In this document: in pieces, positions 1 through 45,877 of the stretch
Position numbering within the stretch: the first letter of the stretch is position 1
Layout: each line of letters begins with the position of its first letter
Virus record (IMG/VR): IMGVR_UViG_3300044546_001499
Span: 1 to 45,877 of that record
Reading direction: 5' to 3' (one strand)
Length of the DNA stretch: 45,877 nt
Origin: a virus
Notes under the pieces: model-generated
What the model saw: the letters and a program-made list of their open reading frames with translations, nothing else
Told to the model about the DNA's origin: nothing
The model's database searches: none
Program-made: the position numbers and the translations under genes

Positions 1-288
1 ATTATAACTGACGAATTGTTTTTTGAGTCGATGTTTTTGGCAGAACAAGAAGTAATTGAAAAAATTATAACTGGCAAAAATCAAATTCAGGAATACAAAG
101 ACTGGGTACAGCGCGAGCACTGTTCGCGTAATGAAGAAATAATTTATGATCGCGAAGACTTTTATTGTGAACACGAAGCAGTAGATTTGGTTGTGCACGA
201 TATTGGTGCAGAGCATTTAAAGAGTTTTGAAGAATGGCTAAATATGTGCGATTGTTATGGCTACAACATAACTGCTGAAGTTTCGTAA
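1..288 (+). CDS. Hypothetical protein, 5'-truncated by window edge
   Basis: The frame is open from base 1 through to a TAA at 288, so the gene probably starts upstream of the window; the first candidate start inside it is a TTG at 16. The visible 95 residues are acidic, with several Trp/Cys and a C-terminal half reading FEEWLNMCDCYGYN. I do not recognise a family. It ends 19 bp before the next gene on the same strand. Confidence 0.6.
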   Translation: MITDELFFESMFLAEQEVIEKIITGKNQIQEYKDWVQREHCSRNEEIIYDREDFYCEHEAVDLVVHDIGAEHLKSFEEWLNMCDCYGYNITAEVS

Positions 289-307
289 AATGAAAGGTTA
301 AATTAAA

Positions 308-802
308 ATGATTTTTAGTAAAGTAAAAGAATTGCAGAGTGAAGGCAAAAAGATCGGCATTACATTTTCAACATTTGACATGGGACCGCATGCTGGACAT
401 ATTGCAATGCTTGCTGAAGCTAAAAATCATTGCGATTATTTGATATGCGGTTTACAAACTGACCCTACTATTGACAGACCGGCTACAAAGAACAAACCAG
501 TACAGAGTATTGTTGAACGTCAAATACAGCTAGCAGCTTGTCGATATGTAGACGAAGTGGTTGTATATCAAACTGAACAAGATTTGATTGATTTAATTTT
601 AACTCTGCCGATTGATGTTCGTATACTTGGAGTCGAATATCAGGATAAAAATTTTACCGGAAAAGCAGAAGGCACAACTCGCGGAATACAAACTGTTTTC
701 AATACACGAGATCACAGCTTTAGCAGTTCTAGTTTGAGAAAACGAGTTTATGATTCTGAGCTAAAGAAAGAAAAAGCAGAAAAGGAGAACGCCAATGCGT
801 GA
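308..802 (+). CDS. Cytidylyltransferase-like nucleotidyltransferase (HxGH family)
   Basis: This 164 aa protein fits the small cytidylyltransferase fold that joins a nucleotide to a phosphorylated alcohol (TagD/RfaE-C type). The signature FDMGPHAGH at residues 23-31 gives the HxGH nucleotide-binding motif. A conserved R in IVERQ (about residue 71) and the C-terminal SSSSLRKR (139-146) match the family's second substrate-binding motif. Length is normal for a one-domain enzyme. The substrate is not readable from sequence: glycerol-3-phosphate, a sugar phosphate and a pyridine nucleotide precursor are all possible. The Lys/Glu-rich C-terminal tail overlaps the next gene by 8 bp, so the two are probably translated together. 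Confidence 0.75.
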   Translation: MIFSKVKELQSEGKKIGITFSTFDMGPHAGHIAMLAEAKNHCDYLICGLQTDPTIDRPATKNKPVQSIVERQIQLAACRYVDEVVVYQTEQDLIDLILTLPIDVRILGVEYQDKNFTGKAEGTTRGIQTVFNTRDHSFSSSSLRKRVYDSELKKEKAEKENANA

Positions 803-1343
803 TGAATTAGACTCTTTGTTGTGCAAAACATATCCTAAAATGTTTGTAGAACGCCATAAGCCAATGCAAGAAACATGTATGTGCTGGGGATTTGAATGCG
901 GCGATGGCTGGTTTAATATTATTGATCAGCTGTGTTCTAACATTCAGCACTACATTGATTGGACTGAACGTAATTACAAAAGAGATGTTGAATACAACAC
1001 AGCAGTTACTGAAGCAAAAAATGGTAACACTGCAGGGCTTGAAGAATATTTCAAAGACATGTATAGAATTGATGATCGTATTGCTGAAGCAATTGACGGT
1101 CCATTACGTGAAGTTAAAGAACCACCAACTCAGGTCGTCGTTAATCAAGTTAAGGAAAAATTCGGTACACTGAGATTTTACTATACTGGCGGTAATGATC
1201 AAATACGTGGTATGGTGTCAATGGCTGAAAGCATGAGTGGTGTTATGTGTGAGGAATGTGGTGCGCCTGGTACAACTGGTGGCAAGGGATGGATTTCTAC
1301 ATTGTGTGACACACACAGAAAGAAATATGAAAAACAGCTTTGA
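795..1343 (+). CDS. Conserved phage protein with Cys-rich C-terminus
   Basis: A 182 aa protein of a type common in phage genomes but, to my knowledge, without assigned function. Recognisable blocks are CMCWGFECGDGWFNIID (about residues 28-44), QVKEKFGTLRFYY (about 117-129) and a C-terminal CEECGAPG...C..H pattern that could bind zinc. It starts inside the end of the cytidylyltransferase gene with an AAAGGAG ribosome site, and a repeated early-type promoter for the next gene follows it. Confidence 0.7.
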   Translation: MRDELDSLLCKTYPKMFVERHKPMQETCMCWGFECGDGWFNIIDQLCSNIQHYIDWTERNYKRDVEYNTAVTEAKNGNTAGLEEYFKDMYRIDDRIAEAIDGPLREVKEPPTQVVVNQVKEKFGTLRFYYTGGNDQIRGMVSMAESMSGVMCEECGAPGTTGGKGWISTLCDTHRKKYEKQL

Positions 1344-1348
1344 ATAAT

Positions 1349-1377
1349 TTTACTTTTATTCAATGTCGTGTTATAAT
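1349..1377 (+). promoter_or_regulatory. Early-type promoter cassette (TTTACT-17-TATAAT)
   Basis: First of 20 copies of TTTTACTTTTATT followed by GTGTTATAAT. TTTACT sits 17 bp from TATAAT, as in a sigma70 promoter. It drives the gene at 1412. Confidence 0.8.
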
Positions 1378-1411
1378 TAGTACAACTCAGTACTAATTTG
1401 GAGATTGTAAA

Positions 1412-1684
1412 ATGGATATTGAAATTCTTAGAAGTGTTCTTAAAGATCAAATAGCTAAACCATGTAAGGCTATTGTTAACAGCGAGTCTGCGTTTGTTCA
1501 GGATAAACTTCTTAAAGCTGGACAACACGCTTTAGCAAGTGCGTACTGGAAGTGGGTTTGCACTGGATTGAACAATGTGCATAATCCTGGATTTGACTCT
1601 GACATTATTGATTTGCAAAATCAACTCAATCAAATTGATCGAGCTTCCCGTCAAGGTGTTGCTGTTAACAGTCGTTTTGATTGA
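1412..1684 (+). CDS. Hypothetical protein, 90 aa
   Basis: First gene after a promoter cassette, with GGAG ribosome site 8 bp before ATG. Mixed helical composition, no motif recognised. Likely co-transcribed with the next gene at 1722. Confidence 0.6.
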   Translation: MDIEILRSVLKDQIAKPCKAIVNSESAFVQDKLLKAGQHALASAYWKWVCTGLNNVHNPGFDSDIIDLQNQLNQIDRASRQGVAVNSRFD

Positions 1685-1721
1685 GCAGCATTGTATTTTT
1701 ACCAAATAACTAGAGTTCATT

Positions 1722-2039
1722 ATGAAAAAAGAATTGATTGATGTTGTACGTAAGATTCGCAACTTGAATAAACGCCAAGAAGAATATCTAGACAAGATTC
1801 CATCCGATATTAAGGATGCATTCTTTGATAATTCTTACGTGAATGATATGTCAATGAAGAATGACATATTAATGTTAGCACTATTTGGTGACATTGTTGT
1901 TGAAGACGTTTTTTGGTTCTTGTATGAATATAAAGAAGGTTCGGCAGGTCCACACATAAGCTTGGATTCTGAGGACACACTTACATTTAATACCGATGAA
2001 GATTATTACAAGTATCTTGAAGGCATAGAAATTCAATAG
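1722..2039 (+). CDS. Hypothetical protein, paralogue of the protein at 25022
   Basis: A 105 aa acidic protein. Its layout, IRNLNKRQEEYLDKIP ... SMKNDILMLALFGD ... VFWFLYE, aligns over most of its length with the protein encoded at 25022 (IHELNKRSNEFLDSLP ... SMANDALIDAAFGND ... VFWFLHE). These are therefore two copies of one family in the same genome, each behind a promoter cassette. Function unknown. Confidence 0.65.
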   Translation: MKKELIDVVRKIRNLNKRQEEYLDKIPSDIKDAFFDNSYVNDMSMKNDILMLALFGDIVVEDVFWFLYEYKEGSAGPHISLDSEDTLTFNTDEDYYKYLEGIEIQ

Positions 2040-2048
2040 GAGTTGAGC

Positions 2049-2120
2049 ATGTCAGATTTTTTACTGTATAACCTTGCATTTTGTCTGGGTTTTATTTTTA
2101 CCGCTATTCTTATTTGGTAA
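2049..2120 (+). CDS. Small membrane protein, 23 aa
   Basis: ATG with AGGAG ribosome site 7 bp upstream. The product is essentially one hydrophobic helix (LAFCLGFIFTAILIW). It sits between the 1722 gene and the nucleotidase gene, in a gap that otherwise has no coding. One of several tiny single-helix proteins in this region. Confidence 0.5.
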   Translation: MSDFLLYNLAFCLGFIFTAILIW

Positions 2121-2126
2121 CATCAA

Positions 2127-2621
2127 ATGAACATCTACATTGATATGGACGATGTAGTTGCAGACTGGCACAGCGCTGCTCAGCAACTAGTTAAACTCAA
2201 GTGGGACAAAAACGCAGAAAGAATTACTCAAGCTGAGTGGAACAAGATCAAGGAAGATTCACGGTTCTATCGCAACTTACCACTAATGAGCGGTGCCAAA
2301 GAACTTGTCGATACTTGTAGAGACTATATTAATAAAAACCCTAATTTTCATTTGCGGTTCTTAACAGCAATACCACACGATTACTCTATGCCACTCGCAG
2401 CACAAGATAAAGTTCTTTGGGCGATGGATCATTTTCCGGGGATTCCTGTTACGTTTGGTCCATTCAGTCATGATAAGTGGAGACATTGTAAGGTCCATGG
2501 TGATATATTGATTGATGACCGCTGGAGCAATTGCAGTGATTGGCACAACGCTGGTGGGGTCGCGCATCGATATTCTGGCTGGGAAAATTGTAAACCATGG
2601 TTAGAAATGACTCTGTCATAA
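2127..2621 (+). CDS. 5'(3')-deoxyribonucleotidase-like HAD phosphatase
   Basis: A 164 aa protein of the NT5C branch of the HAD superfamily, which dephosphorylates nucleoside monophosphates. The nucleophile motif is YIDMDDVVADW at residues 4-14 (D6 and D8). FLTAIP (78-83) supplies the motif II Thr, and ILIDDR (128-133) is the metal-binding acidic motif. Length is typical for the compact phage/bacterial enzymes. In a phage it would adjust nucleotide pools during host DNA breakdown. There is no clear ribosome site for ATG 2127, and it may be coupled to the tiny gene just upstream. Confidence 0.75.
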   Translation: MNIYIDMDDVVADWHSAAQQLVKLKWDKNAERITQAEWNKIKEDSRFYRNLPLMSGAKELVDTCRDYINKNPNFHLRFLTAIPHDYSMPLAAQDKVLWAMDHFPGIPVTFGPFSHDKWRHCKVHGDILIDDRWSNCSDWHNAGGVAHRYSGWENCKPWLEMTLS

Positions 2622-2622
2622 T

Positions 2623-2651
2623 TTTACTTTTATTTCAGATTGTGTTATAAT
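2623..2651 (+). promoter_or_regulatory. Early-type promoter cassette (17 bp spacing)
   Basis: TTTTACTTTTATT, then TGTGTTATAAT. It begins just after the nucleotidase stop codon and drives the small-gene block from 2681 to 3638. Confidence 0.8.
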
Positions 2652-2680
2652 TACTTCATACACAAATATTGGAGTACTCT

Positions 2681-2761
2681 ATGGATTTTGTTACAAGCAT
2701 CATTACTATTGTTTTGGTTTTTGTTGGCTTTATTACTTTTGTAATTTCCTCAAAGCAATAA
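2681..2761 (+). CDS. Small membrane protein, 26 aa
   Basis: ATG 2681 follows a GGAG site. The product is a short polar start, about 19 hydrophobic residues (IITIVLVFVGFITFVI) and a SSKQ tail. It is the first gene behind a strong promoter, which supports it being real. Function unknown. Confidence 0.55.
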   Translation: MDFVTSIITIVLVFVGFITFVISSKQ

Positions 2762-2786
2762 TTCATAACCTTATCGAGTAATTGAC

Positions 2787-2918
2787 ATGACACAAGACAC
2801 CACTAAATTAGTTCAATGTCGTAAAACTGGCGTTTGGTACAATCCTGTTAAGAAATTTGAGGATTTAAAAGCTCAACAGTGGTTTATTGATTTGTTAAAA
2901 CGAATGGCCGACAAATGA
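2787..2918 (+). CDS. Hypothetical protein, 43 aa
   Basis: Small basic protein (LVQCRKTGVWYNP, then KAQQWFIDLLKRMADK). Its TGA overlaps the ATG of the next gene (ATGA at 2915), which indicates translational coupling and supports both reading frames. Confidence 0.55.
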   Translation: MTQDTTKLVQCRKTGVWYNPVKKFEDLKAQQWFIDLLKRMADK

Positions 2919-3106
2919 ACGAACGAATTGAAGAACTGCTGGAACAGAGTCGTTACGATTCAAAAGACTGGCGAGAAGGCACCTACTCTGAACGAATTGA
3001 GTGGTTGCATTTGATGTACGCGGATGCCAAACAAGAGATCGAACGCCTTCAAGATAGCATATTCCTTTTTCAAGAAGCAGAACGCAAACGTAACGCTGGA
3101 GGTTAA
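2915..3106 (+). CDS. Hypothetical protein, 63 aa, MNERI-type N-terminus
   Basis: Charged, helical protein starting MNERIEELLEQS, similar to the start of the paralogous MN.RI..LAEQA family elsewhere in the window but without the FAELIVREC core. The second half (YADAKQEIERLQDSIFLFQEAE) is likely coiled coil. ATGA overlap with the preceding gene. Confidence 0.6.
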   Translation: MNERIEELLEQSRYDSKDWREGTYSERIEWLHLMYADAKQEIERLQDSIFLFQEAERKRNAGG

Positions 3107-3107
3107 T

Positions 3108-3389
3108 ATGTCGGGCGGACACTTTGATTATCAACAGAGTAGAATTAATGATATCTCCATTGCTATTGAGTGCCAAATTTTTAGCAATGGAAAAACGTCT
3201 GAAGATGGTTATAAGACTGAATATTCTTCAGAGACGATCAAAGAATTCAAAACGGCTGTTTATCAATTAAGGAAAGCATTTATATATGCACAACGAATTG
3301 ATTGGTTTCTTTCTGCTGATGATAGTGAGTCAGATTTTCACGAACGGTTGGCAGAAGAATTAAAAATTCTGGAGAGACAATATGAGTAA
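3108..3389 (+). CDS. Hypothetical protein, 93 aa
   Basis: Start chosen at ATG 3108 (MSGGHFDYQQ), which has GGAGG upstream, rather than an in-frame ATG inside the previous gene. The MSGGHFDY opening is frequent in phage small proteins. The stop is embedded in ATGAGTAAACGAAAATG, a sequence repeated at 13297 where it starts a different gene. Confidence 0.65.
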   Translation: MSGGHFDYQQSRINDISIAIECQIFSNGKTSEDGYKTEYSSETIKEFKTAVYQLRKAFIYAQRIDWFLSADDSESDFHERLAEELKILERQYE

Positions 3390-3395
3390 ACGAAA

Positions 3396-3638
3396 ATGAA
3401 AATTCAAATTAAAGAAATTGCCGAACAATCCATAAGATTGGCATTGAATGAAAATTTGGCTGGTACAAAAACAGCAGACTTGCGAGATTTAAAATTCGCT
3501 GAACTCATTGTTGATGAATGCATTAATGAGATAACCAAGCACTATGAAAAAGAGTTCAGTAATGCAGTACTACAATGGGATCTTGGATACATTGGCGGAT
3601 TACGAACTGCAATCGATTTAATCACTATCGAGCGTTAA
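3396..3638 (+). CDS. FAELIV-family small phage protein (copy 1)
   Basis: An 80 aa member of the window's largest paralogous family. It has I.EIAEQSI at the N-terminus and LKFAELIVDECINEI in the centre, but the C-terminus differs from the usual HFGVE ending. Function unknown. Bases encoding its last residues are echoed as a non-coding remnant at about 13522-13546, upstream of another promoter cassette. Confidence 0.65.
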   Translation: MKIQIKEIAEQSIRLALNENLAGTKTADLRDLKFAELIVDECINEITKHYEKEFSNAVLQWDLGYIGGLRTAIDLITIER

Positions 3639-3640
3639 TT

Positions 3641-3670
3641 TTACTTTTATTCCGATTGTGTGTTATAATT
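3641..3670 (+). promoter_or_regulatory. Early-type promoter cassette (18 bp spacing)
   Basis: TTTACTTTTATT and GTGTTATAATTACTCTATTG, with the class A leader that ends TTAATTGGAG. Drives the gene at 3696. Confidence 0.8.
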
Positions 3671-3695
3671 ACTCTATTGTTTAATTGGAGATATT

Positions 3696-4127
3696 ATGTC
3701 AACGCATTGCTTAATAGGTGTAGTTCACGGAGAGACTATCAAGACCATTTACTGTCGTTTTGATGGTTATCCTCATGGAGTTGGAGAGATGTTGTTGGAA
3801 CACTACAACAGTGCAAAGGCAAACCATCTTATCTCTTTAGGCGATATTAGTTATCTAGAAAAAGAAATTGAACCGCCTGCCGGCGTTGAACATAGTTTTG
3901 ATAATCCAGCAGATGGTGTTACTGTTTTCTACGGTCGTGATCGGAATGAGCCTAATGCTGGATGGAATATATTCCTTCATGAACCATCGTTCAATCATTA
4001 TAGAAATTGTCTTCTTAGTAGAGGTAACGACTTTAAACACGTATATCTGATAAAGAACGATATGTGGTATTATCTTCCTTCTGGTACTAAATTATCCAAC
4101 GCGAAACTTCTCAGCGAGGTGATATAA
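3696..4127 (+). CDS. Conserved phage protein (MSTHCLIG family)
   Basis: A 143 aa protein. The opening MSTHCLIGVVHGETIKTIYC, followed by FDGYPHGVGEMLLEHY and LISLGDISYL, is a layout I recognise from many unrelated phages, always annotated as hypothetical. The class A leader gives it a good GGAG ribosome site. Its last codon overlaps the next ATG (TAATG). No catalytic motif is evident. Confidence 0.7.
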   Translation: MSTHCLIGVVHGETIKTIYCRFDGYPHGVGEMLLEHYNSAKANHLISLGDISYLEKEIEPPAGVEHSFDNPADGVTVFYGRDRNEPNAGWNIFLHEPSFNHYRNCLLSRGNDFKHVYLIKNDMWYYLPSGTKLSNAKLLSEVI

Positions 4128-4348
4128 TGAATGTTATTGACAAACGTAAAATGCTGGAAGGTTTGGCCTACAATATATCCATCACAAGTGACTTAACACA
4201 GGAATTAACTGAGGAACAAATTGATGCACTGATTCACGTCCGTGATACAATGCGTCGGGTTGGTCTTTCGGCCAGGGCAGACGAATATGGTCGTATTATT
4301 GTGCTAAACAAACGGCAATTTCCAGTAGCCACTGCTCTTGTCATTTAA
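4127..4348 (+). CDS. Hypothetical protein, 73 aa
   Basis: Coupled to the previous gene by a TAATG overlap. It has a predicted helical N-terminal half and a short hydrophobic C-terminus (FPVATALVI). No recognised family. It lies 8 bp before the RNA ligase gene, so all three probably form one transcript. Confidence 0.6.
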   Translation: MNVIDKRKMLEGLAYNISITSDLTQELTEEQIDALIHVRDTMRRVGLSARADEYGRIIVLNKRQFPVATALVI

Positions 4349-4356
4349 GGATTAAT

Positions 4357-5367
4357 ATGACCGAACGTAACATGGTTGAAATCAAAAAAATTGAAGAGAT
4401 CAAACCAATTGAAGGTGCTGATAAAATTGTTTCTTATAGGATTGGCGGGTGGTGGGTAATTGATCAAAAAGATCGATATCAAGTTGGCGATCGCATTGTT
4501 TACTGTTCTATAGATTCTTGGATCCCTACTAGTATAGCACCATTTTTATCTAAAGGCAAAGAACCAAAAGTTTATTATAATGTTCCAGGCGAGAAGTTGA
4601 GAACAATTCGATTACGTGGACAAATTTCACAAGGATTGATTTTACCTTTGTCTGTTCTACCAGAAGCTCAATATAATATTGATCAGCGTCTTGACGATAT
4701 TCTTGGTGTTCAAAAATGGGAAATGGAAATTCCTGCTTCTCTGGCTGGTAAAGCAAAAGGATCGTTCCCATCGTTTATCGAAAAAACTGACCAAACTAGA
4801 ATCCAAAATTTAACAGATAAATTCCATAAATTAAACTGTAAGATGTTCCAAGTCCAAGAGAAATTAGAAGGATCGTCTGCTACATTCTACTTGCGCGGTG
4901 GTGAATTTGGTGTATGTTCAAGAAATTTGGAATTGCACCGTGATGAAGGCAATACTTTTTGGCAAGTAGCCATTGAGAATGACATTGAAAGCAAACTACG
5001 ACATTACAGTGGCGGATTTGATATTGCTATTCAAGGCGAATTGATAGGACCGGGAATTCAAGGCAACATTTATAAATTGGCAAAACACACCGTTCGATTT
5101 TTTGACGTGTTTAATATCTCTGCATTCGCTTATTTCAATCCACTAGAAGCTCAAAAATTCATCGAGAAAATGGGGCTGAATTTTGTCCCTGTTCTTGGTG
5201 AGTATATTTTCAACGACAGCACTACTGTGGATAAACTACTGGAGATGGCAGAAGGACATAGCCAACTATACGCTACACAACGTGAAGGTTTGGTATTCAA
5301 GTTTGTCGGCAATGATGGTCTGACTTTTAAGGTTATCAGCAATTCCTATTTGGAAAAACAAAAATGA
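4357..5367 (+). CDS. RNA ligase, DraRnl (Rnl5)-like, with N-terminal OB-type domain
   Basis: A 336 aa ATP-dependent RNA ligase. Residues 6-105 form the N-terminal domain of the DraRnl/Rnl5 group (VEIKKIEEIKPIEGAD ... GDRIVYCSIDSWIP). The nucleotidyltransferase core then shows motif I QEKLEGSS with candidate adenylated Lys169, motif Ia CSRNLEL (187-193), motif III IQGELIG (225-231), motif IV EGLVFK (310-315) and motif V FKV (324-326). It would seal RNA ends, typically repairing tRNAs or mRNAs nicked by host defence nucleases. A PNK-like kinase at 31123 could supply end healing. The gene ends in ATGA overlap with the next. The missing C-terminal extension is normal for compact phage ligases. 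Confidence 0.85.
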   Translation: MTERNMVEIKKIEEIKPIEGADKIVSYRIGGWWVIDQKDRYQVGDRIVYCSIDSWIPTSIAPFLSKGKEPKVYYNVPGEKLRTIRLRGQISQGLILPLSVLPEAQYNIDQRLDDILGVQKWEMEIPASLAGKAKGSFPSFIEKTDQTRIQNLTDKFHKLNCKMFQVQEKLEGSSATFYLRGGEFGVCSRNLELHRDEGNTFWQVAIENDIESKLRHYSGGFDIAIQGELIGPGIQGNIYKLAKHTVRFFDVFNISAFAYFNPLEAQKFIEKMGLNFVPVLGEYIFNDSTTVDKLLEMAEGHSQLYATQREGLVFKFVGNDGLTFKVISNSYLEKQK

Positions 5368-5651
5368 AAACGACTGTACATCATTGGAGGTTCCATGATG
5401 GCAAGACTCCAATAAATCCTGGAAGCCGGTTTGGAGAAATGGTGCCGCCACGAGGGTGGTACTGTTGGGTCTGGCCAGAAGACAATGATGTCTTTGAAGA
5501 CTGGATGGAAAGCCGCTGCCCAAAAGCAGATGTTGCTTGGCGATTTAATTCTGGAAATCCAATGTTCACAGTGTATATCTATGATGAAATTGAATCATCA
5601 TTATTTGAAAATGAATGGATAAAAAATGGAACAGATGAAACTAGCAACTAG
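5364..5651 (+). CDS. Hypothetical protein, 95 aa, Trp-rich
   Basis: ATGA overlap with the RNA ligase stop. Contains many aromatic residues (GWYCWVWPEDNDVFEDW). It overlaps the next gene by 26 bp in a different frame, which is unusual but supported by ribosome-site spacing. Function unknown. Confidence 0.6.
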   Translation: MKTTVHHWRFHDGKTPINPGSRFGEMVPPRGWYCWVWPEDNDVFEDWMESRCPKADVAWRFNSGNPMFTVYIYDEIESSLFENEWIKNGTDETSN

Positions 5652-6177
5652 CCCAGATAGATTGACATATCAAAGAGATGCGTTTCTTAAGCGGCAATCA
5701 GATGCAGGCAAAAATCCAGAAAATGATGCTATAACAAAACAAATTTTTGACATCTATGAGAAAAGTAGGATTGACCACACTATGAAATATGAATCAACAG
5801 TACCCGAAAATGACCTAGAGTATGACCTGAGAGCATCTGGGATGTTTAAAAATAAAGTTAATAGTGATAACTATGCTCAACATTTGTATGCTACCCTGTG
5901 CAATAATGACTTCTTTAAAGGCGAAATGAAGGAATCCTGGCACTGCTCGTGGAGGTATGCCGGTGGAATAGTAGCAGACTTACGCGGTGAAGGCGACTAT
6001 ATTGATTGGTATCTATCAGGCATGAGATTTGATGGCGATCGTCCAGTTGAACTGCTGCCAGAGGGTACTATCTGTGAAGAAGTACGGGCAGACTTATTGA
6101 CTATTGGTTGGAGAGTTGAAGAGTACTCTGAACCTTCTATTGACCTTGACAAACTTATTAAGGACGCTCATGAATAA
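5626..6177 (+). CDS. Conserved phage hypothetical protein, 183 aa
   Basis: The C-terminal half contains SWHCSWRYAGGIVADLRGEG and DYIDWYLSG, a conserved block found in many phage hypothetical proteins. The N-terminal half is charged and helical. The second ATG at 5635 is an equally possible start and would shorten the overlap with the upstream gene. No enzyme motif is evident. Confidence 0.65.
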   Translation: MEQMKLATSPDRLTYQRDAFLKRQSDAGKNPENDAITKQIFDIYEKSRIDHTMKYESTVPENDLEYDLRASGMFKNKVNSDNYAQHLYATLCNNDFFKGEMKESWHCSWRYAGGIVADLRGEGDYIDWYLSGMRFDGDRPVELLPEGTICEEVRADLLTIGWRVEEYSEPSIDLDKLIKDAHE

Positions 6178-6385
6178 GAAAATCCAAAAACTTATGAAGA
6201 AGGCTGGCTTTATTTTATGGGATAAAGAGTCTTGGAAACCAGCCGGTGCAGTTGTTGACTGGAGTTGCGACTATGATAGGGACATGAAGAAATTCGTTGA
6301 ACTGTTAGTGGAGGATATAGCAAACCGTTTTGGTTATACTACCGACATTAGAGAACAGATGCTCAGTCGATATCTGGATAAATAA
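6170..6385 (+). CDS. Hypothetical protein, 71 aa
   Basis: Start placed at ATG 6170, overlapping the end of the previous gene by 8 bp. Lys-rich N-terminus (MNKKIQKLMKKAG) and a FVELLVEDIANRFGY block that loosely recalls the FAELIVREC core of the paralogous family. Followed directly by a complex hairpin/terminator. Confidence 0.6.
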   Translation: MNKKIQKLMKKAGFILWDKESWKPAGAVVDWSCDYDRDMKKFVELLVEDIANRFGYTTDIREQMLSRYLDK

Positions 6386-6393
6386 TCCAAATC

Positions 6394-6453
6394 CCCCCGA
6401 AAGGGGGTTGGTGGCTCAGCTAGAGCCAAGAAAGCCAACCCCTTTTTCTTTTT
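6394..6453 (+). terminator. Terminator overlapping an alternative GNRA hairpin (possible attenuator)
   Basis: GGGGTTGG (6404-6411) can pair with CCAACCCC (6435-6442), enclosing an inner GGCTC/GAGCC stem and followed by TTTTTCTTTTT: a strong intrinsic terminator. The same G-run (6403-6407) can instead pair with CCCCC (6394-6398) across a GAAA tetraloop. The two folds exclude each other. The next start codon is only 6 bp downstream of the T-tract. Confidence 0.7.
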
Positions 6454-6458
6454 ACATT

Positions 6459-6683
6459 ATGAAAATACGTGAAATTTTTAAAAAACAATTGTCTCATTTG
6501 TACAGTTCGAGGCAAGAGTTAACTTACCTTTTAATCACACATGATGGGTACACACAAGTCAAGTCAATTTCATTTTGGGCAATAGGCAAGTTGAGTCAAG
6601 ATTATCTTTATCTGCCCAAGGACCAAGAGAATAATTTGTTACCCGTGTTCCGTGAAAAACCTCAAAAGAAAGTTAAAATTTGA
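6459..6683 (+). CDS. Hypothetical protein, 74 aa
   Basis: Start at ATG 6459 (MKIREIFKKQL) immediately after the T-tract of the upstream terminator; no good ribosome site is visible. The product is basic with a Lys-rich C-terminus (REKPQKKVKI). It would only be expressed by readthrough of the terminator or from an unseen promoter. Function unknown. Confidence 0.5.
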   Translation: MKIREIFKKQLSHLYSSRQELTYLLITHDGYTQVKSISFWAIGKLSQDYLYLPKDQENNLLPVFREKPQKKVKI

Positions 6684-6724
6684 AATAAATTTCTATTAAG
6701 CTGAGCCAGAGCTTAAAACTGTGA

Positions 6725-6730
6725 TATAAT
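6725..6730 (+). promoter_or_regulatory. -10 element (GTGATATAAT) without the usual upstream box
   Basis: TATAAT 31 bp before the ATG at 6761, with a weak -35. The leader resembles class B leaders (ACAACTATCA ... AAAGGAA). Variant early promoter. Confidence 0.55.
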
Positions 6731-6760
6731 ACAACTATCAACACAACTAAAGGAAATATT

Positions 6761-7054
6761 ATGAAAACAATGGAATTGCAAGGTAATAACGCTGCTGATC
6801 GTAATGATTGGTTAAAAGGCTTGTTGCGTAATGGCACTTACGACATTACATTCACCAAAGTAAATGGAGAAACAAGAACTATGCCATGTACTCTTGAAAG
6901 TTCTAAACTTCCACCGGTTGTTGTTAAAGAAAACACTGCTGTGCAAGTTGAAAAAGTGGTAAAGTCAGACTCGTTACGTGTTTGGTGTATTGATAAACAA
7001 GAGTGGCGTAGTTTTCGAGTCATGTCTGTAACCTCTATCGCAGAATCGGCTTAA
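6761..7054 (+). CDS. DUF2693-like (SH3-type beta-barrel) phage protein
   Basis: A 97 aa protein with LRNGTYDITFTKVNGETRTM, a CTLESSKLPP block, and the C-terminal WCIDKQEWRSFRVMSV. This arrangement matches the small beta-barrel family annotated in T4-like phages as SH3-fold/DUF2693. Function unknown. Preceded by its own -10 and an AAAGGAA ribosome site, and followed by a perfect palindrome and the next promoter. Confidence 0.65.
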   Translation: MKTMELQGNNAADRNDWLKGLLRNGTYDITFTKVNGETRTMPCTLESSKLPPVVVKENTAVQVEKVVKSDSLRVWCIDKQEWRSFRVMSVTSIAESA

Positions 7055-7095
7055 CGCTAGTAAGCTTTCTCAAAATCAATAAGCCAGTGTTGATG

Positions 7096-7119
7096 CTGCA
7101 TTTTTACGTAAAAATGCAG
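7096..7119. terminator. Perfect 24-bp palindrome, probable terminator
   Basis: CTGCATTTTTAC pairs perfectly with GTAAAAATGCAG. It sits between the DUF2693-like gene and the next promoter cassette. There is no long T-tract on the plus strand, so efficiency is uncertain; it could also be a protein-binding site. Confidence 0.5.
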
Positions 7120-7129
7120 TCTGTTTAAT

Positions 7130-7160
7130 TTTACTTTTATTGCAAAATCCGTGTTATAAT
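7130..7160 (+). promoter_or_regulatory. Early-type promoter cassette (19 bp spacing)
   Basis: TTTTACTTTTATTGC ... GTGTTATAAT. Drives the gene at 7189. Confidence 0.75.
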
Positions 7161-7188
7161 CATTACATCAATTCAATAGGAGTAATAA

Positions 7189-7557
7189 ATGGTAACCAAT
7201 TTCATGTCACTTGAGCAAATTAAAAAAGTGTTGGATCGTGTTCAAGATGAAGCAACCAAGGCATCTGAAACCTATTTGAGCGATGAACTGGGTGGGCGTG
7301 ATCAATTCCCTTGTGGTTTTGCTTGGGTTAACATTGTGGGTTTCAAAGGTCAAAAAATTAACGGCAACACCAAGATGGGCAAGCTGTTGAAAGAAGCAGG
7401 CGTTAAACAAAACTATGGTGATCGTAAGTTCCAGTTGTGGTGTCCAGGTCGGATTCGGTGTCAGAATGTTTACGTGATTGAACAAGGAGCAGTCCAAGCC
7501 GCAGCAGTACTAGAAAAAGAGGGGTTTGATGTTGAAATCGGTTCCCGTTGGGACTGA
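7189..7557 (+). CDS. Conserved phage protein, 122 aa
   Basis: Begins with a helical region (LEQIKKVLDRVQDEATKA), followed by a beta-rich half (FAWVNIVGFKGQKING, KFQLWCPG). The second ATG at 7204 is an alternative start, but 7189 has the better AGGAG spacing. No known motif. Confidence 0.65.
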   Translation: MVTNFMSLEQIKKVLDRVQDEATKASETYLSDELGGRDQFPCGFAWVNIVGFKGQKINGNTKMGKLLKEAGVKQNYGDRKFQLWCPGRIRCQNVYVIEQGAVQAAAVLEKEGFDVEIGSRWD

Positions 7558-7605
7558 TATGGTATAAAATAATTGTTAAACAGGACAACTCAGCTGTTTC
7601 TGTGT

Positions 7606-7611
7606 TATAAT
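7606..7611 (+). promoter_or_regulatory. -10 element (TGTGTTATAAT) with AGGACA -35
   Basis: TATAAT with extended TGTGT; AGGACA lies 18 bp upstream. It lacks the TTTTACTTTTATT box but carries the class B leader (ATACACATAAACAG). Drives 7642. Confidence 0.6.
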
Positions 7612-7641
7612 ATACACATAAACAGAAACAAAGGAACGTAA

Positions 7642-7833
7642 ATGATAAGTGATCAAGTCAATGAGCTGGAGATGAAAATAAGAATAATCGAAGCATCTCC
7701 AGCTAGCTATAGTGGTGGATCAAAATCTTACTTTTCAGGTTATGCAACTTACTTGAAGCCGGCTGCGCAGAAGAAAGTTGATGCCTTAAACAAGAAAATA
7801 GAAAAACTTCTGGATTCTGTTGCTGAGCATTAA
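7642..7833 (+). CDS. Hypothetical protein, 63 aa
   Basis: Helical ends with a Gly/Ser/Tyr-rich centre (SYSGGSKSYFSGYATY). AAAGGAA ribosome site. Probably co-transcribed with 7869. Function unknown. Confidence 0.55.
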   Translation: MISDQVNELEMKIRIIEASPASYSGGSKSYFSGYATYLKPAAQKKVDALNKKIEKLLDSVAEH

Positions 7834-7868
7834 ATCTCGATCGAATATACTTTAACTAAGACTGTATT

Positions 7869-8177
7869 ATGACTAATATTAAAAAACGTGAATCCGATTC
7901 TTATCTTGGCACATTTGACGCATCGTCAAAAAAAGACATGGAGCAACTCTCGTACCTGCGTAGTGTTGTTAGCGGCATGAACAAGATGCTAAAGCGCGAG
8001 ACAGGCAAAACATTCCGAATCTGTGTTCGCGGACGTGCTCCTAAGAAAAAGATGGCTGCAAAAGACGGTTACTTTTTATCGTCTTCATGCAGACCTGTAT
8101 CGTACGACTTTGGCGGTAACATTGTTGGTGGTATTGCTAACGCTACTTATCTGGACGCATATATCTACACGCGTTAA
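7869..8177 (+). CDS. Hypothetical basic protein, 102 aa
   Basis: Basic protein; the central block TFRICVRGRAPKKKMAAKDG suggests nucleic-acid contact, but no fold is recognisable. It ends about 100 bp before the patatin gene. Confidence 0.6.
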   Translation: MTNIKKRESDSYLGTFDASSKKDMEQLSYLRSVVSGMNKMLKRETGKTFRICVRGRAPKKKMAAKDGYFLSSSCRPVSYDFGGNIVGGIANATYLDAYIYTR

Positions 8178-8201
8178 TACATTAATACAATAACACGCCC
8201 G

Positions 8202-8209
8202 ATAAATAT
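8202..8209 (+). promoter_or_regulatory. Possible late-type promoter (ATAAATAT)
   Basis: GATAAATATT differs from the T4 late -10 (TATAAATA) by one base and stands 66 bp before the patatin start, in an intergenic stretch that also holds a small TCGTG/CACGA hairpin. Weak evidence on its own. Confidence 0.35.
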
Positions 8210-8274
8210 TTGTTGATTCCGTCGTGACAACACGATGAGAAAACGTTTATTCTTCAGATTTATAGGGATGTGTT

Positions 8275-9153
8275 ATGACGAAAAAAGTCGGAATTGTTTT
8301 GGCTGGTGGAGGCGCTAAAGGAGCGTTTCAAATAGGTGTATTAAAAGTACTGCGTCAGTATATGAAAGCTAATGATCAAGAATTGGTAGCAGTATCTGGA
8401 ACGTCAATTGGAGCATTTAATGGCGCCTTTCTAGCAAGTAATCAATTTGATTTGCTAGAACAAATGTGGATGGAATTTGATACAGACAACTGCCCGTTAA
8501 CTCGAACAGGAATGTTTGGTGTTGTAGGAACTATGCTTACAAAAGGCTATGCATATCACCCAGAACCGTTAAAGCGGTTTATAAAGAAAAACCTAAACTT
8601 TAAGAGTTTCATTGAATCAAAAATTACATACGTCAATACAAAAGTGTGTTTGACAAATGGTGAAATGGTATTAGGTGGAAATCGTGGACGGAATGCAGCC
8701 CTTGGCAAGGATATTATTTGCAAAGAAATTATGGCGAGCATGGCTGCGATTCCTTTTACTCCTTCGGTAAACATTGATGGGCATGAGTATGCAGACGGTG
8801 GTTTTAAAGATGCTGTACCAGTTGAGGCACTTATTAATGCTGTACCCAATTTGGATAAAATCTATATTATTGAGTGCAATAAACAAAAGCGTTCTTGGAA
8901 ACCTGAAATTAGTGTCAATTCGCCCCGAACACTTTTTGCTAAAATATGTTTTGTCTTTGACGAAGTGATGTGGGAAGAGTGTAATAGAAGTGACATTGAA
9001 ATTGGCAAATTAAAATATTGGGGAAATGACGATAAGTTCACACTGATATCACCGGCAAAAGTTGACCTACGCGCAACAGATTTTGATGTTGATAGCATAT
9101 CAGAGCAGTTAAATCACGGCATCAGTCTTGCTAGGAGCATTTTTACCAAATAG
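8275..9153 (+). CDS. Patatin-like phospholipase
   Basis: A 292 aa protein with all patatin hallmarks: the oxyanion-hole loop GGGAKGAFQIG (11-21), the nucleophile elbow GTSIG with Ser44, and the catalytic Asp in ADGGFKDAVPV (Asp174). Patatins hydrolyse acyl chains from phospholipids using a Ser/Asp dyad. No signal peptide or membrane segment is present, so it would act in the cytoplasm or on the inner membrane leaflet. In a phage it could alter host membranes, aid lysis, or recycle lipid. Its upstream region lacks the early cassette. Related bacterial proteins serve as CBASS effectors, but no cyclase is present here. Confidence 0.9.
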   Translation: MTKKVGIVLAGGGAKGAFQIGVLKVLRQYMKANDQELVAVSGTSIGAFNGAFLASNQFDLLEQMWMEFDTDNCPLTRTGMFGVVGTMLTKGYAYHPEPLKRFIKKNLNFKSFIESKITYVNTKVCLTNGEMVLGGNRGRNAALGKDIICKEIMASMAAIPFTPSVNIDGHEYADGGFKDAVPVEALINAVPNLDKIYIIECNKQKRSWKPEISVNSPRTLFAKICFVFDEVMWEECNRSDIEIGKLKYWGNDDKFTLISPAKVDLRATDFDVDSISEQLNHGISLARSIFTK

Positions 9154-9192
9154 TTTACTTTTATTCCAATGCTACAATAACTGTGTTATAAT
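9154..9192 (+). promoter_or_regulatory. Early-type promoter cassette with abnormal 27-bp spacing
   Basis: TTTACTTTTATT is followed by GTGTTATAAT, but the boxes are 27 bp apart, with a TACAAT between them. Either the -10 is the internal TACAAT or the upstream box is not used as -35 here. Drives 9221. Confidence 0.6.
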
Positions 9193-9220
9193 ACACACAT
9201 ACAGTAACAAAGGATACACA

Positions 9221-9595
9221 ATGACTGCTTTTAAAACTTGGGACGAGATGAGCGAACTTGAACAAGCTCAAGCCACTTGGTGGGATGCTTTCAAGGATGC
9301 TCATGGATATCGCCCACGCGGTATTGATACATCTGAGTGGACTCTAACTTGTTTTAAAACGGACATTGTACGGTTGGGCGAGACGATTGCCTTGCAAGAA
9401 GCAGAACGCCGCAATCAAGAAGCAGTTGCAGTGGTCAAGTTCGAGCATCGAGTACAGAAGACCATGCAAGACAGCGCCAAGGATCGCGACATGGCCCTAC
9501 GTTGGATCCACGAAGCAGAGGGTAGCAACGGAGACGATGACTACCTTTGCTACCTTGTTGGAATTCCTTACGGTTACTTTAACAAACGCAAATGA
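9221..9595 (+). CDS. Hypothetical protein, 124 aa
   Basis: Start at ATG 9221 behind the class B leader and AAAGGA; an upstream in-frame start would lie inside the patatin gene. Acidic and helical, with LGETIALQEAERRNQEAVAVV suggesting a coiled coil. ATGA overlap with the next gene. Confidence 0.65.
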   Translation: MTAFKTWDEMSELEQAQATWWDAFKDAHGYRPRGIDTSEWTLTCFKTDIVRLGETIALQEAERRNQEAVAVVKFEHRVQKTMQDSAKDRDMALRWIHEAEGSNGDDDYLCYLVGIPYGYFNKRK

Positions 9596-9723
9596 ACAAA
9601 CTGACAGTTTTCAAACATATAATGCGCGACTATGAGATTTTTCGTATTTGTCGATATGGTCCATTAGATGCGCTGTACCATGCAATACACAGTGCATTTC
9701 GAGATATTAAAAAATCACATTGA
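9592..9723 (+). CDS. Hypothetical protein, 43 aa
   Basis: Fills the gap between two genes with ATGA overlap at its start and TGATG overlap at its end, so coupling is visible on both sides. Basic, aromatic-rich. Function unknown. Confidence 0.55.
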   Translation: MNKLTVFKHIMRDYEIFRICRYGPLDALYHAIHSAFRDIKKSH

Positions 9724-10484
9724 TGCTGCACAACTATCAAATTGAACTAACCACTCGTTGTAATTTTAAATGTTGGTATTGTACTGGTCGACAGATGCCA
9801 CAACAAGATATGGAGTGGAGTACGTTCGTTGTTATAATCAATACCGTTCCACCTGGTAAAACAGTTTCATTGCAGGGAGAAGGTGAACCAACATTGTGGC
9901 AGCATTGGTCTAAAGGAATACAGTATGTTGCTGATCGCAATCTCATTCCATATTCCATTATAAATGGAAGTGTTGTAGATGTTGAGTTATTATCAAAATA
10001 TTTTCCACGCATTGGTATAAGTATTGACACGCTGGACAGTACTGAAGCCAATAAAATTGGAAGATACAATATTGATAAAGTTCTCAGCAATATTGAATTG
10101 CTGTCTGCAGCTATGCCAAATCGTGTCAACATACATGTAACAAAGATTGATAAGGATACAAGCGCGGTAGTCAACTGGGCAAAGGAACGCAAATTACAGT
10201 GTATTGTACAGTCATTGCAGATCAAGAAAGATTACCAAGTAATTTACCCAGCAAATTTTAAAACTCCAATAAAGCAAATGCCGGGTTCAGACAAAACGAT
10301 AACGTGTAATTATTTGTCCGGTAACAAATATCATTATTATACAGTATCCGGAAAAAAGTTGCCGTGTTGTTACATTAAAGAAAATGTGACCGCGTTTAAT
10401 GCCATTACTGCTGCAGCCCAGATGAAAGCAGGAGTGGTTCCAGAGCATTGTAATGGATGTAGAAACTTACATACTGTTCAATAG
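9723..10484 (+). CDS. Radical SAM protein with C-terminal Cys cluster
   Basis: A 253 aa protein with the radical SAM cluster motif CNFKCWYC (Cys13, Cys17, Cys20) in the usual place after a first beta strand. SLQGEGEP follows as the GGE-type SAM contact. The C-terminus has further cysteines (CNYL, PCCY, HCNGCRN) like a truncated SPASM/twitch auxiliary cluster. SPASM enzymes usually modify peptides or proteins, but the substrate here is unknown. The start at ATG 9723 is coupled to the upstream stop. The next gene encodes a multi-pass membrane protein 46 bp downstream, so the two may work together. Confidence 0.85.
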   Translation: MLHNYQIELTTRCNFKCWYCTGRQMPQQDMEWSTFVVIINTVPPGKTVSLQGEGEPTLWQHWSKGIQYVADRNLIPYSIINGSVVDVELLSKYFPRIGISIDTLDSTEANKIGRYNIDKVLSNIELLSAAMPNRVNIHVTKIDKDTSAVVNWAKERKLQCIVQSLQIKKDYQVIYPANFKTPIKQMPGSDKTITCNYLSGNKYHYYTVSGKKLPCCYIKENVTAFNAITAAAQMKAGVVPEHCNGCRNLHTVQ

Positions 10485-10530
10485 AAAATTTTAGTGTTAT
10501 TAAAAATTTAAAGATTAAGGAACGATAATT

Positions 10531-11259
10531 ATGTGTTGGAATATGGAAGCCAGCTTTGCAGTGGCAGCGTTAGGTATGGCTGGAACTGCATTATTAGTTA
10601 AACGAAAGGAACATCCATTTCTTTATTTGACTGTATTTTATTTTGCACTGATGGAATTGCTTCAGGCATTTACCTATTTGTATATTGGGCAGTGTGCAAG
10701 TCATGAAAACCAAATATTGACACTTCTTGGTGCATATCATATATCATTTCAGCCAATATTTGTAGTTCTTATTTCTCTGTATTTTGTTCCAGAAGGATTT
10801 AGACAGCGAGTACAGTATCCTGCAATATTTTTTGCCGCATGCTGCTCGGTAGTTCAATTGGTTGGATATTATCCGTTTCAATGGGCTAACCATGCAACGG
10901 ACGCAATGATATATGGCAAGGATTTGTGTGCTAACCACGGCTTGTGGCACATTTCTTGGTATGTACCAACTTTTGATAGTATGAGCTCAGTAATTGGTTA
11001 TTCACCACGAGTTAGCCCTTACATGTTAGGTACTATTGTTATTCCATTGTTGTTGGGTAGTTGGAGATTCACGGCCGTAAACTATACTTTTGGCTTTTTG
11101 ATTGCATACTTGACAACGTCCAGTCAAAATGAAGCTGCCGCTGTATGGTGTTTACTGTCCTTTGCATACCTTATGATATGTTCTGAAACTCACATTCGAA
11201 ACTTAATTCACGTTAAAACTTGGTATGGATTGCCTTATCCATGGACTAAACAATCATAA
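10531..11259 (+). CDS. Multi-pass membrane protein, 'MCW' family (DUF5765-like)
   Basis: A 242 aa protein with about seven hydrophobic segments. The N-terminus MCWNMEASFAVAALGMAGTA and the block YFALMELLQAFTYLYI recall an uncharacterised membrane family known mostly from large viruses and some bacteria (DUF5765 as I remember it). His and Trp residues lie in the loops (CANHGLWHISWY). No catalytic motif is known to me. It follows the radical SAM gene and shares TAATG with a small downstream frame, suggesting one operon. Confidence 0.7.
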   Translation: MCWNMEASFAVAALGMAGTALLVKRKEHPFLYLTVFYFALMELLQAFTYLYIGQCASHENQILTLLGAYHISFQPIFVVLISLYFVPEGFRQRVQYPAIFFAACCSVVQLVGYYPFQWANHATDAMIYGKDLCANHGLWHISWYVPTFDSMSSVIGYSPRVSPYMLGTIVIPLLLGSWRFTAVNYTFGFLIAYLTTSSQNEAAAVWCLLSFAYLMICSETHIRNLIHVKTWYGLPYPWTKQS

Positions 11260-11276
11260 TGTTAAAGGTTCGTAAA

Positions 11277-11504
11277 ATGAAAGCAACTCAAAAGATTCGT
11301 TTAACACTTGATGGTGTATCAATTGATACTTGTGCTAAAAATATCCGCAAGGGATTATGTAAAGAAGAAAGTGCAAACAAAGCAGCAAAAATGTGTTTGT
11401 ATTCTTTTGAAATGTTTATACAAACACATGGGGCTGGCTTTGAATATATAGTTGGACACAAAGGATTTTGGAATGGTCACAATGTTGGACTAGACATTAT
11501 CTAA
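11277..11504 (+). CDS. Hypothetical protein, 75 aa
   Basis: Start chosen at ATG 11277, 9 bp after AAAGG; an in-frame ATG at 11259 overlaps the previous stop (TAATG) and would add six residues. Contains two Cys-containing helices (CAKNIRKGLCKEES). No known family. Confidence 0.55.
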   Translation: MKATQKIRLTLDGVSIDTCAKNIRKGLCKEESANKAAKMCLYSFEMFIQTHGAGFEYIVGHKGFWNGHNVGLDII

Positions 11505-11512
11505 ATTATTGA

Positions 11513-11923
11513 ATGAGTGCAAAAATGAAATTTAAACAACGCAGACCCTCTAGAGATCAACTTTGGGGAATGAGTCCAAGCCAATTCAAGACAATGCTAA
11601 AACGTCGCGGTCACCGTATTGGTCGTGACTTCTTTAAGATTGGTTCAGTATCAAAATTCAAAGGACGACTGTTTCGTTTTCGTTGGTGGGGTAGTGTTGG
11701 TGAGTTTTTTGTAGATGTTAGTTGTCCTATTATAGATTTTGATCGCTGGGCAAACAGCACAGACAGTACAATTACATTTTATGACTGGAATAAAGAAGTT
11801 GTAGAGAAGGTTACTGCTTCGCGTGCTAGTCTGGTAGATGGTTCAAACAAAGTCTATACACAAGATGAATGGTCAAAAATGCGTGCAATTAAAGTTAACA
11901 AATTTAATAAATATTGCACATAA
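11513..11923 (+). CDS. Hypothetical basic protein, 136 aa
   Basis: Strongly basic N-terminal third (MKFKQRRPSRDQLWG, MLKRRGHRIGRDFFKIG), then a beta-rich centre (GRLFRFRWWGSVGEFFVDV). It might bind nucleic acid. ATG 11525 is an alternative start. Function unknown. Confidence 0.6.
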   Translation: MSAKMKFKQRRPSRDQLWGMSPSQFKTMLKRRGHRIGRDFFKIGSVSKFKGRLFRFRWWGSVGEFFVDVSCPIIDFDRWANSTDSTITFYDWNKEVVEKVTASRASLVDGSNKVYTQDEWSKMRAIKVNKFNKYCT

Positions 11924-11958
11924 CAAAAAGAAAGGTCGCAGTAAATCGCGAACAACAA

Positions 11959-12540
11959 ATGAAACGTATTTTTGAAATATTTTACCGCAAGCAAATTGCA
12001 CAAACCACCTCTCCTCTAAACCAGCGTATTGTTGCATTGGAAGCTGAATTGCTGGCTGCAAACAATCAACTAGTCAACCTTCGGCATATAAACAAAGATT
12101 TGGCGGATCAAATTGCCAAATTGACAGGCGCAAATCAAGAAAATGGACTGACTAGAAGCCGATACGTCGCTATCAATCTGCCTGGTGAATTAGTAGACAT
12201 GAATGATGTTCCACTTCGCGGAACATACAACGGGTGTGAGTGCGACTATGAATTGGAATGTGTTGCTGGTAGTAACAACACACTGTTATTGTTGCGGTCA
12301 AATCAGTCAAGTGCGAACAAAATCGACCTGGAAGTCGTTGGTACAGGGTCAGTTTTAATCAATATAAAGCAGCGACTGGTGCTGAATGGAAACGCCAGCA
12401 TAGCGTTTAGTACGTTGGACACTGTGGAAATTAAACCGGACGTGGAAGACTTCTTTGTGGTTGATTATTACTGCCGACCCATCCAGCAGCTATACGAGCA
12501 AGCAACAATGCTCGTTAACCGTATTGACCCGAACTCCTAA
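11959..12540 (+). CDS. Coiled-coil plus beta-sandwich-like protein, 193 aa
   Basis: Residues 1-70 read as coiled coil (IVALEAELLAANNQLVNLRH, KDLADQIAKL). The rest is beta-rich with many small residues (GSVLINIKQRLVLNGNASIA). That layout would suit a fibre- or adhesin-like protein, but none of the known domains is clear. The frame is open upstream to a TTG at 11914, so the start is uncertain. Followed by a terminator fused to the next promoter. Confidence 0.6.
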   Translation: MKRIFEIFYRKQIAQTTSPLNQRIVALEAELLAANNQLVNLRHINKDLADQIAKLTGANQENGLTRSRYVAINLPGELVDMNDVPLRGTYNGCECDYELECVAGSNNTLLLLRSNQSSANKIDLEVVGTGSVLINIKQRLVLNGNASIAFSTLDTVEIKPDVEDFFVVDYYCRPIQQLYEQATMLVNRIDPNS

Positions 12541-12569
12541 ATAAAATTTTTCTATACAGCATCAAAGAA

Positions 12570-12592
12570 AAAGGGTCGTGAGACCCTTTTTT
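12570..12592 (+). terminator. Intrinsic terminator overlapping the next promoter
   Basis: AAAGGGTC-GTGA-GACCCTTTTTT. Its T-tract provides the first bases of TTTTACTTTTATT, so termination of one unit and the promoter of the next are fused. Confidence 0.8.
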
Positions 12593-12617
12593 ACTTTTAT
12601 TGAATCTGTGTTATAAT
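12590..12617 (+). promoter_or_regulatory. Early-type promoter cassette (16 bp spacing)
   Basis: TTTACTTTTATTGAATCTGT then GTTATAAT, class B leader with ACGCAGTAATTAAC. Drives 12651. Confidence 0.8.
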
Positions 12618-12650
12618 ACATTTAACGCAGTAATTAACAGAGGAAAGTAA

Positions 12651-13181
12651 ATGGCACAGTCAATCAAAGAAGCAGTACTACCGCTTAAACAAGCTGCAGA
12701 AGATCGCGCTCGTGCTGCTATAACTGCTCTCATTGATACCACGCTTGCGAATTTTGCTGCAGCTGGCAACGACCTGAATACGTTTGCGCCATATCCCCAA
12801 TCTGGTATTGGTCGTAAAGAATACATGATTAGATTACAGCGTCGCAAGTTTGTAGAATCTATTACATCGGCTGTCAAGAGTTCACTCAAACACAACGAGC
12901 CTTACATTAGAGTTCCTAGTGTGGAAGGTCGTGAACGTGCTATTAACAACACCATTGAAGCTGCTACTGCAGCATATGATGCGTATGTTGCCAAGTTAGA
13001 GAGCAAAATCGGTGCAGTCACTGAAGCAAATCTGATATCATTAAAAGACGTTTGGTACGACAGCAAGTTGACCGTTGTAAAGCTAAACGGCAGTACAGAA
13101 ACTTGGTCTACAAAATGTATTCTCAATACAAGCAGTCTTGGAAAAGTGTTCAATCAATGGCCAACAAGAATTGCAAAGTAA
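12651..13181 (+). CDS. Hypothetical Ala-rich helical protein, 176 aa
   Basis: Mostly helical with Ala-rich stretches (QAAEDRARAAITALIDTT, AINNTIEAATAAYDAYVAK). The end has beta character (LTVVKLNGSTETWSTKCI). No motif recognised. Single-gene transcription unit between two promoter cassettes. Confidence 0.65.
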   Translation: MAQSIKEAVLPLKQAAEDRARAAITALIDTTLANFAAAGNDLNTFAPYPQSGIGRKEYMIRLQRRKFVESITSAVKSSLKHNEPYIRVPSVEGRERAINNTIEAATAAYDAYVAKLESKIGAVTEANLISLKDVWYDSKLTVVKLNGSTETWSTKCILNTSSLGKVFNQWPTRIAK

Positions 13182-13188
13182 AGTCCAG

Positions 13189-13217
13189 TTTACTTTTATT
13201 GTGCGTTGAGTTATAAT
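13189..13217 (+). promoter_or_regulatory. Early-type promoter cassette (17 bp spacing)
   Basis: TTTACTTTTATT ... GAGTTATAATTACTGTATTG, class A leader. Drives 13245/13297. Confidence 0.8.
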
Positions 13218-13244
13218 TACTGTATTGATTAATTAAGAGTTGTC

Positions 13245-13304
13245 ATGAACGTCGTTGAAAAACGACATCGTGGCAGAAGAATTTTGGAGAGATATTATGA
13301 GTAA
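13245..13304 (+). CDS. Possible 19-aa leader peptide
   Basis: ATG with AGAG upstream opens a short Arg-rich frame (RHRGRRILERYYE). Its stop lies inside the start of the next gene (ATGAGTAA), so it may couple translation. Part of this stretch duplicates sequence around 3367-3400, so it may instead be recombination debris. Confidence 0.3.
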   Translation: MNVVEKRHRGRRILERYYE

Positions 13305-13521
13305 ACGAAAATGGTTTCATACAGATGCAAAAGGGGTCAATGCTGACATTAATCGCCATCGTGCTAAAGAACTCAAATTAAAAGCAAAGATTGATGAACT
13401 AGAGAGTATTGAAACCCCTAATGATTTTGAATCGCGAGCTCTTCTTGTATATCGTGGTTTTCTAAATCAGTTATTATCTAGCAAAGCAGAAGTTGTTTCT
13501 AAGTTGGGAACACGAAAGTAA
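13297..13521 (+). CDS. Hypothetical protein, 74 aa
   Basis: Start at ATG 13297 with GGAGAGA 7 bp upstream. Lys-rich N-terminus then helical (KELKLKAKIDELES). The first 17 bases of the gene are identical to a sequence at 3381 where the frame closes after five codons, which indicates shared ancestry of the flanks. Confidence 0.6.
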   Translation: MSKRKWFHTDAKGVNADINRHRAKELKLKAKIDELESIETPNDFESRALLVYRGFLNQLLSSKAEVVSKLGTRK

Positions 13522-13548
13522 TTGACTTAATCACTATCAAGCGATAAT

Positions 13549-13578
13549 TTTACTTTTATTCCGATTGCTCGTTATAAT
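13549..13578 (+). promoter_or_regulatory. Early-type promoter cassette (18 bp spacing)
   Basis: Near-identical to the cassette at 3641, including about 30 bp upstream (TTAATCACTATC.AGCG). Class A leader. Drives 13611. Confidence 0.8.
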
Positions 13579-13610
13579 TACTGTATTGATTAATTAATGA
13601 AGGAAAGCAA

Positions 13611-14222
13611 ATGACAAACCTCGAACAAGCAGCGCGTCAGGCGCTGGAGGCTTTGGAAACAATAAGCGTTGATGTGAAAACTACATCAAACGCATATGAG
13701 GCACAACGACAAGCCATCGCCGCCCTGCGCCATGCGCTTGAGAGCCATGAATCTGCATACCAGCGCGGATATCTCGATGGCATGGCAAAGCCGTGCATTG
13801 ATTGTGCAGACCGAAAGCTCCAAGCAATCAAGCAGCCGAAGCAGGAGACTGTACTCCAAGACATTGAGCAGTACAGGATACAGATGGCAGGCATTTGCGC
13901 TGCCTCCTTTGGTTATTGGAAAGAGGCAGACGGCATCCACCCAGACTACGACACTCCTGCTTTACGTGATGTTGCCAAGCTGTACGCAAAATATGATGCG
14001 CTCTACACAGCAACCGCACGGCCTGTGAATTGGCAAGAGATTCAGTGTCCTTGTTGCGGCGACCTAGCCAGAGCATTTCCACCAGCACCAGTGCGCGAAT
14101 GGGTTGGCCTGACGGATGAGGAGATTGAAAGTCTGTATTTTGATAATTTCAGCAAGAAGCAACTGCGCTGGTTTGCGTTTGCCCGAGCCATTGAAGCAAA
14201 ACTGAAGGAGAAAAACACATGA
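13611..14222 (+). CDS. Modular phage protein with CxxC zinc-like site, 203 aa
   Basis: Visibly more GC-rich than its neighbours. N-terminus MTNLEQAARQALEALE and the C-terminal segment REWVGLTDEEIESLYFDNF ... FARAIEAKLKEKN are modules seen in many phages and prophages, usually combined with different middles. CIDC (about 60-63) and CPCCGD (about 147-152) could bind zinc. The base composition suggests recent arrival from another phage. A truncated echo of its N-terminus lies at 14358. Confidence 0.65.
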   Translation: MTNLEQAARQALEALETISVDVKTTSNAYEAQRQAIAALRHALESHESAYQRGYLDGMAKPCIDCADRKLQAIKQPKQETVLQDIEQYRIQMAGICAASFGYWKEADGIHPDYDTPALRDVAKLYAKYDALYTATARPVNWQEIQCPCCGDLARAFPPAPVREWVGLTDEEIESLYFDNFSKKQLRWFAFARAIEAKLKEKNT

Positions 14223-14356
14223 AGATAGGAAATCTAATAACACTAACCATTAAATGGGAACCTCGTTGGCCTTGTTTTGCGTTTGGGTTTATTGGACACA
14301 AGGAAATTATCTTGATGGTGTGGGCTGTAGTTATATCGCTTAGGATCGGGTACTGA
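14219..14356 (+). CDS. Small membrane protein, 45 aa
   Basis: ATGA overlap with the previous stop. One hydrophobic helix near the C-terminus (IILMVWAVVISLRIGY) after an aromatic N-terminus. Function unknown. Confidence 0.5.
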   Translation: MKIGNLITLTIKWEPRWPCFAFGFIGHKEIILMVWAVVISLRIGY

Positions 14357-14357
14357 T

Positions 14358-14432
14358 ATGAGCAACTTAGAACAAGCAGCGCTGCAAGCTAGCATTGAGG
14401 CACGCCACTTTGAAGTGTCACTAAAATTTTAA
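14358..14432 (+). pseudogene. Truncated copy of the MTNLEQAA module
   Basis: Encodes MSNLEQAALQASIEARHFEV and then stops after 24 codons. The first 11 residues match the start of the 13611 protein (MTNLEQAARQA). It reads as the remnant of a second copy whose body was deleted, with the break just before the -10 of the next gene. Confidence 0.6.
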
Positions 14433-14435
14433 TGT

Positions 14436-14441
14436 TATAAT
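14436..14441 (+). promoter_or_regulatory. -10 element (ATGTTATAAT)
   Basis: TATAAT 34 bp before ATG 14475 with TTGAAG 20 bp upstream as poor -35. Variant without the TTTTACTTTTATT box. Confidence 0.5.
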
Positions 14442-14474
14442 GATCATGCGCAAACAATAAATAAAGGTTAAAGA

Positions 14475-14789
14475 ATGATTTCCACTAGAATACTAGATAA
14501 CGACATGGGTGCAGTGGCTAAAGTGCCACTTACTGGTCGTGGCACCATCCATGGTATTACCATTGAGCTGGACATAGTTGTTGGGCAGGACAAAGACAAA
14601 GCCGGCAAACCTGCTAATATCACTCAAAAGGTGCGTTTGTCAGAACATGATGTAGGCTTGCTAGAAATAATGTCAGTAGATCGCGGAATACCAAGATTTG
14701 CCAAACATGCTAAACAACTTAACAATCTTGAATTTGAAAAACATTTTGTGGAAGCGTATACTAATTGGGTTGGTGGAAGTAAGAAATAA
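14475..14789 (+). CDS. Hypothetical protein, 104 aa
   Basis: Beta-rich first half (GRGTIHGITIELDIVVGQDKD), helical second half. No family recognised. AAAGGTT ribosome site. Confidence 0.6.
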   Translation: MISTRILDNDMGAVAKVPLTGRGTIHGITIELDIVVGQDKDKAGKPANITQKVRLSEHDVGLLEIMSVDRGIPRFAKHAKQLNNLEFEKHFVEAYTNWVGGSKK

Positions 14790-14844
14790 CCGTCAATCCA
14801 CGTTACAACAGCAATGATTTAAGCCATTCTCACCAAATCTACGT

Positions 14845-14850
14845 TATAAT
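14845..14850 (+). promoter_or_regulatory. -10 element (ACGTTATAAT) with class B leader
   Basis: TATAATACACTCATAGACAG is almost identical to the leader after 15764, but the upstream TTTTACTTTTATT box is absent. Drives 14886. Confidence 0.55.
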
Positions 14851-14885
14851 ACACTCATAGACAGCAATTAAAGAAGGAATGCGAA

Positions 14886-15686
14886 TTGACAGCGCACAAA
14901 AATCAATACTCACAGGGGCTTTGGCTAACAGAGCTAACCTTTCTTGAAAAAATCGCAAACATTTTGACACCTAATTCTAAAGTGGTGGCTTACAGTAAAA
15001 AAGACCACGATATATTTTTCAACGGTGAATCAACGTTTGCGTTTCTTAGCCATAACGAACCAACTTCGTGGTTGCCAACTGTAGCTTTGCTCGCCAAGGA
15101 AATCATAAAACGGATAAAAGATGGCAAGTCCATAGACAGCAAAGTGTTTATTCTGTTTCACCCTAAACTGTACTCTGTACCAATCTTTTCTCGTCTGGCA
15201 AAGAAATGCTCCATAAAAGTAACAAAGAAAGAGGACATTGAAGCAGTCATAAAGAACAACAAAAATGTCTGCTTTGGCACTTGTCCTGAAGGCGACAATT
15301 GTTTCTTTGACTTTGACAGTCCTATTGCGCCATTCCGACAATTTGGTTTAATTAAAATGGCTATGCAACTTGGTGTTAGAATGTGTGTGTATACTTCATA
15401 TGAAGATTCAAGACAAGCTGTCTCTGTCAAAGTGCCACTGATTGGACTATTCCGCAAGGGAGCCAAAGCTCTACGCATCCCGTTGATTCGTCCAACTAAA
15501 CTGCTTATAACTTACACACACATCACCCCAAACATAACTCCAAGAGTGTTTGCTGAGTTGGATGATGATGAACAAAGAGAAGCCGTTAGCAACATGTCGA
15601 ACATCATCCGTGACACAATGAAAGAACATTATGAGTACCTAAAAGCTGTGAACCGCAGAGAGGCTGAAATGCCTCGCTGGAATTAA
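14886..15686 (+). CDS. Acyltransferase-like (LPLAT-type) protein
   Basis: A 266 aa protein. FLSHNEPTSWLP (53-64) resembles the NHxSxxD acyl-transfer motif region (His56) of lysophospholipid acyltransferases. FGTCPEGDNCFF (130-141), then FRQFGLIKMAMQLGVRM, resembles their PEG substrate-binding motif followed by the G..K.A...G segment. The catalytic Asp of the usual HX4D is not in the standard place, so activity is uncertain. Start is TTG 14886 with AAGAAGGAA upstream; the ATG at 14879 is in another frame and soon stops. It could rebuild or modify phospholipids, complementing the patatin at 8275. Confidence 0.5.
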   Translation: MTAHKNQYSQGLWLTELTFLEKIANILTPNSKVVAYSKKDHDIFFNGESTFAFLSHNEPTSWLPTVALLAKEIIKRIKDGKSIDSKVFILFHPKLYSVPIFSRLAKKCSIKVTKKEDIEAVIKNNKNVCFGTCPEGDNCFFDFDSPIAPFRQFGLIKMAMQLGVRMCVYTSYEDSRQAVSVKVPLIGLFRKGAKALRIPLIRPTKLLITYTHITPNITPRVFAELDDDEQREAVSNMSNIIRDTMKEHYEYLKAVNRREAEMPRWN

Positions 15687-15740
15687 TAATGTAGCGGTAA
15701 AAATGAAATATACAGTATTTTAGATTTGGTTGGCTAAGAT

Positions 15741-15769
15741 TTTACTTTTATTGCTTTCTGTGTTATAAT
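15741..15769 (+). promoter_or_regulatory. Early-type promoter cassette (17 bp spacing)
   Basis: TTTTACTTTTATTGC ... TGTGTTATAATACACTCATAGC, class B leader. Drives the long block from 15802 to 18623. Confidence 0.8.
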
Positions 15770-15801
15770 ACACTCATAGCAAGCAATTAAGGAAATAAAA
15801 A

Positions 15802-16314
15802 ATGGACCAAACTCTACTGTCAACCTTCTCTTTATGCGCATCTAATGCCGGCGCATTCAAAAGCAGCAAGCAAGCAGCATTCTTTGCCAGCAAGTTTGGT
15901 AATGAACTGGTAGCAGTTGAGTCCTATGCATTTGGTGAGCATAACGGCAGTCGTCGCAATGTGTCTTACAGCGTACTGTTTGACAGTGTTGGTATTACAA
16001 AGATTACCAAAACTGGTGCAAAGTTGGAAACTACGTTTGTTCGTGGTGGTGTTAACAAGTATGCTGAGAACAAAGCTCGTAAAGCCAGACTTGCTGAGGA
16101 CATGCGTAATGATGTGATGCGAATTGAAATCCCATACTGCGAAACAACAATCGCGTCCAAATTGGCTGATATTCAGATGCTCCGCGAAGAAATCGCTGAG
16201 GGCATTTTGTCCAACAGTCCTGTCTATCAACGTTGTATTGAAAAGCAAGAAGCAGAAGTTGCTGAACTTCGCGCTAGACTTGTTCGTTTACGTGCTGAAT
16301 ATGAGGTAGCTTAA
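15802..16314 (+). CDS. Hypothetical protein with C-terminal coiled coil, 170 aa
   Basis: The first 85 residues have mixed structure (SYSVLFDSVGITKITKTG). The C-terminal 60 are a heptad-like coiled coil (QEAEVAELRARLVRLRAEYE). First gene of a long block of small overlapping genes. Function unknown. Confidence 0.6.
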   Translation: MDQTLLSTFSLCASNAGAFKSSKQAAFFASKFGNELVAVESYAFGEHNGSRRNVSYSVLFDSVGITKITKTGAKLETTFVRGGVNKYAENKARKARLAEDMRNDVMRIEIPYCETTIASKLADIQMLREEIAEGILSNSPVYQRCIEKQEAEVAELRARLVRLRAEYEVA

Positions 16315-16315
16315 A

Positions 16316-16561
16316 ATGAACAAACGAATCAAACAACTTGCGGAACATGCTGAGTTCTCAACAAGAGACTTGCATATTCAGGGCGATAATTTCCAAAAGT
16401 TTGCCGAACTGATTGTGGGGGAATGTGTTGCTATCACCGATGATCTAGTCAATCGCAATACAGATGGTACTTGGTCTAGCAATGAACTATACACGGATTA
16501 CAACGGTGCTTTGTTTGAAGTTAAAAGAAGGATTAAAGAAACTTTTGGAGTTGTAGAATGA
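16316..16561 (+). CDS. FAELIV-family small phage protein (copy 2)
   Basis: An 81 aa member with the full family layout: MNKRIKQLAEHA, KFAELIVGECVAI, and ending IKETFGVVE. It starts one base after the previous stop and overlaps the next gene (ATGA). Confidence 0.7.
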   Translation: MNKRIKQLAEHAEFSTRDLHIQGDNFQKFAELIVGECVAITDDLVNRNTDGTWSSNELYTDYNGALFEVKRRIKETFGVVE

Positions 16562-16812
16562 ATGAACTAGTGAAGGATTGCCCATTCTGCGGTCATACAG
16601 TAGACATGGATGACCCAGATACATTGTATCCTAATGGTACTGGGTGGAAAATTTGCACCAACGGACTGAGGTCTTATCATTCTTTCCGCTTGGTCCCAAA
16701 AGAACAATGGTGTCATAGCATACATTGTGTAACTGCTTCTGGTGGGTGTGGGGCAGAGATAAGTGGCGATTCTGTGCAGGAATGTATTGATAAGTGGAAC
16801 AAACGAGTATGA
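16558..16812 (+). CDS. Lar-like zinc-ribbon protein
   Basis: An 84 aa protein with CPFCGHTVDM near the N-terminus, CHSIHCVTASGGCGAEISG in the middle and a closing CIDKWNKRV. The CPFCG...CGA...WN.R pattern is that of Lar (restriction alleviation)-like phage proteins. Members are assumed to bind zinc, and the name derives from the Rac prophage protein that eases EcoKI restriction. Whether this copy does so is unknown. Confidence 0.6.
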   Translation: MNELVKDCPFCGHTVDMDDPDTLYPNGTGWKICTNGLRSYHSFRLVPKEQWCHSIHCVTASGGCGAEISGDSVQECIDKWNKRV

Positions 16813-16825
16813 ACAAACGAGTATG
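16797..16825 (+). repeat. 14-bp tandem duplication GAACAAACGAGTAT
   Basis: The unit occurs at about 16797 and again at about 16811, next to a third GAACAAAC at 16825. The duplication creates a six-codon frame (ATG 16809 to TGA) just upstream of the real start at 16823. Confidence 0.7.
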
Positions 16826-17011
16826 AACAAACTAATACAAGAACTAGCTGAACAAGCCTTTGCTCCAATTAATGACATGGCATCTGAAGGAATTGCTGAC
16901 AGGAGCACGTTCAACACGCATTGGTTTCGGCTGTATAATCAAAAGTTCGCGGAGTTGATTGTGCAGGAATGTATAAACGCGATTAAAACTACAATGGAGT
17001 TAGAAGCATGA
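16823..17011 (+). CDS. FAELIV-family small phage protein (copy 3, short)
   Basis: A 62 aa member: MNKLIQELAEQAFAPI, then QKFAELIVQECINAI, but it ends after that core and lacks the HFGVE tail. The tail appears instead on the next protein (17008), suggesting that an ancestral copy was interrupted. ATGA overlap downstream. Confidence 0.65.
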   Translation: MNKLIQELAEQAFAPINDMASEGIADRSTFNTHWFRLYNQKFAELIVQECINAIKTTMELEA

Positions 17012-17139
17012 AAGACCCGAAGTTTGGTTATAGTTGGATATGGTTGCTACCATTCTACTTCATTGCTCAACTTTACTTTTATATTCTTGAAAAGTGGTTC
17101 CCTAAAACATACAAGAAACATTTTGGAGTTGAACGATGA
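17008..17139 (+). CDS. Small membrane protein carrying the HFGVE tail
   Basis: A 43 aa protein: MKDPKFGYSW, a hydrophobic helix (WLLPFYFIAQLYFYIL), then YKKHFGVER. The last residues equal the C-terminus typical of the FAELIV family, so this looks like a fusion of a membrane segment to the end of a family member. ATGA overlaps at both ends. Confidence 0.6.
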   Translation: MKDPKFGYSWIWLLPFYFIAQLYFYILEKWFPKTYKKHFGVER

Positions 17140-17534
17140 ACGCACTAATACAAGAACTTGCTGACCAGGCTGACGAATATACTGATAACAAGATTCAAAT
17201 GCGTGGAGAATATCATCCAGATTGGCATAGTATTAGGGATACCAAGTTCGCTGAGTTGATTGTTCAGGAATGTGTTAACCAGTGTCGCCGAGAATGGTAC
17301 GACCTTAATAATGCTGTACCAAAAGAGAATGAAACGTTGAGAGATATTGGTATACGAGTAGGACAAAAGAACGGTGTGCTTAAAACTATTAGTAGAATTA
17401 AAGAACATTTTGGAATTGGAGAACAAACGGTTCCAAATGTGTCTGCTGATGATCGGGCACTATTTTCTGGAATTGGATCTAGCGAATCATTTACAGTTGA
17501 AGGTGCTAAGAAGGCATTTGGAGTTGAAGATTAA
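17136..17534 (+). CDS. FAELIV-family small phage protein (copy 4, extended)
   Basis: A 132 aa member, the longest in the family: MNALIQELADQADEY, TKFAELIVQECVNQC, IKEHFGIGEQ. An extra 35 residues end in a second tail-like motif (KKAFGVED). Function unknown. Confidence 0.7.
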   Translation: MNALIQELADQADEYTDNKIQMRGEYHPDWHSIRDTKFAELIVQECVNQCRREWYDLNNAVPKENETLRDIGIRVGQKNGVLKTISRIKEHFGIGEQTVPNVSADDRALFSGIGSSESFTVEGAKKAFGVED

Positions 17535-17548
17535 CTGAGGTGGATAAC

Positions 17549-17737
17549 ATGGAAGATGAAATTGTAGACGCCAAAGACGAACAAATTTTTGAATTGAAAC
17601 AAGAAATACTTCGTTTACGTGGACAAATTACTTATTTGCAAGAAGAATTGTCGGCTGTTGAAGATGAAATGGATGCAAAAATTAAATCACTAAAAAACAA
17701 AATTTCAGACTTAGAAGATCAAATTGGACGGTGTTAA
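17549..17737 (+). CDS. Coiled-coil protein, 62 aa
   Basis: Start at ATG 17549 with GAGG upstream; an in-frame GTG at 17540 is less likely. Nearly the whole length is one acidic coiled coil (EILRLRGQITYLQEEL, KIKSLKNKISDLEDQIG). Probably a small oligomeric adaptor or inhibitor. Confidence 0.6.
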   Translation: MEDEIVDAKDEQIFELKQEILRLRGQITYLQEELSAVEDEMDAKIKSLKNKISDLEDQIGRC

Positions 17738-17771
17738 CAACACATTGCATTGAAACGAATAAAGGAATATT

Positions 17772-17996
17772 ATGACAAAAAAGATTAAAATTGACTACGA
17801 AACTGCTGATCGTATTACTGTTGCTACACTGAAAAGTTATCGATCAAATCTTAAAAAAGAATTGAAGAAATACTGGAAAAACCCTAAAACAGATTTGAAC
17901 CCTAATGGGTATTGGTTGCACCCAGAAGACGTTGGCAACCACCAACGTAGGATTGAAGCGTTGAATTTGATAATTGGGGATTACACACTGTTATGA
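17772..17996 (+). CDS. Hypothetical protein, 74 aa
   Basis: Lys-rich helical N-terminal half (YRSNLKKELKKYWKNPK), then NPNGYWLHPEDVGNHQRRIE. AAAGGA ribosome site and ATGA overlap with the next gene. Function unknown. Confidence 0.6.
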   Translation: MTKKIKIDYETADRITVATLKSYRSNLKKELKKYWKNPKTDLNPNGYWLHPEDVGNHQRRIEALNLIIGDYTLL

Positions 17997-18220
17997 ACCA
18001 ACGTATTAAAGAACTGGCTGTTGAAGCAAGGTTAATTTCTGCAGAGCCCAACGGGTTTGATCCAACTAATCTCAATGCTGCACAACGAAAATTCGCTGAA
18101 CTGATTGTTCGAGAATGTGTCGCTATTTGTAAAGACATTGATGGAGAAGATAACATTGATGCTAGATCAGGTAGGCAGGATTGTGCTGTAGAGATTCAAG
18201 AACATTTTGGAGTTGAATGA
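17993..18220 (+). CDS. FAELIV-family small phage protein (copy 5)
   Basis: A 75 aa canonical member: MNQRIKELAVEA, RKFAELIVRECVAIC, IQEHFGVE. Overlaps both neighbours by ATGA-type junctions. Confidence 0.7.
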   Translation: MNQRIKELAVEARLISAEPNGFDPTNLNAAQRKFAELIVRECVAICKDIDGEDNIDARSGRQDCAVEIQEHFGVE

Positions 18221-18399
18221 TGAAAGTTGTTATTGAGAAACCCGACGGAAATCCATATATGACTCTACGCGAAGATGATAGACTGGCGTACATTGAAATT
18301 GAAGATTATGATTTTGATGGAGGCCCCGTAGAATTTAATTTTGATAAGCGAGCTATTCCTGCATTGATTGAAGCCTTACAAAAGTTGATCATACAATGA
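18217..18399 (+). CDS. Hypothetical acidic protein, 60 aa
   Basis: Starts ATGATG, so either 18217 or 18220. Acidic beta-rich protein (DRLAYIEIEDYDFDGGPVEF) with a helical end. ATGA overlap with the next gene. Confidence 0.55.
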   Translation: MMKVVIEKPDGNPYMTLREDDRLAYIEIEDYDFDGGPVEFNFDKRAIPALIEALQKLIIQ

Positions 18400-18623
18400 A
18401 TCGAAAAATAAACAATCGAATCCTTGATCTTGCAGAGCAGGCAGGTTCAACTCACAAACTAAATCTTGGTGTATATCAATTCTACGAGCCCGAATTAAAA
18501 CAGTTCGCTGAACTGATTGTTCGAGAATGCGCCGGTGTTACTTTGGATTATAAGAACGATGATCATTATGCAGGATGGTTAGAGTATCGTGACGAGATTA
18601 AACGTCATTTTGGAATTGAATAA
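18396..18623 (+). CDS. FAELIV-family small phage protein (copy 6)
   Basis: A 75 aa member: ILDLAEQAGSTHKLNLGVYQF, KQFAELIVRECAGV, IKRHFGIE. The THK.NLGVYQF segment is shared with the protein at 32788, pairing these two within the family. Last gene of the 15.8-18.6 kb block. Confidence 0.7.
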   Translation: MNRKINNRILDLAEQAGSTHKLNLGVYQFYEPELKQFAELIVRECAGVTLDYKNDDHYAGWLEYRDEIKRHFGIE

Positions 18624-18653
18624 TATTATAATAATGTTTTGTAAGAATTTGAT

Positions 18654-18682
18654 TTTACTTTTATTATATTTTGTGTTATAAT
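18654..18682 (+). promoter_or_regulatory. Early-type promoter cassette (17 bp spacing)
   Basis: GATTTTACTTTTATT ... TGTGTTATAATTAAC. Drives 18732. Confidence 0.8.
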
Positions 18683-18731
18683 TAACTTAATTGTTAGTGT
18701 GTATGAATAATAATTATAAAAGGAATGTACA

Positions 18732-19097
18732 ATGCAAAATGTGAAATCAACAAAACAGGTAATTAAAAAAGACGATACGACAGAATGGTTTTTAAATGAC
18801 GAATGGCATAGAGAAGACGGACCTGCCGTTGAGCACGACGACGGTACAAAGGAGTGGTGGCTGTTTGGTAAACTGCATAGAGTTGACGGTCCGGCTATAG
18901 AAGATCAAAATGGCGATAAGTTGTGGTATATAAACGGTAAACTGCACAGAGTTGCTGGTCCGGCTATAGAAGATTTTGATGGTTACAAAGGATGGTTTTT
19001 GAACGGAAAGCAGTACAGCAGTATTAATGAATATTGTACTGCTGCTAAAATTGTTGATGAAGATAAAACATTGTTTTTATTAAAATGGGCAAACTGA
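18732..19097 (+). CDS. MORN-like repeat protein (HR.DGPA repeats)
   Basis: A 121 aa protein built from three tandem units of about 22 residues, each with W(F/W/Y)(L/I)..GKLHR(V)DGPA.E. Copies start near residues 17, 38 and 60, and the last one ends in a partial unit. Such repeats form a beta-hairpin ribbon and occur in phages and giant viruses. Their role is unknown, though binding to a protein or membrane partner is usual for MORN-like folds. Confidence 0.7.
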   Translation: MQNVKSTKQVIKKDDTTEWFLNDEWHREDGPAVEHDDGTKEWWLFGKLHRVDGPAIEDQNGDKLWYINGKLHRVAGPAIEDFDGYKGWFLNGKQYSSINEYCTAAKIVDEDKTLFLLKWAN

Positions 19098-19135
19098 GTA
19101 TACTATATGATCGAAAAAATTTACATATTTGACTT

Positions 19136-19333
19136 ATGACACTAGAAGATTTACAGTACATTTTCAAAGAACAGCTCAAGTATAAAGCTGACCTGTTCTT
19201 TATGCTAGAAGAAGGTGCGTACGTAGTAATCAAGCGCCATCCTGTGGATGACTTGGCAGGTTTGCTGTCAATGTTAGATAATTTTGCGCATTCTGGCAAC
19301 AACGGACAAATTCCGCAGTTTGTAAAACTTTAA
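19136..19333 (+). CDS. Hypothetical protein, 65 aa
   Basis: Helical protein (LEDLQYIFKEQLKYKADLFF, AGLLSMLDNFAHSG). No good ribosome site precedes ATG 19136. It ends a few bases before the next promoter cassette. Confidence 0.5.
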   Translation: MTLEDLQYIFKEQLKYKADLFFMLEEGAYVVIKRHPVDDLAGLLSMLDNFAHSGNNGQIPQFVKL

Positions 19334-19334
19334 T

Positions 19335-19365
19335 TTTACTTTTATTGCCAAATCCGTGTTATAAT
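19335..19365 (+). promoter_or_regulatory. Early-type promoter cassette (19 bp spacing)
   Basis: TTTTACTTTTATTGCCAAATCC then GTGTTATAAT; upstream half nearly identical to the copy at 20030. Class B leader with ACGCAGTAATTAAC. Drives 19401. Confidence 0.8.
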
Positions 19366-19400
19366 ATACTCATACGCAGTAATTAACATAGGAATGCAGA

Positions 19401-19727
19401 ATGAACACGTTTAAAGAATTTCAACTTGAATCAAGTGAAATCCAAAAGTTGGTTGACGAGTTCTCACAGCATTACAAGGACGATCCAATCGGAATGTATG
19501 TGATGGCAAAAGAAATGCTAATAACCGGAATGCACTCTGGAAAAAATTTCTGTATGTATGCCGCTGAACTGCTTCACAAGTTTAAAAATGCTTCAGCGGA
19601 AGAACTTGAAGATATCATTATAGCACATACTTTCCCTGCACTAAAAAAGCACGGATACCCCGAATTCTCTACTCCAGGCTGGGGAGCAGCAGAACAAGAA
19701 ATGACAAAAACATACTTTCGCAATTAA
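19401..19727 (+). CDS. Hypothetical protein, 108 aa
   Basis: Helical protein starting MNTFKEFQLESSEIQKLV. The MNTFKEF opening superficially recalls the capsid-targeting peptides at 43-45 kb, but this gene sits in an early block and lacks an (L/I)xE site at the right place, so I do not call it packaged. Function unknown. Confidence 0.6.
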   Translation: MNTFKEFQLESSEIQKLVDEFSQHYKDDPIGMYVMAKEMLITGMHSGKNFCMYAAELLHKFKNASAEELEDIIIAHTFPALKKHGYPEFSTPGWGAAEQEMTKTYFRN

Positions 19728-19741
19728 TCTTCTAGCGCAGT

Positions 19742-19770
19742 TTTACTTTTATTATGATTTGTAGTATAAT
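19742..19770 (+). promoter_or_regulatory. Early-type promoter cassette (17 bp spacing)
   Basis: TTTTACTTTTATTATG ... GTAGTATAAT. Drives two tiny membrane proteins. Confidence 0.8.
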
Positions 19771-19796
19771 TACCTTAATACAACAAGGAGTTAATT

Positions 19797-19886
19797 ATGA
19801 AAGCAATTGAAGTTATCCAGTGTATCATTATATCCGCGGTGTTGGCTATTCCATTTGTGTTCTACTTTGCTAGTATGACACGATGA
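19797..19886 (+). CDS. Small membrane protein, 29 aa
   Basis: AAGGAG ribosome site before ATG 19797. A single hydrophobic helix (VIQCIIISAVLAIPFVFYFA) with an SMTR tail. ATGA overlap with the next gene; the pair has its own promoter. Confidence 0.55.
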   Translation: MKAIEVIQCIIISAVLAIPFVFYFASMTR

Positions 19887-20023
19887 AACATCCAGTTTTA
19901 ATACCATTTACTGCAATCTGGTTTATGATACTATTCGTTGCACTAATGATAGCTCGAGTAGTCATTCCAAACAAGAAAGCGCCTCAGTTAGGTAATGTGC
20001 ATAAAGACTGGACTCAGTTGTGA
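19883..20023 (+). CDS. Small membrane protein, 46 aa
   Basis: N-terminal hydrophobic helix (LIPFTAIWFMILFVALMIA) and a polar C-terminal tail (PNKKAPQLGNVHKDW). Translationally coupled to the preceding 29-aa protein. Confidence 0.55.
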   Translation: MKHPVLIPFTAIWFMILFVALMIARVVIPNKKAPQLGNVHKDWTQL

Positions 20024-20029
20024 TCCGTT

Positions 20030-20060
20030 TTTACTTTTATTGCCAAATCTGTGTTATAAT
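20030..20060 (+). promoter_or_regulatory. Early-type promoter cassette (19 bp spacing)
   Basis: TTTTACTTTTATTGCCAAATC ... GTGTTATAAT. Drives the block from 20093 to 21239. Confidence 0.8.
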
Positions 20061-20092
20061 TACAGTATAGACAATTAACTAAAGGAAAGCAA

Positions 20093-20338
20093 ATGATCAA
20101 AGTAACGCATTCGCATTTCGTCAGAATCTTGAATTCTATCCAAGAGACCGAGCAGCAGATCGAACGTAACCCATCAGGATCTTTCGTCGAGTTTAATAAG
20201 TTGCACGCCGCAGCGCTGCGTAAGCTAGTATTAGAACTCGAAGTTGTGGACTATTTGTCCAGCGACGAAGCTTTAGCTGAAAGCGAAAGAGTATTCCATC
20301 GCATGAATTTCTTTAAGGGTTATGGTTTATTTAGTTAA
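20093..20338 (+). CDS. Hypothetical protein, 81 aa
   Basis: Helical (ILNSIQETEQQIERNPSG, LRKLVLELEVVDYL). AAAGGAAAG ribosome site. Function unknown. Confidence 0.6.
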   Translation: MIKVTHSHFVRILNSIQETEQQIERNPSGSFVEFNKLHAAALRKLVLELEVVDYLSSDEALAESERVFHRMNFFKGYGLFS

Positions 20339-20349
20339 AGGAGTTAAAT

Positions 20350-20517
20350 GTGGAACAAGCGATTCAACAATTTAAAACAGACATCAGCAATTCTTCATGC
20401 ATGGGCAGCAGAAAAGACGCTGTTTGTTTTCTTGCCGCAAAAGTTGGTAAAGAAGCTGCAATTAAAATTGCTAGAGAACATGGCTTGAACAACAGTTATT
20501 ATTTTTCTGAAGAATAA
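20350..20517 (+). CDS. Hypothetical protein, 55 aa (GTG start)
   Basis: GTG start 6 bp after AAGGAG. The frame gives a balanced protein (DAVCFLAAKVGKEAAIKIAR) ending 2 bp before the next ATG. The overlapping ATG at 20348 opens a different frame of 46 codons that looks less protein-like. Confidence 0.5.
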   Translation: MEQAIQQFKTDISNSSCMGSRKDAVCFLAAKVGKEAAIKIAREHGLNNSYYFSEE

Positions 20518-20519
20518 AA

Positions 20520-20711
20520 ATGACAGAAGAAAATCAGCCGCTATCAGAACAAAGCTTGATTTTTAGATTACGTAAACGATCAGAAATTCGTCGACAAATA
20601 CAAAACAGAAAATCTGTACAAGAAGGGCGACCAGACAGAATTGCAGATTTATTAGACGAAGCAGCAGACGAGATTGAACGATTAAATCAAATTTTGAAAG
20701 AGAAAAAATGA
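20520..20711 (+). CDS. Conserved small phage protein, 63 aa
   Basis: Arg-rich helix (LIFRLRKRSEIRRQI) followed by RPDRIADLLDEAADEIERLN, a pattern repeatedly seen in small phage proteins of unknown function. ATGA overlap with the next gene. Confidence 0.6.
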   Translation: MTEENQPLSEQSLIFRLRKRSEIRRQIQNRKSVQEGRPDRIADLLDEAADEIERLNQILKEKK

Positions 20712-20980
20712 CAGAACAAGATCATGATCCATCTACCATTTATAGTTATGCACAAAAATGTGGACTGTTAAAATTAAGAAAAAACAGTGATGTTGAAGCA
20801 ATTCTTGAATCTTTTATTGGCTTAATCAAAGCAGACATTAGCGCTGCAGTATCGAATGAACAAGTCTTTGTTTTAACAAATATTACGCCAGAACAAAAGC
20901 TGTATTTTTTGGGTTTAAATGATGGCATTGCTAAAGCAGTAAAAGCAGTTAAAAATTCGTTTTTACCAGAGACTGAATAA
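20708..20980 (+). CDS. Hypothetical protein, 90 aa
   Basis: Helical, with ILESFIGLIKADISAAVSN and GIAKAVKAVKNSF. Coupled to the upstream gene by ATGA. Function unknown. Confidence 0.6.
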   Translation: MTEQDHDPSTIYSYAQKCGLLKLRKNSDVEAILESFIGLIKADISAAVSNEQVFVLTNITPEQKLYFLGLNDGIAKAVKAVKNSFLPETE

Positions 20981-21002
20981 TCAGAACGTTAAATGGATTT
21001 GT

Positions 21003-21239
21003 ATGAATCTTGCCGAATGGTTTGCAAAAGAACGATATCAAGGAATCTATCAAATAGGTGATAGAATAGAAGGTCAATTTAATGGAATTCCTTTTGTTGG
21101 GTCAGTTGGAACTGATTCTATTCGTTATGATGGCGAAGAGCCGCACGTTACTGTTACACTAGACTTGCCAATACGAGTTGAATCAAAGACAACTCGCATA
21201 CTGCGTGTACCAACCGCAACAGTAAAACTCAGAAAATAG
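21003..21239 (+). CDS. Hypothetical beta-rich protein, 78 aa
   Basis: Beta-strand-rich after a short helix (GDRIEGQFNGIPFVGSVG, HVTVTLDLPI), suggesting a small barrel. Its stop abuts the next promoter cassette. Function unknown. Confidence 0.6.
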   Translation: MNLAEWFAKERYQGIYQIGDRIEGQFNGIPFVGSVGTDSIRYDGEEPHVTVTLDLPIRVESKTTRILRVPTATVKLRK

Positions 21240-21240
21240 T

Positions 21241-21270
21241 TTTACTTTTATTCACGTAGTGTGGTATAAT
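21241..21270 (+). promoter_or_regulatory. Early-type promoter cassette (18 bp spacing)
   Basis: TTTTACTTTTATTCACG ... GTGGTATAAT, starting right at the previous stop codon. Drives 21311. Confidence 0.8.
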
Positions 21271-21310
21271 AAAAATCAATAAATCCTTTAACCTTTTAAT
21301 TGGAAAAATA

Positions 21311-21454
21311 ATGTCTAAAATGGCTGATTTAATGATTGAAATTGAAGAAATGTTACGTGATGGGCACGAGCCTAAAATGGTGGCTGCTCTTTTAAATTGC
21401 CACATTCATTTGGTATACGATACTATTGAGAATCTCAATCTTGAGAGTGTATAA
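21311..21454 (+). CDS. Hypothetical protein, 47 aa
   Basis: Helical acidic protein (MADLMIEIEEMLRDGHEP, MVAALLNCHIHLVYDTI); the second half could be a small helix-turn-helix, but this is not clear. TAATG overlap with the next frame. Confidence 0.5.
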   Translation: MSKMADLMIEIEEMLRDGHEPKMVAALLNCHIHLVYDTIENLNLESV

Positions 21455-21507
21455 TGAAACCAACAATTAAAGAATTATCTGAGTGCTATCATGACATCAA
21501 AAGATAA
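21454..21507 (+). CDS. Possible 17-aa peptide
   Basis: TAATG overlap with the preceding stop; reads MKPTIKELSECYHDIKR and overlaps the start of the next gene by 17 bp. It may serve only to couple translation. Confidence 0.3.
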   Translation: MKPTIKELSECYHDIKR

Positions 21508-21712
21508 TGCCCTTCGACGCGCTTACAAGGCACTGCAGTCGTACGAAACATTTGGGCTAATTTCAAATGTCGACTTACTCAAACGAGAAATTTTAATTGC
21601 AATCAATTCCTCTGATGTAGATGATGAACAATTTAGTGATGATGTTATCATGGACAGTGCATTAGAAACAGCCAGAATTTTAGAAAACTTAAGAAAAGGC
21701 GAAGCGCTTTAA
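21491..21712 (+). CDS. Hypothetical protein, 73 aa
   Basis: Helical (NALRRAYKALQSYETFG; DSALETARILENLRKG) with an acidic centre. The RRAYKALQ.YE opening is common in small phage proteins. Function unknown. Confidence 0.6.
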   Translation: MTSKDNALRRAYKALQSYETFGLISNVDLLKREILIAINSSDVDDEQFSDDVIMDSALETARILENLRKGEAL

Positions 21713-21756
21713 ATTTTCTGTTATAAATTATACTTTTAAAATTTTGTAATTATATT

Positions 21757-21891
21757 ATGATTTTGTTTTCTAAAACTCCAACGGACTATCGTGATTTGCC
21801 AACTGATTATGATCCAGATAATGCATGGGTTGTACTGGCAATTTTAGGAAATGTCTTGTCCTTGTCAGTTATTTTAATTGGTTTGGCATGA
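21757..21891 (+). CDS. Small membrane protein, 44 aa
   Basis: Acidic N-terminus (TDYRDLPTDYDPDNAW) and one C-terminal helix (VVLAILGNVLSLSVILIG). No ribosome site is obvious; an AT-rich stretch with TATACTTTTAAAA lies just upstream as a degraded promoter-like sequence. Confidence 0.5.
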   Translation: MILFSKTPTDYRDLPTDYDPDNAWVVLAILGNVLSLSVILIGLA

Positions 21892-21892
21892 C

Positions 21893-22108
21893 ATGAATGT
21901 CTATGAACTTCGTTTGAATTTCGATTCGTTGTTTACTGATTTTAAAGTTGTAGATGCAAAATTAAAAGAAATTGTAGATTATTTTGGTAAACCTGGAAAA
22001 GATTACAACATCGGTTCAGATTCAGGCGGTATTACAATTTGGTTTAAACATAAAAAAGATGCTCTAGAAGCAATGTCAAAGTGGGAAAATCTAAGGACTA
22101 CAACATGA
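21893..22108 (+). CDS. Hypothetical protein, 71 aa
   Basis: Start at ATG 21893, one base after the previous stop; the upstream in-frame GTG is inside that gene. Layout FGKPGKDYNIGSDSGGITIW, then FKHKKDALEAMSKWENL. ATGA overlap with the hydrolase gene. Confidence 0.6.
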   Translation: MNVYELRLNFDSLFTDFKVVDAKLKEIVDYFGKPGKDYNIGSDSGGITIWFKHKKDALEAMSKWENLRTTT

Positions 22109-23034
22109 TTAAAAATGTAAAAATGCGTGATGGTAATGAATTGGCTGTTGCAGTAATTCCTGCACTGACTAATAGGCAAAACAAACCGTGGGTTGTAATG
22201 GTGCACGGCATTGGTGGATCTCATCATATGTGGGTTCCTTTTGCACTGCCATTCTATAATAAGTTTAATTTTATAATCCCTAATCTTCGTGGATTTGGTC
22301 TGTCTGCAGAAGTTCCGTACACACTCAACAGTGTAATTCACAATTTTGCTGAAGACATCGAGGACTGTATTGATGCATTTGTTCCAGACGACGAGAAAGT
22401 TATTCTTGTCGGGCTGAGTATGGGTGCTTATTCGTCTATGCAGTACCTAAAAAATACAAAAGGCAAACGCGTTGAAAAATACTTGAGCATTGATCAAGCT
22501 CCAAAAGCAATCAACTCCGAAAATTGGAATAGCGGTTTAGTAGGAGAAAAACAAGCATTTTTAATCCCTCGTCTAGAACGTCTTGTAAATGAAGCATTAA
22601 AGCATGATTATTATGAAAAAGACTTCAATGAATTGCCAGCTCACTTTAGAGCAGAATATCAAAAATGCTTATGCGAATTTTTTACATCAGCTGTACATCG
22701 TCAGCATGAAAAATTATTATTGTCATTACCTATCTATCTTGGAGTTAAAATCGCTTTAAATTCAGTTAGCGCTCATAAGTTATCTTCATATGCCGATTGT
22801 TTGTCATCGTACATTGAATTTGATTATGATTTTCGTGATGTATTTCATAAGCTCGATATTCCTATTACATTGTTTATTGGCAAGCACAGCGAGATGTATC
22901 CTGCTGACGGACAACGTGCTATTGCAGCAATATCAAAAAATTGCCGAGCGGTAGAATTTGATGAAAGTCATGCACTAATGTACACTGCACCATTAAAATT
23001 CTTGAAAGAACTTAAAAAGTTTTTGAATGAATAA
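22105..23034 (+). CDS. Alpha/beta hydrolase
   Basis: A 309 aa alpha/beta hydrolase. VMVHGIGGSHHMW (31-43) is the oxyanion-hole HG motif. LVGLSMGAYSSMQYL (101-115) holds the nucleophile Ser105 in GLSMG. FDESHALMYT places the catalytic His at 289. The strand before it, ITLFIGKHSEMYP, lacks the usual Asp and has Glu/His instead, so the acid residue is uncertain. Substrate unknown; esters, lipids and lactones are possible. Start chosen at ATG 22105 by the ATGA overlap rather than a GTG at 22081. A cytoplasmic location is likely because no signal peptide is seen. Confidence 0.85.
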   Translation: MIKNVKMRDGNELAVAVIPALTNRQNKPWVVMVHGIGGSHHMWVPFALPFYNKFNFIIPNLRGFGLSAEVPYTLNSVIHNFAEDIEDCIDAFVPDDEKVILVGLSMGAYSSMQYLKNTKGKRVEKYLSIDQAPKAINSENWNSGLVGEKQAFLIPRLERLVNEALKHDYYEKDFNELPAHFRAEYQKCLCEFFTSAVHRQHEKLLLSLPIYLGVKIALNSVSAHKLSSYADCLSSYIEFDYDFRDVFHKLDIPITLFIGKHSEMYPADGQRAIAAISKNCRAVEFDESHALMYTAPLKFLKELKKFLNE

Positions 23035-23063
23035 TTAAAAACTACTTCATTTATTCTTTAAAT

Positions 23064-23092
23064 TTTACTTTTATTCAGTTCTATATTATAAT
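23064..23092 (+). promoter_or_regulatory. Early-type promoter cassette (17 bp spacing)
   Basis: TTTTACTTTTATTCAG ... ATATTATAATTACTCTATTG, class A leader ending AAATGGAG. Drives 23120. Confidence 0.8.
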
Positions 23093-23119
23093 TACTCTAT
23101 TGATTAAATGGAGTAAGTA

Positions 23120-23350
23120 ATGAACGAACGAATTACACGACTAGCGGAACAGGCTGGTATGGTTAATTACCCTACTGGACTTGGTATTAGCGAGAATACA
23201 ATCTGGGGCGATCGCAACATTGAGCAGTTCGCCAAGTTGATTGTCCGCGAATGCGCTAAAATGTGTTTGATCAATGATCCGGGCGACGCATCGTATATTG
23301 GGCAACAAGCTGCTGAGAAATACATTAAACATCATTTTGGAGTTGAATAA
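23120..23350 (+). CDS. FAELIV-family small phage protein (copy 7)
   Basis: A 76 aa canonical member: MNERITRLAEQAGMV, EQFAKLIVRECAKMC, IKHHFGVE. TAATG overlap with the next gene. Heads its own promoter unit. Confidence 0.7.
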   Translation: MNERITRLAEQAGMVNYPTGLGISENTIWGDRNIEQFAKLIVRECAKMCLINDPGDASYIGQQAAEKYIKHHFGVE

Positions 23351-23532
23351 TGGGCCCAAGACATGAATTTCACGAATATGTTCTAGAAGGTCACGCGGTA
23401 CGTATTGAAGATATATTCGTACAAGTTCGTCGACTGCGCTATGAACTTCATCATGCTCTCGATCGCATAGACCAACAGGACATCAAGATCGCTGAATTGC
23501 AAGAATCTCTAAAAAATACAGCAACAATTTAA
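23350..23532 (+). CDS. Coiled-coil-like protein, 60 aa
   Basis: Helical protein (DIFVQVRRLRYELHHALDRI, QDIKIAELQESLKN). Starts by TAATG overlap. Function unknown. Confidence 0.55.
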   Translation: MGPRHEFHEYVLEGHAVRIEDIFVQVRRLRYELHHALDRIDQQDIKIAELQESLKNTATI

Positions 23533-23533
23533 T

Positions 23534-23563
23534 TTTACTTTTATTCATTTTTTGTGTTATAAT
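23534..23563 (+). promoter_or_regulatory. Early-type promoter cassette (18 bp spacing)
   Basis: AATTTTACTTTTATTCATTT then TGTGTTATAAT. Drives 23589. Confidence 0.8.
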
Positions 23564-23588
23564 TATCCTATTAAAACGGAATACAAAA

Positions 23589-24173
23589 ATGAAAAATCTA
23601 ATTATATTTGATATCGATGACACACTTGTTCGCAGTTCTGCTAATGTGTATGTAGTACGAAATAATACAGTAGTTAAAAAGTTAACTACAGGAGAGTTTA
23701 CAAAATACAAACTTGCAGAAGATGAAATTTTTGATTTTCGCGAGTTTTCTTGTTCAAAGCAATTCTACGAATCAGCAAAACCAATTGATTCGACAGTAGA
23801 GACTTTAAAACATGACATTGCAGTAAATAATAAAGTTGTTATGGTTACTGCACGTGCTGATTTTAACGATCGTGAAATGTTCTTGGATACGTTTCGTTCT
23901 ATAGGCATTAACATGGATCAAGTTCATGTCTATCGTGCAGGTAACATTAGAAACGGCTCAATAGAATCTAAAAAACGTGCGATAGTTCATCAACTATTGG
24001 CTGCTGAACAATATGCAAAGGCAGTTATGTATGATGACTGTCAAAAGAACTTAAATGCGTTTATGGATCTTGCAGAAGAATTCCCGGATGTAAAATTCTT
24101 TGCGATTCAAGTTGACGAAAAAGGCGAACATTGTGAAAAATACAGATCTCACAATCACACAGCTAGTTCTTGA
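23589..24173 (+). CDS. HAD-family phosphatase
   Basis: A 194 aa HAD hydrolase. LIIFDIDDTL (4-13) holds the nucleophile D8 and acid D10; VVMVTARAD (83-91) is motif II with Thr87; SIESKKR (124-130) supplies the motif III Lys; and VMYDDCQKN (147-155) is motif IV. It resembles phage nucleotidase and polynucleotide 3'-phosphatase domains, so it may remove 3'-phosphates from RNA or act on nucleotides. If so it would complement the separate kinase (31123) and RNA ligase (4357). The assignment to RNA repair is inference. Confidence 0.75.
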   Translation: MKNLIIFDIDDTLVRSSANVYVVRNNTVVKKLTTGEFTKYKLAEDEIFDFREFSCSKQFYESAKPIDSTVETLKHDIAVNNKVVMVTARADFNDREMFLDTFRSIGINMDQVHVYRAGNIRNGSIESKKRAIVHQLLAAEQYAKAVMYDDCQKNLNAFMDLAEEFPDVKFFAIQVDEKGEHCEKYRSHNHTASS

Positions 24174-24426
24174 AATTAAACATTGCAAGAAAATGCCGCG
24201 CAGTGCTGAGTCAGATCAACAACTGGAATTTTTACAAAATACATTAAAATCTACTTCTGTTAAACAACGATGTAATGTTCTTTTAATCTCTCTAATGGGA
24301 AAAGATCATGCCGATACTTGGTGGTCTTCTCACAATAGTGCATTCAATATGCTAACTGGAAATCAGCAGTGGGAAATTGATCCAGAGTCAGTGTACAGTT
24401 ATCTCTTGTCTTTTTGTATTCGTTAG
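24133..24426 (+). CDS. Conserved phage hypothetical protein, 97 aa
   Basis: GTG start at 24133, overlapping the HAD gene by 41 bp, with AAGGCG upstream. TITQLVLEIKHCKKMPRSA, then SLMGKDHADTWWSSHNSAFN, is a conserved arrangement in phage proteins of unknown function. A TTG at 24100 is the farther alternative. Confidence 0.55.
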   Translation: MKNTDLTITQLVLEIKHCKKMPRSAESDQQLEFLQNTLKSTSVKQRCNVLLISLMGKDHADTWWSSHNSAFNMLTGNQQWEIDPESVYSYLLSFCIR

Positions 24427-24435
24427 GAAAAATTT

Positions 24436-24642
24436 ATGTTACTCGAAAGAAAAGAACTTATCGAAAACGATTTATTGCAGTATAAAAAACGCGCTGCTAA
24501 ATGTTATCTTGAAATAGCAACATCAGGTCCGTGTGCAAAGTTAGAAAAAAGAAATGAATATGATTCTTTATTGAAACAAATTGCTATATTAGAGACGGAC
24601 CTGATTCAGATTGACGAATTGTTAGAACAAAATTCTCATTAA
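24436..24642 (+). CDS. Hypothetical coiled-coil protein, 68 aa
   Basis: Almost entirely helical (LLERKELIENDLLQYKKRA; LKQIAILETDLIQIDELLEQ). It converges with the minus-strand gene, their stop codons overlapping by 4 bp. Confidence 0.6.
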   Translation: MLLERKELIENDLLQYKKRAAKCYLEIATSGPCAKLEKRNEYDSLLKQIAILETDLIQIDELLEQNSH

Positions 24643-24851
24643 TCTCTAACTTCTAACAGCGCAGCAACACTTCCAGATCCATACTGAAGTTCAAGCAATG
24701 ATTTAGTATTAAAAAATCCGCCTGCATCAGGTACAACTACTGTTATAGTTCTATTTGTTGTAGGTTGATATGTATATGCATTTGTTTTTGGGTCAAACTG
24801 TTTCATTCCTGATGGAACTTGAACATTCAGAATTGCTTTCCATTTACTCAT
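24639..24851 (-). CDS. Hypothetical beta-rich protein, 70 aa (minus strand)
   Basis: One of only two convincing minus-strand genes in the window. Beta-rich (AYTYQPTTNRTITVVVPDAG, LLELQYGSGSVAALLEV). On its own strand it has an AAAGGA ribosome site and a GTGTTATAAT -10 at 24896-24891, back to back with a plus-strand promoter cassette. The promoter supports it being a real, independently expressed gene. Function unknown. Confidence 0.65.
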   Translation of the reverse strand: MSKWKAILNVQVPSGMKQFDPKTNAYTYQPTTNRTITVVVPDAGGFFNTKSLLELQYGSGSVAALLEVRD

Positions 24852-24890
24852 GATTACGATCCTTTATTGAAATTGCTAAAACGCAAATGT

Positions 24891-24896
24891 ATTATA
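24891..24896 (-). promoter_or_regulatory. -10 element of the minus-strand gene
   Basis: Reading the minus strand, TTGTGTTATAAT matches the extended -10 of the early cassette. Its upstream region is shared with the divergent plus-strand promoter at 24905. Confidence 0.6.
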
Positions 24897-24904
24897 ACAC
24901 AATT

Positions 24905-24935
24905 TTTACTTTTATTCATACTTATGTGTTATAAT
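24905..24935 (+). promoter_or_regulatory. Early-type promoter cassette (19 bp spacing), divergent pair
   Basis: TTTTTACTTTTATTCATAC ... GTGTTATAAT. Overlaps the promoter of the minus-strand gene. It gives an unusually long leader of about 80 nt before 25022. Confidence 0.8.
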
Positions 24936-25021
24936 TTCTTTCATAACAAGAAGTCATACATTTCATCCTCTATTAGAAGATACACATCAAAATTCTAGAA
25001 ACTTAACTTAAGGACTGTAGC

Positions 25022-25342
25022 ATGACGCGTGATGCCAAAATTAAATTATTCAAGAGAATCCACGAACTGAACAAACGTTCCAACGAATTTTTGGATTCTT
25101 TGCCAATAAGTATTTCTGAAGCTTTCTCAAGTAATCCTGCAACTGAAAGTCTGTCAATGGCAAATGACGCATTGATTGATGCAGCATTTGGAAATGACGC
25201 CGAATCAGTTTTTTGGTTTCTCCATGAATGGGAGCCAGGATACGAAGTTGGCGTTGGGGATAAGACCACAAAAATACATTCTATTGAAGAATACATTGCA
25301 TGGATTGTTGAAAATGAAAAATTTGGAGAAAATAATGTTTGA
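25022..25342 (+). CDS. Hypothetical protein, paralogue of the protein at 1722
   Basis: A 106 aa acidic protein aligning with the 1722 product through IHELNKRSNEFLDSLP, SMANDALIDAAFGND and VFWFLHEWEPG. It overlaps the MazG-like gene by 8 bp. Pairing with a nucleotide pyrophosphohydrolase here, but not at 1722, gives no clear functional hint. Confidence 0.65.
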   Translation: MTRDAKIKLFKRIHELNKRSNEFLDSLPISISEAFSSNPATESLSMANDALIDAAFGNDAESVFWFLHEWEPGYEVGVGDKTTKIHSIEEYIAWIVENEKFGENNV

Positions 25343-25715
25343 TGATGTATGTCTTTTTAATCGTGAAATAGTTGGTATTCAACAACCAACTATTCCAGAA
25401 GCACTGAGTGGTGATCGATTAGTTTGGGCTAATGCAGCATTCTCAGAAGAAATCGCAGAATTTAATGCTGCATGTGAGAATAATGATGTAGTTGAAGCCG
25501 CAGATGCACTAATCGATCTTGTTTATTTTGCATTTGGCAGATTGTATGAAATGGGCATTCCCGCTCAGCGTGTATTCGATGCAGTACAAGCGGCAAATAT
25601 GAAAAAACAACGTGGTCAACTCAGCAAACGACCTGGATCGCGCGGATATGATGCAATTAAACCTGCAGGTTGGACTCCACCAGATCACAGTTGGATTTTA
25701 GAACATCGGAATTGA
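25335..25715 (+). CDS. MazG-like nucleotide pyrophosphohydrolase
   Basis: A 126 aa all-alpha NTP pyrophosphohydrolase of the MazG/HisE-like type. FSEEIAEF (36-43) is the EExxE metal-binding motif and VVEAADALIDLVY (52-64) provides the ExxD partner. KKQRGQLSKRPGSRGYDAIK is a C-terminal phosphate-binding-like segment often seen in phage members. Such enzymes hydrolyse nucleoside triphosphates, possibly including ppGpp-related or modified nucleotides. Start chosen at ATG 25335, which overlaps the upstream stop and has GGAG; a longer in-frame start lies inside the previous gene. Confidence 0.75.
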   Translation: MFDDVCLFNREIVGIQQPTIPEALSGDRLVWANAAFSEEIAEFNAACENNDVVEAADALIDLVYFAFGRLYEMGIPAQRVFDAVQAANMKKQRGQLSKRPGSRGYDAIKPAGWTPPDHSWILEHRN

Positions 25716-25720
25716 CAGTA

Positions 25721-25757
25721 AACTCCCATTTAAATAGAAATTAAAATGGGAGTTTTT
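25721..25757 (+). terminator. Hairpin with T-tract ending at a start codon
   Basis: AACTCCCATTT pairs with AAATGGGAGTT (11 bp), followed by TTT and then the ATG of 25758. It may terminate the MazG unit, but it also covers the ribosome site (GGGAG) of the next gene. Confidence 0.65.
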
Positions 25758-25985
25758 ATGAAAAATAATGTCTCAAATGAAATTTTGAATATATGTCATA
25801 GACACAGACAGCATATTGATGAATTTCATCAGACTGGTAATATGACACCAGTATTGTTTAATATACTGTTCGATGAATTTATGCGAATTGGAGTAATTCC
25901 AGTAAATGTAGCAACAGGAATTGGACGTGATCCGTACTTGTGGTTAGCAGAAAAGATTCGAGAAGTTGAATTTGAAACTGCTTAA
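25758..25985 (+). CDS. Hypothetical protein, 75 aa
   Basis: Start at ATG 25758 inside the 3' side of the hairpin region, so its ribosome site (GGGAG) is sequestered when the hairpin forms. Helical (LFNILFDEFMRIGVIP, WLAEKIREVEFE). Function unknown. Confidence 0.55.
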   Translation: MKNNVSNEILNICHRHRQHIDEFHQTGNMTPVLFNILFDEFMRIGVIPVNVATGIGRDPYLWLAEKIREVEFETA

Positions 25986-26136
25986 AACACTCTTCTTTTT
26001 ACTGGTAATGCTTGTCTGTTTTGTGGCAGGCAGGACTTGGAACGAAATTCCGCAACTTTCTTGTGAAGAACGCGGAGGTGTTCCTGTTAAATCTTTAAGT
26101 ACGTATATTTGCATAGATAAGAAAATTTTGAAATGA
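25972..26136 (+). CDS. Small exported or membrane-anchored protein, 54 aa (TTG start)
   Basis: TTG start with GAGAAG upstream, overlapping the previous gene by 14 bp. N-terminal hydrophobic segment (TLFFLLVMLVCFVAG), then SCEERGGVPVKS ... YICIDKK. The C..RGG......CI layout is common in small secreted phage proteins. It ends in ATGA overlap with the next gene. Start uncertain: ATG 26008 is in frame. Confidence 0.5.
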   Translation: MKLLKTLFFLLVMLVCFVAGRTWNEIPQLSCEERGGVPVKSLSTYICIDKKILK

Positions 26137-26480
26137 AAAAGAAAAAAATATTTGTTAAGGAATTTGTTCCGGGTGACATCGTGCACCATCCTTTTTTGGG
26201 ACTCCAAAACGGAATAGTAATACATAAACAATACAACGGTATTGGAAATAACAAGAGTGTACACGTAAAAGCTCATGGTAGATTTTTTACATTTTCTCCG
26301 TCGCATTTAACGCTAATTGAACGTCACGAAGATCGTAAAAAACGAGTTGTAGAATCACCAGTGTTTAAAAAAACAAATCGTACTTTAAATGATGATGACA
26401 TTAGACGAATTGTTGCATCTCTTGATCCATCAGACACTCAAGAAGAATTTGAAAGAAAAATTTTAGCGTTTAAATCTTAA
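26133..26480 (+). CDS. Hypothetical basic protein, 115 aa
   Basis: Opens MKKKKIFVKEFVPGDIVHH and continues GLQNGIVIHKQYNG: a small barrel-like (KOW/CarD-like) first half is possible but unproven. The C-terminal half is charged and helical. Coupled to the preceding small protein. Confidence 0.55.
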   Translation: MKKKKIFVKEFVPGDIVHHPFLGLQNGIVIHKQYNGIGNNKSVHVKAHGRFFTFSPSHLTLIERHEDRKKRVVESPVFKKTNRTLNDDDIRRIVASLDPSDTQEEFERKILAFKS

Positions 26481-26488
26481 TTAATAAT

Positions 26489-26590
26489 GAAACAACGGGT
26501 GAGAGAGTAGCGGAGAGCTCAAACTCAGGCATAGTCTGTTGGCGTCGCAGATCTGAGTATCCTTTTGCTGGTTCGAATCCAGCTTGTTTT
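26489..26590 (+). tRNA. tRNA-like element with abnormal anticodon region
   Basis: A perfect T-arm GCTGG-TTCGAAT-CCAGC (26567-26583) is followed at once by TTGTTTT, which pairs over 7 bp (one G-U) with GAAACAA at 26489. A TGAG/CTCA stem (26500-26503 with 26518-26521) can serve as D-stem with a large loop containing GG. The place of the anticodon arm is taken by a 6-bp stem ACTCAG/CTGAGT (26523-26528 with 26553-26558) around 24 nt that contain another 5-bp hairpin, and no loop has U33 in place. The 102-nt length and missing anticodon mean it may be an altered, intron-bearing or decayed tRNA. CCA is not encoded. It fills a gap between genes. Confidence 0.45.
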
Positions 26591-26644
26591 AATTTTAACT
26601 GTGTTCTAGAAATGCGATAAAACGAGTGAAGCAATAAATAAAAA

Positions 26645-27094
26645 ATGAAATTACACACCAAAATAATATTACAAACGTCTCTTGCTTTTTTTGCATTCGG
26701 CGCACTTGCTCAAACAACACCGCCGTTTGTTTCATATGTATTCCCAATAACTAGAGTGATAGATGGTGACACGGTTGAATTCACTGCAAACTTTTTGCCG
26801 GCACCAATTCCTAAAAAGTTATCACTGCGAATCTTTGGTGTTGACACTCCTGAAAAAGGTGGTTATGCTGATTGTCCTGCTGAAGCAGCGTTGGCAGTAA
26901 AAGCAACAGAATTCACTACAAAGTTTATTTCATCGGGAATAAACAGACGCATTTATCTCATGAAATGGGATATGTATGGCGGTAGAGTACTAGGTGATAT
27001 AGCAGTAAACGGTAAAACATTAAGGGCTTCGCTTATTGAAAATGGATATGCGCGTGAATACTATGGCGGAACAAAAACAAGTTGGTGCAATTGA
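26645..27094 (+). CDS. Exported staphylococcal-type nuclease (SNase family)
   Basis: A 149 aa protein with a signal peptide (LAFFAFGALAQ, cleavage near residue 22) and a complete SNase fold. VIDGDTVEF (38-46) carries the calcium-binding Asp residues, LRIFGVDTPE (61-70) holds Arg62 and Glu70, and YGGRVLGDI (111-119) holds Arg114. These are the counterparts of Arg35, Glu43 and Arg87. It would cut DNA and RNA in the periplasm or outside the cell. Possible roles are destroying incoming DNA of competing phages, degrading extracellular DNA or scavenging nucleotides. The start lies just after the tRNA-like element. Confidence 0.85.
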   Translation: MKLHTKIILQTSLAFFAFGALAQTTPPFVSYVFPITRVIDGDTVEFTANFLPAPIPKKLSLRIFGVDTPEKGGYADCPAEAALAVKATEFTTKFISSGINRRIYLMKWDMYGGRVLGDIAVNGKTLRASLIENGYAREYYGGTKTSWCN

Positions 27095-27124
27095 AATATA
27101 AGTCTAGTTAAAGATTTAAAACAT

Positions 27125-27445
27125 ATGAATCTATATCAACAAAATATCAGCAAAAAAGATCTCAGTCAGCAACTGCTGTTTGGACTAAAAAAGCATTTAC
27201 TACTTGGTCAAGATACCACTCTTAAAAAAGAAACTCGAATACAAAGTCTTTCTAATGTTGTTGAAGTACTAGAATATGTTGTTGGCGGTGTCAATGATCA
27301 GTTGCCAGATGAAGAAAAAGCTATTCTGGAAAGATTTTTTAAATTACTCCTGATAAAAACAACGTCGGCAATTATAAGTATTCACAGTCAACCAGAGACA
27401 TTTCAGGAAGAAATCTCGTTCATTAACGTTCTGTTGAAAATTTGA
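27125..27445 (+). CDS. FliS-like flagellin chaperone candidate
   Basis: A 106 aa all-helical protein beginning MNLYQQNISKKDLSQQLLFG. FliS proteins also start MN.YQQ, are about 120 aa and end in helices that wrap flagellin's C-terminus. Here LSNVVEVLEYVVGG, FFKLLLIKTTSAIISIHS and ISFINVLLK would be helices 2-5. Its stop codon is 3 bp before the late promoter of the flagellin gene. The resemblance is weak in detail and rests on the N-terminus, length, helical layout and position. A phage-specific unrelated protein cannot be excluded. Confidence 0.45.
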   Translation: MNLYQQNISKKDLSQQLLFGLKKHLLLGQDTTLKKETRIQSLSNVVEVLEYVVGGVNDQLPDEEKAILERFFKLLLIKTTSAIISIHSQPETFQEEISFINVLLKI

Positions 27446-27448
27446 TCT

Positions 27449-27456
27449 TATAAATA
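27449..27456 (+). promoter_or_regulatory. T4-type late promoter (TATAAATA)
   Basis: Exact match to the T4 late -10 consensus, 66 bp before flagellin, with no early cassette nearby. In T4 this element is read by gp55-containing polymerase and activated by the sliding clamp. Confidence 0.7.
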
Positions 27457-27460
27457 ATAT

Positions 27461-27518
27461 CAAGGATGTAACAATCCTTGCTGACTTTAATTAGTCGGTT
27501 CTCAATTCAAGGAGAACC
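27461..27518 (+). promoter_or_regulatory. Flagellin 5'-UTR hairpins, ribosome site sequestered
   Basis: Three stems in a row: CAAGGAT/ATCCTTG, GACT/AGTC, and GGTTCTC/GAGAACC (27497-27503 with 27512-27518). The last one holds the AAGGAG ribosome site at its loop edge, 6 bp before ATG 27522, so translation may be controlled. Confidence 0.55.
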
Positions 27519-27521
27519 ATT

Positions 27522-28343
27522 ATGTTAAGCATCAATTCAAATAGCCTCTCATCGGCAATCGCTCGTAATCTTAACGATAACGCATCAAGTCTTCAAAAAG
27601 TAGCTAATCAAATTGCCACAGGCAAAAGAATCATCACAGCTAGTGATGATCCAGCAGGCACAGGTATTCTTTCTAGCTTAAAGATCCAACAAAGTTCTTT
27701 AGGAGCAGTCAAGAAAAACCTTAATGCTGGAAACAGCCTGTTGGAAGTTTCTGATAGAGCACTTCAGACTCAACAATCCATCTTGACTCAAATGAAAGAC
27801 TTAGCTACACAGGCTAGTTCTGATTTGCTGAGTGCTGATCAGCGTTCTGCTCTGCAGAGTAGCTTTGCTGAACTTCAGGGTCAGCTGGATTCTACAGTCA
27901 ACAATGCAAAGTTGTTTGGAAAGAACTTGCTGAACAGTTCTGCTGCTGACGTGAATATTCAATCTGGAGTTAATTCCGGAGACAAATATACACTAAAGGC
28001 AGCTAAGAGCGATTCTGCTACTCTAGGTGTCGATACAGGTACAATCAACTTGTCTACATCAGCAGGAGCAGCAACAGCAATGACTGCTATCGAGACAGCT
28101 AGTAGCACTGTTGGAACTAACCAAAGTACAATCGGTACAATGATGACTGGCATCAAGAGTATTGAGGACAACGCCAAAACAATGTCCACAAGCCTTGAAT
28201 CTAGCATCAGCAAGATCGAGGATGCAGATATTGCATCACTGTCAAGTCAGTTGAGTTTGCTGCAAGGCAAACAACAGATGTTGAGTTCCTCTCTTGGAAT
28301 TACCAACCAGCTGCCACAATACTTGCTCAGTTTAATCCGCTAA
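27522..28343 (+). CDS. Phage-encoded flagellin
   Basis: A 273 aa flagellin. Residues 1-140 match the D0/D1 N-terminus: MLSINSNSLSSAIARNL, QIATGKRIITASDDPAGTGI, and LLEVSDRALQTQQSILTQMK. The C-terminus matches the other half of D0/D1: ISKIEDADIASLSSQLSLLQ, then ITNQLPQYLLSLIR, the family's closing NQLPQ.vLsLL motif. The short middle (about 145-190) replaces the D2/D3 surface domains. Both helical ends needed for filament assembly are intact and no frameshift is seen. It has a T4-type late promoter and a 3' hairpin before a FlgK-like gene. It could polymerise onto or replace host filaments, or serve as a virion part. Confidence 0.93.
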   Translation: MLSINSNSLSSAIARNLNDNASSLQKVANQIATGKRIITASDDPAGTGILSSLKIQQSSLGAVKKNLNAGNSLLEVSDRALQTQQSILTQMKDLATQASSDLLSADQRSALQSSFAELQGQLDSTVNNAKLFGKNLLNSSAADVNIQSGVNSGDKYTLKAAKSDSATLGVDTGTINLSTSAGAATAMTAIETASSTVGTNQSTIGTMMTGIKSIEDNAKTMSTSLESSISKIEDADIASLSSQLSLLQGKQQMLSSSLGITNQLPQYLLSLIR

Positions 28344-28356
28344 TGCACTAGGAGGG

Positions 28357-28382
28357 TCCGAGGGCTAATAACCCTCGGGTCT
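28357..28382 (+). terminator. Intercistronic hairpin between flagellin and FlgK-like genes
   Basis: CCGAGGG (28358-28364) pairs with CCCTCGG (28372-28378). The following T-run is weak (TCTTATT), so it may stabilise mRNA ends or lower downstream expression rather than fully terminate. The FlgK-like ATG is 8 bp later. Confidence 0.6.
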
Positions 28383-28389
28383 TATTAAG

Positions 28390-29412
28390 ATGTATCCAGT
28401 CTCAAGTAAGATTGCAGCCTCTGGCTTATTTGCTCAGCAGGACAATCTTGATAGAATAGCGAAGAATATTGCCAATAAGGACGTTGAGGGATATAAGCGT
28501 CTCAACCCTACATTTAAATCTGTTCCAAACAACGGCGGAGTTGTGTTTTCAGCTGCTGCTAATAATTATCCATGGATTGATAGAAACCTAGCGGATAAAG
28601 TCACAGATTTATCTAGATCAGTATCCATCAAAGAGAGTGTTGAATCTTTAGATAATTTGATTATGAACAACAATGTTGAGGAGGCGTACAGCGGGTTCCT
28701 TAATGCTAGTAAGAACCTTCAGTCATTTCCTGAAAGCCAGCAGTACCTACAGGAGTTTAATTCTGCTGGCGAAACCTTAAACTCAAGTATCAATCAAGCA
28801 AAAGAAGGATTCACTGATGTACAGAGAACAGTACGCAATAAGATTGACCTGAGTAAGATTGAACTGGATTCGCTCAAGAATCAATTAACTCAAATATCAA
28901 GTAAGGGCATCAATGAGACCAACTCTAATGATGTTCAGTTACTTCAACAAAGGATTGCTAGCTTGACCGGTTCTGTTGCTGGATACAATGAGTTCATCAA
29001 CAACATCTCACCGCCTTTGGTTTATAAGTTTGAGGGAATCACAAAGAAACTAAAGGATACTATCAATGAAGCAGGCGGTCAGGTCATGTTCTCCAACGAT
29101 GGTAAGTGGAACAATCAGACATCGGTCAAGACTGCAGAGATTAACAATACTGACGTGGTTCTGGACTTTAGCAATGAAATTGGCACATTAAAGACAGAAA
29201 TTGGAGCATTGTCTAACAAGTCTTTGTTGGATACAAAGTTCCAGACAAACCAGCATGCTCAGGCGGCAGCGGAGTACGACAAGGCATATGGTGTTAATCT
29301 GGAAAATGAAATTGTTGGCATGATGACTGCACAGAGAATGTACGAAGCAAATGCTAAGGTTCTTCAGACTAGTGACAATATGATAGGGTCGCTGCTGAAC
29401 GCTATCGGGTAG
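28390..29412 (+). CDS. Phage-encoded FlgK-like hook-associated protein
   Basis: A 340 aa protein. N-terminus SSKIAASGLFAQQDNLDRIA, then NIANKDVEGYKR, equals the rod/hook/HAP signature (SGL.A.Q..L....NNIAN..T.GY.R). The middle (DLSRSVSIKESVESLDNLIM, SFPESQQYLQEFNSAGETLN) matches the FlgK D1 helices. The C-terminus ENEIVGMMTAQRMYEANAKV, then LQTSDNMIGSLLNAI, is the FlgK closing helix. Bacterial FlgK is usually around 550 aa, so the outer domains are missing. HAP1 normally joins hook and filament; carrying it with flagellin suggests the phage can build a filament junction. The stop directly precedes an early promoter cassette. Confidence 0.88.
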   Translation: MYPVSSKIAASGLFAQQDNLDRIAKNIANKDVEGYKRLNPTFKSVPNNGGVVFSAAANNYPWIDRNLADKVTDLSRSVSIKESVESLDNLIMNNNVEEAYSGFLNASKNLQSFPESQQYLQEFNSAGETLNSSINQAKEGFTDVQRTVRNKIDLSKIELDSLKNQLTQISSKGINETNSNDVQLLQQRIASLTGSVAGYNEFINNISPPLVYKFEGITKKLKDTINEAGGQVMFSNDGKWNNQTSVKTAEINNTDVVLDFSNEIGTLKTEIGALSNKSLLDTKFQTNQHAQAAAEYDKAYGVNLENEIVGMMTAQRMYEANAKVLQTSDNMIGSLLNAIG

Positions 29413-29443
29413 TTTACTTTTATTCTTGGTTCTGTGTTATAAT
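29413..29443 (+). promoter_or_regulatory. Early-type promoter cassette (19 bp spacing)
   Basis: TTTACTTTTATTCTTGG ... GTGTTATAATTACTCTATTG, class A leader with TTAAATGGAG. Begins at the stop codon of the FlgK-like gene, closing the late cassette. Confidence 0.8.
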
Positions 29444-29470
29444 TACTCTATTGTTTAAATGGAGAAGATC

Positions 29471-29674
29471 ATGATGAAATATGTTTCTGGTAACTATAAT
29501 GGAAAAGTGTTTCAAGGAAAAATCATCAGCAGTCAAGTAACGCCTTTCAATACAAAAATGCACAATATTAAATTAGACTTTTGGATCACTATAAAAGGTC
29601 AAATTATTGAAAATTTAATGTTGTCTGATACAGAGCTGCTAGAATCTGTTAACAAAGCTGGACTAACTGTGTAG
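29471..29674 (+). CDS. Hypothetical beta-rich protein, 67 aa
   Basis: The class A leader gives GGAGAAG; ATG 29471 or 29474 fits better than the ATG at 29459, which overlaps the ribosome site. Beta-rich (YVSGNYNGKVFQGKIISS, IKLDFWITIKGQI). Function unknown. Confidence 0.6.
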   Translation: MMKYVSGNYNGKVFQGKIISSQVTPFNTKMHNIKLDFWITIKGQIIENLMLSDTELLESVNKAGLTV

Positions 29675-29684
29675 CGAATTATTA

Positions 29685-29692
29685 ATAAATAA
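29685..29692 (+). promoter_or_regulatory. Possible late-type promoter (ATAAATAA)
   Basis: TTAATAAATAAG just after the 29674 stop and before a TTCG hairpin, 50 bp ahead of the DUF4116-like gene. One mismatch to T4 TATAAATA. Confidence 0.4.
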
Positions 29693-29701
29693 GTTTTTAT
29701 C

Positions 29702-29726
29702 ATGGAGACTTCGGTCTCCATTTTTC
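29702..29726 (+). terminator. TTCG-loop hairpin with T-tract
   Basis: ATGGAGAC-TTCG-GTCTCCAT followed by TTTTCTT. Ideal intrinsic terminator shape, although it also lies in the 5' leader of the next gene if the ATAAATAA element is used. Confidence 0.75.
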
Positions 29727-29741
29727 TTATTATAAAATAAA

Positions 29742-30563
29742 ATGAACATCGAACAAGAATTAAAAACGGATGGGTGGAAATTAGGACAGTTGCCTCCTGC
29801 ATTGCGCATTTATCAAATTTGCGAAGTTTCAGTAAAGCAAAATGGGCTTTCTCTCTATCATGTGCCAGTGCATCTTCGTGATAGTAACTTGTGCGAAATT
29901 GCATGTGCTCAAAATGGGCGGGCTGTTCAGTTTGTTCCTGAACATGAGTTAAGCTCTGGATTGGTAACAAACTCTATTAAGCAAAATGGAACTGCTATAG
30001 AGTTTTTTCTAGAAGAAAGATTTGCTAAATTTCGTTCACAACAAATGTATTTTCATGCAGTAAGAAGTGTTGGTTCTGCACTGCGTTGGGTACCAAATGA
30101 ATTGAAGTCTAAAAAATTAATTGAATCAGCTCTTATAACAGACGGTAAAGCACTGTGTCATGTTCCATATATAGATCGTGAATATGAATTTTGTATGCTA
30201 GCAGTAGCAAGTTCAGGAATAGCTCTTAAATTTGTTCCTGAAAAATTAATAAATCTTTCAATGTGTGAGACAGCAATCGAAAATGACGGTCTGGCTTTAC
30301 AATATGCATTGATTGTATTCAAACAACTTCCTAATCAGCTCATTATGAATGCAATTGCTCAAAATGGATATGCACTGCGTTTCATTGAAGAAAGTAAGAG
30401 AACTCGTGAAATGTGTAATATGGCAGTTGAAAATGAACCTTATGCAATTTCTTTTGTTCCGAACAAATACAGAACTGATAAAATGCTGCGTAATGCAATC
30501 AAATCAAATCCAACAGTAGCAACTCTTATTCTCAACAATACAGAACTTGAAACAATAAAGTAA
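29742..30563 (+). CDS. DUF4116-like repeat protein
   Basis: A 273 aa protein made of about seven imperfect 30-35 residue repeats, each with a unit such as LCEIACAQNGRAVQFVPE or MCETAIENDGLALQYAL (C..A...NG.AL.FVP). This is the DUF4116 pattern known from giant viruses, phages and some bacteria, with no known biochemical role. The repeats should form an alpha solenoid suitable for protein binding. No ribosome site is visible; the start is the first ATG after a hairpin. Confidence 0.75.
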   Translation: MNIEQELKTDGWKLGQLPPALRIYQICEVSVKQNGLSLYHVPVHLRDSNLCEIACAQNGRAVQFVPEHELSSGLVTNSIKQNGTAIEFFLEERFAKFRSQQMYFHAVRSVGSALRWVPNELKSKKLIESALITDGKALCHVPYIDREYEFCMLAVASSGIALKFVPEKLINLSMCETAIENDGLALQYALIVFKQLPNQLIMNAIAQNGYALRFIEESKRTREMCNMAVENEPYAISFVPNKYRTDKMLRNAIKSNPTVATLILNNTELETIK

Positions 30564-30625
30564 CTTGACGTTGTTAATACAATTATACTGCATTTTTTGC
30601 TAAAGAAAAATAAACTTTTAACTGT

Positions 30626-30656
30626 TTTACTTTTATTCAGATTTTTGTTGTATAAT
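30626..30656 (+). promoter_or_regulatory. Early-type promoter cassette (19 bp spacing), leaderless
   Basis: TTTTACTTTTATTCAG ... TTGTATAAT. The ATG at 30663 is only 6 bp after TATAAT, so the transcript should begin at or next to the start codon. Confidence 0.75.
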
Positions 30657-30662
30657 ACAACT

Positions 30663-31121
30663 ATGAGAAAAATTGTTGTTCTTTTAGGGTTTTTATGTCA
30701 ATCAGTACTTGCTGCTGTTGATACTACATCAATTGCAAGTGCTGTAAGTTGCAATGCAACACCAAATACAGCTTCATGGGTTCAGCATTTGACTGAAACA
30801 TTTGGTAAACCGGTTCGTAGAGAACAAGGTGCAGTTTGGTTTCGCGCAACAGGAGATCTTTGGGGTGCATCAATACGAGAAGTATTTGTTTCAGTAACAG
30901 CATGGCATGGATTTGTTGGAGTTGTGCTTGATGAAAAACCATCGATTATTGCAGAACGCATTAGTACAAGTCGTTCTTTTCCTACCAATTTATTTCATGT
31001 AACAGATTCAACTGGATCATATTGGATTGGATCAGATGGAAGAAGTGTTATGTGGCATGCACAAAAATATACAAAGGTGTTTTGTGCTGCTGGTGGAAAT
31101 TTAAAAGTTAGAGATTTTTAA
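30663..31121 (+). CDS. Secreted protein of unknown function, leaderless mRNA
   Basis: A 152 aa protein. Start at ATG 30663, because the signal peptide (IVVLLGFLCQSVLAAVD, cleavage after about residue 17) begins there and an upstream TTG would precede the promoter. The mature part is beta-rich with two Cys (VSCNATPN near the N-terminus, KVFCAAGG near the end), perhaps a disulfide, and aromatic strands (VWFRATGDLWGASIREVFVS). It is exported to the periplasm or beyond. It ends 1 bp before the kinase gene. Confidence 0.65.
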   Translation: MRKIVVLLGFLCQSVLAAVDTTSIASAVSCNATPNTASWVQHLTETFGKPVRREQGAVWFRATGDLWGASIREVFVSVTAWHGFVGVVLDEKPSIIAERISTSRSFPTNLFHVTDSTGSYWIGSDGRSVMWHAQKYTKVFCAAGGNLKVRDF

Positions 31122-31122
31122 C

Positions 31123-31596
31123 ATGCCAATTTGTTATCAACTTGTAGGTGTTCCTGGATCTGGAAAAAGTACTTGGATTAAACAACAAAACTGGGCATTA
31201 GGAATGACGGTTGTTAGCACAGACTTTTTTGTAGAACAATATGCACAGTCAGTAGGCAAATCTTATTCAGAAGTTTTTGATGAGTACATGCCTACGGCAG
31301 TAAAACTCATGACTGATGCTGTCATTAATGCTCGTGAACGCTCACATGACATTATATGGGATCAAACTTCGGTTAGTGTCAACAGTCGAAAACGAAAATT
31401 CAATATGTTACCAAACTATTTGCACGTTGCTGTGGTTTTTAAAACGCCGGAGCATTCTGAATTAATACGACGTTTGGATTCACGACCAGGAAAAATAATT
31501 CCATTTGATGTTGTTAAACAAATGGCTCGAACGTTAAAAGCAGAAATGCCAACACGCTCAGAAGGTTTTAAGGAGATTATTATATGTGGCAACTAG
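31123..31596 (+). CDS. Polynucleotide kinase-like P-loop protein
   Basis: A 157 aa kinase with Walker A GVPGSGKST (9-17), STDFF (32-36) carrying the substrate-binding Asp34, and a lid region (DQTSVSVNSRKRK, RRLDSRPGK). This is the arrangement of the 5'-polynucleotide kinase branch (T4 PseT/AAA_33). Probable role: phosphorylating 5'-OH ends of RNA or DNA before sealing by the RNA ligase at 4357. No phosphatase domain is fused; the HAD protein at 23589 might provide it. Confidence 0.75.
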   Translation: MPICYQLVGVPGSGKSTWIKQQNWALGMTVVSTDFFVEQYAQSVGKSYSEVFDEYMPTAVKLMTDAVINARERSHDIIWDQTSVSVNSRKRKFNMLPNYLHVAVVFKTPEHSELIRRLDSRPGKIIPFDVVKQMARTLKAEMPTRSEGFKEIIICGN

Positions 31597-31748
31597 CAGT
31601 TTGTGCTTATCTTTCTACAAATCTTGTTACTATTCCATGTCAGTTCTATACATTTAATACAGAAAAAGAATGTAATGACGCAAGGAAAACACTACCACAA
31701 TTTCCACACGGATACTCTGTTTGCGCATTAAAGGAAGACAAGAAATGA
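31584..31748 (+). CDS. Small Cys-containing protein, 54 aa
   Basis: AAGGAG 8 bp before ATG 31584. Four cysteines (positions 7, 19, 30, 47) and the segment FNTEKECNDARKTLPQFPHG, like small exported phage proteins that use two disulfides. The N-terminus (MWQLAVCAYLSTNLV) could act as a short signal or anchor. ATGA overlap with the next gene. Confidence 0.5.
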   Translation: MWQLAVCAYLSTNLVTIPCQFYTFNTEKECNDARKTLPQFPHGYSVCALKEDKK

Positions 31749-31903
31749 AATTCGAATTAACTATTCAAGAAGATATGCTTGGTGATTTGTTTATTGAATT
31801 GCCAAAAGAAATTATAGAAGAATTAAACTTAATAGAAGGCGACACCATTCTTTGGACAGTTGAAGGTGATCGTTGCATTTTAACAAAAAAGGTTGAACAA
31901 TGA
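31745..31903 (+). CDS. AbrB/MazE-like swapped-hairpin protein
   Basis: A 52 aa protein: EDMLGDLFIELPKEIIEELN, then EGDTILWTVEGDRCILTKK. This is the AbrB/SpoVT/MazE beta-barrel half, which dimerises to bind DNA. No toxin gene is adjacent, so it is more likely a phage regulator than an antitoxin. ATGA overlaps on both sides. Confidence 0.65.
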   Translation: MKFELTIQEDMLGDLFIELPKEIIEELNLIEGDTILWTVEGDRCILTKKVEQ

Positions 31904-32508
31904 AAGTAAAAATAGGTGATTATCCAAGTTATATTGGTCCGCATCAAATAGCAGATGTTCTTTTTTGGTTTGCTCCTAAAAAGATTAAAACGTACATTGG
32001 TACATTCATGCGGTATGGCGTATTAGAACTGCCTCGACCAAAAAGCTTTACTCTTGAAGACTTGTTAGATTTTCCTCCACAGACACGCTTCGCCGATTTT
32101 TGTGATTGGGTTCATTCAAAACGAAGTCAAACTGTCAAGGTTAAAATTCACAGTTGGGATGTATGGAATATGGACAGAACGCTATCACATATTGTCTTGC
32201 CAATGCTCTATATTGTTCAAGATGAAAAACAAGGCAGTCCACTAGTAGATGATGCAGACGTTCCAGTGTCGTTGCGTTCAACTTCAGCAAAACCGCTTAC
32301 AAAGAAACAAATCGATTGCGGTGAAATAGATGATTTGTTTCATGACAGGTGGTATTATGTTATTAGAGAAATGATTTTTGCATTTGAATCGTACCAAATT
32401 GAAGATTATATTAAGTTTAATACAGAACAAGAACGCGCGGACAATCAAAAAAGAATCGATAATGGTTTTCGACTTTTTGGAAAATACTATAGTTGTTTAT
32501 GGACATAA
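31900..32508 (+). CDS. Conserved phage protein, 202 aa
   Basis: MKVKIGDYPSYIGPHQIADV, KVKIHSWDVWNMDRTLSHIV, VDDADVPVSLRST and the ending DNGFRLFGKYYSCLW form a pattern I recognise from hypothetical proteins of many large phages. No motif known to me reveals its activity. Coupled to the AbrB-like gene by ATGA. Confidence 0.7.
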   Translation: MKVKIGDYPSYIGPHQIADVLFWFAPKKIKTYIGTFMRYGVLELPRPKSFTLEDLLDFPPQTRFADFCDWVHSKRSQTVKVKIHSWDVWNMDRTLSHIVLPMLYIVQDEKQGSPLVDDADVPVSLRSTSAKPLTKKQIDCGEIDDLFHDRWYYVIREMIFAFESYQIEDYIKFNTEQERADNQKRIDNGFRLFGKYYSCLWT

Positions 32509-32774
32509 ATGCAGTGAACGAACAAATTAAAAAACTTCAATACTCTACAATGTATCTTGAACACATTGTTTTTGAAAATGAAAATTCATTTGTTAATACT
32601 TTTTGCAATCAGCCAGAAGAAGTTTTGGAGCTTTTAGCAGTTTATTTTTCTAGTTCAGTTGTCAAATTCTATTATGTTATGAATGGTGGTCAACATATTG
32701 GAGACGATATAAGTATGGAACATTTTGAAGACTGGTTGAATTGCGCAACGAATAACAATGATTTAAATTTTTGA
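32499..32774 (+). CDS. Hypothetical acidic protein, 91 aa
   Basis: ATG 32499 overlaps the previous gene's end by 10 bp; a TTG at 32493 is in frame. Helical and acidic (EEVLELLAVYFSSSVVKFYY). The closing MEHFEDWLNCA recalls the FEEWLNMCD near the end of the truncated gene at the window start, so these two may be related. Confidence 0.55.
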   Translation: MDINAVNEQIKKLQYSTMYLEHIVFENENSFVNTFCNQPEEVLELLAVYFSSSVVKFYYVMNGGQHIGDDISMEHFEDWLNCATNNNDLNF

Positions 32775-32787
32775 TGAGTATAGTCAC

Positions 32788-33039
32788 ATGCACAGGGATA
32801 AAATTATTGAATTAGCAGAAAAAACTGGAGCAACACACAAACAATTTCTTGGGGTTTACCAGTTTTTTGTTAATGAATTAACACAATTTGTTCGAGAGAT
32901 TCAAATTGAAAATTCAAAAAAACACACGGAACTCGTTAATAAATTAATGGAATGCAGTAAAAAAGAACAGTCAAAAGAAATTGCCGATTTGTTGAAACTT
33001 GCTGCAGTTGCTTTATCAAATAAAAATTACAACGAATAA
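32788..33039 (+). CDS. FAELIV-family relative (copy 8, divergent)
   Basis: An 83 aa protein. IIELAEKTGATHKQFLGVYQ, then FFVNELTQFVREI, corresponds to the first 45 residues of the 18396 protein, but the C-terminus is replaced by a charged helix (KHTELVNKLMECSKKEQS) and lacks HFGVE. Confidence 0.6.
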   Translation: MHRDKIIELAEKTGATHKQFLGVYQFFVNELTQFVREIQIENSKKHTELVNKLMECSKKEQSKEIADLLKLAAVALSNKNYNE

Positions 33040-33057
33040 ATCGCAAATAATAGCATT

Positions 33058-33324
33058 ATGAAATTCCGTTCAAGAGAAACAGTCGACGCACTTCAATTTG
33101 AATACAGTGAAGATGGCATTAGTCGTCTTGAAGAGTTTTGTCAGGGACGTGTAATACGGCACGGTAAAAAACATCTGCCAACAGAAGGACCGTGGTGTTA
33201 TATTATAATTGATTCAAGCAAACAGCCGTTTGTCTTATTAGAAAGTGAATGGTTTGTTAAATCACCAAATTTGTATATGATTATTTCTGATAAAGAATTC
33301 AAGGAGCGATATGAAGAAATTTAA
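33058..33324 (+). CDS. Conserved small phage protein, 88 aa
   Basis: MKFRSRETVDALQFEY ... WCYIIIDSSKQPFVLLESEW ... DKEFKERYEEI resembles a widespread phage/prophage family (AVQF ... GDWI ... F...YE) with no known function. It overlaps the next gene by 14 bp. Confidence 0.6.
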   Translation: MKFRSRETVDALQFEYSEDGISRLEEFCQGRVIRHGKKHLPTEGPWCYIIIDSSKQPFVLLESEWFVKSPNLYMIISDKEFKERYEEI

Positions 33325-33724
33325 AAAGCAAAAGCAAAAAGAGTTCAAACCTCTTGCAGTAATGGCACTCGCTGAGCCACACACATATGGAATAACTGTT
33401 GTTAGACATGAAGATGAAGAAACGGGCGAATTCATATATCGTCCAATTCTGGAGATAGCAGCATCCACATCTAAAGAACATTGTGTTCTTTTTACTCTAA
33501 ACATTTTTGACACTGATCTACGAGGTGCGTGCTATTCGGCAGTATTTACGGCAATGTCATTTTGTTCTGATCACTATAATGAAATTGCTGTATTTGACGT
33601 CGCAGGAAATTTAATTTCTGATGATCAACCAGATTTTACAGTAGACGATTTGCTAGATGAAATTCTAGATGAAGACGAATATATAGAACCAGACGATTTG
33701 TCACCTAATAGAAAGATTCACTAA
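33311..33724 (+). CDS. Hypothetical protein with acidic tail, 137 aa
   Basis: Lys-rich N-terminus (MKKFKKQKQKEFKP), a central globular part and a strongly acidic C-terminus (DDLLDEILDEDEYIEPDD). The opposite charges at the ends suggest partner binding or autoinhibition. Function unknown. Confidence 0.6.
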   Translation: MKKFKKQKQKEFKPLAVMALAEPHTYGITVVRHEDEETGEFIYRPILEIAASTSKEHCVLFTLNIFDTDLRGACYSAVFTAMSFCSDHYNEIAVFDVAGNLISDDQPDFTVDDLLDEILDEDEYIEPDDLSPNRKIH

Positions 33725-33725
33725 G

Positions 33726-33809
33726 ATGTTAAACATTATTCTATTCATTGTTGAATATACTAAATTAATTTGTCTTGTTCCATTAATGCTAATTCTAACA
33801 GGTTATTGA
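33726..33809 (+). CDS. Small membrane protein, 27 aa
   Basis: Hydrophobic throughout (IILFIVEYTKLICLVPLMLI). Fits exactly between neighbours, starting 1 bp after one stop and ending 1 bp before the next ATG. Confidence 0.45.
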   Translation: MLNIILFIVEYTKLICLVPLMLILTGY

Positions 33810-33810
33810 T

Positions 33811-34062
33811 ATGCCAACTTATACACGCCACTGTTCTGAATGTGATCATATATTTGATAAATTATTGAAAATGGCAGAGAAATCCTCTGCTGTTGTAGAG
33901 TGTCCATATTGTGGCGCAACTGCTGGAGAATGGATGGTTACATCATGTCATACTTCAACAGAAAGCAGCCGATTCATGACAACAAAAAAAGATTCCGGTT
34001 TTAACGAGGTCATTTCAAAAATTCAAGAGAGAAATCCTCGAACCGCGATTTGTGAACGTTGA
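33811..34062 (+). CDS. FmdB-like zinc-ribbon protein
   Basis: An 83 aa protein opening MPTYTRHCSECDHIFDKLLK with VECPYCGATAG 20 residues later: the two CxxC pairs and the MPTY start match the FmdB zinc-ribbon family. The C-terminus is unrelated and polar. Members are putative regulators. Confidence 0.7.
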   Translation: MPTYTRHCSECDHIFDKLLKMAEKSSAVVECPYCGATAGEWMVTSCHTSTESSRFMTTKKDSGFNEVISKIQERNPRTAICER

Positions 34063-34100
34063 TAAATTTAATGATGGATTAAACCAACCTAGGAGATTTA

Positions 34101-34928
34101 ATGAGTACAAAAAGAAACCGTCAAGCAGTATTACTCTCGAATAATAATACAGAAGTTACTGAAGTTAAGAATAAAGATTCTGCTATTCATCGTCGAATGG
34201 AATTAATAGAAGGTGGTCAAAGACAAAATCAACATCAACCCGTTGTTTGTAATTCATTAAAGATCAAATTAGACCATTTAAAAACTTTTGAACCCTTAAC
34301 TGCAAATCAAGCAAAGTTCTTTGAGCTGTACAAGAGCGGTTCTTACTTTATGGGATTATTCGGCAGCGCAGGTGTAGGTAAAACTTTCCTTGCTCTGTAC
34401 AAAGCAATCGAAGAAGTTCTTGACAAAGGAAATTCTTTTAAACGAGTTGTGATTGTGCGTTCTTGCGTACCAACTCGCGATGTTGGGTTCCTCCCTGGCT
34501 CTCTAGAAGAAAAGCAAGAAGTGTACGAAATGCCGTACAAGGAAATCTGTACTACTCTGTTTGACCGACCAGACGCTTACGAACGTCTAAAGGAGCAAGG
34601 CTTTATTAAATTCATTAGTACTACAGCAATTCGTGGTATCTCTATTGATGATTCTGTTATTTTAGTCGATGAGGCCCAGTCGATGACATTCCACGAATTG
34701 TCAACAATTATTTCCCGGACAGGACACAGATCAAAAATCGTATTTTGTGGAGATATGCGTCAGAACGATTTGGTCAAAAGCAAGAATGACGTGTCTGGTT
34801 TCTTGGAGTTTCAAAAGATTGCACGTTCTATGCGAGAATTTTCTGAAGTAAACTTTACAACAGATGACATTGTCCGTTCAAGCTTGGTAAAAAATTGGAT
34901 TATAGCAGCGGAGTCTTTTGGTTACTAA
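34101..34928 (+). CDS. PhoH-like ATPase
   Basis: A 275 aa protein with Walker A GSAGVGKT (88-95), the PhoH-specific segment RDVGFLPGSLEEKQE (126-140), Walker B VILVDEAQS (186-194) and a sensor-like KIVFCGDMRQND. PhoH-type ATPases are frequent in large lytic phages; RNA-related helicase or ribonuclease roles are suspected but unproven. An N-terminal extension of about 60 residues is variable. AGGAG ribosome site, no early cassette directly upstream, and a strong terminator downstream. Confidence 0.88.
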   Translation: MSTKRNRQAVLLSNNNTEVTEVKNKDSAIHRRMELIEGGQRQNQHQPVVCNSLKIKLDHLKTFEPLTANQAKFFELYKSGSYFMGLFGSAGVGKTFLALYKAIEEVLDKGNSFKRVVIVRSCVPTRDVGFLPGSLEEKQEVYEMPYKEICTTLFDRPDAYERLKEQGFIKFISTTAIRGISIDDSVILVDEAQSMTFHELSTIISRTGHRSKIVFCGDMRQNDLVKSKNDVSGFLEFQKIARSMREFSEVNFTTDDIVRSSLVKNWIIAAESFGY

Positions 34929-34951
34929 TATAGTATAGTTTGTTGATAGTA

Positions 34952-34986
34952 AGCGTCTGTGGAATATTAATCCACAGACGCTTTTT
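34952..34986 (+). terminator. Intrinsic terminator after phoH
   Basis: AGCGTCTGTGGA pairs perfectly over 12 bp with TCCACAGACGCT around a 7-nt loop, then TTTTTG. The strongest simple terminator in the window. Confidence 0.88.
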
Positions 34987-35000
34987 GTTTTCTTAATGTT

Positions 35001-35029
35001 TTTACTTTTAATCGGCAATGAGTTATAAT
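35001..35029 (+). promoter_or_regulatory. Early-type promoter cassette (17 bp spacing), last copy
   Basis: TTTTTACTTTTAATCGG ... GAGTTATAAT. The ATG at 35039 lies 9 bp after the -10, so the mRNA has almost no leader. Last copy before the structural genes. Confidence 0.75.
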
Positions 35030-35038
35030 TAATACATT

Positions 35039-35614
35039 ATGAAAAAACTCTTATTTTGTTTTGTTGCACCATTTATTTGCTCTTCAAGCATTGCACAGAT
35101 CTATACCATATCAGAAAATTCATTCTCTCAAGCAACACATCTTGTAGACATTAATCTGGAATCAACACTGAATCGACGCGCCAAATCTCTACGTGATGGA
35201 GGATTTGAAACATCAGCTGGAGAACAGATAAACTTCTATTCATGGTACGCGCCAAGAGTAAACGAAATTCACATAACTTGGATGACACAACTCACCAGAA
35301 ACTTTGGCGTGATCTGGGGAATAGGAACTGGAGAGCGGGCAGATAAATACACTATAGACCCTTCTGCTAAGTTGGGGTTTGTTTATCAAGCGGAACTTCG
35401 TAAAAATCAATTGCTTTCTGTATCATTTATTGGATCAGTTGCCGGCGATTTTAGAGAGCACACTTGTATGGCAGATTATGGTGACATTGGCGGTATACAC
35501 GAAGTGAATTGTAGACTAGCAGCAACTGAGATGCCGCCAGAAATGACATTGAATTATTTAGAATCCGGCAAACCAGATTCAAAATTTCAAATCTTGTACA
35601 AAATCGTTTTCTAA
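35039..35614 (+). CDS. Secreted beta-rich protein, possible outer-membrane barrel
   Basis: A 191 aa protein with a signal peptide (LLFCFVAPFICSSSIAQ, cleavage near residue 20). It has alternating strands such as NFGVIWGIGTGERADKYTID, and a last strand ending in phenylalanine (KFQILYKIVF), the usual C-terminal signal of outer-membrane barrels. Two Cys in the middle may pair. It could alter the host surface, for example to block superinfection. The mRNA is nearly leaderless. It stands 12 bp before the subtilase gene, so both should be made together. Confidence 0.55.
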   Translation: MKKLLFCFVAPFICSSSIAQIYTISENSFSQATHLVDINLESTLNRRAKSLRDGGFETSAGEQINFYSWYAPRVNEIHITWMTQLTRNFGVIWGIGTGERADKYTIDPSAKLGFVYQAELRKNQLLSVSFIGSVAGDFREHTCMADYGDIGGIHEVNCRLAATEMPPEMTLNYLESGKPDSKFQILYKIVF

Positions 35615-35626
35615 TAGGAGATTTAA

Positions 35627-36505
35627 ATGAAAACAAAACACGCCGTAGCTGCCGCTTTATTAAGCAGCCTAACAGTATTTTCAACAGCACAAACTGTTCA
35701 ACCATGGATGCACACCGATGTTGGTGCTGCTTGGAAAAGTGGATTTAAAGGACAAGGCACTACTATTACTGTAGTAGACGACTTTAAAAGTCGGTACTTA
35801 ATTCAAGGCAGACTTTCTAGTTTTGTTCAGTCTGGTCGTCATGGTCAGTGGACTGCGTTTGAGGCTAGCTTGATTGCTCCATCAGCTGCAGTTAGAGTTC
35901 AGGACTATACGTCTGGAAGAGCCATTACACTCGGTCGCGGTTTAAACGTTATCAATCTCAGCTATGGAATGATGGCAGCCAAGGGTTATTCAAACGTAGG
36001 CTGGTCTGCTCAAGAGTCATCTATTATTAACCACGCTAAAACTGGCGTTGCGATCGTATCAAAAGCTGCAGGAAATGACAGCGGCATTGCTGTTGGAGCT
36101 CCTACTCGTCAAGGTCAGCTGGATTATCTCAATCGCGATTTGATTGGTGCAAAAACTGCTATTTTTGTTGGCGCTCTTAGTTCAAACGGCACAACAACTG
36201 CTCCGGCTACTATTGCTAGTTATTCGAACGTTGCAGGCACAAATCCTGTTGTTCAGAATCAGTTCTTGGTAGTTGGGGTGGAAGCTAACAAAACAGGACT
36301 CGCAGGAACCTCGTTTGCCGCTCCAGTGATAACTGGGTATGCAGCAATATTAGGCAGCAAGTTTGCTACTGCTACACCAACTCAAATCACAAATCAATTG
36401 TTGAATACTGCTCGCAAAGACACAATTCGTGGTTACAATGTTGCTATTCACGGACGTGGCGAGGCAAGTTTAAGCAGAGCACTTGCTCCAGTATCTATTA
36501 AATAG
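35627..36505 (+). CDS. Exported subtilisin-like serine protease
   Basis: A 292 aa protein with signal peptide (VAAALLSSLTVFSTAQ). The S8 family triad is readable: Asp51 in ITVVDDF, His72 in SGRHGQWT and Ser229 in LAGTSFAAP. Asn150 in KAAGNDS is the oxyanion residue. The Asp and His motifs deviate from the common DTG and HGT forms, which is seen in divergent members. No propeptide is apparent. A phage-made protease acting in the periplasm or outside could process surface proteins, act on flagella or help lysis. Expressed with the beta-rich secreted protein upstream; terminator follows. Confidence 0.85.
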   Translation: MKTKHAVAAALLSSLTVFSTAQTVQPWMHTDVGAAWKSGFKGQGTTITVVDDFKSRYLIQGRLSSFVQSGRHGQWTAFEASLIAPSAAVRVQDYTSGRAITLGRGLNVINLSYGMMAAKGYSNVGWSAQESSIINHAKTGVAIVSKAAGNDSGIAVGAPTRQGQLDYLNRDLIGAKTAIFVGALSSNGTTTAPATIASYSNVAGTNPVVQNQFLVVGVEANKTGLAGTSFAAPVITGYAAILGSKFATATPTQITNQLLNTARKDTIRGYNVAIHGRGEASLSRALAPVSIK

Positions 36506-36531
36506 AAATAACAAATTTTGTCAAAAGCTTT

Positions 36532-36556
36532 AAGCTCTGCGATGCAGGGCTTTTTG
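36532..36556 (+). terminator. Intrinsic terminator after the subtilase gene
   Basis: AAGCTCTGC-GAT-GCAGGGCTT followed by TTTTTG. Separates the early-type secreted pair from the structural region. Confidence 0.8.
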
Positions 36557-36597
36557 TTTGCACAAACAAACCTATATGTGTTTAATTCTGCGCAATA

Positions 36598-36605
36598 ATA
36601 AATAA
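36598..36605 (+). promoter_or_regulatory. Probable late-type promoter (ATAAATAA)
   Basis: AATAATAAATAAT 20 bp before the collar gene start, between TGCGCAAT and ATTGCGCA, which form an 8-bp inverted repeat around it. One mismatch to TATAAATA; it heads the structural region, where early cassettes are absent. Confidence 0.5.
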
Positions 36606-36624
36606 TCTCTAAAAGGGATTGCGC

Positions 36625-37449
36625 ATGAAAAAAATAGTCACTGGTATATTACAAAAAGCTAATCTAAGAACGCCTGATCAAGAAGTTAGTGTAAAAAATT
36701 GGGCAGCATCACTGCTTGTAACTAAGATTTCTGAAGTACTTGATTCGCTGGATAAAAACAAAGCTGATAGGCTTCACTCACACATTGAATTTGATCAGTT
36801 TAAAAACAAAGCTGATGTTAATCATACTCACGAATCAAGTGTACCAGTGGGGGCAATTTTTGCCTTTCCAGTAGACGGAGAAATTGCTGGCTACTTAAAA
36901 TGCAATGGATCAGCGCACCTAATTAGTCATTATCCCAAATTAGCAGCACTGCTGACTACATTTAAACCTGCGACTTTGACTCAGGATAAGTTTGTAGTTC
37001 CAGACTTTCGCGGACAATACCTGCGCGGCGCAGACGATGCCTCTACTTCAGTTATCGCAACTACTGGATTAACTGACCCAAATACTGGAGCAGCAACAAC
37101 AAACTCGAAAACCGCTGGAATACGAGCCAGCGACTCTTTTGGTCAACACAAACACTCTGTTACTGACCCAACCCATTCACATGGCGCAGGGCAAGCAGCT
37201 CATGGGCACACTGCATATTTTCCTTACGATCAAAATATACCAGTGTATGCCGTAGGCGTAGCACCGCCATTTGGCATGCCAGTGGATACAGTAGGCGACA
37301 TAACCGGTGGTACGGGTATGACAGATATGCAACAACCTCAAGTATGGGTACATTCAGCACCTACAGGAATAACAGTTAATACCAGTGGTGAAGCAGAAAC
37401 GCGACCGAAGTCTGTACTTGTAAACTATTATATCAAGTGTGATCAATAA
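36625..37449 (+). CDS. Phage tail collar protein 1
   Basis: A 274 aa protein. Start at ATG 36625 rather than TTG 36619, because the paralogue at 37468 starts at the same residue (MKKIV.GILQ). After about 70 residues, including a short coiled coil, comes a tail collar domain: VPVGAIFAFPVDGEIAGYLK, CNGS, then FVVPDFRGQYLRGADD. A His-rich stretch (HKHSVTDPTHSHGAGQAAHG) probably binds metal ions along the fibre axis as in T4 gp12. It ends ETRPKSVLVNYYIK, as tip proteins do. Likely part of a short tail fibre or tail tip that contacts the host. Confidence 0.85.
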   Translation: MKKIVTGILQKANLRTPDQEVSVKNWAASLLVTKISEVLDSLDKNKADRLHSHIEFDQFKNKADVNHTHESSVPVGAIFAFPVDGEIAGYLKCNGSAHLISHYPKLAALLTTFKPATLTQDKFVVPDFRGQYLRGADDASTSVIATTGLTDPNTGAATTNSKTAGIRASDSFGQHKHSVTDPTHSHGAGQAAHGHTAYFPYDQNIPVYAVGVAPPFGMPVDTVGDITGGTGMTDMQQPQVWVHSAPTGITVNTSGEAETRPKSVLVNYYIKCDQ

Positions 37450-37467
37450 GGTTTTAAAGGAGGAGCA

Positions 37468-38250
37468 ATGAAAAAAATAGTAGATGGTATTCTACAACGA
37501 ACGGGACTTCGACATCAGGATCAAGAAGTCAGTGTAAAAAATTGGGCTGCTTCATTGCTGTCAAGTAAGATTTCAGAAATCTTAGAAAAACTTGATAAAA
37601 CAAAGTCAGACATATCACACACTCACGAGTCAAGTGTACCAATTGGTGCAGTATTCTCATTTTTTACTGAGCAGGAAATTCCAGGTTACTTGCGGTGCAA
37701 TGGTGCAGAATACGAATACACCAAGTATCCCAAACTTGCCTATATGCTTGGTGGTATCACTCCTCCAAGTTTAGGTACTACCAAGTTTATTGTTCCTGAT
37801 TTGCGTGGACACTATCTGCGTGGTGCAGACGACACAACAACAAATTTTATCGACAGAAGCGGATTAACTGATCCACGTAGCAGACAATCAACAAATAACT
37901 CTGCGGTTGTTGGTGTAAGAACGTCTGACCAATTTGGATCGCATACGCACTATGTGATTGATTATGGGCATAGGCATGATGCAGAACAAGAATATCATTC
38001 TCATGATATGTTAGTTCCAGTTGATACGAATGCCGTAGGATATGCTAGATCTACGGCTGGGATAACCGAGAACTTTTATGTAGAAACCGAATTACCAAGA
38101 GACGTTGGGCAACATTGTCTGACTACCAATCAAGTTGCGGCTCGTGTTATGGTAGAAGGTTCTACATCCAACATATCAGTAGAGGCAACTGGTTCAGCAG
38201 AAACAAGACCAAAGTCAGTTCTTGTAAATTATTATATTAAACACGATTAA
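37468..38250 (+). CDS. Phage tail collar protein 2 (paralogue)
   Basis: A 260 aa tandem paralogue of the preceding protein: near-identical N-terminus (QEVSVKNWAASLLSSKISEI), the same collar domain (IPGYLRCNGAEY, FIVPDLRGHYLRGADD) and the same closing PKSVLVNYYIK. The His-rich part (HTHYVIDYGHRHDAEQEYHS) and the region after it differ, so receptor specificity may differ. Lies 18 bp downstream with an AAAGGAGGAG ribosome site. Confidence 0.85.
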   Translation: MKKIVDGILQRTGLRHQDQEVSVKNWAASLLSSKISEILEKLDKTKSDISHTHESSVPIGAVFSFFTEQEIPGYLRCNGAEYEYTKYPKLAYMLGGITPPSLGTTKFIVPDLRGHYLRGADDTTTNFIDRSGLTDPRSRQSTNNSAVVGVRTSDQFGSHTHYVIDYGHRHDAEQEYHSHDMLVPVDTNAVGYARSTAGITENFYVETELPRDVGQHCLTTNQVAARVMVEGSTSNISVEATGSAETRPKSVLVNYYIKHD

Positions 38251-38270
38251 TTTTAAAAAGGAAAAATAAA

Positions 38271-38993
38271 ATGTTACAACAAATCATTCGTTCAATTTCA
38301 CGTGCTATTCTAGGGCGCGTCGCAGATTCAAATGAAAAATTAAAAAAATCTATAAGCGAAATAAGCAGTAATGTAACTACTGTTTCTAACAGTTTAGACT
38401 CTCATGAACGCAGAGTTGGGTTGGATTTGGCAGGTAAAGAAAAGCGTATTGGTGATCTACAAAACCAGGCAACAGCTTTTCAAAATAACGTAGAAAATTT
38501 AGTTCGCGATCTTGAATCACACAAGACGGAAATCTGGGCTAATGTGAATGGCAAAGAACAGCGCATCGTTGACAATACTAATGGTGTTAAATCCTTACAA
38601 ACAAAAACAACTCAACTTAGTTCTGATTTGACTGAAACCAATAAGCAAGTTTCTGACCTCAGAAGTAACTTTGAAACAAAACATGGAGAGTTGAGCAAAG
38701 CACATTATGACTTTGAAGCGGCTGTAAAAAAACAATATGACGCTTTAATTGGTATTATTGATGATGAAAACTTGGATTCTATTCGCGAAATTGCTGACCG
38801 AATAACATCTGAAGCAAAAGAATCACAGACAATTCGTCAAGATATGCAGAACGCCGATAATGCTCTTCATAGCAAAATTGACGCGCTGTTGCCAAAGGAA
38901 TTACAAAATAAAACAGTAGCGGAATGGGAGCAGTTCATTGAAGATATTGTTGCCCAAGAAATTGCATCACAAGAAGCAGCAGCAACAAGATAA
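38271..38993 (+). CDS. Coiled-coil structural protein, 240 aa
   Basis: Short amphipathic start (MLQQIIRSISRAILGRV), then about 150 residues of heptad-like coiled coil (ETNKQVSDLRSNFETKHGEL) and a helical end (QNKTVAEWEQFIEDIVAQEI). Probably a trimeric fibre shaft or chaperone for the neighbouring collar proteins. Its N-terminus is related to that of the 39006 protein. Confidence 0.65.
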   Translation: MLQQIIRSISRAILGRVADSNEKLKKSISEISSNVTTVSNSLDSHERRVGLDLAGKEKRIGDLQNQATAFQNNVENLVRDLESHKTEIWANVNGKEQRIVDNTNGVKSLQTKTTQLSSDLTETNKQVSDLRSNFETKHGELSKAHYDFEAAVKKQYDALIGIIDDENLDSIREIADRITSEAKESQTIRQDMQNADNALHSKIDALLPKELQNKTVAEWEQFIEDIVAQEIASQEAAATR

Positions 38994-39005
38994 GGGGTAA
39001 TTATA

Positions 39006-39275
39006 ATGTTAGCAACAATTTTAAAAAGTTTAGTACGTTCTATTTTAAGCCGCGTTTCTGAGGGTTTCTCAGAAGTTGCGCTAACACTCGGTGAATTGAA
39101 TAACAAAATTACAGTAGTAGAAAATGAGTACACTGCTAAATTTGACAAATTCGACGCAATTGATGCCAAACTATCAAAGCTAGCACCAGAAACAATGATG
39201 GTTCTTTCTGGCACAGAACTGGATCAGTTTGTTTCGCGCATCGTGGAAATTGAAGCATCAGTCTTTAAACTTTAA
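39006..39275 (+). CDS. Short coiled-coil protein, paralogue of the 38271 N-terminus
   Basis: An 89 aa protein starting MLATILKSLVRSILSRVSEG, matching the I..I.RSI.RAIL.RV start of the protein upstream, with a LDQFVSRIVEIEAS end that parallels its EQFIEDIVAQEIAS. It looks like an internally deleted copy. Ends at a bidirectional terminator. Confidence 0.6.
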   Translation: MLATILKSLVRSILSRVSEGFSEVALTLGELNNKITVVENEYTAKFDKFDAIDAKLSKLAPETMMVLSGTELDQFVSRIVEIEASVFKL

Positions 39276-39301
39276 CATATTAACACGGTCAGATAAAACA
39301 A

Positions 39302-39325
39302 AACAGCCCGCAATTGCGGGCTGTT
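39302..39325. terminator. Bidirectional terminator between convergent genes
   Basis: AACAGCCCGC-AATT-GCGGGCTGTT, a perfect 24-bp palindrome flanked by A-rich and T-rich sequence. It serves the plus-strand 39006 gene and the minus-strand endolysin. Confidence 0.8.
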
Positions 39326-39343
39326 CTTATTAAAAAATAAGTA

Positions 39344-39955
39344 TTAACCAAGAGCAGCTTTGGCTCGAGCTAATCTTGCATTTCGATCAGCTGCACCATG
39401 ATCGCCACCATTGATTCTTTTAGTCACAGTATCATAAGACTCTATTGTATCCAATTTATTTGACTTCCAAAACCATATAGCACTCAACAGGGCAAACTCG
39501 GGTTGTTCAAGCATTTCAGGTTTTTCTAAAAGACGAGTGTCATTGAATGACCATGCGCTACAGTTTTTATAGTTGTCTTTTCCTGTAATTTGAATAATAC
39601 CTCGACCGCGGTATTTCCAACCATCGCCACTTTGTTCAACACCGTTTCCCATTCTGCTTGCATATACACGATTTGCAATTTTTTCTGGATTACGAGAATA
39701 TTTTACAACTTCTGTATCCAAGAGATGTTTAAAATATTTTGGAAATACTGTAATAAGTCCTTGAGTTGAATAATTTAAATTTTCACGCAACTGATTATAA
39801 TCGCCCGATTCATGACCGGTCTGAGCAAGAAAACGAGCCTGTTGTTCTACAGTTTTAAAGTCATATTTTTCAAAATATTTGTTTAAAAGTGGAACCCAAA
39901 CATCAGTGTTTTTGCAAGTCGGTAAAATTACTTGTAATTGTTTTTTAGTTATCAT
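39344..39955 (-). CDS. Endolysin, glycoside hydrolase family 19
   Basis: A 203 aa single-domain GH19 chitinase-fold lysozyme. FLAQTGHESGDY (42-53) carries the catalytic acid Glu49, and LRENLNYS (56-63) carries the second Glu58. YRGRGIIQITGKDNYKNC is the conserved GRG-I-Q-TG-NY substrate-binding block. It cleaves the peptidoglycan glycan backbone at lysis. There is no signal peptide, so a holin elsewhere would release it. CGGAGGG is an excellent ribosome site on the minus strand. Single minus-strand gene among plus-strand tail genes. Confidence 0.88.
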   Translation of the reverse strand: MITKKQLQVILPTCKNTDVWVPLLNKYFEKYDFKTVEQQARFLAQTGHESGDYNQLRENLNYSTQGLITVFPKYFKHLLDTEVVKYSRNPEKIANRVYASRMGNGVEQSGDGWKYRGRGIIQITGKDNYKNCSAWSFNDTRLLEKPEMLEQPEFALLSAIWFWKSNKLDTIESYDTVTKRINGGDHGAADRNARLARAKAALG

Positions 39956-39968
39956 TTTTCCCTCCGAA

Positions 39969-39977
39969 ATTATTTAA
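39969..39977 (-). promoter_or_regulatory. Possible late-type promoter of the endolysin gene
   Basis: Minus-strand TTAAATAAT 14 bp before the start codon. Shares the AAATAA core with the other putative late elements. Too close to the start for a normal leader, so weak. Confidence 0.25.
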
Positions 39978-39997
39978 CGGTTTCATAAACCAAAAAC

Positions 39998-40007
39998 TAT
40001 TAAATAA
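39998..40007 (+). promoter_or_regulatory. Possible late-type promoter of the tail fibre gene
   Basis: TATTAAATAA, 50 bp before ATG 40059; shares the AAATAA core with TATAAATA. Confidence 0.3.
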
Positions 40008-40009
40008 TA

Positions 40010-40039
40010 ACTACTGCAGCGCTGCAGTAGTATTTTTTA
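40010..40039. terminator. 22-bp perfect palindrome with T-tract in a divergent region
   Basis: ACTACTGCAGC pairs with GCTGCAGTAGT, followed by ATTTTTT. Terminator-shaped, but located between two divergent starts and 19 bp before the tail fibre ATG, so it may be a 5'-leader structure or insulator. Confidence 0.55.
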
Positions 40040-40058
40040 ACTCAAAGGATTATAAGAC

Positions 40059-41276
40059 ATGTCTGAATTTTCTACAATTATTATTAAAACATCCACAACT
40101 CTCGAACAACCTCCTGCCGGTGCACTAGAAGCTGGCGAATTAGCATATAGCTTTGTTTCTGGTAAATTGTTTATTGGCGTTCTAACTTCAACTGCTTATC
40201 CTGACGGTTACAGAGTCATAAATGATACTGCTGAATTGTCCCAAGATCAAAAGGATGCGGTTCAGGCACAAATTGGCATTGCACTAGGTACAAACGGCTC
40301 AATTACTAGTGCTATTTCTGATGCGATCAGTACACTTAATACCGATATTACTGATAGGCTTGCTCTAAAAGCTGATTCAGCGGATGTCACTGCTATCACA
40401 GATCCAGGCGGTGTAATTGATACAAGAATTGCCGATGCGTTAGTGGCAGGTGGTGCAATTGATACAGCAATTGATGGATTGCGTACTGAAATTACAGATC
40501 CAACCACCGGTGCAATTATATCCACGATTAACGCGGCTGTAGCTCAAGACGGTGTAATTGATAATGCAATTGATGCTGTCATTACAACCGCTGTAGGTGC
40601 AAATGGTGTAATTGATAATGCAATTGGCGCAGCGCTGATTGCTGACAAAGATGCATCATTTACAGATTTAACCGTCAAAGGTAATCTAGTAGTTAACGGT
40701 ACAACTACTACCGTTGAAAGCACCGTAGTTGCTCTCAAAGACCCAGTTATTGAGCTTGGCGTTGGCGCTGTAACGGCGGACGGCATCGATCGTGGTGTAA
40801 AGTACCACTATGTTGAATCTGGTACAAACAAAACTGGTTTTTTTGGTGTAGGAACTGATCGTACTATATTTGAGTTTTTACCAGATGAAGCTAACCCCAA
40901 TGCTGTTGGTAAAGTACGTGCAGACCTGTTAGGTAATGCTACTTCAGCAACAACTGCTGGTTCAGCAACTACTGCTGGTTCAGCAACTACTGCAACAAGA
41001 CTTGCTCAGTCGTTTGGCGTATCATTTAGCGGTGGCGATGTAATTGCCGCTGCTACAACTCAAATTGATGGTTCAAGCAGTGTTAACTTTAACTTGTCGT
41101 TGACCAATGCATCAGTTGACGCTATTGCTGATACTTTCGTGAAGCGCACTGCAGATGGAAGCGTAAACGCAAAAAATGTAGTCGCAAGCGGTAATGTTTC
41201 TGCAAACGGACACATTATTGCAACCGGTGCTGCTTCTGAATTAAAAGGTTTCGTGATTCGCGGCGGTACTTTCTAA
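40059..41276 (+). CDS. Tail fibre-like structural protein with internal repeats
   Basis: A 405 aa protein. Residues 1-60 (PPAGALEAGELAYSFVSGKL) match the attachment domain of many fibre proteins. The middle has repeats of the type DGVIDNAIDA/GAIDTAIDGL (about 115-190). FTDLTVKGNLVVNGTTTTVE, DPVIELGV and DRGVKYHYVESGTNKTGFFG form the block common in tail fibres of T4-like cyanophages. A small DNA repeat encodes TTAGSATTAGSATTA. The C-terminus is short and lacks a receptor-binding head, so another protein may cap it. Confidence 0.8.
   Translation: MSEFSTIIIKTSTTLEQPPAGALEAGELAYSFVSGKLFIGVLTSTAYPDGYRVINDTAELSQDQKDAVQAQIGIALGTNGSITSAISDAISTLNTDITDRLALKADSADVTAITDPGGVIDTRIADALVAGGAIDTAIDGLRTEITDPTTGAIISTINAAVAQDGVIDNAIDAVITTAVGANGVIDNAIGAALIADKDASFTDLTVKGNLVVNGTTTTVESTVVALKDPVIELGVGAVTADGIDRGVKYHYVESGTNKTGFFGVGTDRTIFEFLPDEANPNAVGKVRADLLGNATSATTAGSATTAGSATTATRLAQSFGVSFSGGDVIAAATTQIDGSSSVNFNLSLTNASVDAIADTFVKRTADGSVNAKNVVASGNVSANGHIIATGAASELKGFVIRGGTF
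40948..40995 (+). repeat. 18-bp tandem repeat inside the tail fibre gene
   Basis: GCAACTACTGCTGGTTCA units occur in tandem with small variations, encoding repeated (A)TTAGS. Repeat number could change by slippage without loss of frame. Confidence 0.6.
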
Positions 41277-41292
41277 AACATTTAGAAGTATT

Positions 41293-41317
41293 AAAAAGGA
41301 GCTTCGGCTCCTTTTTT
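41293..41317 (+). terminator. TTCG-loop terminator after the tail fibre gene
   Basis: AAAAAGGAGC-TTCG-GCTCCTTTTTT. A classic intrinsic terminator; the next ATG follows 15 bp later with TTAAATAAG between. Confidence 0.85.
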
Positions 41318-41332
41318 GTTTTAAATAAGAGT

Positions 41333-41599
41333 ATGAATACTATCATTACAAAATTTTCAAAAATACCAGGTCGTAAACCCAATCCGTCTGAATTACGTTC
41401 TGGCGAAATTGCGATTAACACTGCGGATGGGAAGATTTTTTTTAAAAGCAATAATAGTGAACTTTTTGAATTCTCCGCTAACAAAAAAGAGTCGTTTCAT
41501 GATATAATAAGAACAATCATAATCAATTCTATTCTTTTAGCATGGTTCTTCACCAGTGTGGTTATTTTGGTGAAAGTTCTTGCAATTTCAATTTTATAA
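41333..41599 (+). CDS. Fibre attachment domain fused to a membrane helix, 88 aa
   Basis: The first half (KIPGRKPNPSELRSGEIAIN, TADGKIFFKS) is the N-terminal attachment motif normally found on long tail fibre or adhesin proteins. It is followed not by a fibre but by a hydrophobic helix (NSILLAWFFTSVVILVKVLA). Either it is the stump of a fibre gene fused to unrelated sequence, or it is a small membrane protein such as a holin or spanin part with a recruited domain. No ribosome site visible; TAATG overlap with the nuclease gene. Confidence 0.55.
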   Translation: MNTIITKFSKIPGRKPNPSELRSGEIAINTADGKIFFKSNNSELFEFSANKKESFHDIIRTIIINSILLAWFFTSVVILVKVLAISIL

Positions 41600-42258
41600 T
41601 GCCAACTTTTTTAAATTACAATATTCCTCAAATTCAACAAATCAATCTTGAAACCGGCCGTCGTTATTCGACTCCATCAGGCGACTTGTATCCGTCTGTC
41701 ACGACTGTTCTTGGTGTAATTGAAAATCCAGCACTGCTTGCATGGCGGCAACGTGTTGGAGATAAGGAAGCTGATCGTATTTCGCGAATAGCAACCACAA
41801 AGGGCAGTAAAGTTCATGAAAGTTGTGAGAATTATCTTCAAGGAAAACAGCTAAATTGGGGTATTGGAGATAGTGATGCGCGTGATTTATTTCAGGCATT
41901 TATTCCAGTACTTGATAAAGTTCAAGTAGTGCATGCGATGGAAACACGAATGTGGTCAGACAAACTTCGAGTTGCTGGAACTGTTGATTTGATAGCAGAG
42001 ATTGACGGCGAATTGACTATCCTTGACTGGAAAACTTCGTCTCGATATAAAAAACGTGAGGATATTCCAGATTATTTTAAACAAATGGCAAGCTATTCTG
42101 TTATGTTCTATGAGCGCACTGGCATTGCTGTGCCTAATATGGTAGTTCAAATGACGGTACCTGAAATAGGGCTGTTGACATTCAAAGAAAAAGTTCGCGA
42201 TTGGGTGCCAGAGTTTATTGCTGTGCGAAAATTATTCAAAGAAATTAAAGGCTACTAA
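41599..42258 (+). CDS. PD-(D/E)XK exonuclease (RecB/Cas4-like)
   Basis: A 219 aa protein. The core motif runs RVAGTVDLIAEIDGELTILD, then WKTSS, giving the Asp, the ..D.K catalytic pair and the Q motif (FKQMASYSVMFYE) of the RecB/YqaJ-type exonuclease fold. Upstream, KGSKVHESCENYLQ provides the H...E element. N-terminal YPSVTTVLGVIENPALLAWR is typical of phage members. Probable role in DNA end processing during recombination or replication; the tail-gene location is unusual. Start at ATG 41599, coupled by TAATG. Confidence 0.8.
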   Translation: MPTFLNYNIPQIQQINLETGRRYSTPSGDLYPSVTTVLGVIENPALLAWRQRVGDKEADRISRIATTKGSKVHESCENYLQGKQLNWGIGDSDARDLFQAFIPVLDKVQVVHAMETRMWSDKLRVAGTVDLIAEIDGELTILDWKTSSRYKKREDIPDYFKQMASYSVMFYERTGIAVPNMVVQMTVPEIGLLTFKEKVRDWVPEFIAVRKLFKEIKGY

Positions 42259-42259
42259 A

Positions 42260-42868
42260 TTGAGTTCTACGCAGAGCAGTACTTCTGAAATAATAGTTGT
42301 TTATTCGAATTTAAAAGGTTTTTCGAATCCTGATGGGGTGTCTGGTAAAAAAATAATTACGTCTGTTTTATACACAGATAAATTTCAAATTGATATTGAA
42401 TTTTTAATTAAAACAACATCAACAAAAACATCTCAAACAACGCAGAGTTCTGCACAAGCATCATCACAAAATACTGTTGTAGAAGTTCCAGCTGATTCTG
42501 TAATATTACTTTCACAATTGCCAAACAAGTTTAAAATCGAAAATATAACCCCATCTACAATTAGGCTTACAGGTGATTGTAGTAGTATGTTTGATGATTA
42601 TTATGAATTTGTATTTCCAGACGGATCTGTTAGACGTGCATCACCAGATACAACTGAACAATATGTGTCAATAGTAAAATATAAAATGCCTTCGACTGTG
42701 GAATTGTCATTTCAGTATGATTTTGAAGTATCGCGACCACTAGAACAGTTTGTTACTTTTAGCGATAGCGTGTTTAATAATAAAATATCATTAACACAAA
42801 AAGCGTATTGGAATACGGATTCTGCTTCTACAAACATTTCAAATTGCACTGCTAGAGGAACCTCATAA
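42260..42868 (+). CDS. Virion-associated candidate, 202 aa (TTG start)
   Basis: TTG start at 42260 with AAAGG 8 bp upstream; a farther TTG at 42218 is inside the nuclease gene. Ser/Thr-rich N-terminal third (TSQTTQSSAQASSQ) and beta-rich remainder (STVELSFQYDFEVSRPLEQF). The stop codon overlaps the PAAR gene start, so a baseplate or spike-linked role is plausible. No family recognised. Confidence 0.55.
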   Translation: MSSTQSSTSEIIVVYSNLKGFSNPDGVSGKKIITSVLYTDKFQIDIEFLIKTTSTKTSQTTQSSAQASSQNTVVEVPADSVILLSQLPNKFKIENITPSTIRLTGDCSSMFDDYYEFVFPDGSVRRASPDTTEQYVSIVKYKMPSTVELSFQYDFEVSRPLEQFVTFSDSVFNNKISLTQKAYWNTDSASTNISNCTARGTS

Positions 42869-43179
42869 TGCCAGCAATATCACGAAAAGGTGATTCAGTA
42901 ATGTCGCCAAACGGTACTGGTTATAAATGTCAATCACCAGTTGAGACAGCGGTTGATGAATGCAATTCAAATAATGTATTTGCAAATAGTATTTTAATAG
43001 TAGTTGCTGGAAATAAAATTGCACCACACAATCTGCCTGGTTGTGAACAGATAGATCAAAGCACACTGTCTAAACAGTCGTCAATGGTATTCATTGGTGG
43101 CAAAGGGGTTGGTCGTATTGGAGATAAATATAGCGACAATACTATAACAGCAGGATCGCCTAACGTTTTTTCTGGATAA
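42868..43179 (+). CDS. PAAR-domain spike-tip protein (gp5.4-like)
   Basis: A 103 aa PAAR protein: MPAISRKGDSVMSPNGTGYK, ILIVVAGNKIAPHNLPGC, SSMVFIGGKGVGRIGDKYSD, TITAGSPNVF. PAAR proteins cap the membrane-piercing spike of contractile tails and bind a metal ion through His/Cys residues (H and C in PHNLPGC here). This supports a contractile-tail (myovirus) phage. No C-terminal effector extension is present. Confidence 0.85.
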   Translation: MPAISRKGDSVMSPNGTGYKCQSPVETAVDECNSNNVFANSILIVVAGNKIAPHNLPGCEQIDQSTLSKQSSMVFIGGKGVGRIGDKYSDNTITAGSPNVFSG

Positions 43180-43183
43180 ACAC

Positions 43184-44128
43184 ATGAAATCATTTAAACA
43201 ATTTTTAATTCAAGAATATACAAGTCTAGGTGGCAAAGAACTGTACAAGTATGATTGGCGTGTTGCAGAATTTTTAAAAAAGATTGAAACAAACTCACCA
43301 TTTGAATTAATGTCTGGTGAGTTTGTGACATTACAAGCAGACCAAGAAGTGGTCAACAACATCAAAGCGCGACATCCAACAACCAATTTAAAACTTCGTA
43401 GCACGCATGGTGCTGAGTATAAACTAAAAGATTTGAAGAAAAATAAAGAATTTGGCGGAAAAGCCGAGGGAGCAAGCACTGCTATCGAAGATAGAGAACT
43501 GTCCAGTTTAAATGATCAGATAAATGCTGCTAAAGCACTTACAGCATCACCTACAATTAAGATTCGTATAGGACAACACACATACGATGTATATGGTGCT
43601 GAAACTACACCAGGAACTCCTAAATCAGATTTTCACCTCTTAGATTTAGACGGTAAAGCTGTTGCATGGATCTCACACAAAGATGGAAAAACTCCAAAAG
43701 ATTTTCAGCAGTGGGGTGGAATTTCTGCGCTAAAAGAACCGGACATTTTCAAACACCCAGAAACTCAAAAGTTTATTGCTGATATAAAAGCTGAGTATGG
43801 AGATGGATTACCTAAAGCAACAACAGTACACAGAAAAATTTCGGACAGTCGATTGAAAATGATGTCAGTGTACGGAAATAAATTTGGTGGTGTTCACGGC
43901 ACGCAAAACGTATCCATTTTACTCCAAGGACTAGTAAAGTTAGTGCACTCTGGTGATCATTATACACTAACTTCAACACACACTCACACGAATGGTGAAA
44001 CATTAGACGATACCGGTTATGAACCCGTTCTAATGGCAATATACAAGGGCGATCGTTCTGATGCTGGGATCAAGGGTACCCGAGTAGTTATAGCACCAAT
44101 TGCTTGTAGAAAATCTAAAGAAATTTAA
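43184..44128 (+). CDS. Capsid-targeted PD-(D/E)XK-like protein
   Basis: A 314 aa protein. Residues 1-11 (MKSFKQFLIQE) have the form of T4 capsid targeting sequences with an IxE prohead-protease cut site. The centre has TPKSDFHLL (145-153) followed by AWISHKDGK (161-169), with Asp149 and Lys166 placed as in the PD-(D/E)XK nuclease core (D...xxK), then DFQQWGG. I recall the ISHK..DFQQ.GG block from hypothetical proteins of several large phages. Inferred role: a nuclease or DNA-binding enzyme packaged in the head and injected. First of three such genes in a row. Confidence 0.6.
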   Translation: MKSFKQFLIQEYTSLGGKELYKYDWRVAEFLKKIETNSPFELMSGEFVTLQADQEVVNNIKARHPTTNLKLRSTHGAEYKLKDLKKNKEFGGKAEGASTAIEDRELSSLNDQINAAKALTASPTIKIRIGQHTYDVYGAETTPGTPKSDFHLLDLDGKAVAWISHKDGKTPKDFQQWGGISALKEPDIFKHPETQKFIADIKAEYGDGLPKATTVHRKISDSRLKMMSVYGNKFGGVHGTQNVSILLQGLVKLVHSGDHYTLTSTHTHTNGETLDDTGYEPVLMAIYKGDRSDAGIKGTRVVIAPIACRKSKEI

Positions 44129-44140
44129 ACCAGGATTAAT

Positions 44141-45256
44141 ATGAAATCATTTAAACAGTTTTTAAACGAAGGTGGAAACGTCAATATTGATGGTGTTGAA
44201 GCAGAACGCATTGACTTGAATAAAATAAATCGCGATGATATTATTCCTAAAATAGCAAATGTTCTTGACTCCATTAATAAGTCATTTGAAAAACAATTTC
44301 ATATTCCTTTATGGAGCTGTGAACTATTTGCATCAAAGAAGTTTTTAAGCGGTTCGGCATTTCATTTCTTTGACGGTGGAATTGCTACAAACGAGTTTAA
44401 AACATTTAAAAACACTGTTGGTGATATTGATACTCAGGTTTCAATAGATTTAATGAAAGATACAGAAACTTTTTTAAATGCAAATAAAGGTAAAAAATTC
44501 GGTGTGGGCGGTGTTGCAACACTAATAGGTTATAAAAAATCTGCAGGACAGTATATTAGTTTGTTTGCGTTCGACGATCCCAAAATTAATATTCAAGTCG
44601 ACTTTGAATTTGTAGATTTTTTAAACGGTAATCCTACAGATTGGAGTCAGTTTAGTCATTCTTCAAGCTGGACAGATATAAAAGCTGGTGTAAAAGGTGT
44701 ATTTCACAAGTACATGCTACGTGCGCTAACGTCAAAAACTGTTCGAGATATTGTTATTCTTAGTGGAAAAAAAGAAATTCCTAAAGTAGTTAAATCAAAC
44801 TCTTTAGCATTTTCTGTTCAGCATGGACTACGTGAAAAGATTGTGCCAGTTATGGACGGTGCTGTTCAACGTCATCAAGACGGACTGCCAGTTTTTAAAG
44901 AAATTACACCAGGTGAATCGTCGTACGTTAAAGAGCTAGCTGTAATTTTTGAAATTTTATTTGGAAGTATTCCGTCAAAAACTGAATTAAAGATGATGGA
45001 CTCTTTTACAGATGGTCTAAAATTAGTAAAGACTCATTTTTCACACGAAGATCAGATTAAGTTTATTAATGGATTTGCTGAAATTCTTTGGGAAAAAGGT
45101 GCGCAAGGTATATATAAAGGCAAAGAAAATGCAGATATAGATAAACGCGACAAAATGATTGCGTACAATATTTTAATTAATGCGCTTGGAAATATTCATC
45201 CTGATCAAAAACACATTAATAAAATGATGCACGATTACTATGCGAGCTATAAATGA
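44141..45256 (+). CDS. Capsid-targeted nucleotidyltransferase-like protein
   Basis: A 371 aa protein beginning MKSFKQFLNE, with LNE as prohead-protease site. The Pol beta nucleotidyltransferase signature is visible: SGSAFHF (70-76) with Gly71-Ser72, VGDIDTQV (93-100) with Asp95 and Asp97, and a third acid in IQVDFEF (Asp154). Spacing between GS and DxD is longer than in minimal enzymes. Such proteins add nucleotides to RNA, proteins or small molecules; the substrate is unknown. It overlaps the next gene by 4 bp. Confidence 0.6.
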   Translation: MKSFKQFLNEGGNVNIDGVEAERIDLNKINRDDIIPKIANVLDSINKSFEKQFHIPLWSCELFASKKFLSGSAFHFFDGGIATNEFKTFKNTVGDIDTQVSIDLMKDTETFLNANKGKKFGVGGVATLIGYKKSAGQYISLFAFDDPKINIQVDFEFVDFLNGNPTDWSQFSHSSSWTDIKAGVKGVFHKYMLRALTSKTVRDIVILSGKKEIPKVVKSNSLAFSVQHGLREKIVPVMDGAVQRHQDGLPVFKEITPGESSYVKELAVIFEILFGSIPSKTELKMMDSFTDGLKLVKTHFSHEDQIKFINGFAEILWEKGAQGIYKGKENADIDKRDKMIAYNILINALGNIHPDQKHINKMMHDYYASYK

Positions 45257-45877
45257 AAACGTTTAAACAATTTTTAACGGAATCAGAAGTAGTCACTACT
45301 GCACGTAGTAATATGATTCATTTACAAAAAATGAAAGATGTTGAGTTTATTTCTTTCATACAAAAAATCAAAACGCAATTCAACGGCAAGCTGCAAGGAT
45401 TGAAGGTATCTTTAAAAGTTGATGGCGGTGGAGGTCGATTTGGTCTCTCTAAAACCGGCGAACCATTTTTTGAAGGTTCGCGAACTGGACCTATTACTCA
45501 GCCAAAATCATTTAGTAAATTTGCAATCAGCAAAGGTGCTGAAGGTATTGCACTAGAACGCGCGCATCATTATGATAGCATGTTTGATATAGTTACTGGT
45601 TCAAAATTTATCAAACTGCTGCCAAAAGACAGCAAAGTTGTATGTGAATTATTTTATAACCCAATGGGAGAATTGTCTGACGACGGAATCAAGTTTGTTT
45701 CTATAAAATACGACAAGAGTAAACTTGGCAAAACAATGACGATTATTCCGTTTAATGTGCTGGTTGCTTCAACAGGAGAAGCACATCCTGATTCGGATAA
45801 AATTATTCAAGATTTGTTGAGTGCATCCACTGACGATATTAAATTCATCGATATAAAGTTGCAAACGTCTGGAGCAA
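45253..45877 (+). CDS. Capsid-targeted ligase-like covalent nucleotidyltransferase, 3'-truncated
   Basis: The visible 208 residues begin MKTFKQFLTE, with an LTE prohead-protease site. SLKVDGGGGRFG (53-64) has the KxDG...R.G form of motif I in DNA/RNA ligases (candidate Lys55). GEPFFEGSRTGP follows as a motif Ia-like stretch, and VVCELFYNP resembles motif III with its Glu. I recall a similar KWDG-containing family (DUF6267) in T4-like phages that also starts MKTFKEF. No stop before the window end, so the C-terminal half is unseen. ATGA overlap with the previous gene. Confidence 0.55.
   Translation, partial: MKTFKQFLTESEVVTTARSNMIHLQKMKDVEFISFIQKIKTQFNGKLQGLKVSLKVDGGGGRFGLSKTGEPFFEGSRTGPITQPKSFSKFAISKGAEGIALERAHHYDSMFDIVTGSKFIKLLPKDSKVVCELFYNPMGELSDDGIKFVSIKYDKSKLGKTMTIIPFNVLVASTGEAHPDSDKIIQDLLSASTDDIKFIDIKLQTSGA

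Follow-up and report, generated by a model that had tools for sequence, protein, structure and literature searches.

Flagellin-remodelling prophages (FR-phi) of Enterobacter carry a TldR-FliCP pair, and once they have infected a cell, their phage flagellin takes the place of the host's in the filament (PMC13418256). These phages are temperate and siphovirus-like, and the RNA-guided TldR silences host fliC (PMC13418256). Expression of FliCP appears to be constitutive in lysogens, and the outer domains of the protein are enlarged (PMC13418256). Superinfection exclusion was tested and was not supported, in contrast to enhanced motility and reduced immune activation (PMC13418256). FliS is nowhere mentioned in that paper (PMC13418256). 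Within the open-licence literature, no further phage flagellin that has been studied functionally was found. A putative "flagellin-like protein" of the gut phage BK025033_ct6IQ4 is mentioned once without analysis (PMC10607447), and has in common with the locus described here a name in the annotation of a phage.

Here we analysed 45,877 bp of viral DNA (the window; IMG/VR virus record IMGVR_UViG_3300044546_001499, positions 1-45,877), which carries a three-gene flagellar cassette on the plus strand at 27125-29412, in the order FliS-like gene, flagellin, FlgK-like gene. The initial annotation, which knew of no well-characterised system of this kind, was nearly right: there is one relative, prophage TldR-FliCP (PMC13418256). 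Phage flagellin is already known as a kind, but apparent lifestyle and timing, partners and flagellin architecture differ here. Both systems have a phage-borne flagellin. Unlike TldR-FliCP, the window cassette has a late promoter motif, a flagellin of D0/D1 only and its own FliS-like chaperone, with a FlgK-like or FlaG-like partner across its relatives, and neither TldR nor a tyrosine integrase was found. The search for TldR gave only a sub-cut-off match of 24 zinc-ribbon positions (E 0.009, window 33820-33921), and no tyrosine integrase was detected at E<=0.1 in nine contig records, which may be incomplete. The features of the cassette are as follows.

26645..27094, +, staphylococcal-nuclease-type gene, 149 aa (PF00565 1.3e-7, phrog_452 6e-17)
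27125..27445, +, FliS-like flagellin chaperone, 106 aa, predicted four-helix bundle with an N-terminal Tyr (AF2 and Foldseek)
27449..27456, +, T4-type late promoter motif TATAAATA, the sole copy in the window, 73 bp 5' of flagellin
27461..27480, +, 5'-UTR hairpin with GUAACA loop, covarying relatives in L001, L003 and L005-L007
27497..27518, +, predicted hairpin sequestering the flagellin Shine-Dalgarno sequence, GGTTCTC / GAGAACC
27522..28343, +, phage flagellin, 273 aa, D0/D1 only (PF00669, PF00700)
28358..28378, +, predicted intergenic hairpin between flagellin and FlgK-like gene, loop CTAATAA
28390..29412, +, minimal FlgK-like (HAP1-like) hook-filament junction protein, 340 aa (PF06429, PF00460, TIGR02492, Foldseek)

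The three cassette ORFs (27125-27445, 27522-28343 and 28390-29412) are complete and uninterrupted, with no premature stop, as the initial annotation had it. Its identification of the second gene as a flagellin was confirmed by matches to Flagellin_N (PF00669, 4.8e-25, 88.7 bits) and Flagellin_C (PF00700, 5.6e-11, 43.1 bits), both above the curated cut-offs. These domains, the NQ-PQ-LLSL-R terminus and the FliS fold of the neighbouring product are shared with bacterial FliC/FliS. Flagellins of D0/D1 only are frequent in bacteria: 28 of 262-292 aa were taken from a Gammaproteobacteria sample, and the PDB also holds flagellins of 270-273 aa. The phage flagellin is therefore not a phage truncation, and the earlier statement that both structural proteins lack the outer domains has to be divided: in the flagellin this is an architecture common in bacteria, whereas the FlgK-like protein falls short of the cellular FlgKs sampled. 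The closest bacterial flagellin was at most 37% identical to the phage flagellins in a sampled, non-exhaustive set of 80 loci (a pattern scan of ~85,000 genomes plus 369 Gammaproteobacteria genomes), and these searches yielded no close bacterial flagellin from which to assign a host. The other phage flagellins were 51-74% identical to that of the window. In a maximum-likelihood tree the seven phage flagellins formed one group (support 99/92), the neighbours of which lie on long branches and are not to be trusted. An uncultured betaproteobacterium MAG (L013) carries a cluster of unusual short flagellins, three of them with an LTIFR end, with small ORFs between or behind them that lack any Pfam match; neither FlgK nor FliS was matched in the L013 genome.

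The exposed tip of D1 (residues 141-190, approximate limits set by analogy) sets the phage flagellins apart from their cellular counterparts. Between phages the tip was 56% identical, or 0.97 of the overall identity (range over 15 pairs 0.82-1.24), whereas in 341 pairs of bacterial flagellins with D0/D1 only and comparable overall divergence, the tip was 29% identical, or 0.54 of the overall value (95th percentile 0.75). Every phage pair exceeded this bacterial 95th percentile, with a p-value that is not to be taken literally because the pairs are not independent. The phage tip is thus conserved like the core, opposite to cellular flagellins. This argues against functions that reward diversification, such as a shifting decoy, and fits either an escape from bacterial diversifying pressures or a fixed binding task.

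The first gene probably encodes a FliS-like protein, as had been proposed from the sequence. Its AF2 model was confident (pLDDT 88.7), and the first eight matches in a Foldseek search of the PDB were all FliS chains, the best being 6gow_E (TM 0.77, probability 1.00, E 0.06). The E-values of the eight chains (0.06-0.55) are not significant alone, so the fold call is based on their agreement and on their probabilities (0.92-1.00). Alignment with 23 cellular FliS proteins by hhalign scored 24.0, compared to a maximum of 17.5 in 60 column shuffles, and placed the N-terminal tyrosines together. Profile comparison with one small protein of L013 was weak. At E<=1 the FliS Pfam profile matched none of the nine contigs, the FliS NCBIfam profile did not match the window's protein, and a viral scan with this single protein as query returned no match. 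An identity as FlaF was considered and found no support: no Pfam FlaF match was found in the genome search at E<=5, and the L002 protein alone scored 0.047, below the cut-off. Collectively, fold and weak profile similarity suggest a FliS-like protein that, unlike cellular FliS, falls outside the Pfam family.

The third gene had been described as a shortened FlgK, and this agrees with PF06429 (2.2e-13) and PF00460 (6.8e-6), both over cut-off, which mark a rod-type N-terminus and a Flg_bbr_C terminus as in FlgK (HAP1). The best NCBIfam model was TIGR02492 flgK_ends (4e-25), at 89 bits far under its equivalog cut-off of 170.75. The structure prediction called for at the outset likewise led to FlgK/HAP1 hook-filament-junction structures first (E ~1e-5, probability 1.00), headed by FlgK from the Salmonella hook-filament junction, from an AF2 model with a pLDDT of 64.5 overall, in which the helical middle is mostly at 80-94 and the N- and C-terminal regions are of low confidence. 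Unlike FlgK, the phage protein has no outer domain; its 340 aa compare with at least 473 aa in the sampled complete cellular FlgKs (open frames 473-1000), and one sampled 302-aa cellular frame matches the N-terminal part of the model only.

A co-occurrence search of viral contigs, also suggested initially, revealed full-length flagellin relatives in eight other contig records from seven phages: L001 (104 kb), L002 (5 kb), L003 (318 kb), L005-L007 (three related contigs out of three metagenomes) and the pair L010/L011, a single phage recovered from two metagenomes. Each of the nine records, the window included, has a FliS-like ORF immediately before flagellin. Further viral scans gave no additional full-length relatives, and among named phage records only short drafts or weak matches were found. 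The gene after flagellin varies: the window, L003 and L005-L007 have a FlgK-like gene there, L002 has a FlaG-like one (26 bits, over cut-off), L001 a weakly FlaG-like one (16.6 bits, below cut-off) and L011 neither. No credible match to the cap gene FliD was found in the contigs, which may be fragments, and no FlgL was found in them. A FliD_N match in contig G005 sits in a Gly/Ala-rich repetitive ORF and was taken as chance. Tail sheath, tail tube, portal and baseplate genes are present on the L003 contig, whereas that of L011 encodes a terminase, a protease/major-head protein and a portal of another family. The FliS-like/flagellin pair is thus shared by different phage types. The carriers are apparently lytic, and several are apparently unrelated. 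Two different flagellin-carrying phages (contigs G001 and G007) come from one metagenome (3300002026), which hints at a common host group. In L003, the stretch from the nuclease gene to the flagellin cassette also holds a type IV prepilin-like gene (3630-4037, PF07963 1.6e-8), the second subunit of a host appendage in that phage.

Among L005-L007, omega was 0-0.21 for flagellin, 0.04-0.11 for the FliS-like gene and 0.07-0.13 for the FlgK-like gene; deeper comparisons were saturated. Between the window and G001 (the L001 contig), flagellin is 67% identical, compared to a mean of 44% for their shared genes.

The T4-consensus late promoter that had been noted ahead of flagellin was substantiated by enrichment of its ATAAATA core in three phages. 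The core occurred at upstream intergenic positions in 5 of its 10 sites in the window (50%, against 13% for permuted controls, p=7e-5), 20 of 37 in G001 (54%, p=1e-21) and 42 of 83 in G003, the L003 contig (51%, p=6e-43); permuted 7-mers used as controls gave 8-13%. In contig G008 the proportion was 10%, equal to controls; enrichment is lacking in the L011 contig. Genes that follow the core in G003 include those for tail sheath, tail tube, portal and a baseplate wedge, and flagellin at a distance of 92 bp; in L001 it likewise precedes flagellin. It was not found before flagellin in L005-L007 or L011, and L002 has only CTAAATA, located before the FliS-like gene. Judged by these motifs, the cassette is apparently switched on late in infection.

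The flagellin leader also carries a hairpin that is shared with L001, L003 and L005-L007, with a common GUAAYA loop and differing stems. In an alignment of four sequences, a small number, made by hand on the shared loop, 3 of 5 pairs were altered on both sides, and 90% of cells were paired compared to 25-45% when the alignment was slid. The hairpin was not found before 200 bacterial flagellin genes and has no Rfam match. A CsrA-type reading (GGAUGU in the window) was dropped because the L005 hairpin has no GGA. L001 has an additional upstream hairpin with the loop GUAACU. Sequestration of the ribosome site similar to that predicted at 27497..27518 was seen in L001 and L005, and the intergenic hairpin has counterparts in L005 (loop CCAATAA) and L003 (loop CTAACAA).

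This arrangement suggests that the virus rebuilds host flagella before the cell bursts. We consider it probable that the cassette is a phage-encoded flagellar-filament module, made late, exported by the host flagellar secretion system and remodelling host filaments. Among the options raised at the outset, replacement of the host filament thus stays the favoured one. Late in infection, phage flagellin would be transcribed from the T4-type promoter, the motif for which is present. The FliS-like protein, to judge from its fold and linkage, would bind flagellin and hand it to the host flagellar type III export gate. The flagellin may then polymerise on host hooks beneath the host cap, and the FlgK-like protein may build a new hook-filament junction. 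Host gene expression is shut down by T4, as is usual for lytic T4-type phages, and a filament made late would therefore be mostly phage-coded; its growth would continue, with a phage-defined surface. Since neither FliD nor TldR was credibly found, the host hook, cap and export apparatus would be needed. Photosystem genes of cyanophages, such as psbA, offer a parallel in lytic phages, in that a phage could replace an in-demand host protein while host expression is off; it is an analogy only, as an extracellular organelle rather than metabolism is concerned here. The most likely benefit would be that motility of the infected cell is preserved or changed, or that the filament is masked as a receptor; the two are indistinguishable here.

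The filament-module reading is supported by the FliS-like/flagellin pair in nine records, including a phage with unrelated head genes, by a variable accessory gene that is FlgK-like or FlaG-like where recognisable, by the FliS and FlgK folds, by the late promoter and conserved leader hairpin, and by purifying selection in L005-L007, the lack of a tyrosine integrase and above-mean conservation of flagellin. Several observations count against it. With no phage FlgL or FliD, junction and cap would mix phage and host parts; three lineages lack the FlgK-like gene; L005-L007 and L011 are without ATAAATA before flagellin; and the FliS identity comes from fold and weak profile similarity, with no family match.

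The same late promoter type serves virion genes, and the cassette of L005-L007 is preceded on its own strand by a PAAR gene and a large ORF. Together with the conserved outer surface, this could point to a flagellin that is part of the virion. It would form filaments on the head or tail, to which the FlgK-like protein would be the adaptor, and could for instance make contact with host flagella. We regard this as unlikely, and export is preferred mainly because a dedicated FliS-like export chaperone is present in every cassette; moreover, two lineages have a FlaG-like gene in place of the FlgK-like one, a phage whose head genes are unrelated carries the core pair too, and the window cassette lies among small accessory ORFs, ~7 kb from the tail-fibre genes. 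No more probable is a dominant-negative or decoy role, in which the short FlgK-like protein poisons the junction and flagellin is secreted as monomers, blocking flagellum-dependent adsorption of competitors. The missing outer domain of the FlgK-like protein, its length and the lack of a detected FliD would suit such a role, but three lineages have flagellin and FliS-like genes with no FlgK-like gene, the polymerisation core of flagellin remains conserved, and the tip lacks the diversification that one would anticipate in a receptor decoy.

That the genes are captured host DNA carried as neutral cargo seems very improbable. GC3 of flagellin (0.38) and the FlgK-like gene (0.43) at window 27522-29412 does exceed that of the other sampled window genes (0.21-0.32), a rise not seen in G001, G003 or G008. 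Against neutral cargo stand the low omega among close relatives, a single phage clade with at least 50% internal identity that is old enough for saturated synonymous sites, and the phage late promoter with its conserved leader hairpin. The worry that the segment is an assembly chimera of phage and host DNA was put to rest by replicate assemblies and keeps only a negligible probability: no evidence in its favour was found, the identical cassette type occurs in eight other records, the sequence around the cassette matches at 99.7-100% between L010 and L011, which come from different metagenomes, and at ~96% among L005-L007, and the closest bacterial flagellin is just 37% identical.

A bolder reading, which we hold only tentatively and think rather doubtful, is that the filament itself serves the phage life cycle, as an organelle specified by the phage. 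Virions would be docked, trapped or repelled by its conserved outer surface, or would carry it, and a FliS-flagellin core with interchangeable junction or length-control genes would be swapped between unrelated lytic phages. If the filament-module reading is true, phage control of the host flagellum would reach from prophages to lytic phages and would comprise, in place of one protein, a small kit for assembly that includes a chaperone and a junction protein of its own. It would also mean that late investment in a secreted organelle of the host is open to a lytic phage. The cassette offers a direct test between dispersal, receptor masking and a virion role, and its conserved outer surface, the reverse of cellular flagellins, is itself in need of explanation.

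Upstream of the cassette, the nuclease-type gene that had been reported beside it was verified by its PF00565 match. Its product has a Sec-like signal peptide, judged by eye, and a relative in L003 is 37.8% identical (blastp) and lies ~4 kb 5' of the FliS-like gene; it is a neighbour whose membership in the module is uncertain. Further upstream, a degenerate tRNA-like stretch with a T-arm (26501-26591) scored 18.4 bits for Rfam tRNA, below the gathering score of 29, and ARAGORN called no tRNA there. Shortly 3' of the cassette is a DUF4116 repeat protein (29742-30563, five repeats, 5.8e-30). Elsewhere the window encodes a patatin-like phospholipase (8275-9153, PF01734 1e-25) with a GATAAATA site upstream and weak similarity to CBASS phospholipase effectors, and a phage-borne subtilase-family protease with an apparent signal peptide (35627-36505, PF00082 1.6e-10). 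Proteins with an NGK-HR-DGPA-E repeat occur in both the window (18732-19097) and L003 (10233-10772), and the window copy is 52% identical to a different G003 gene.
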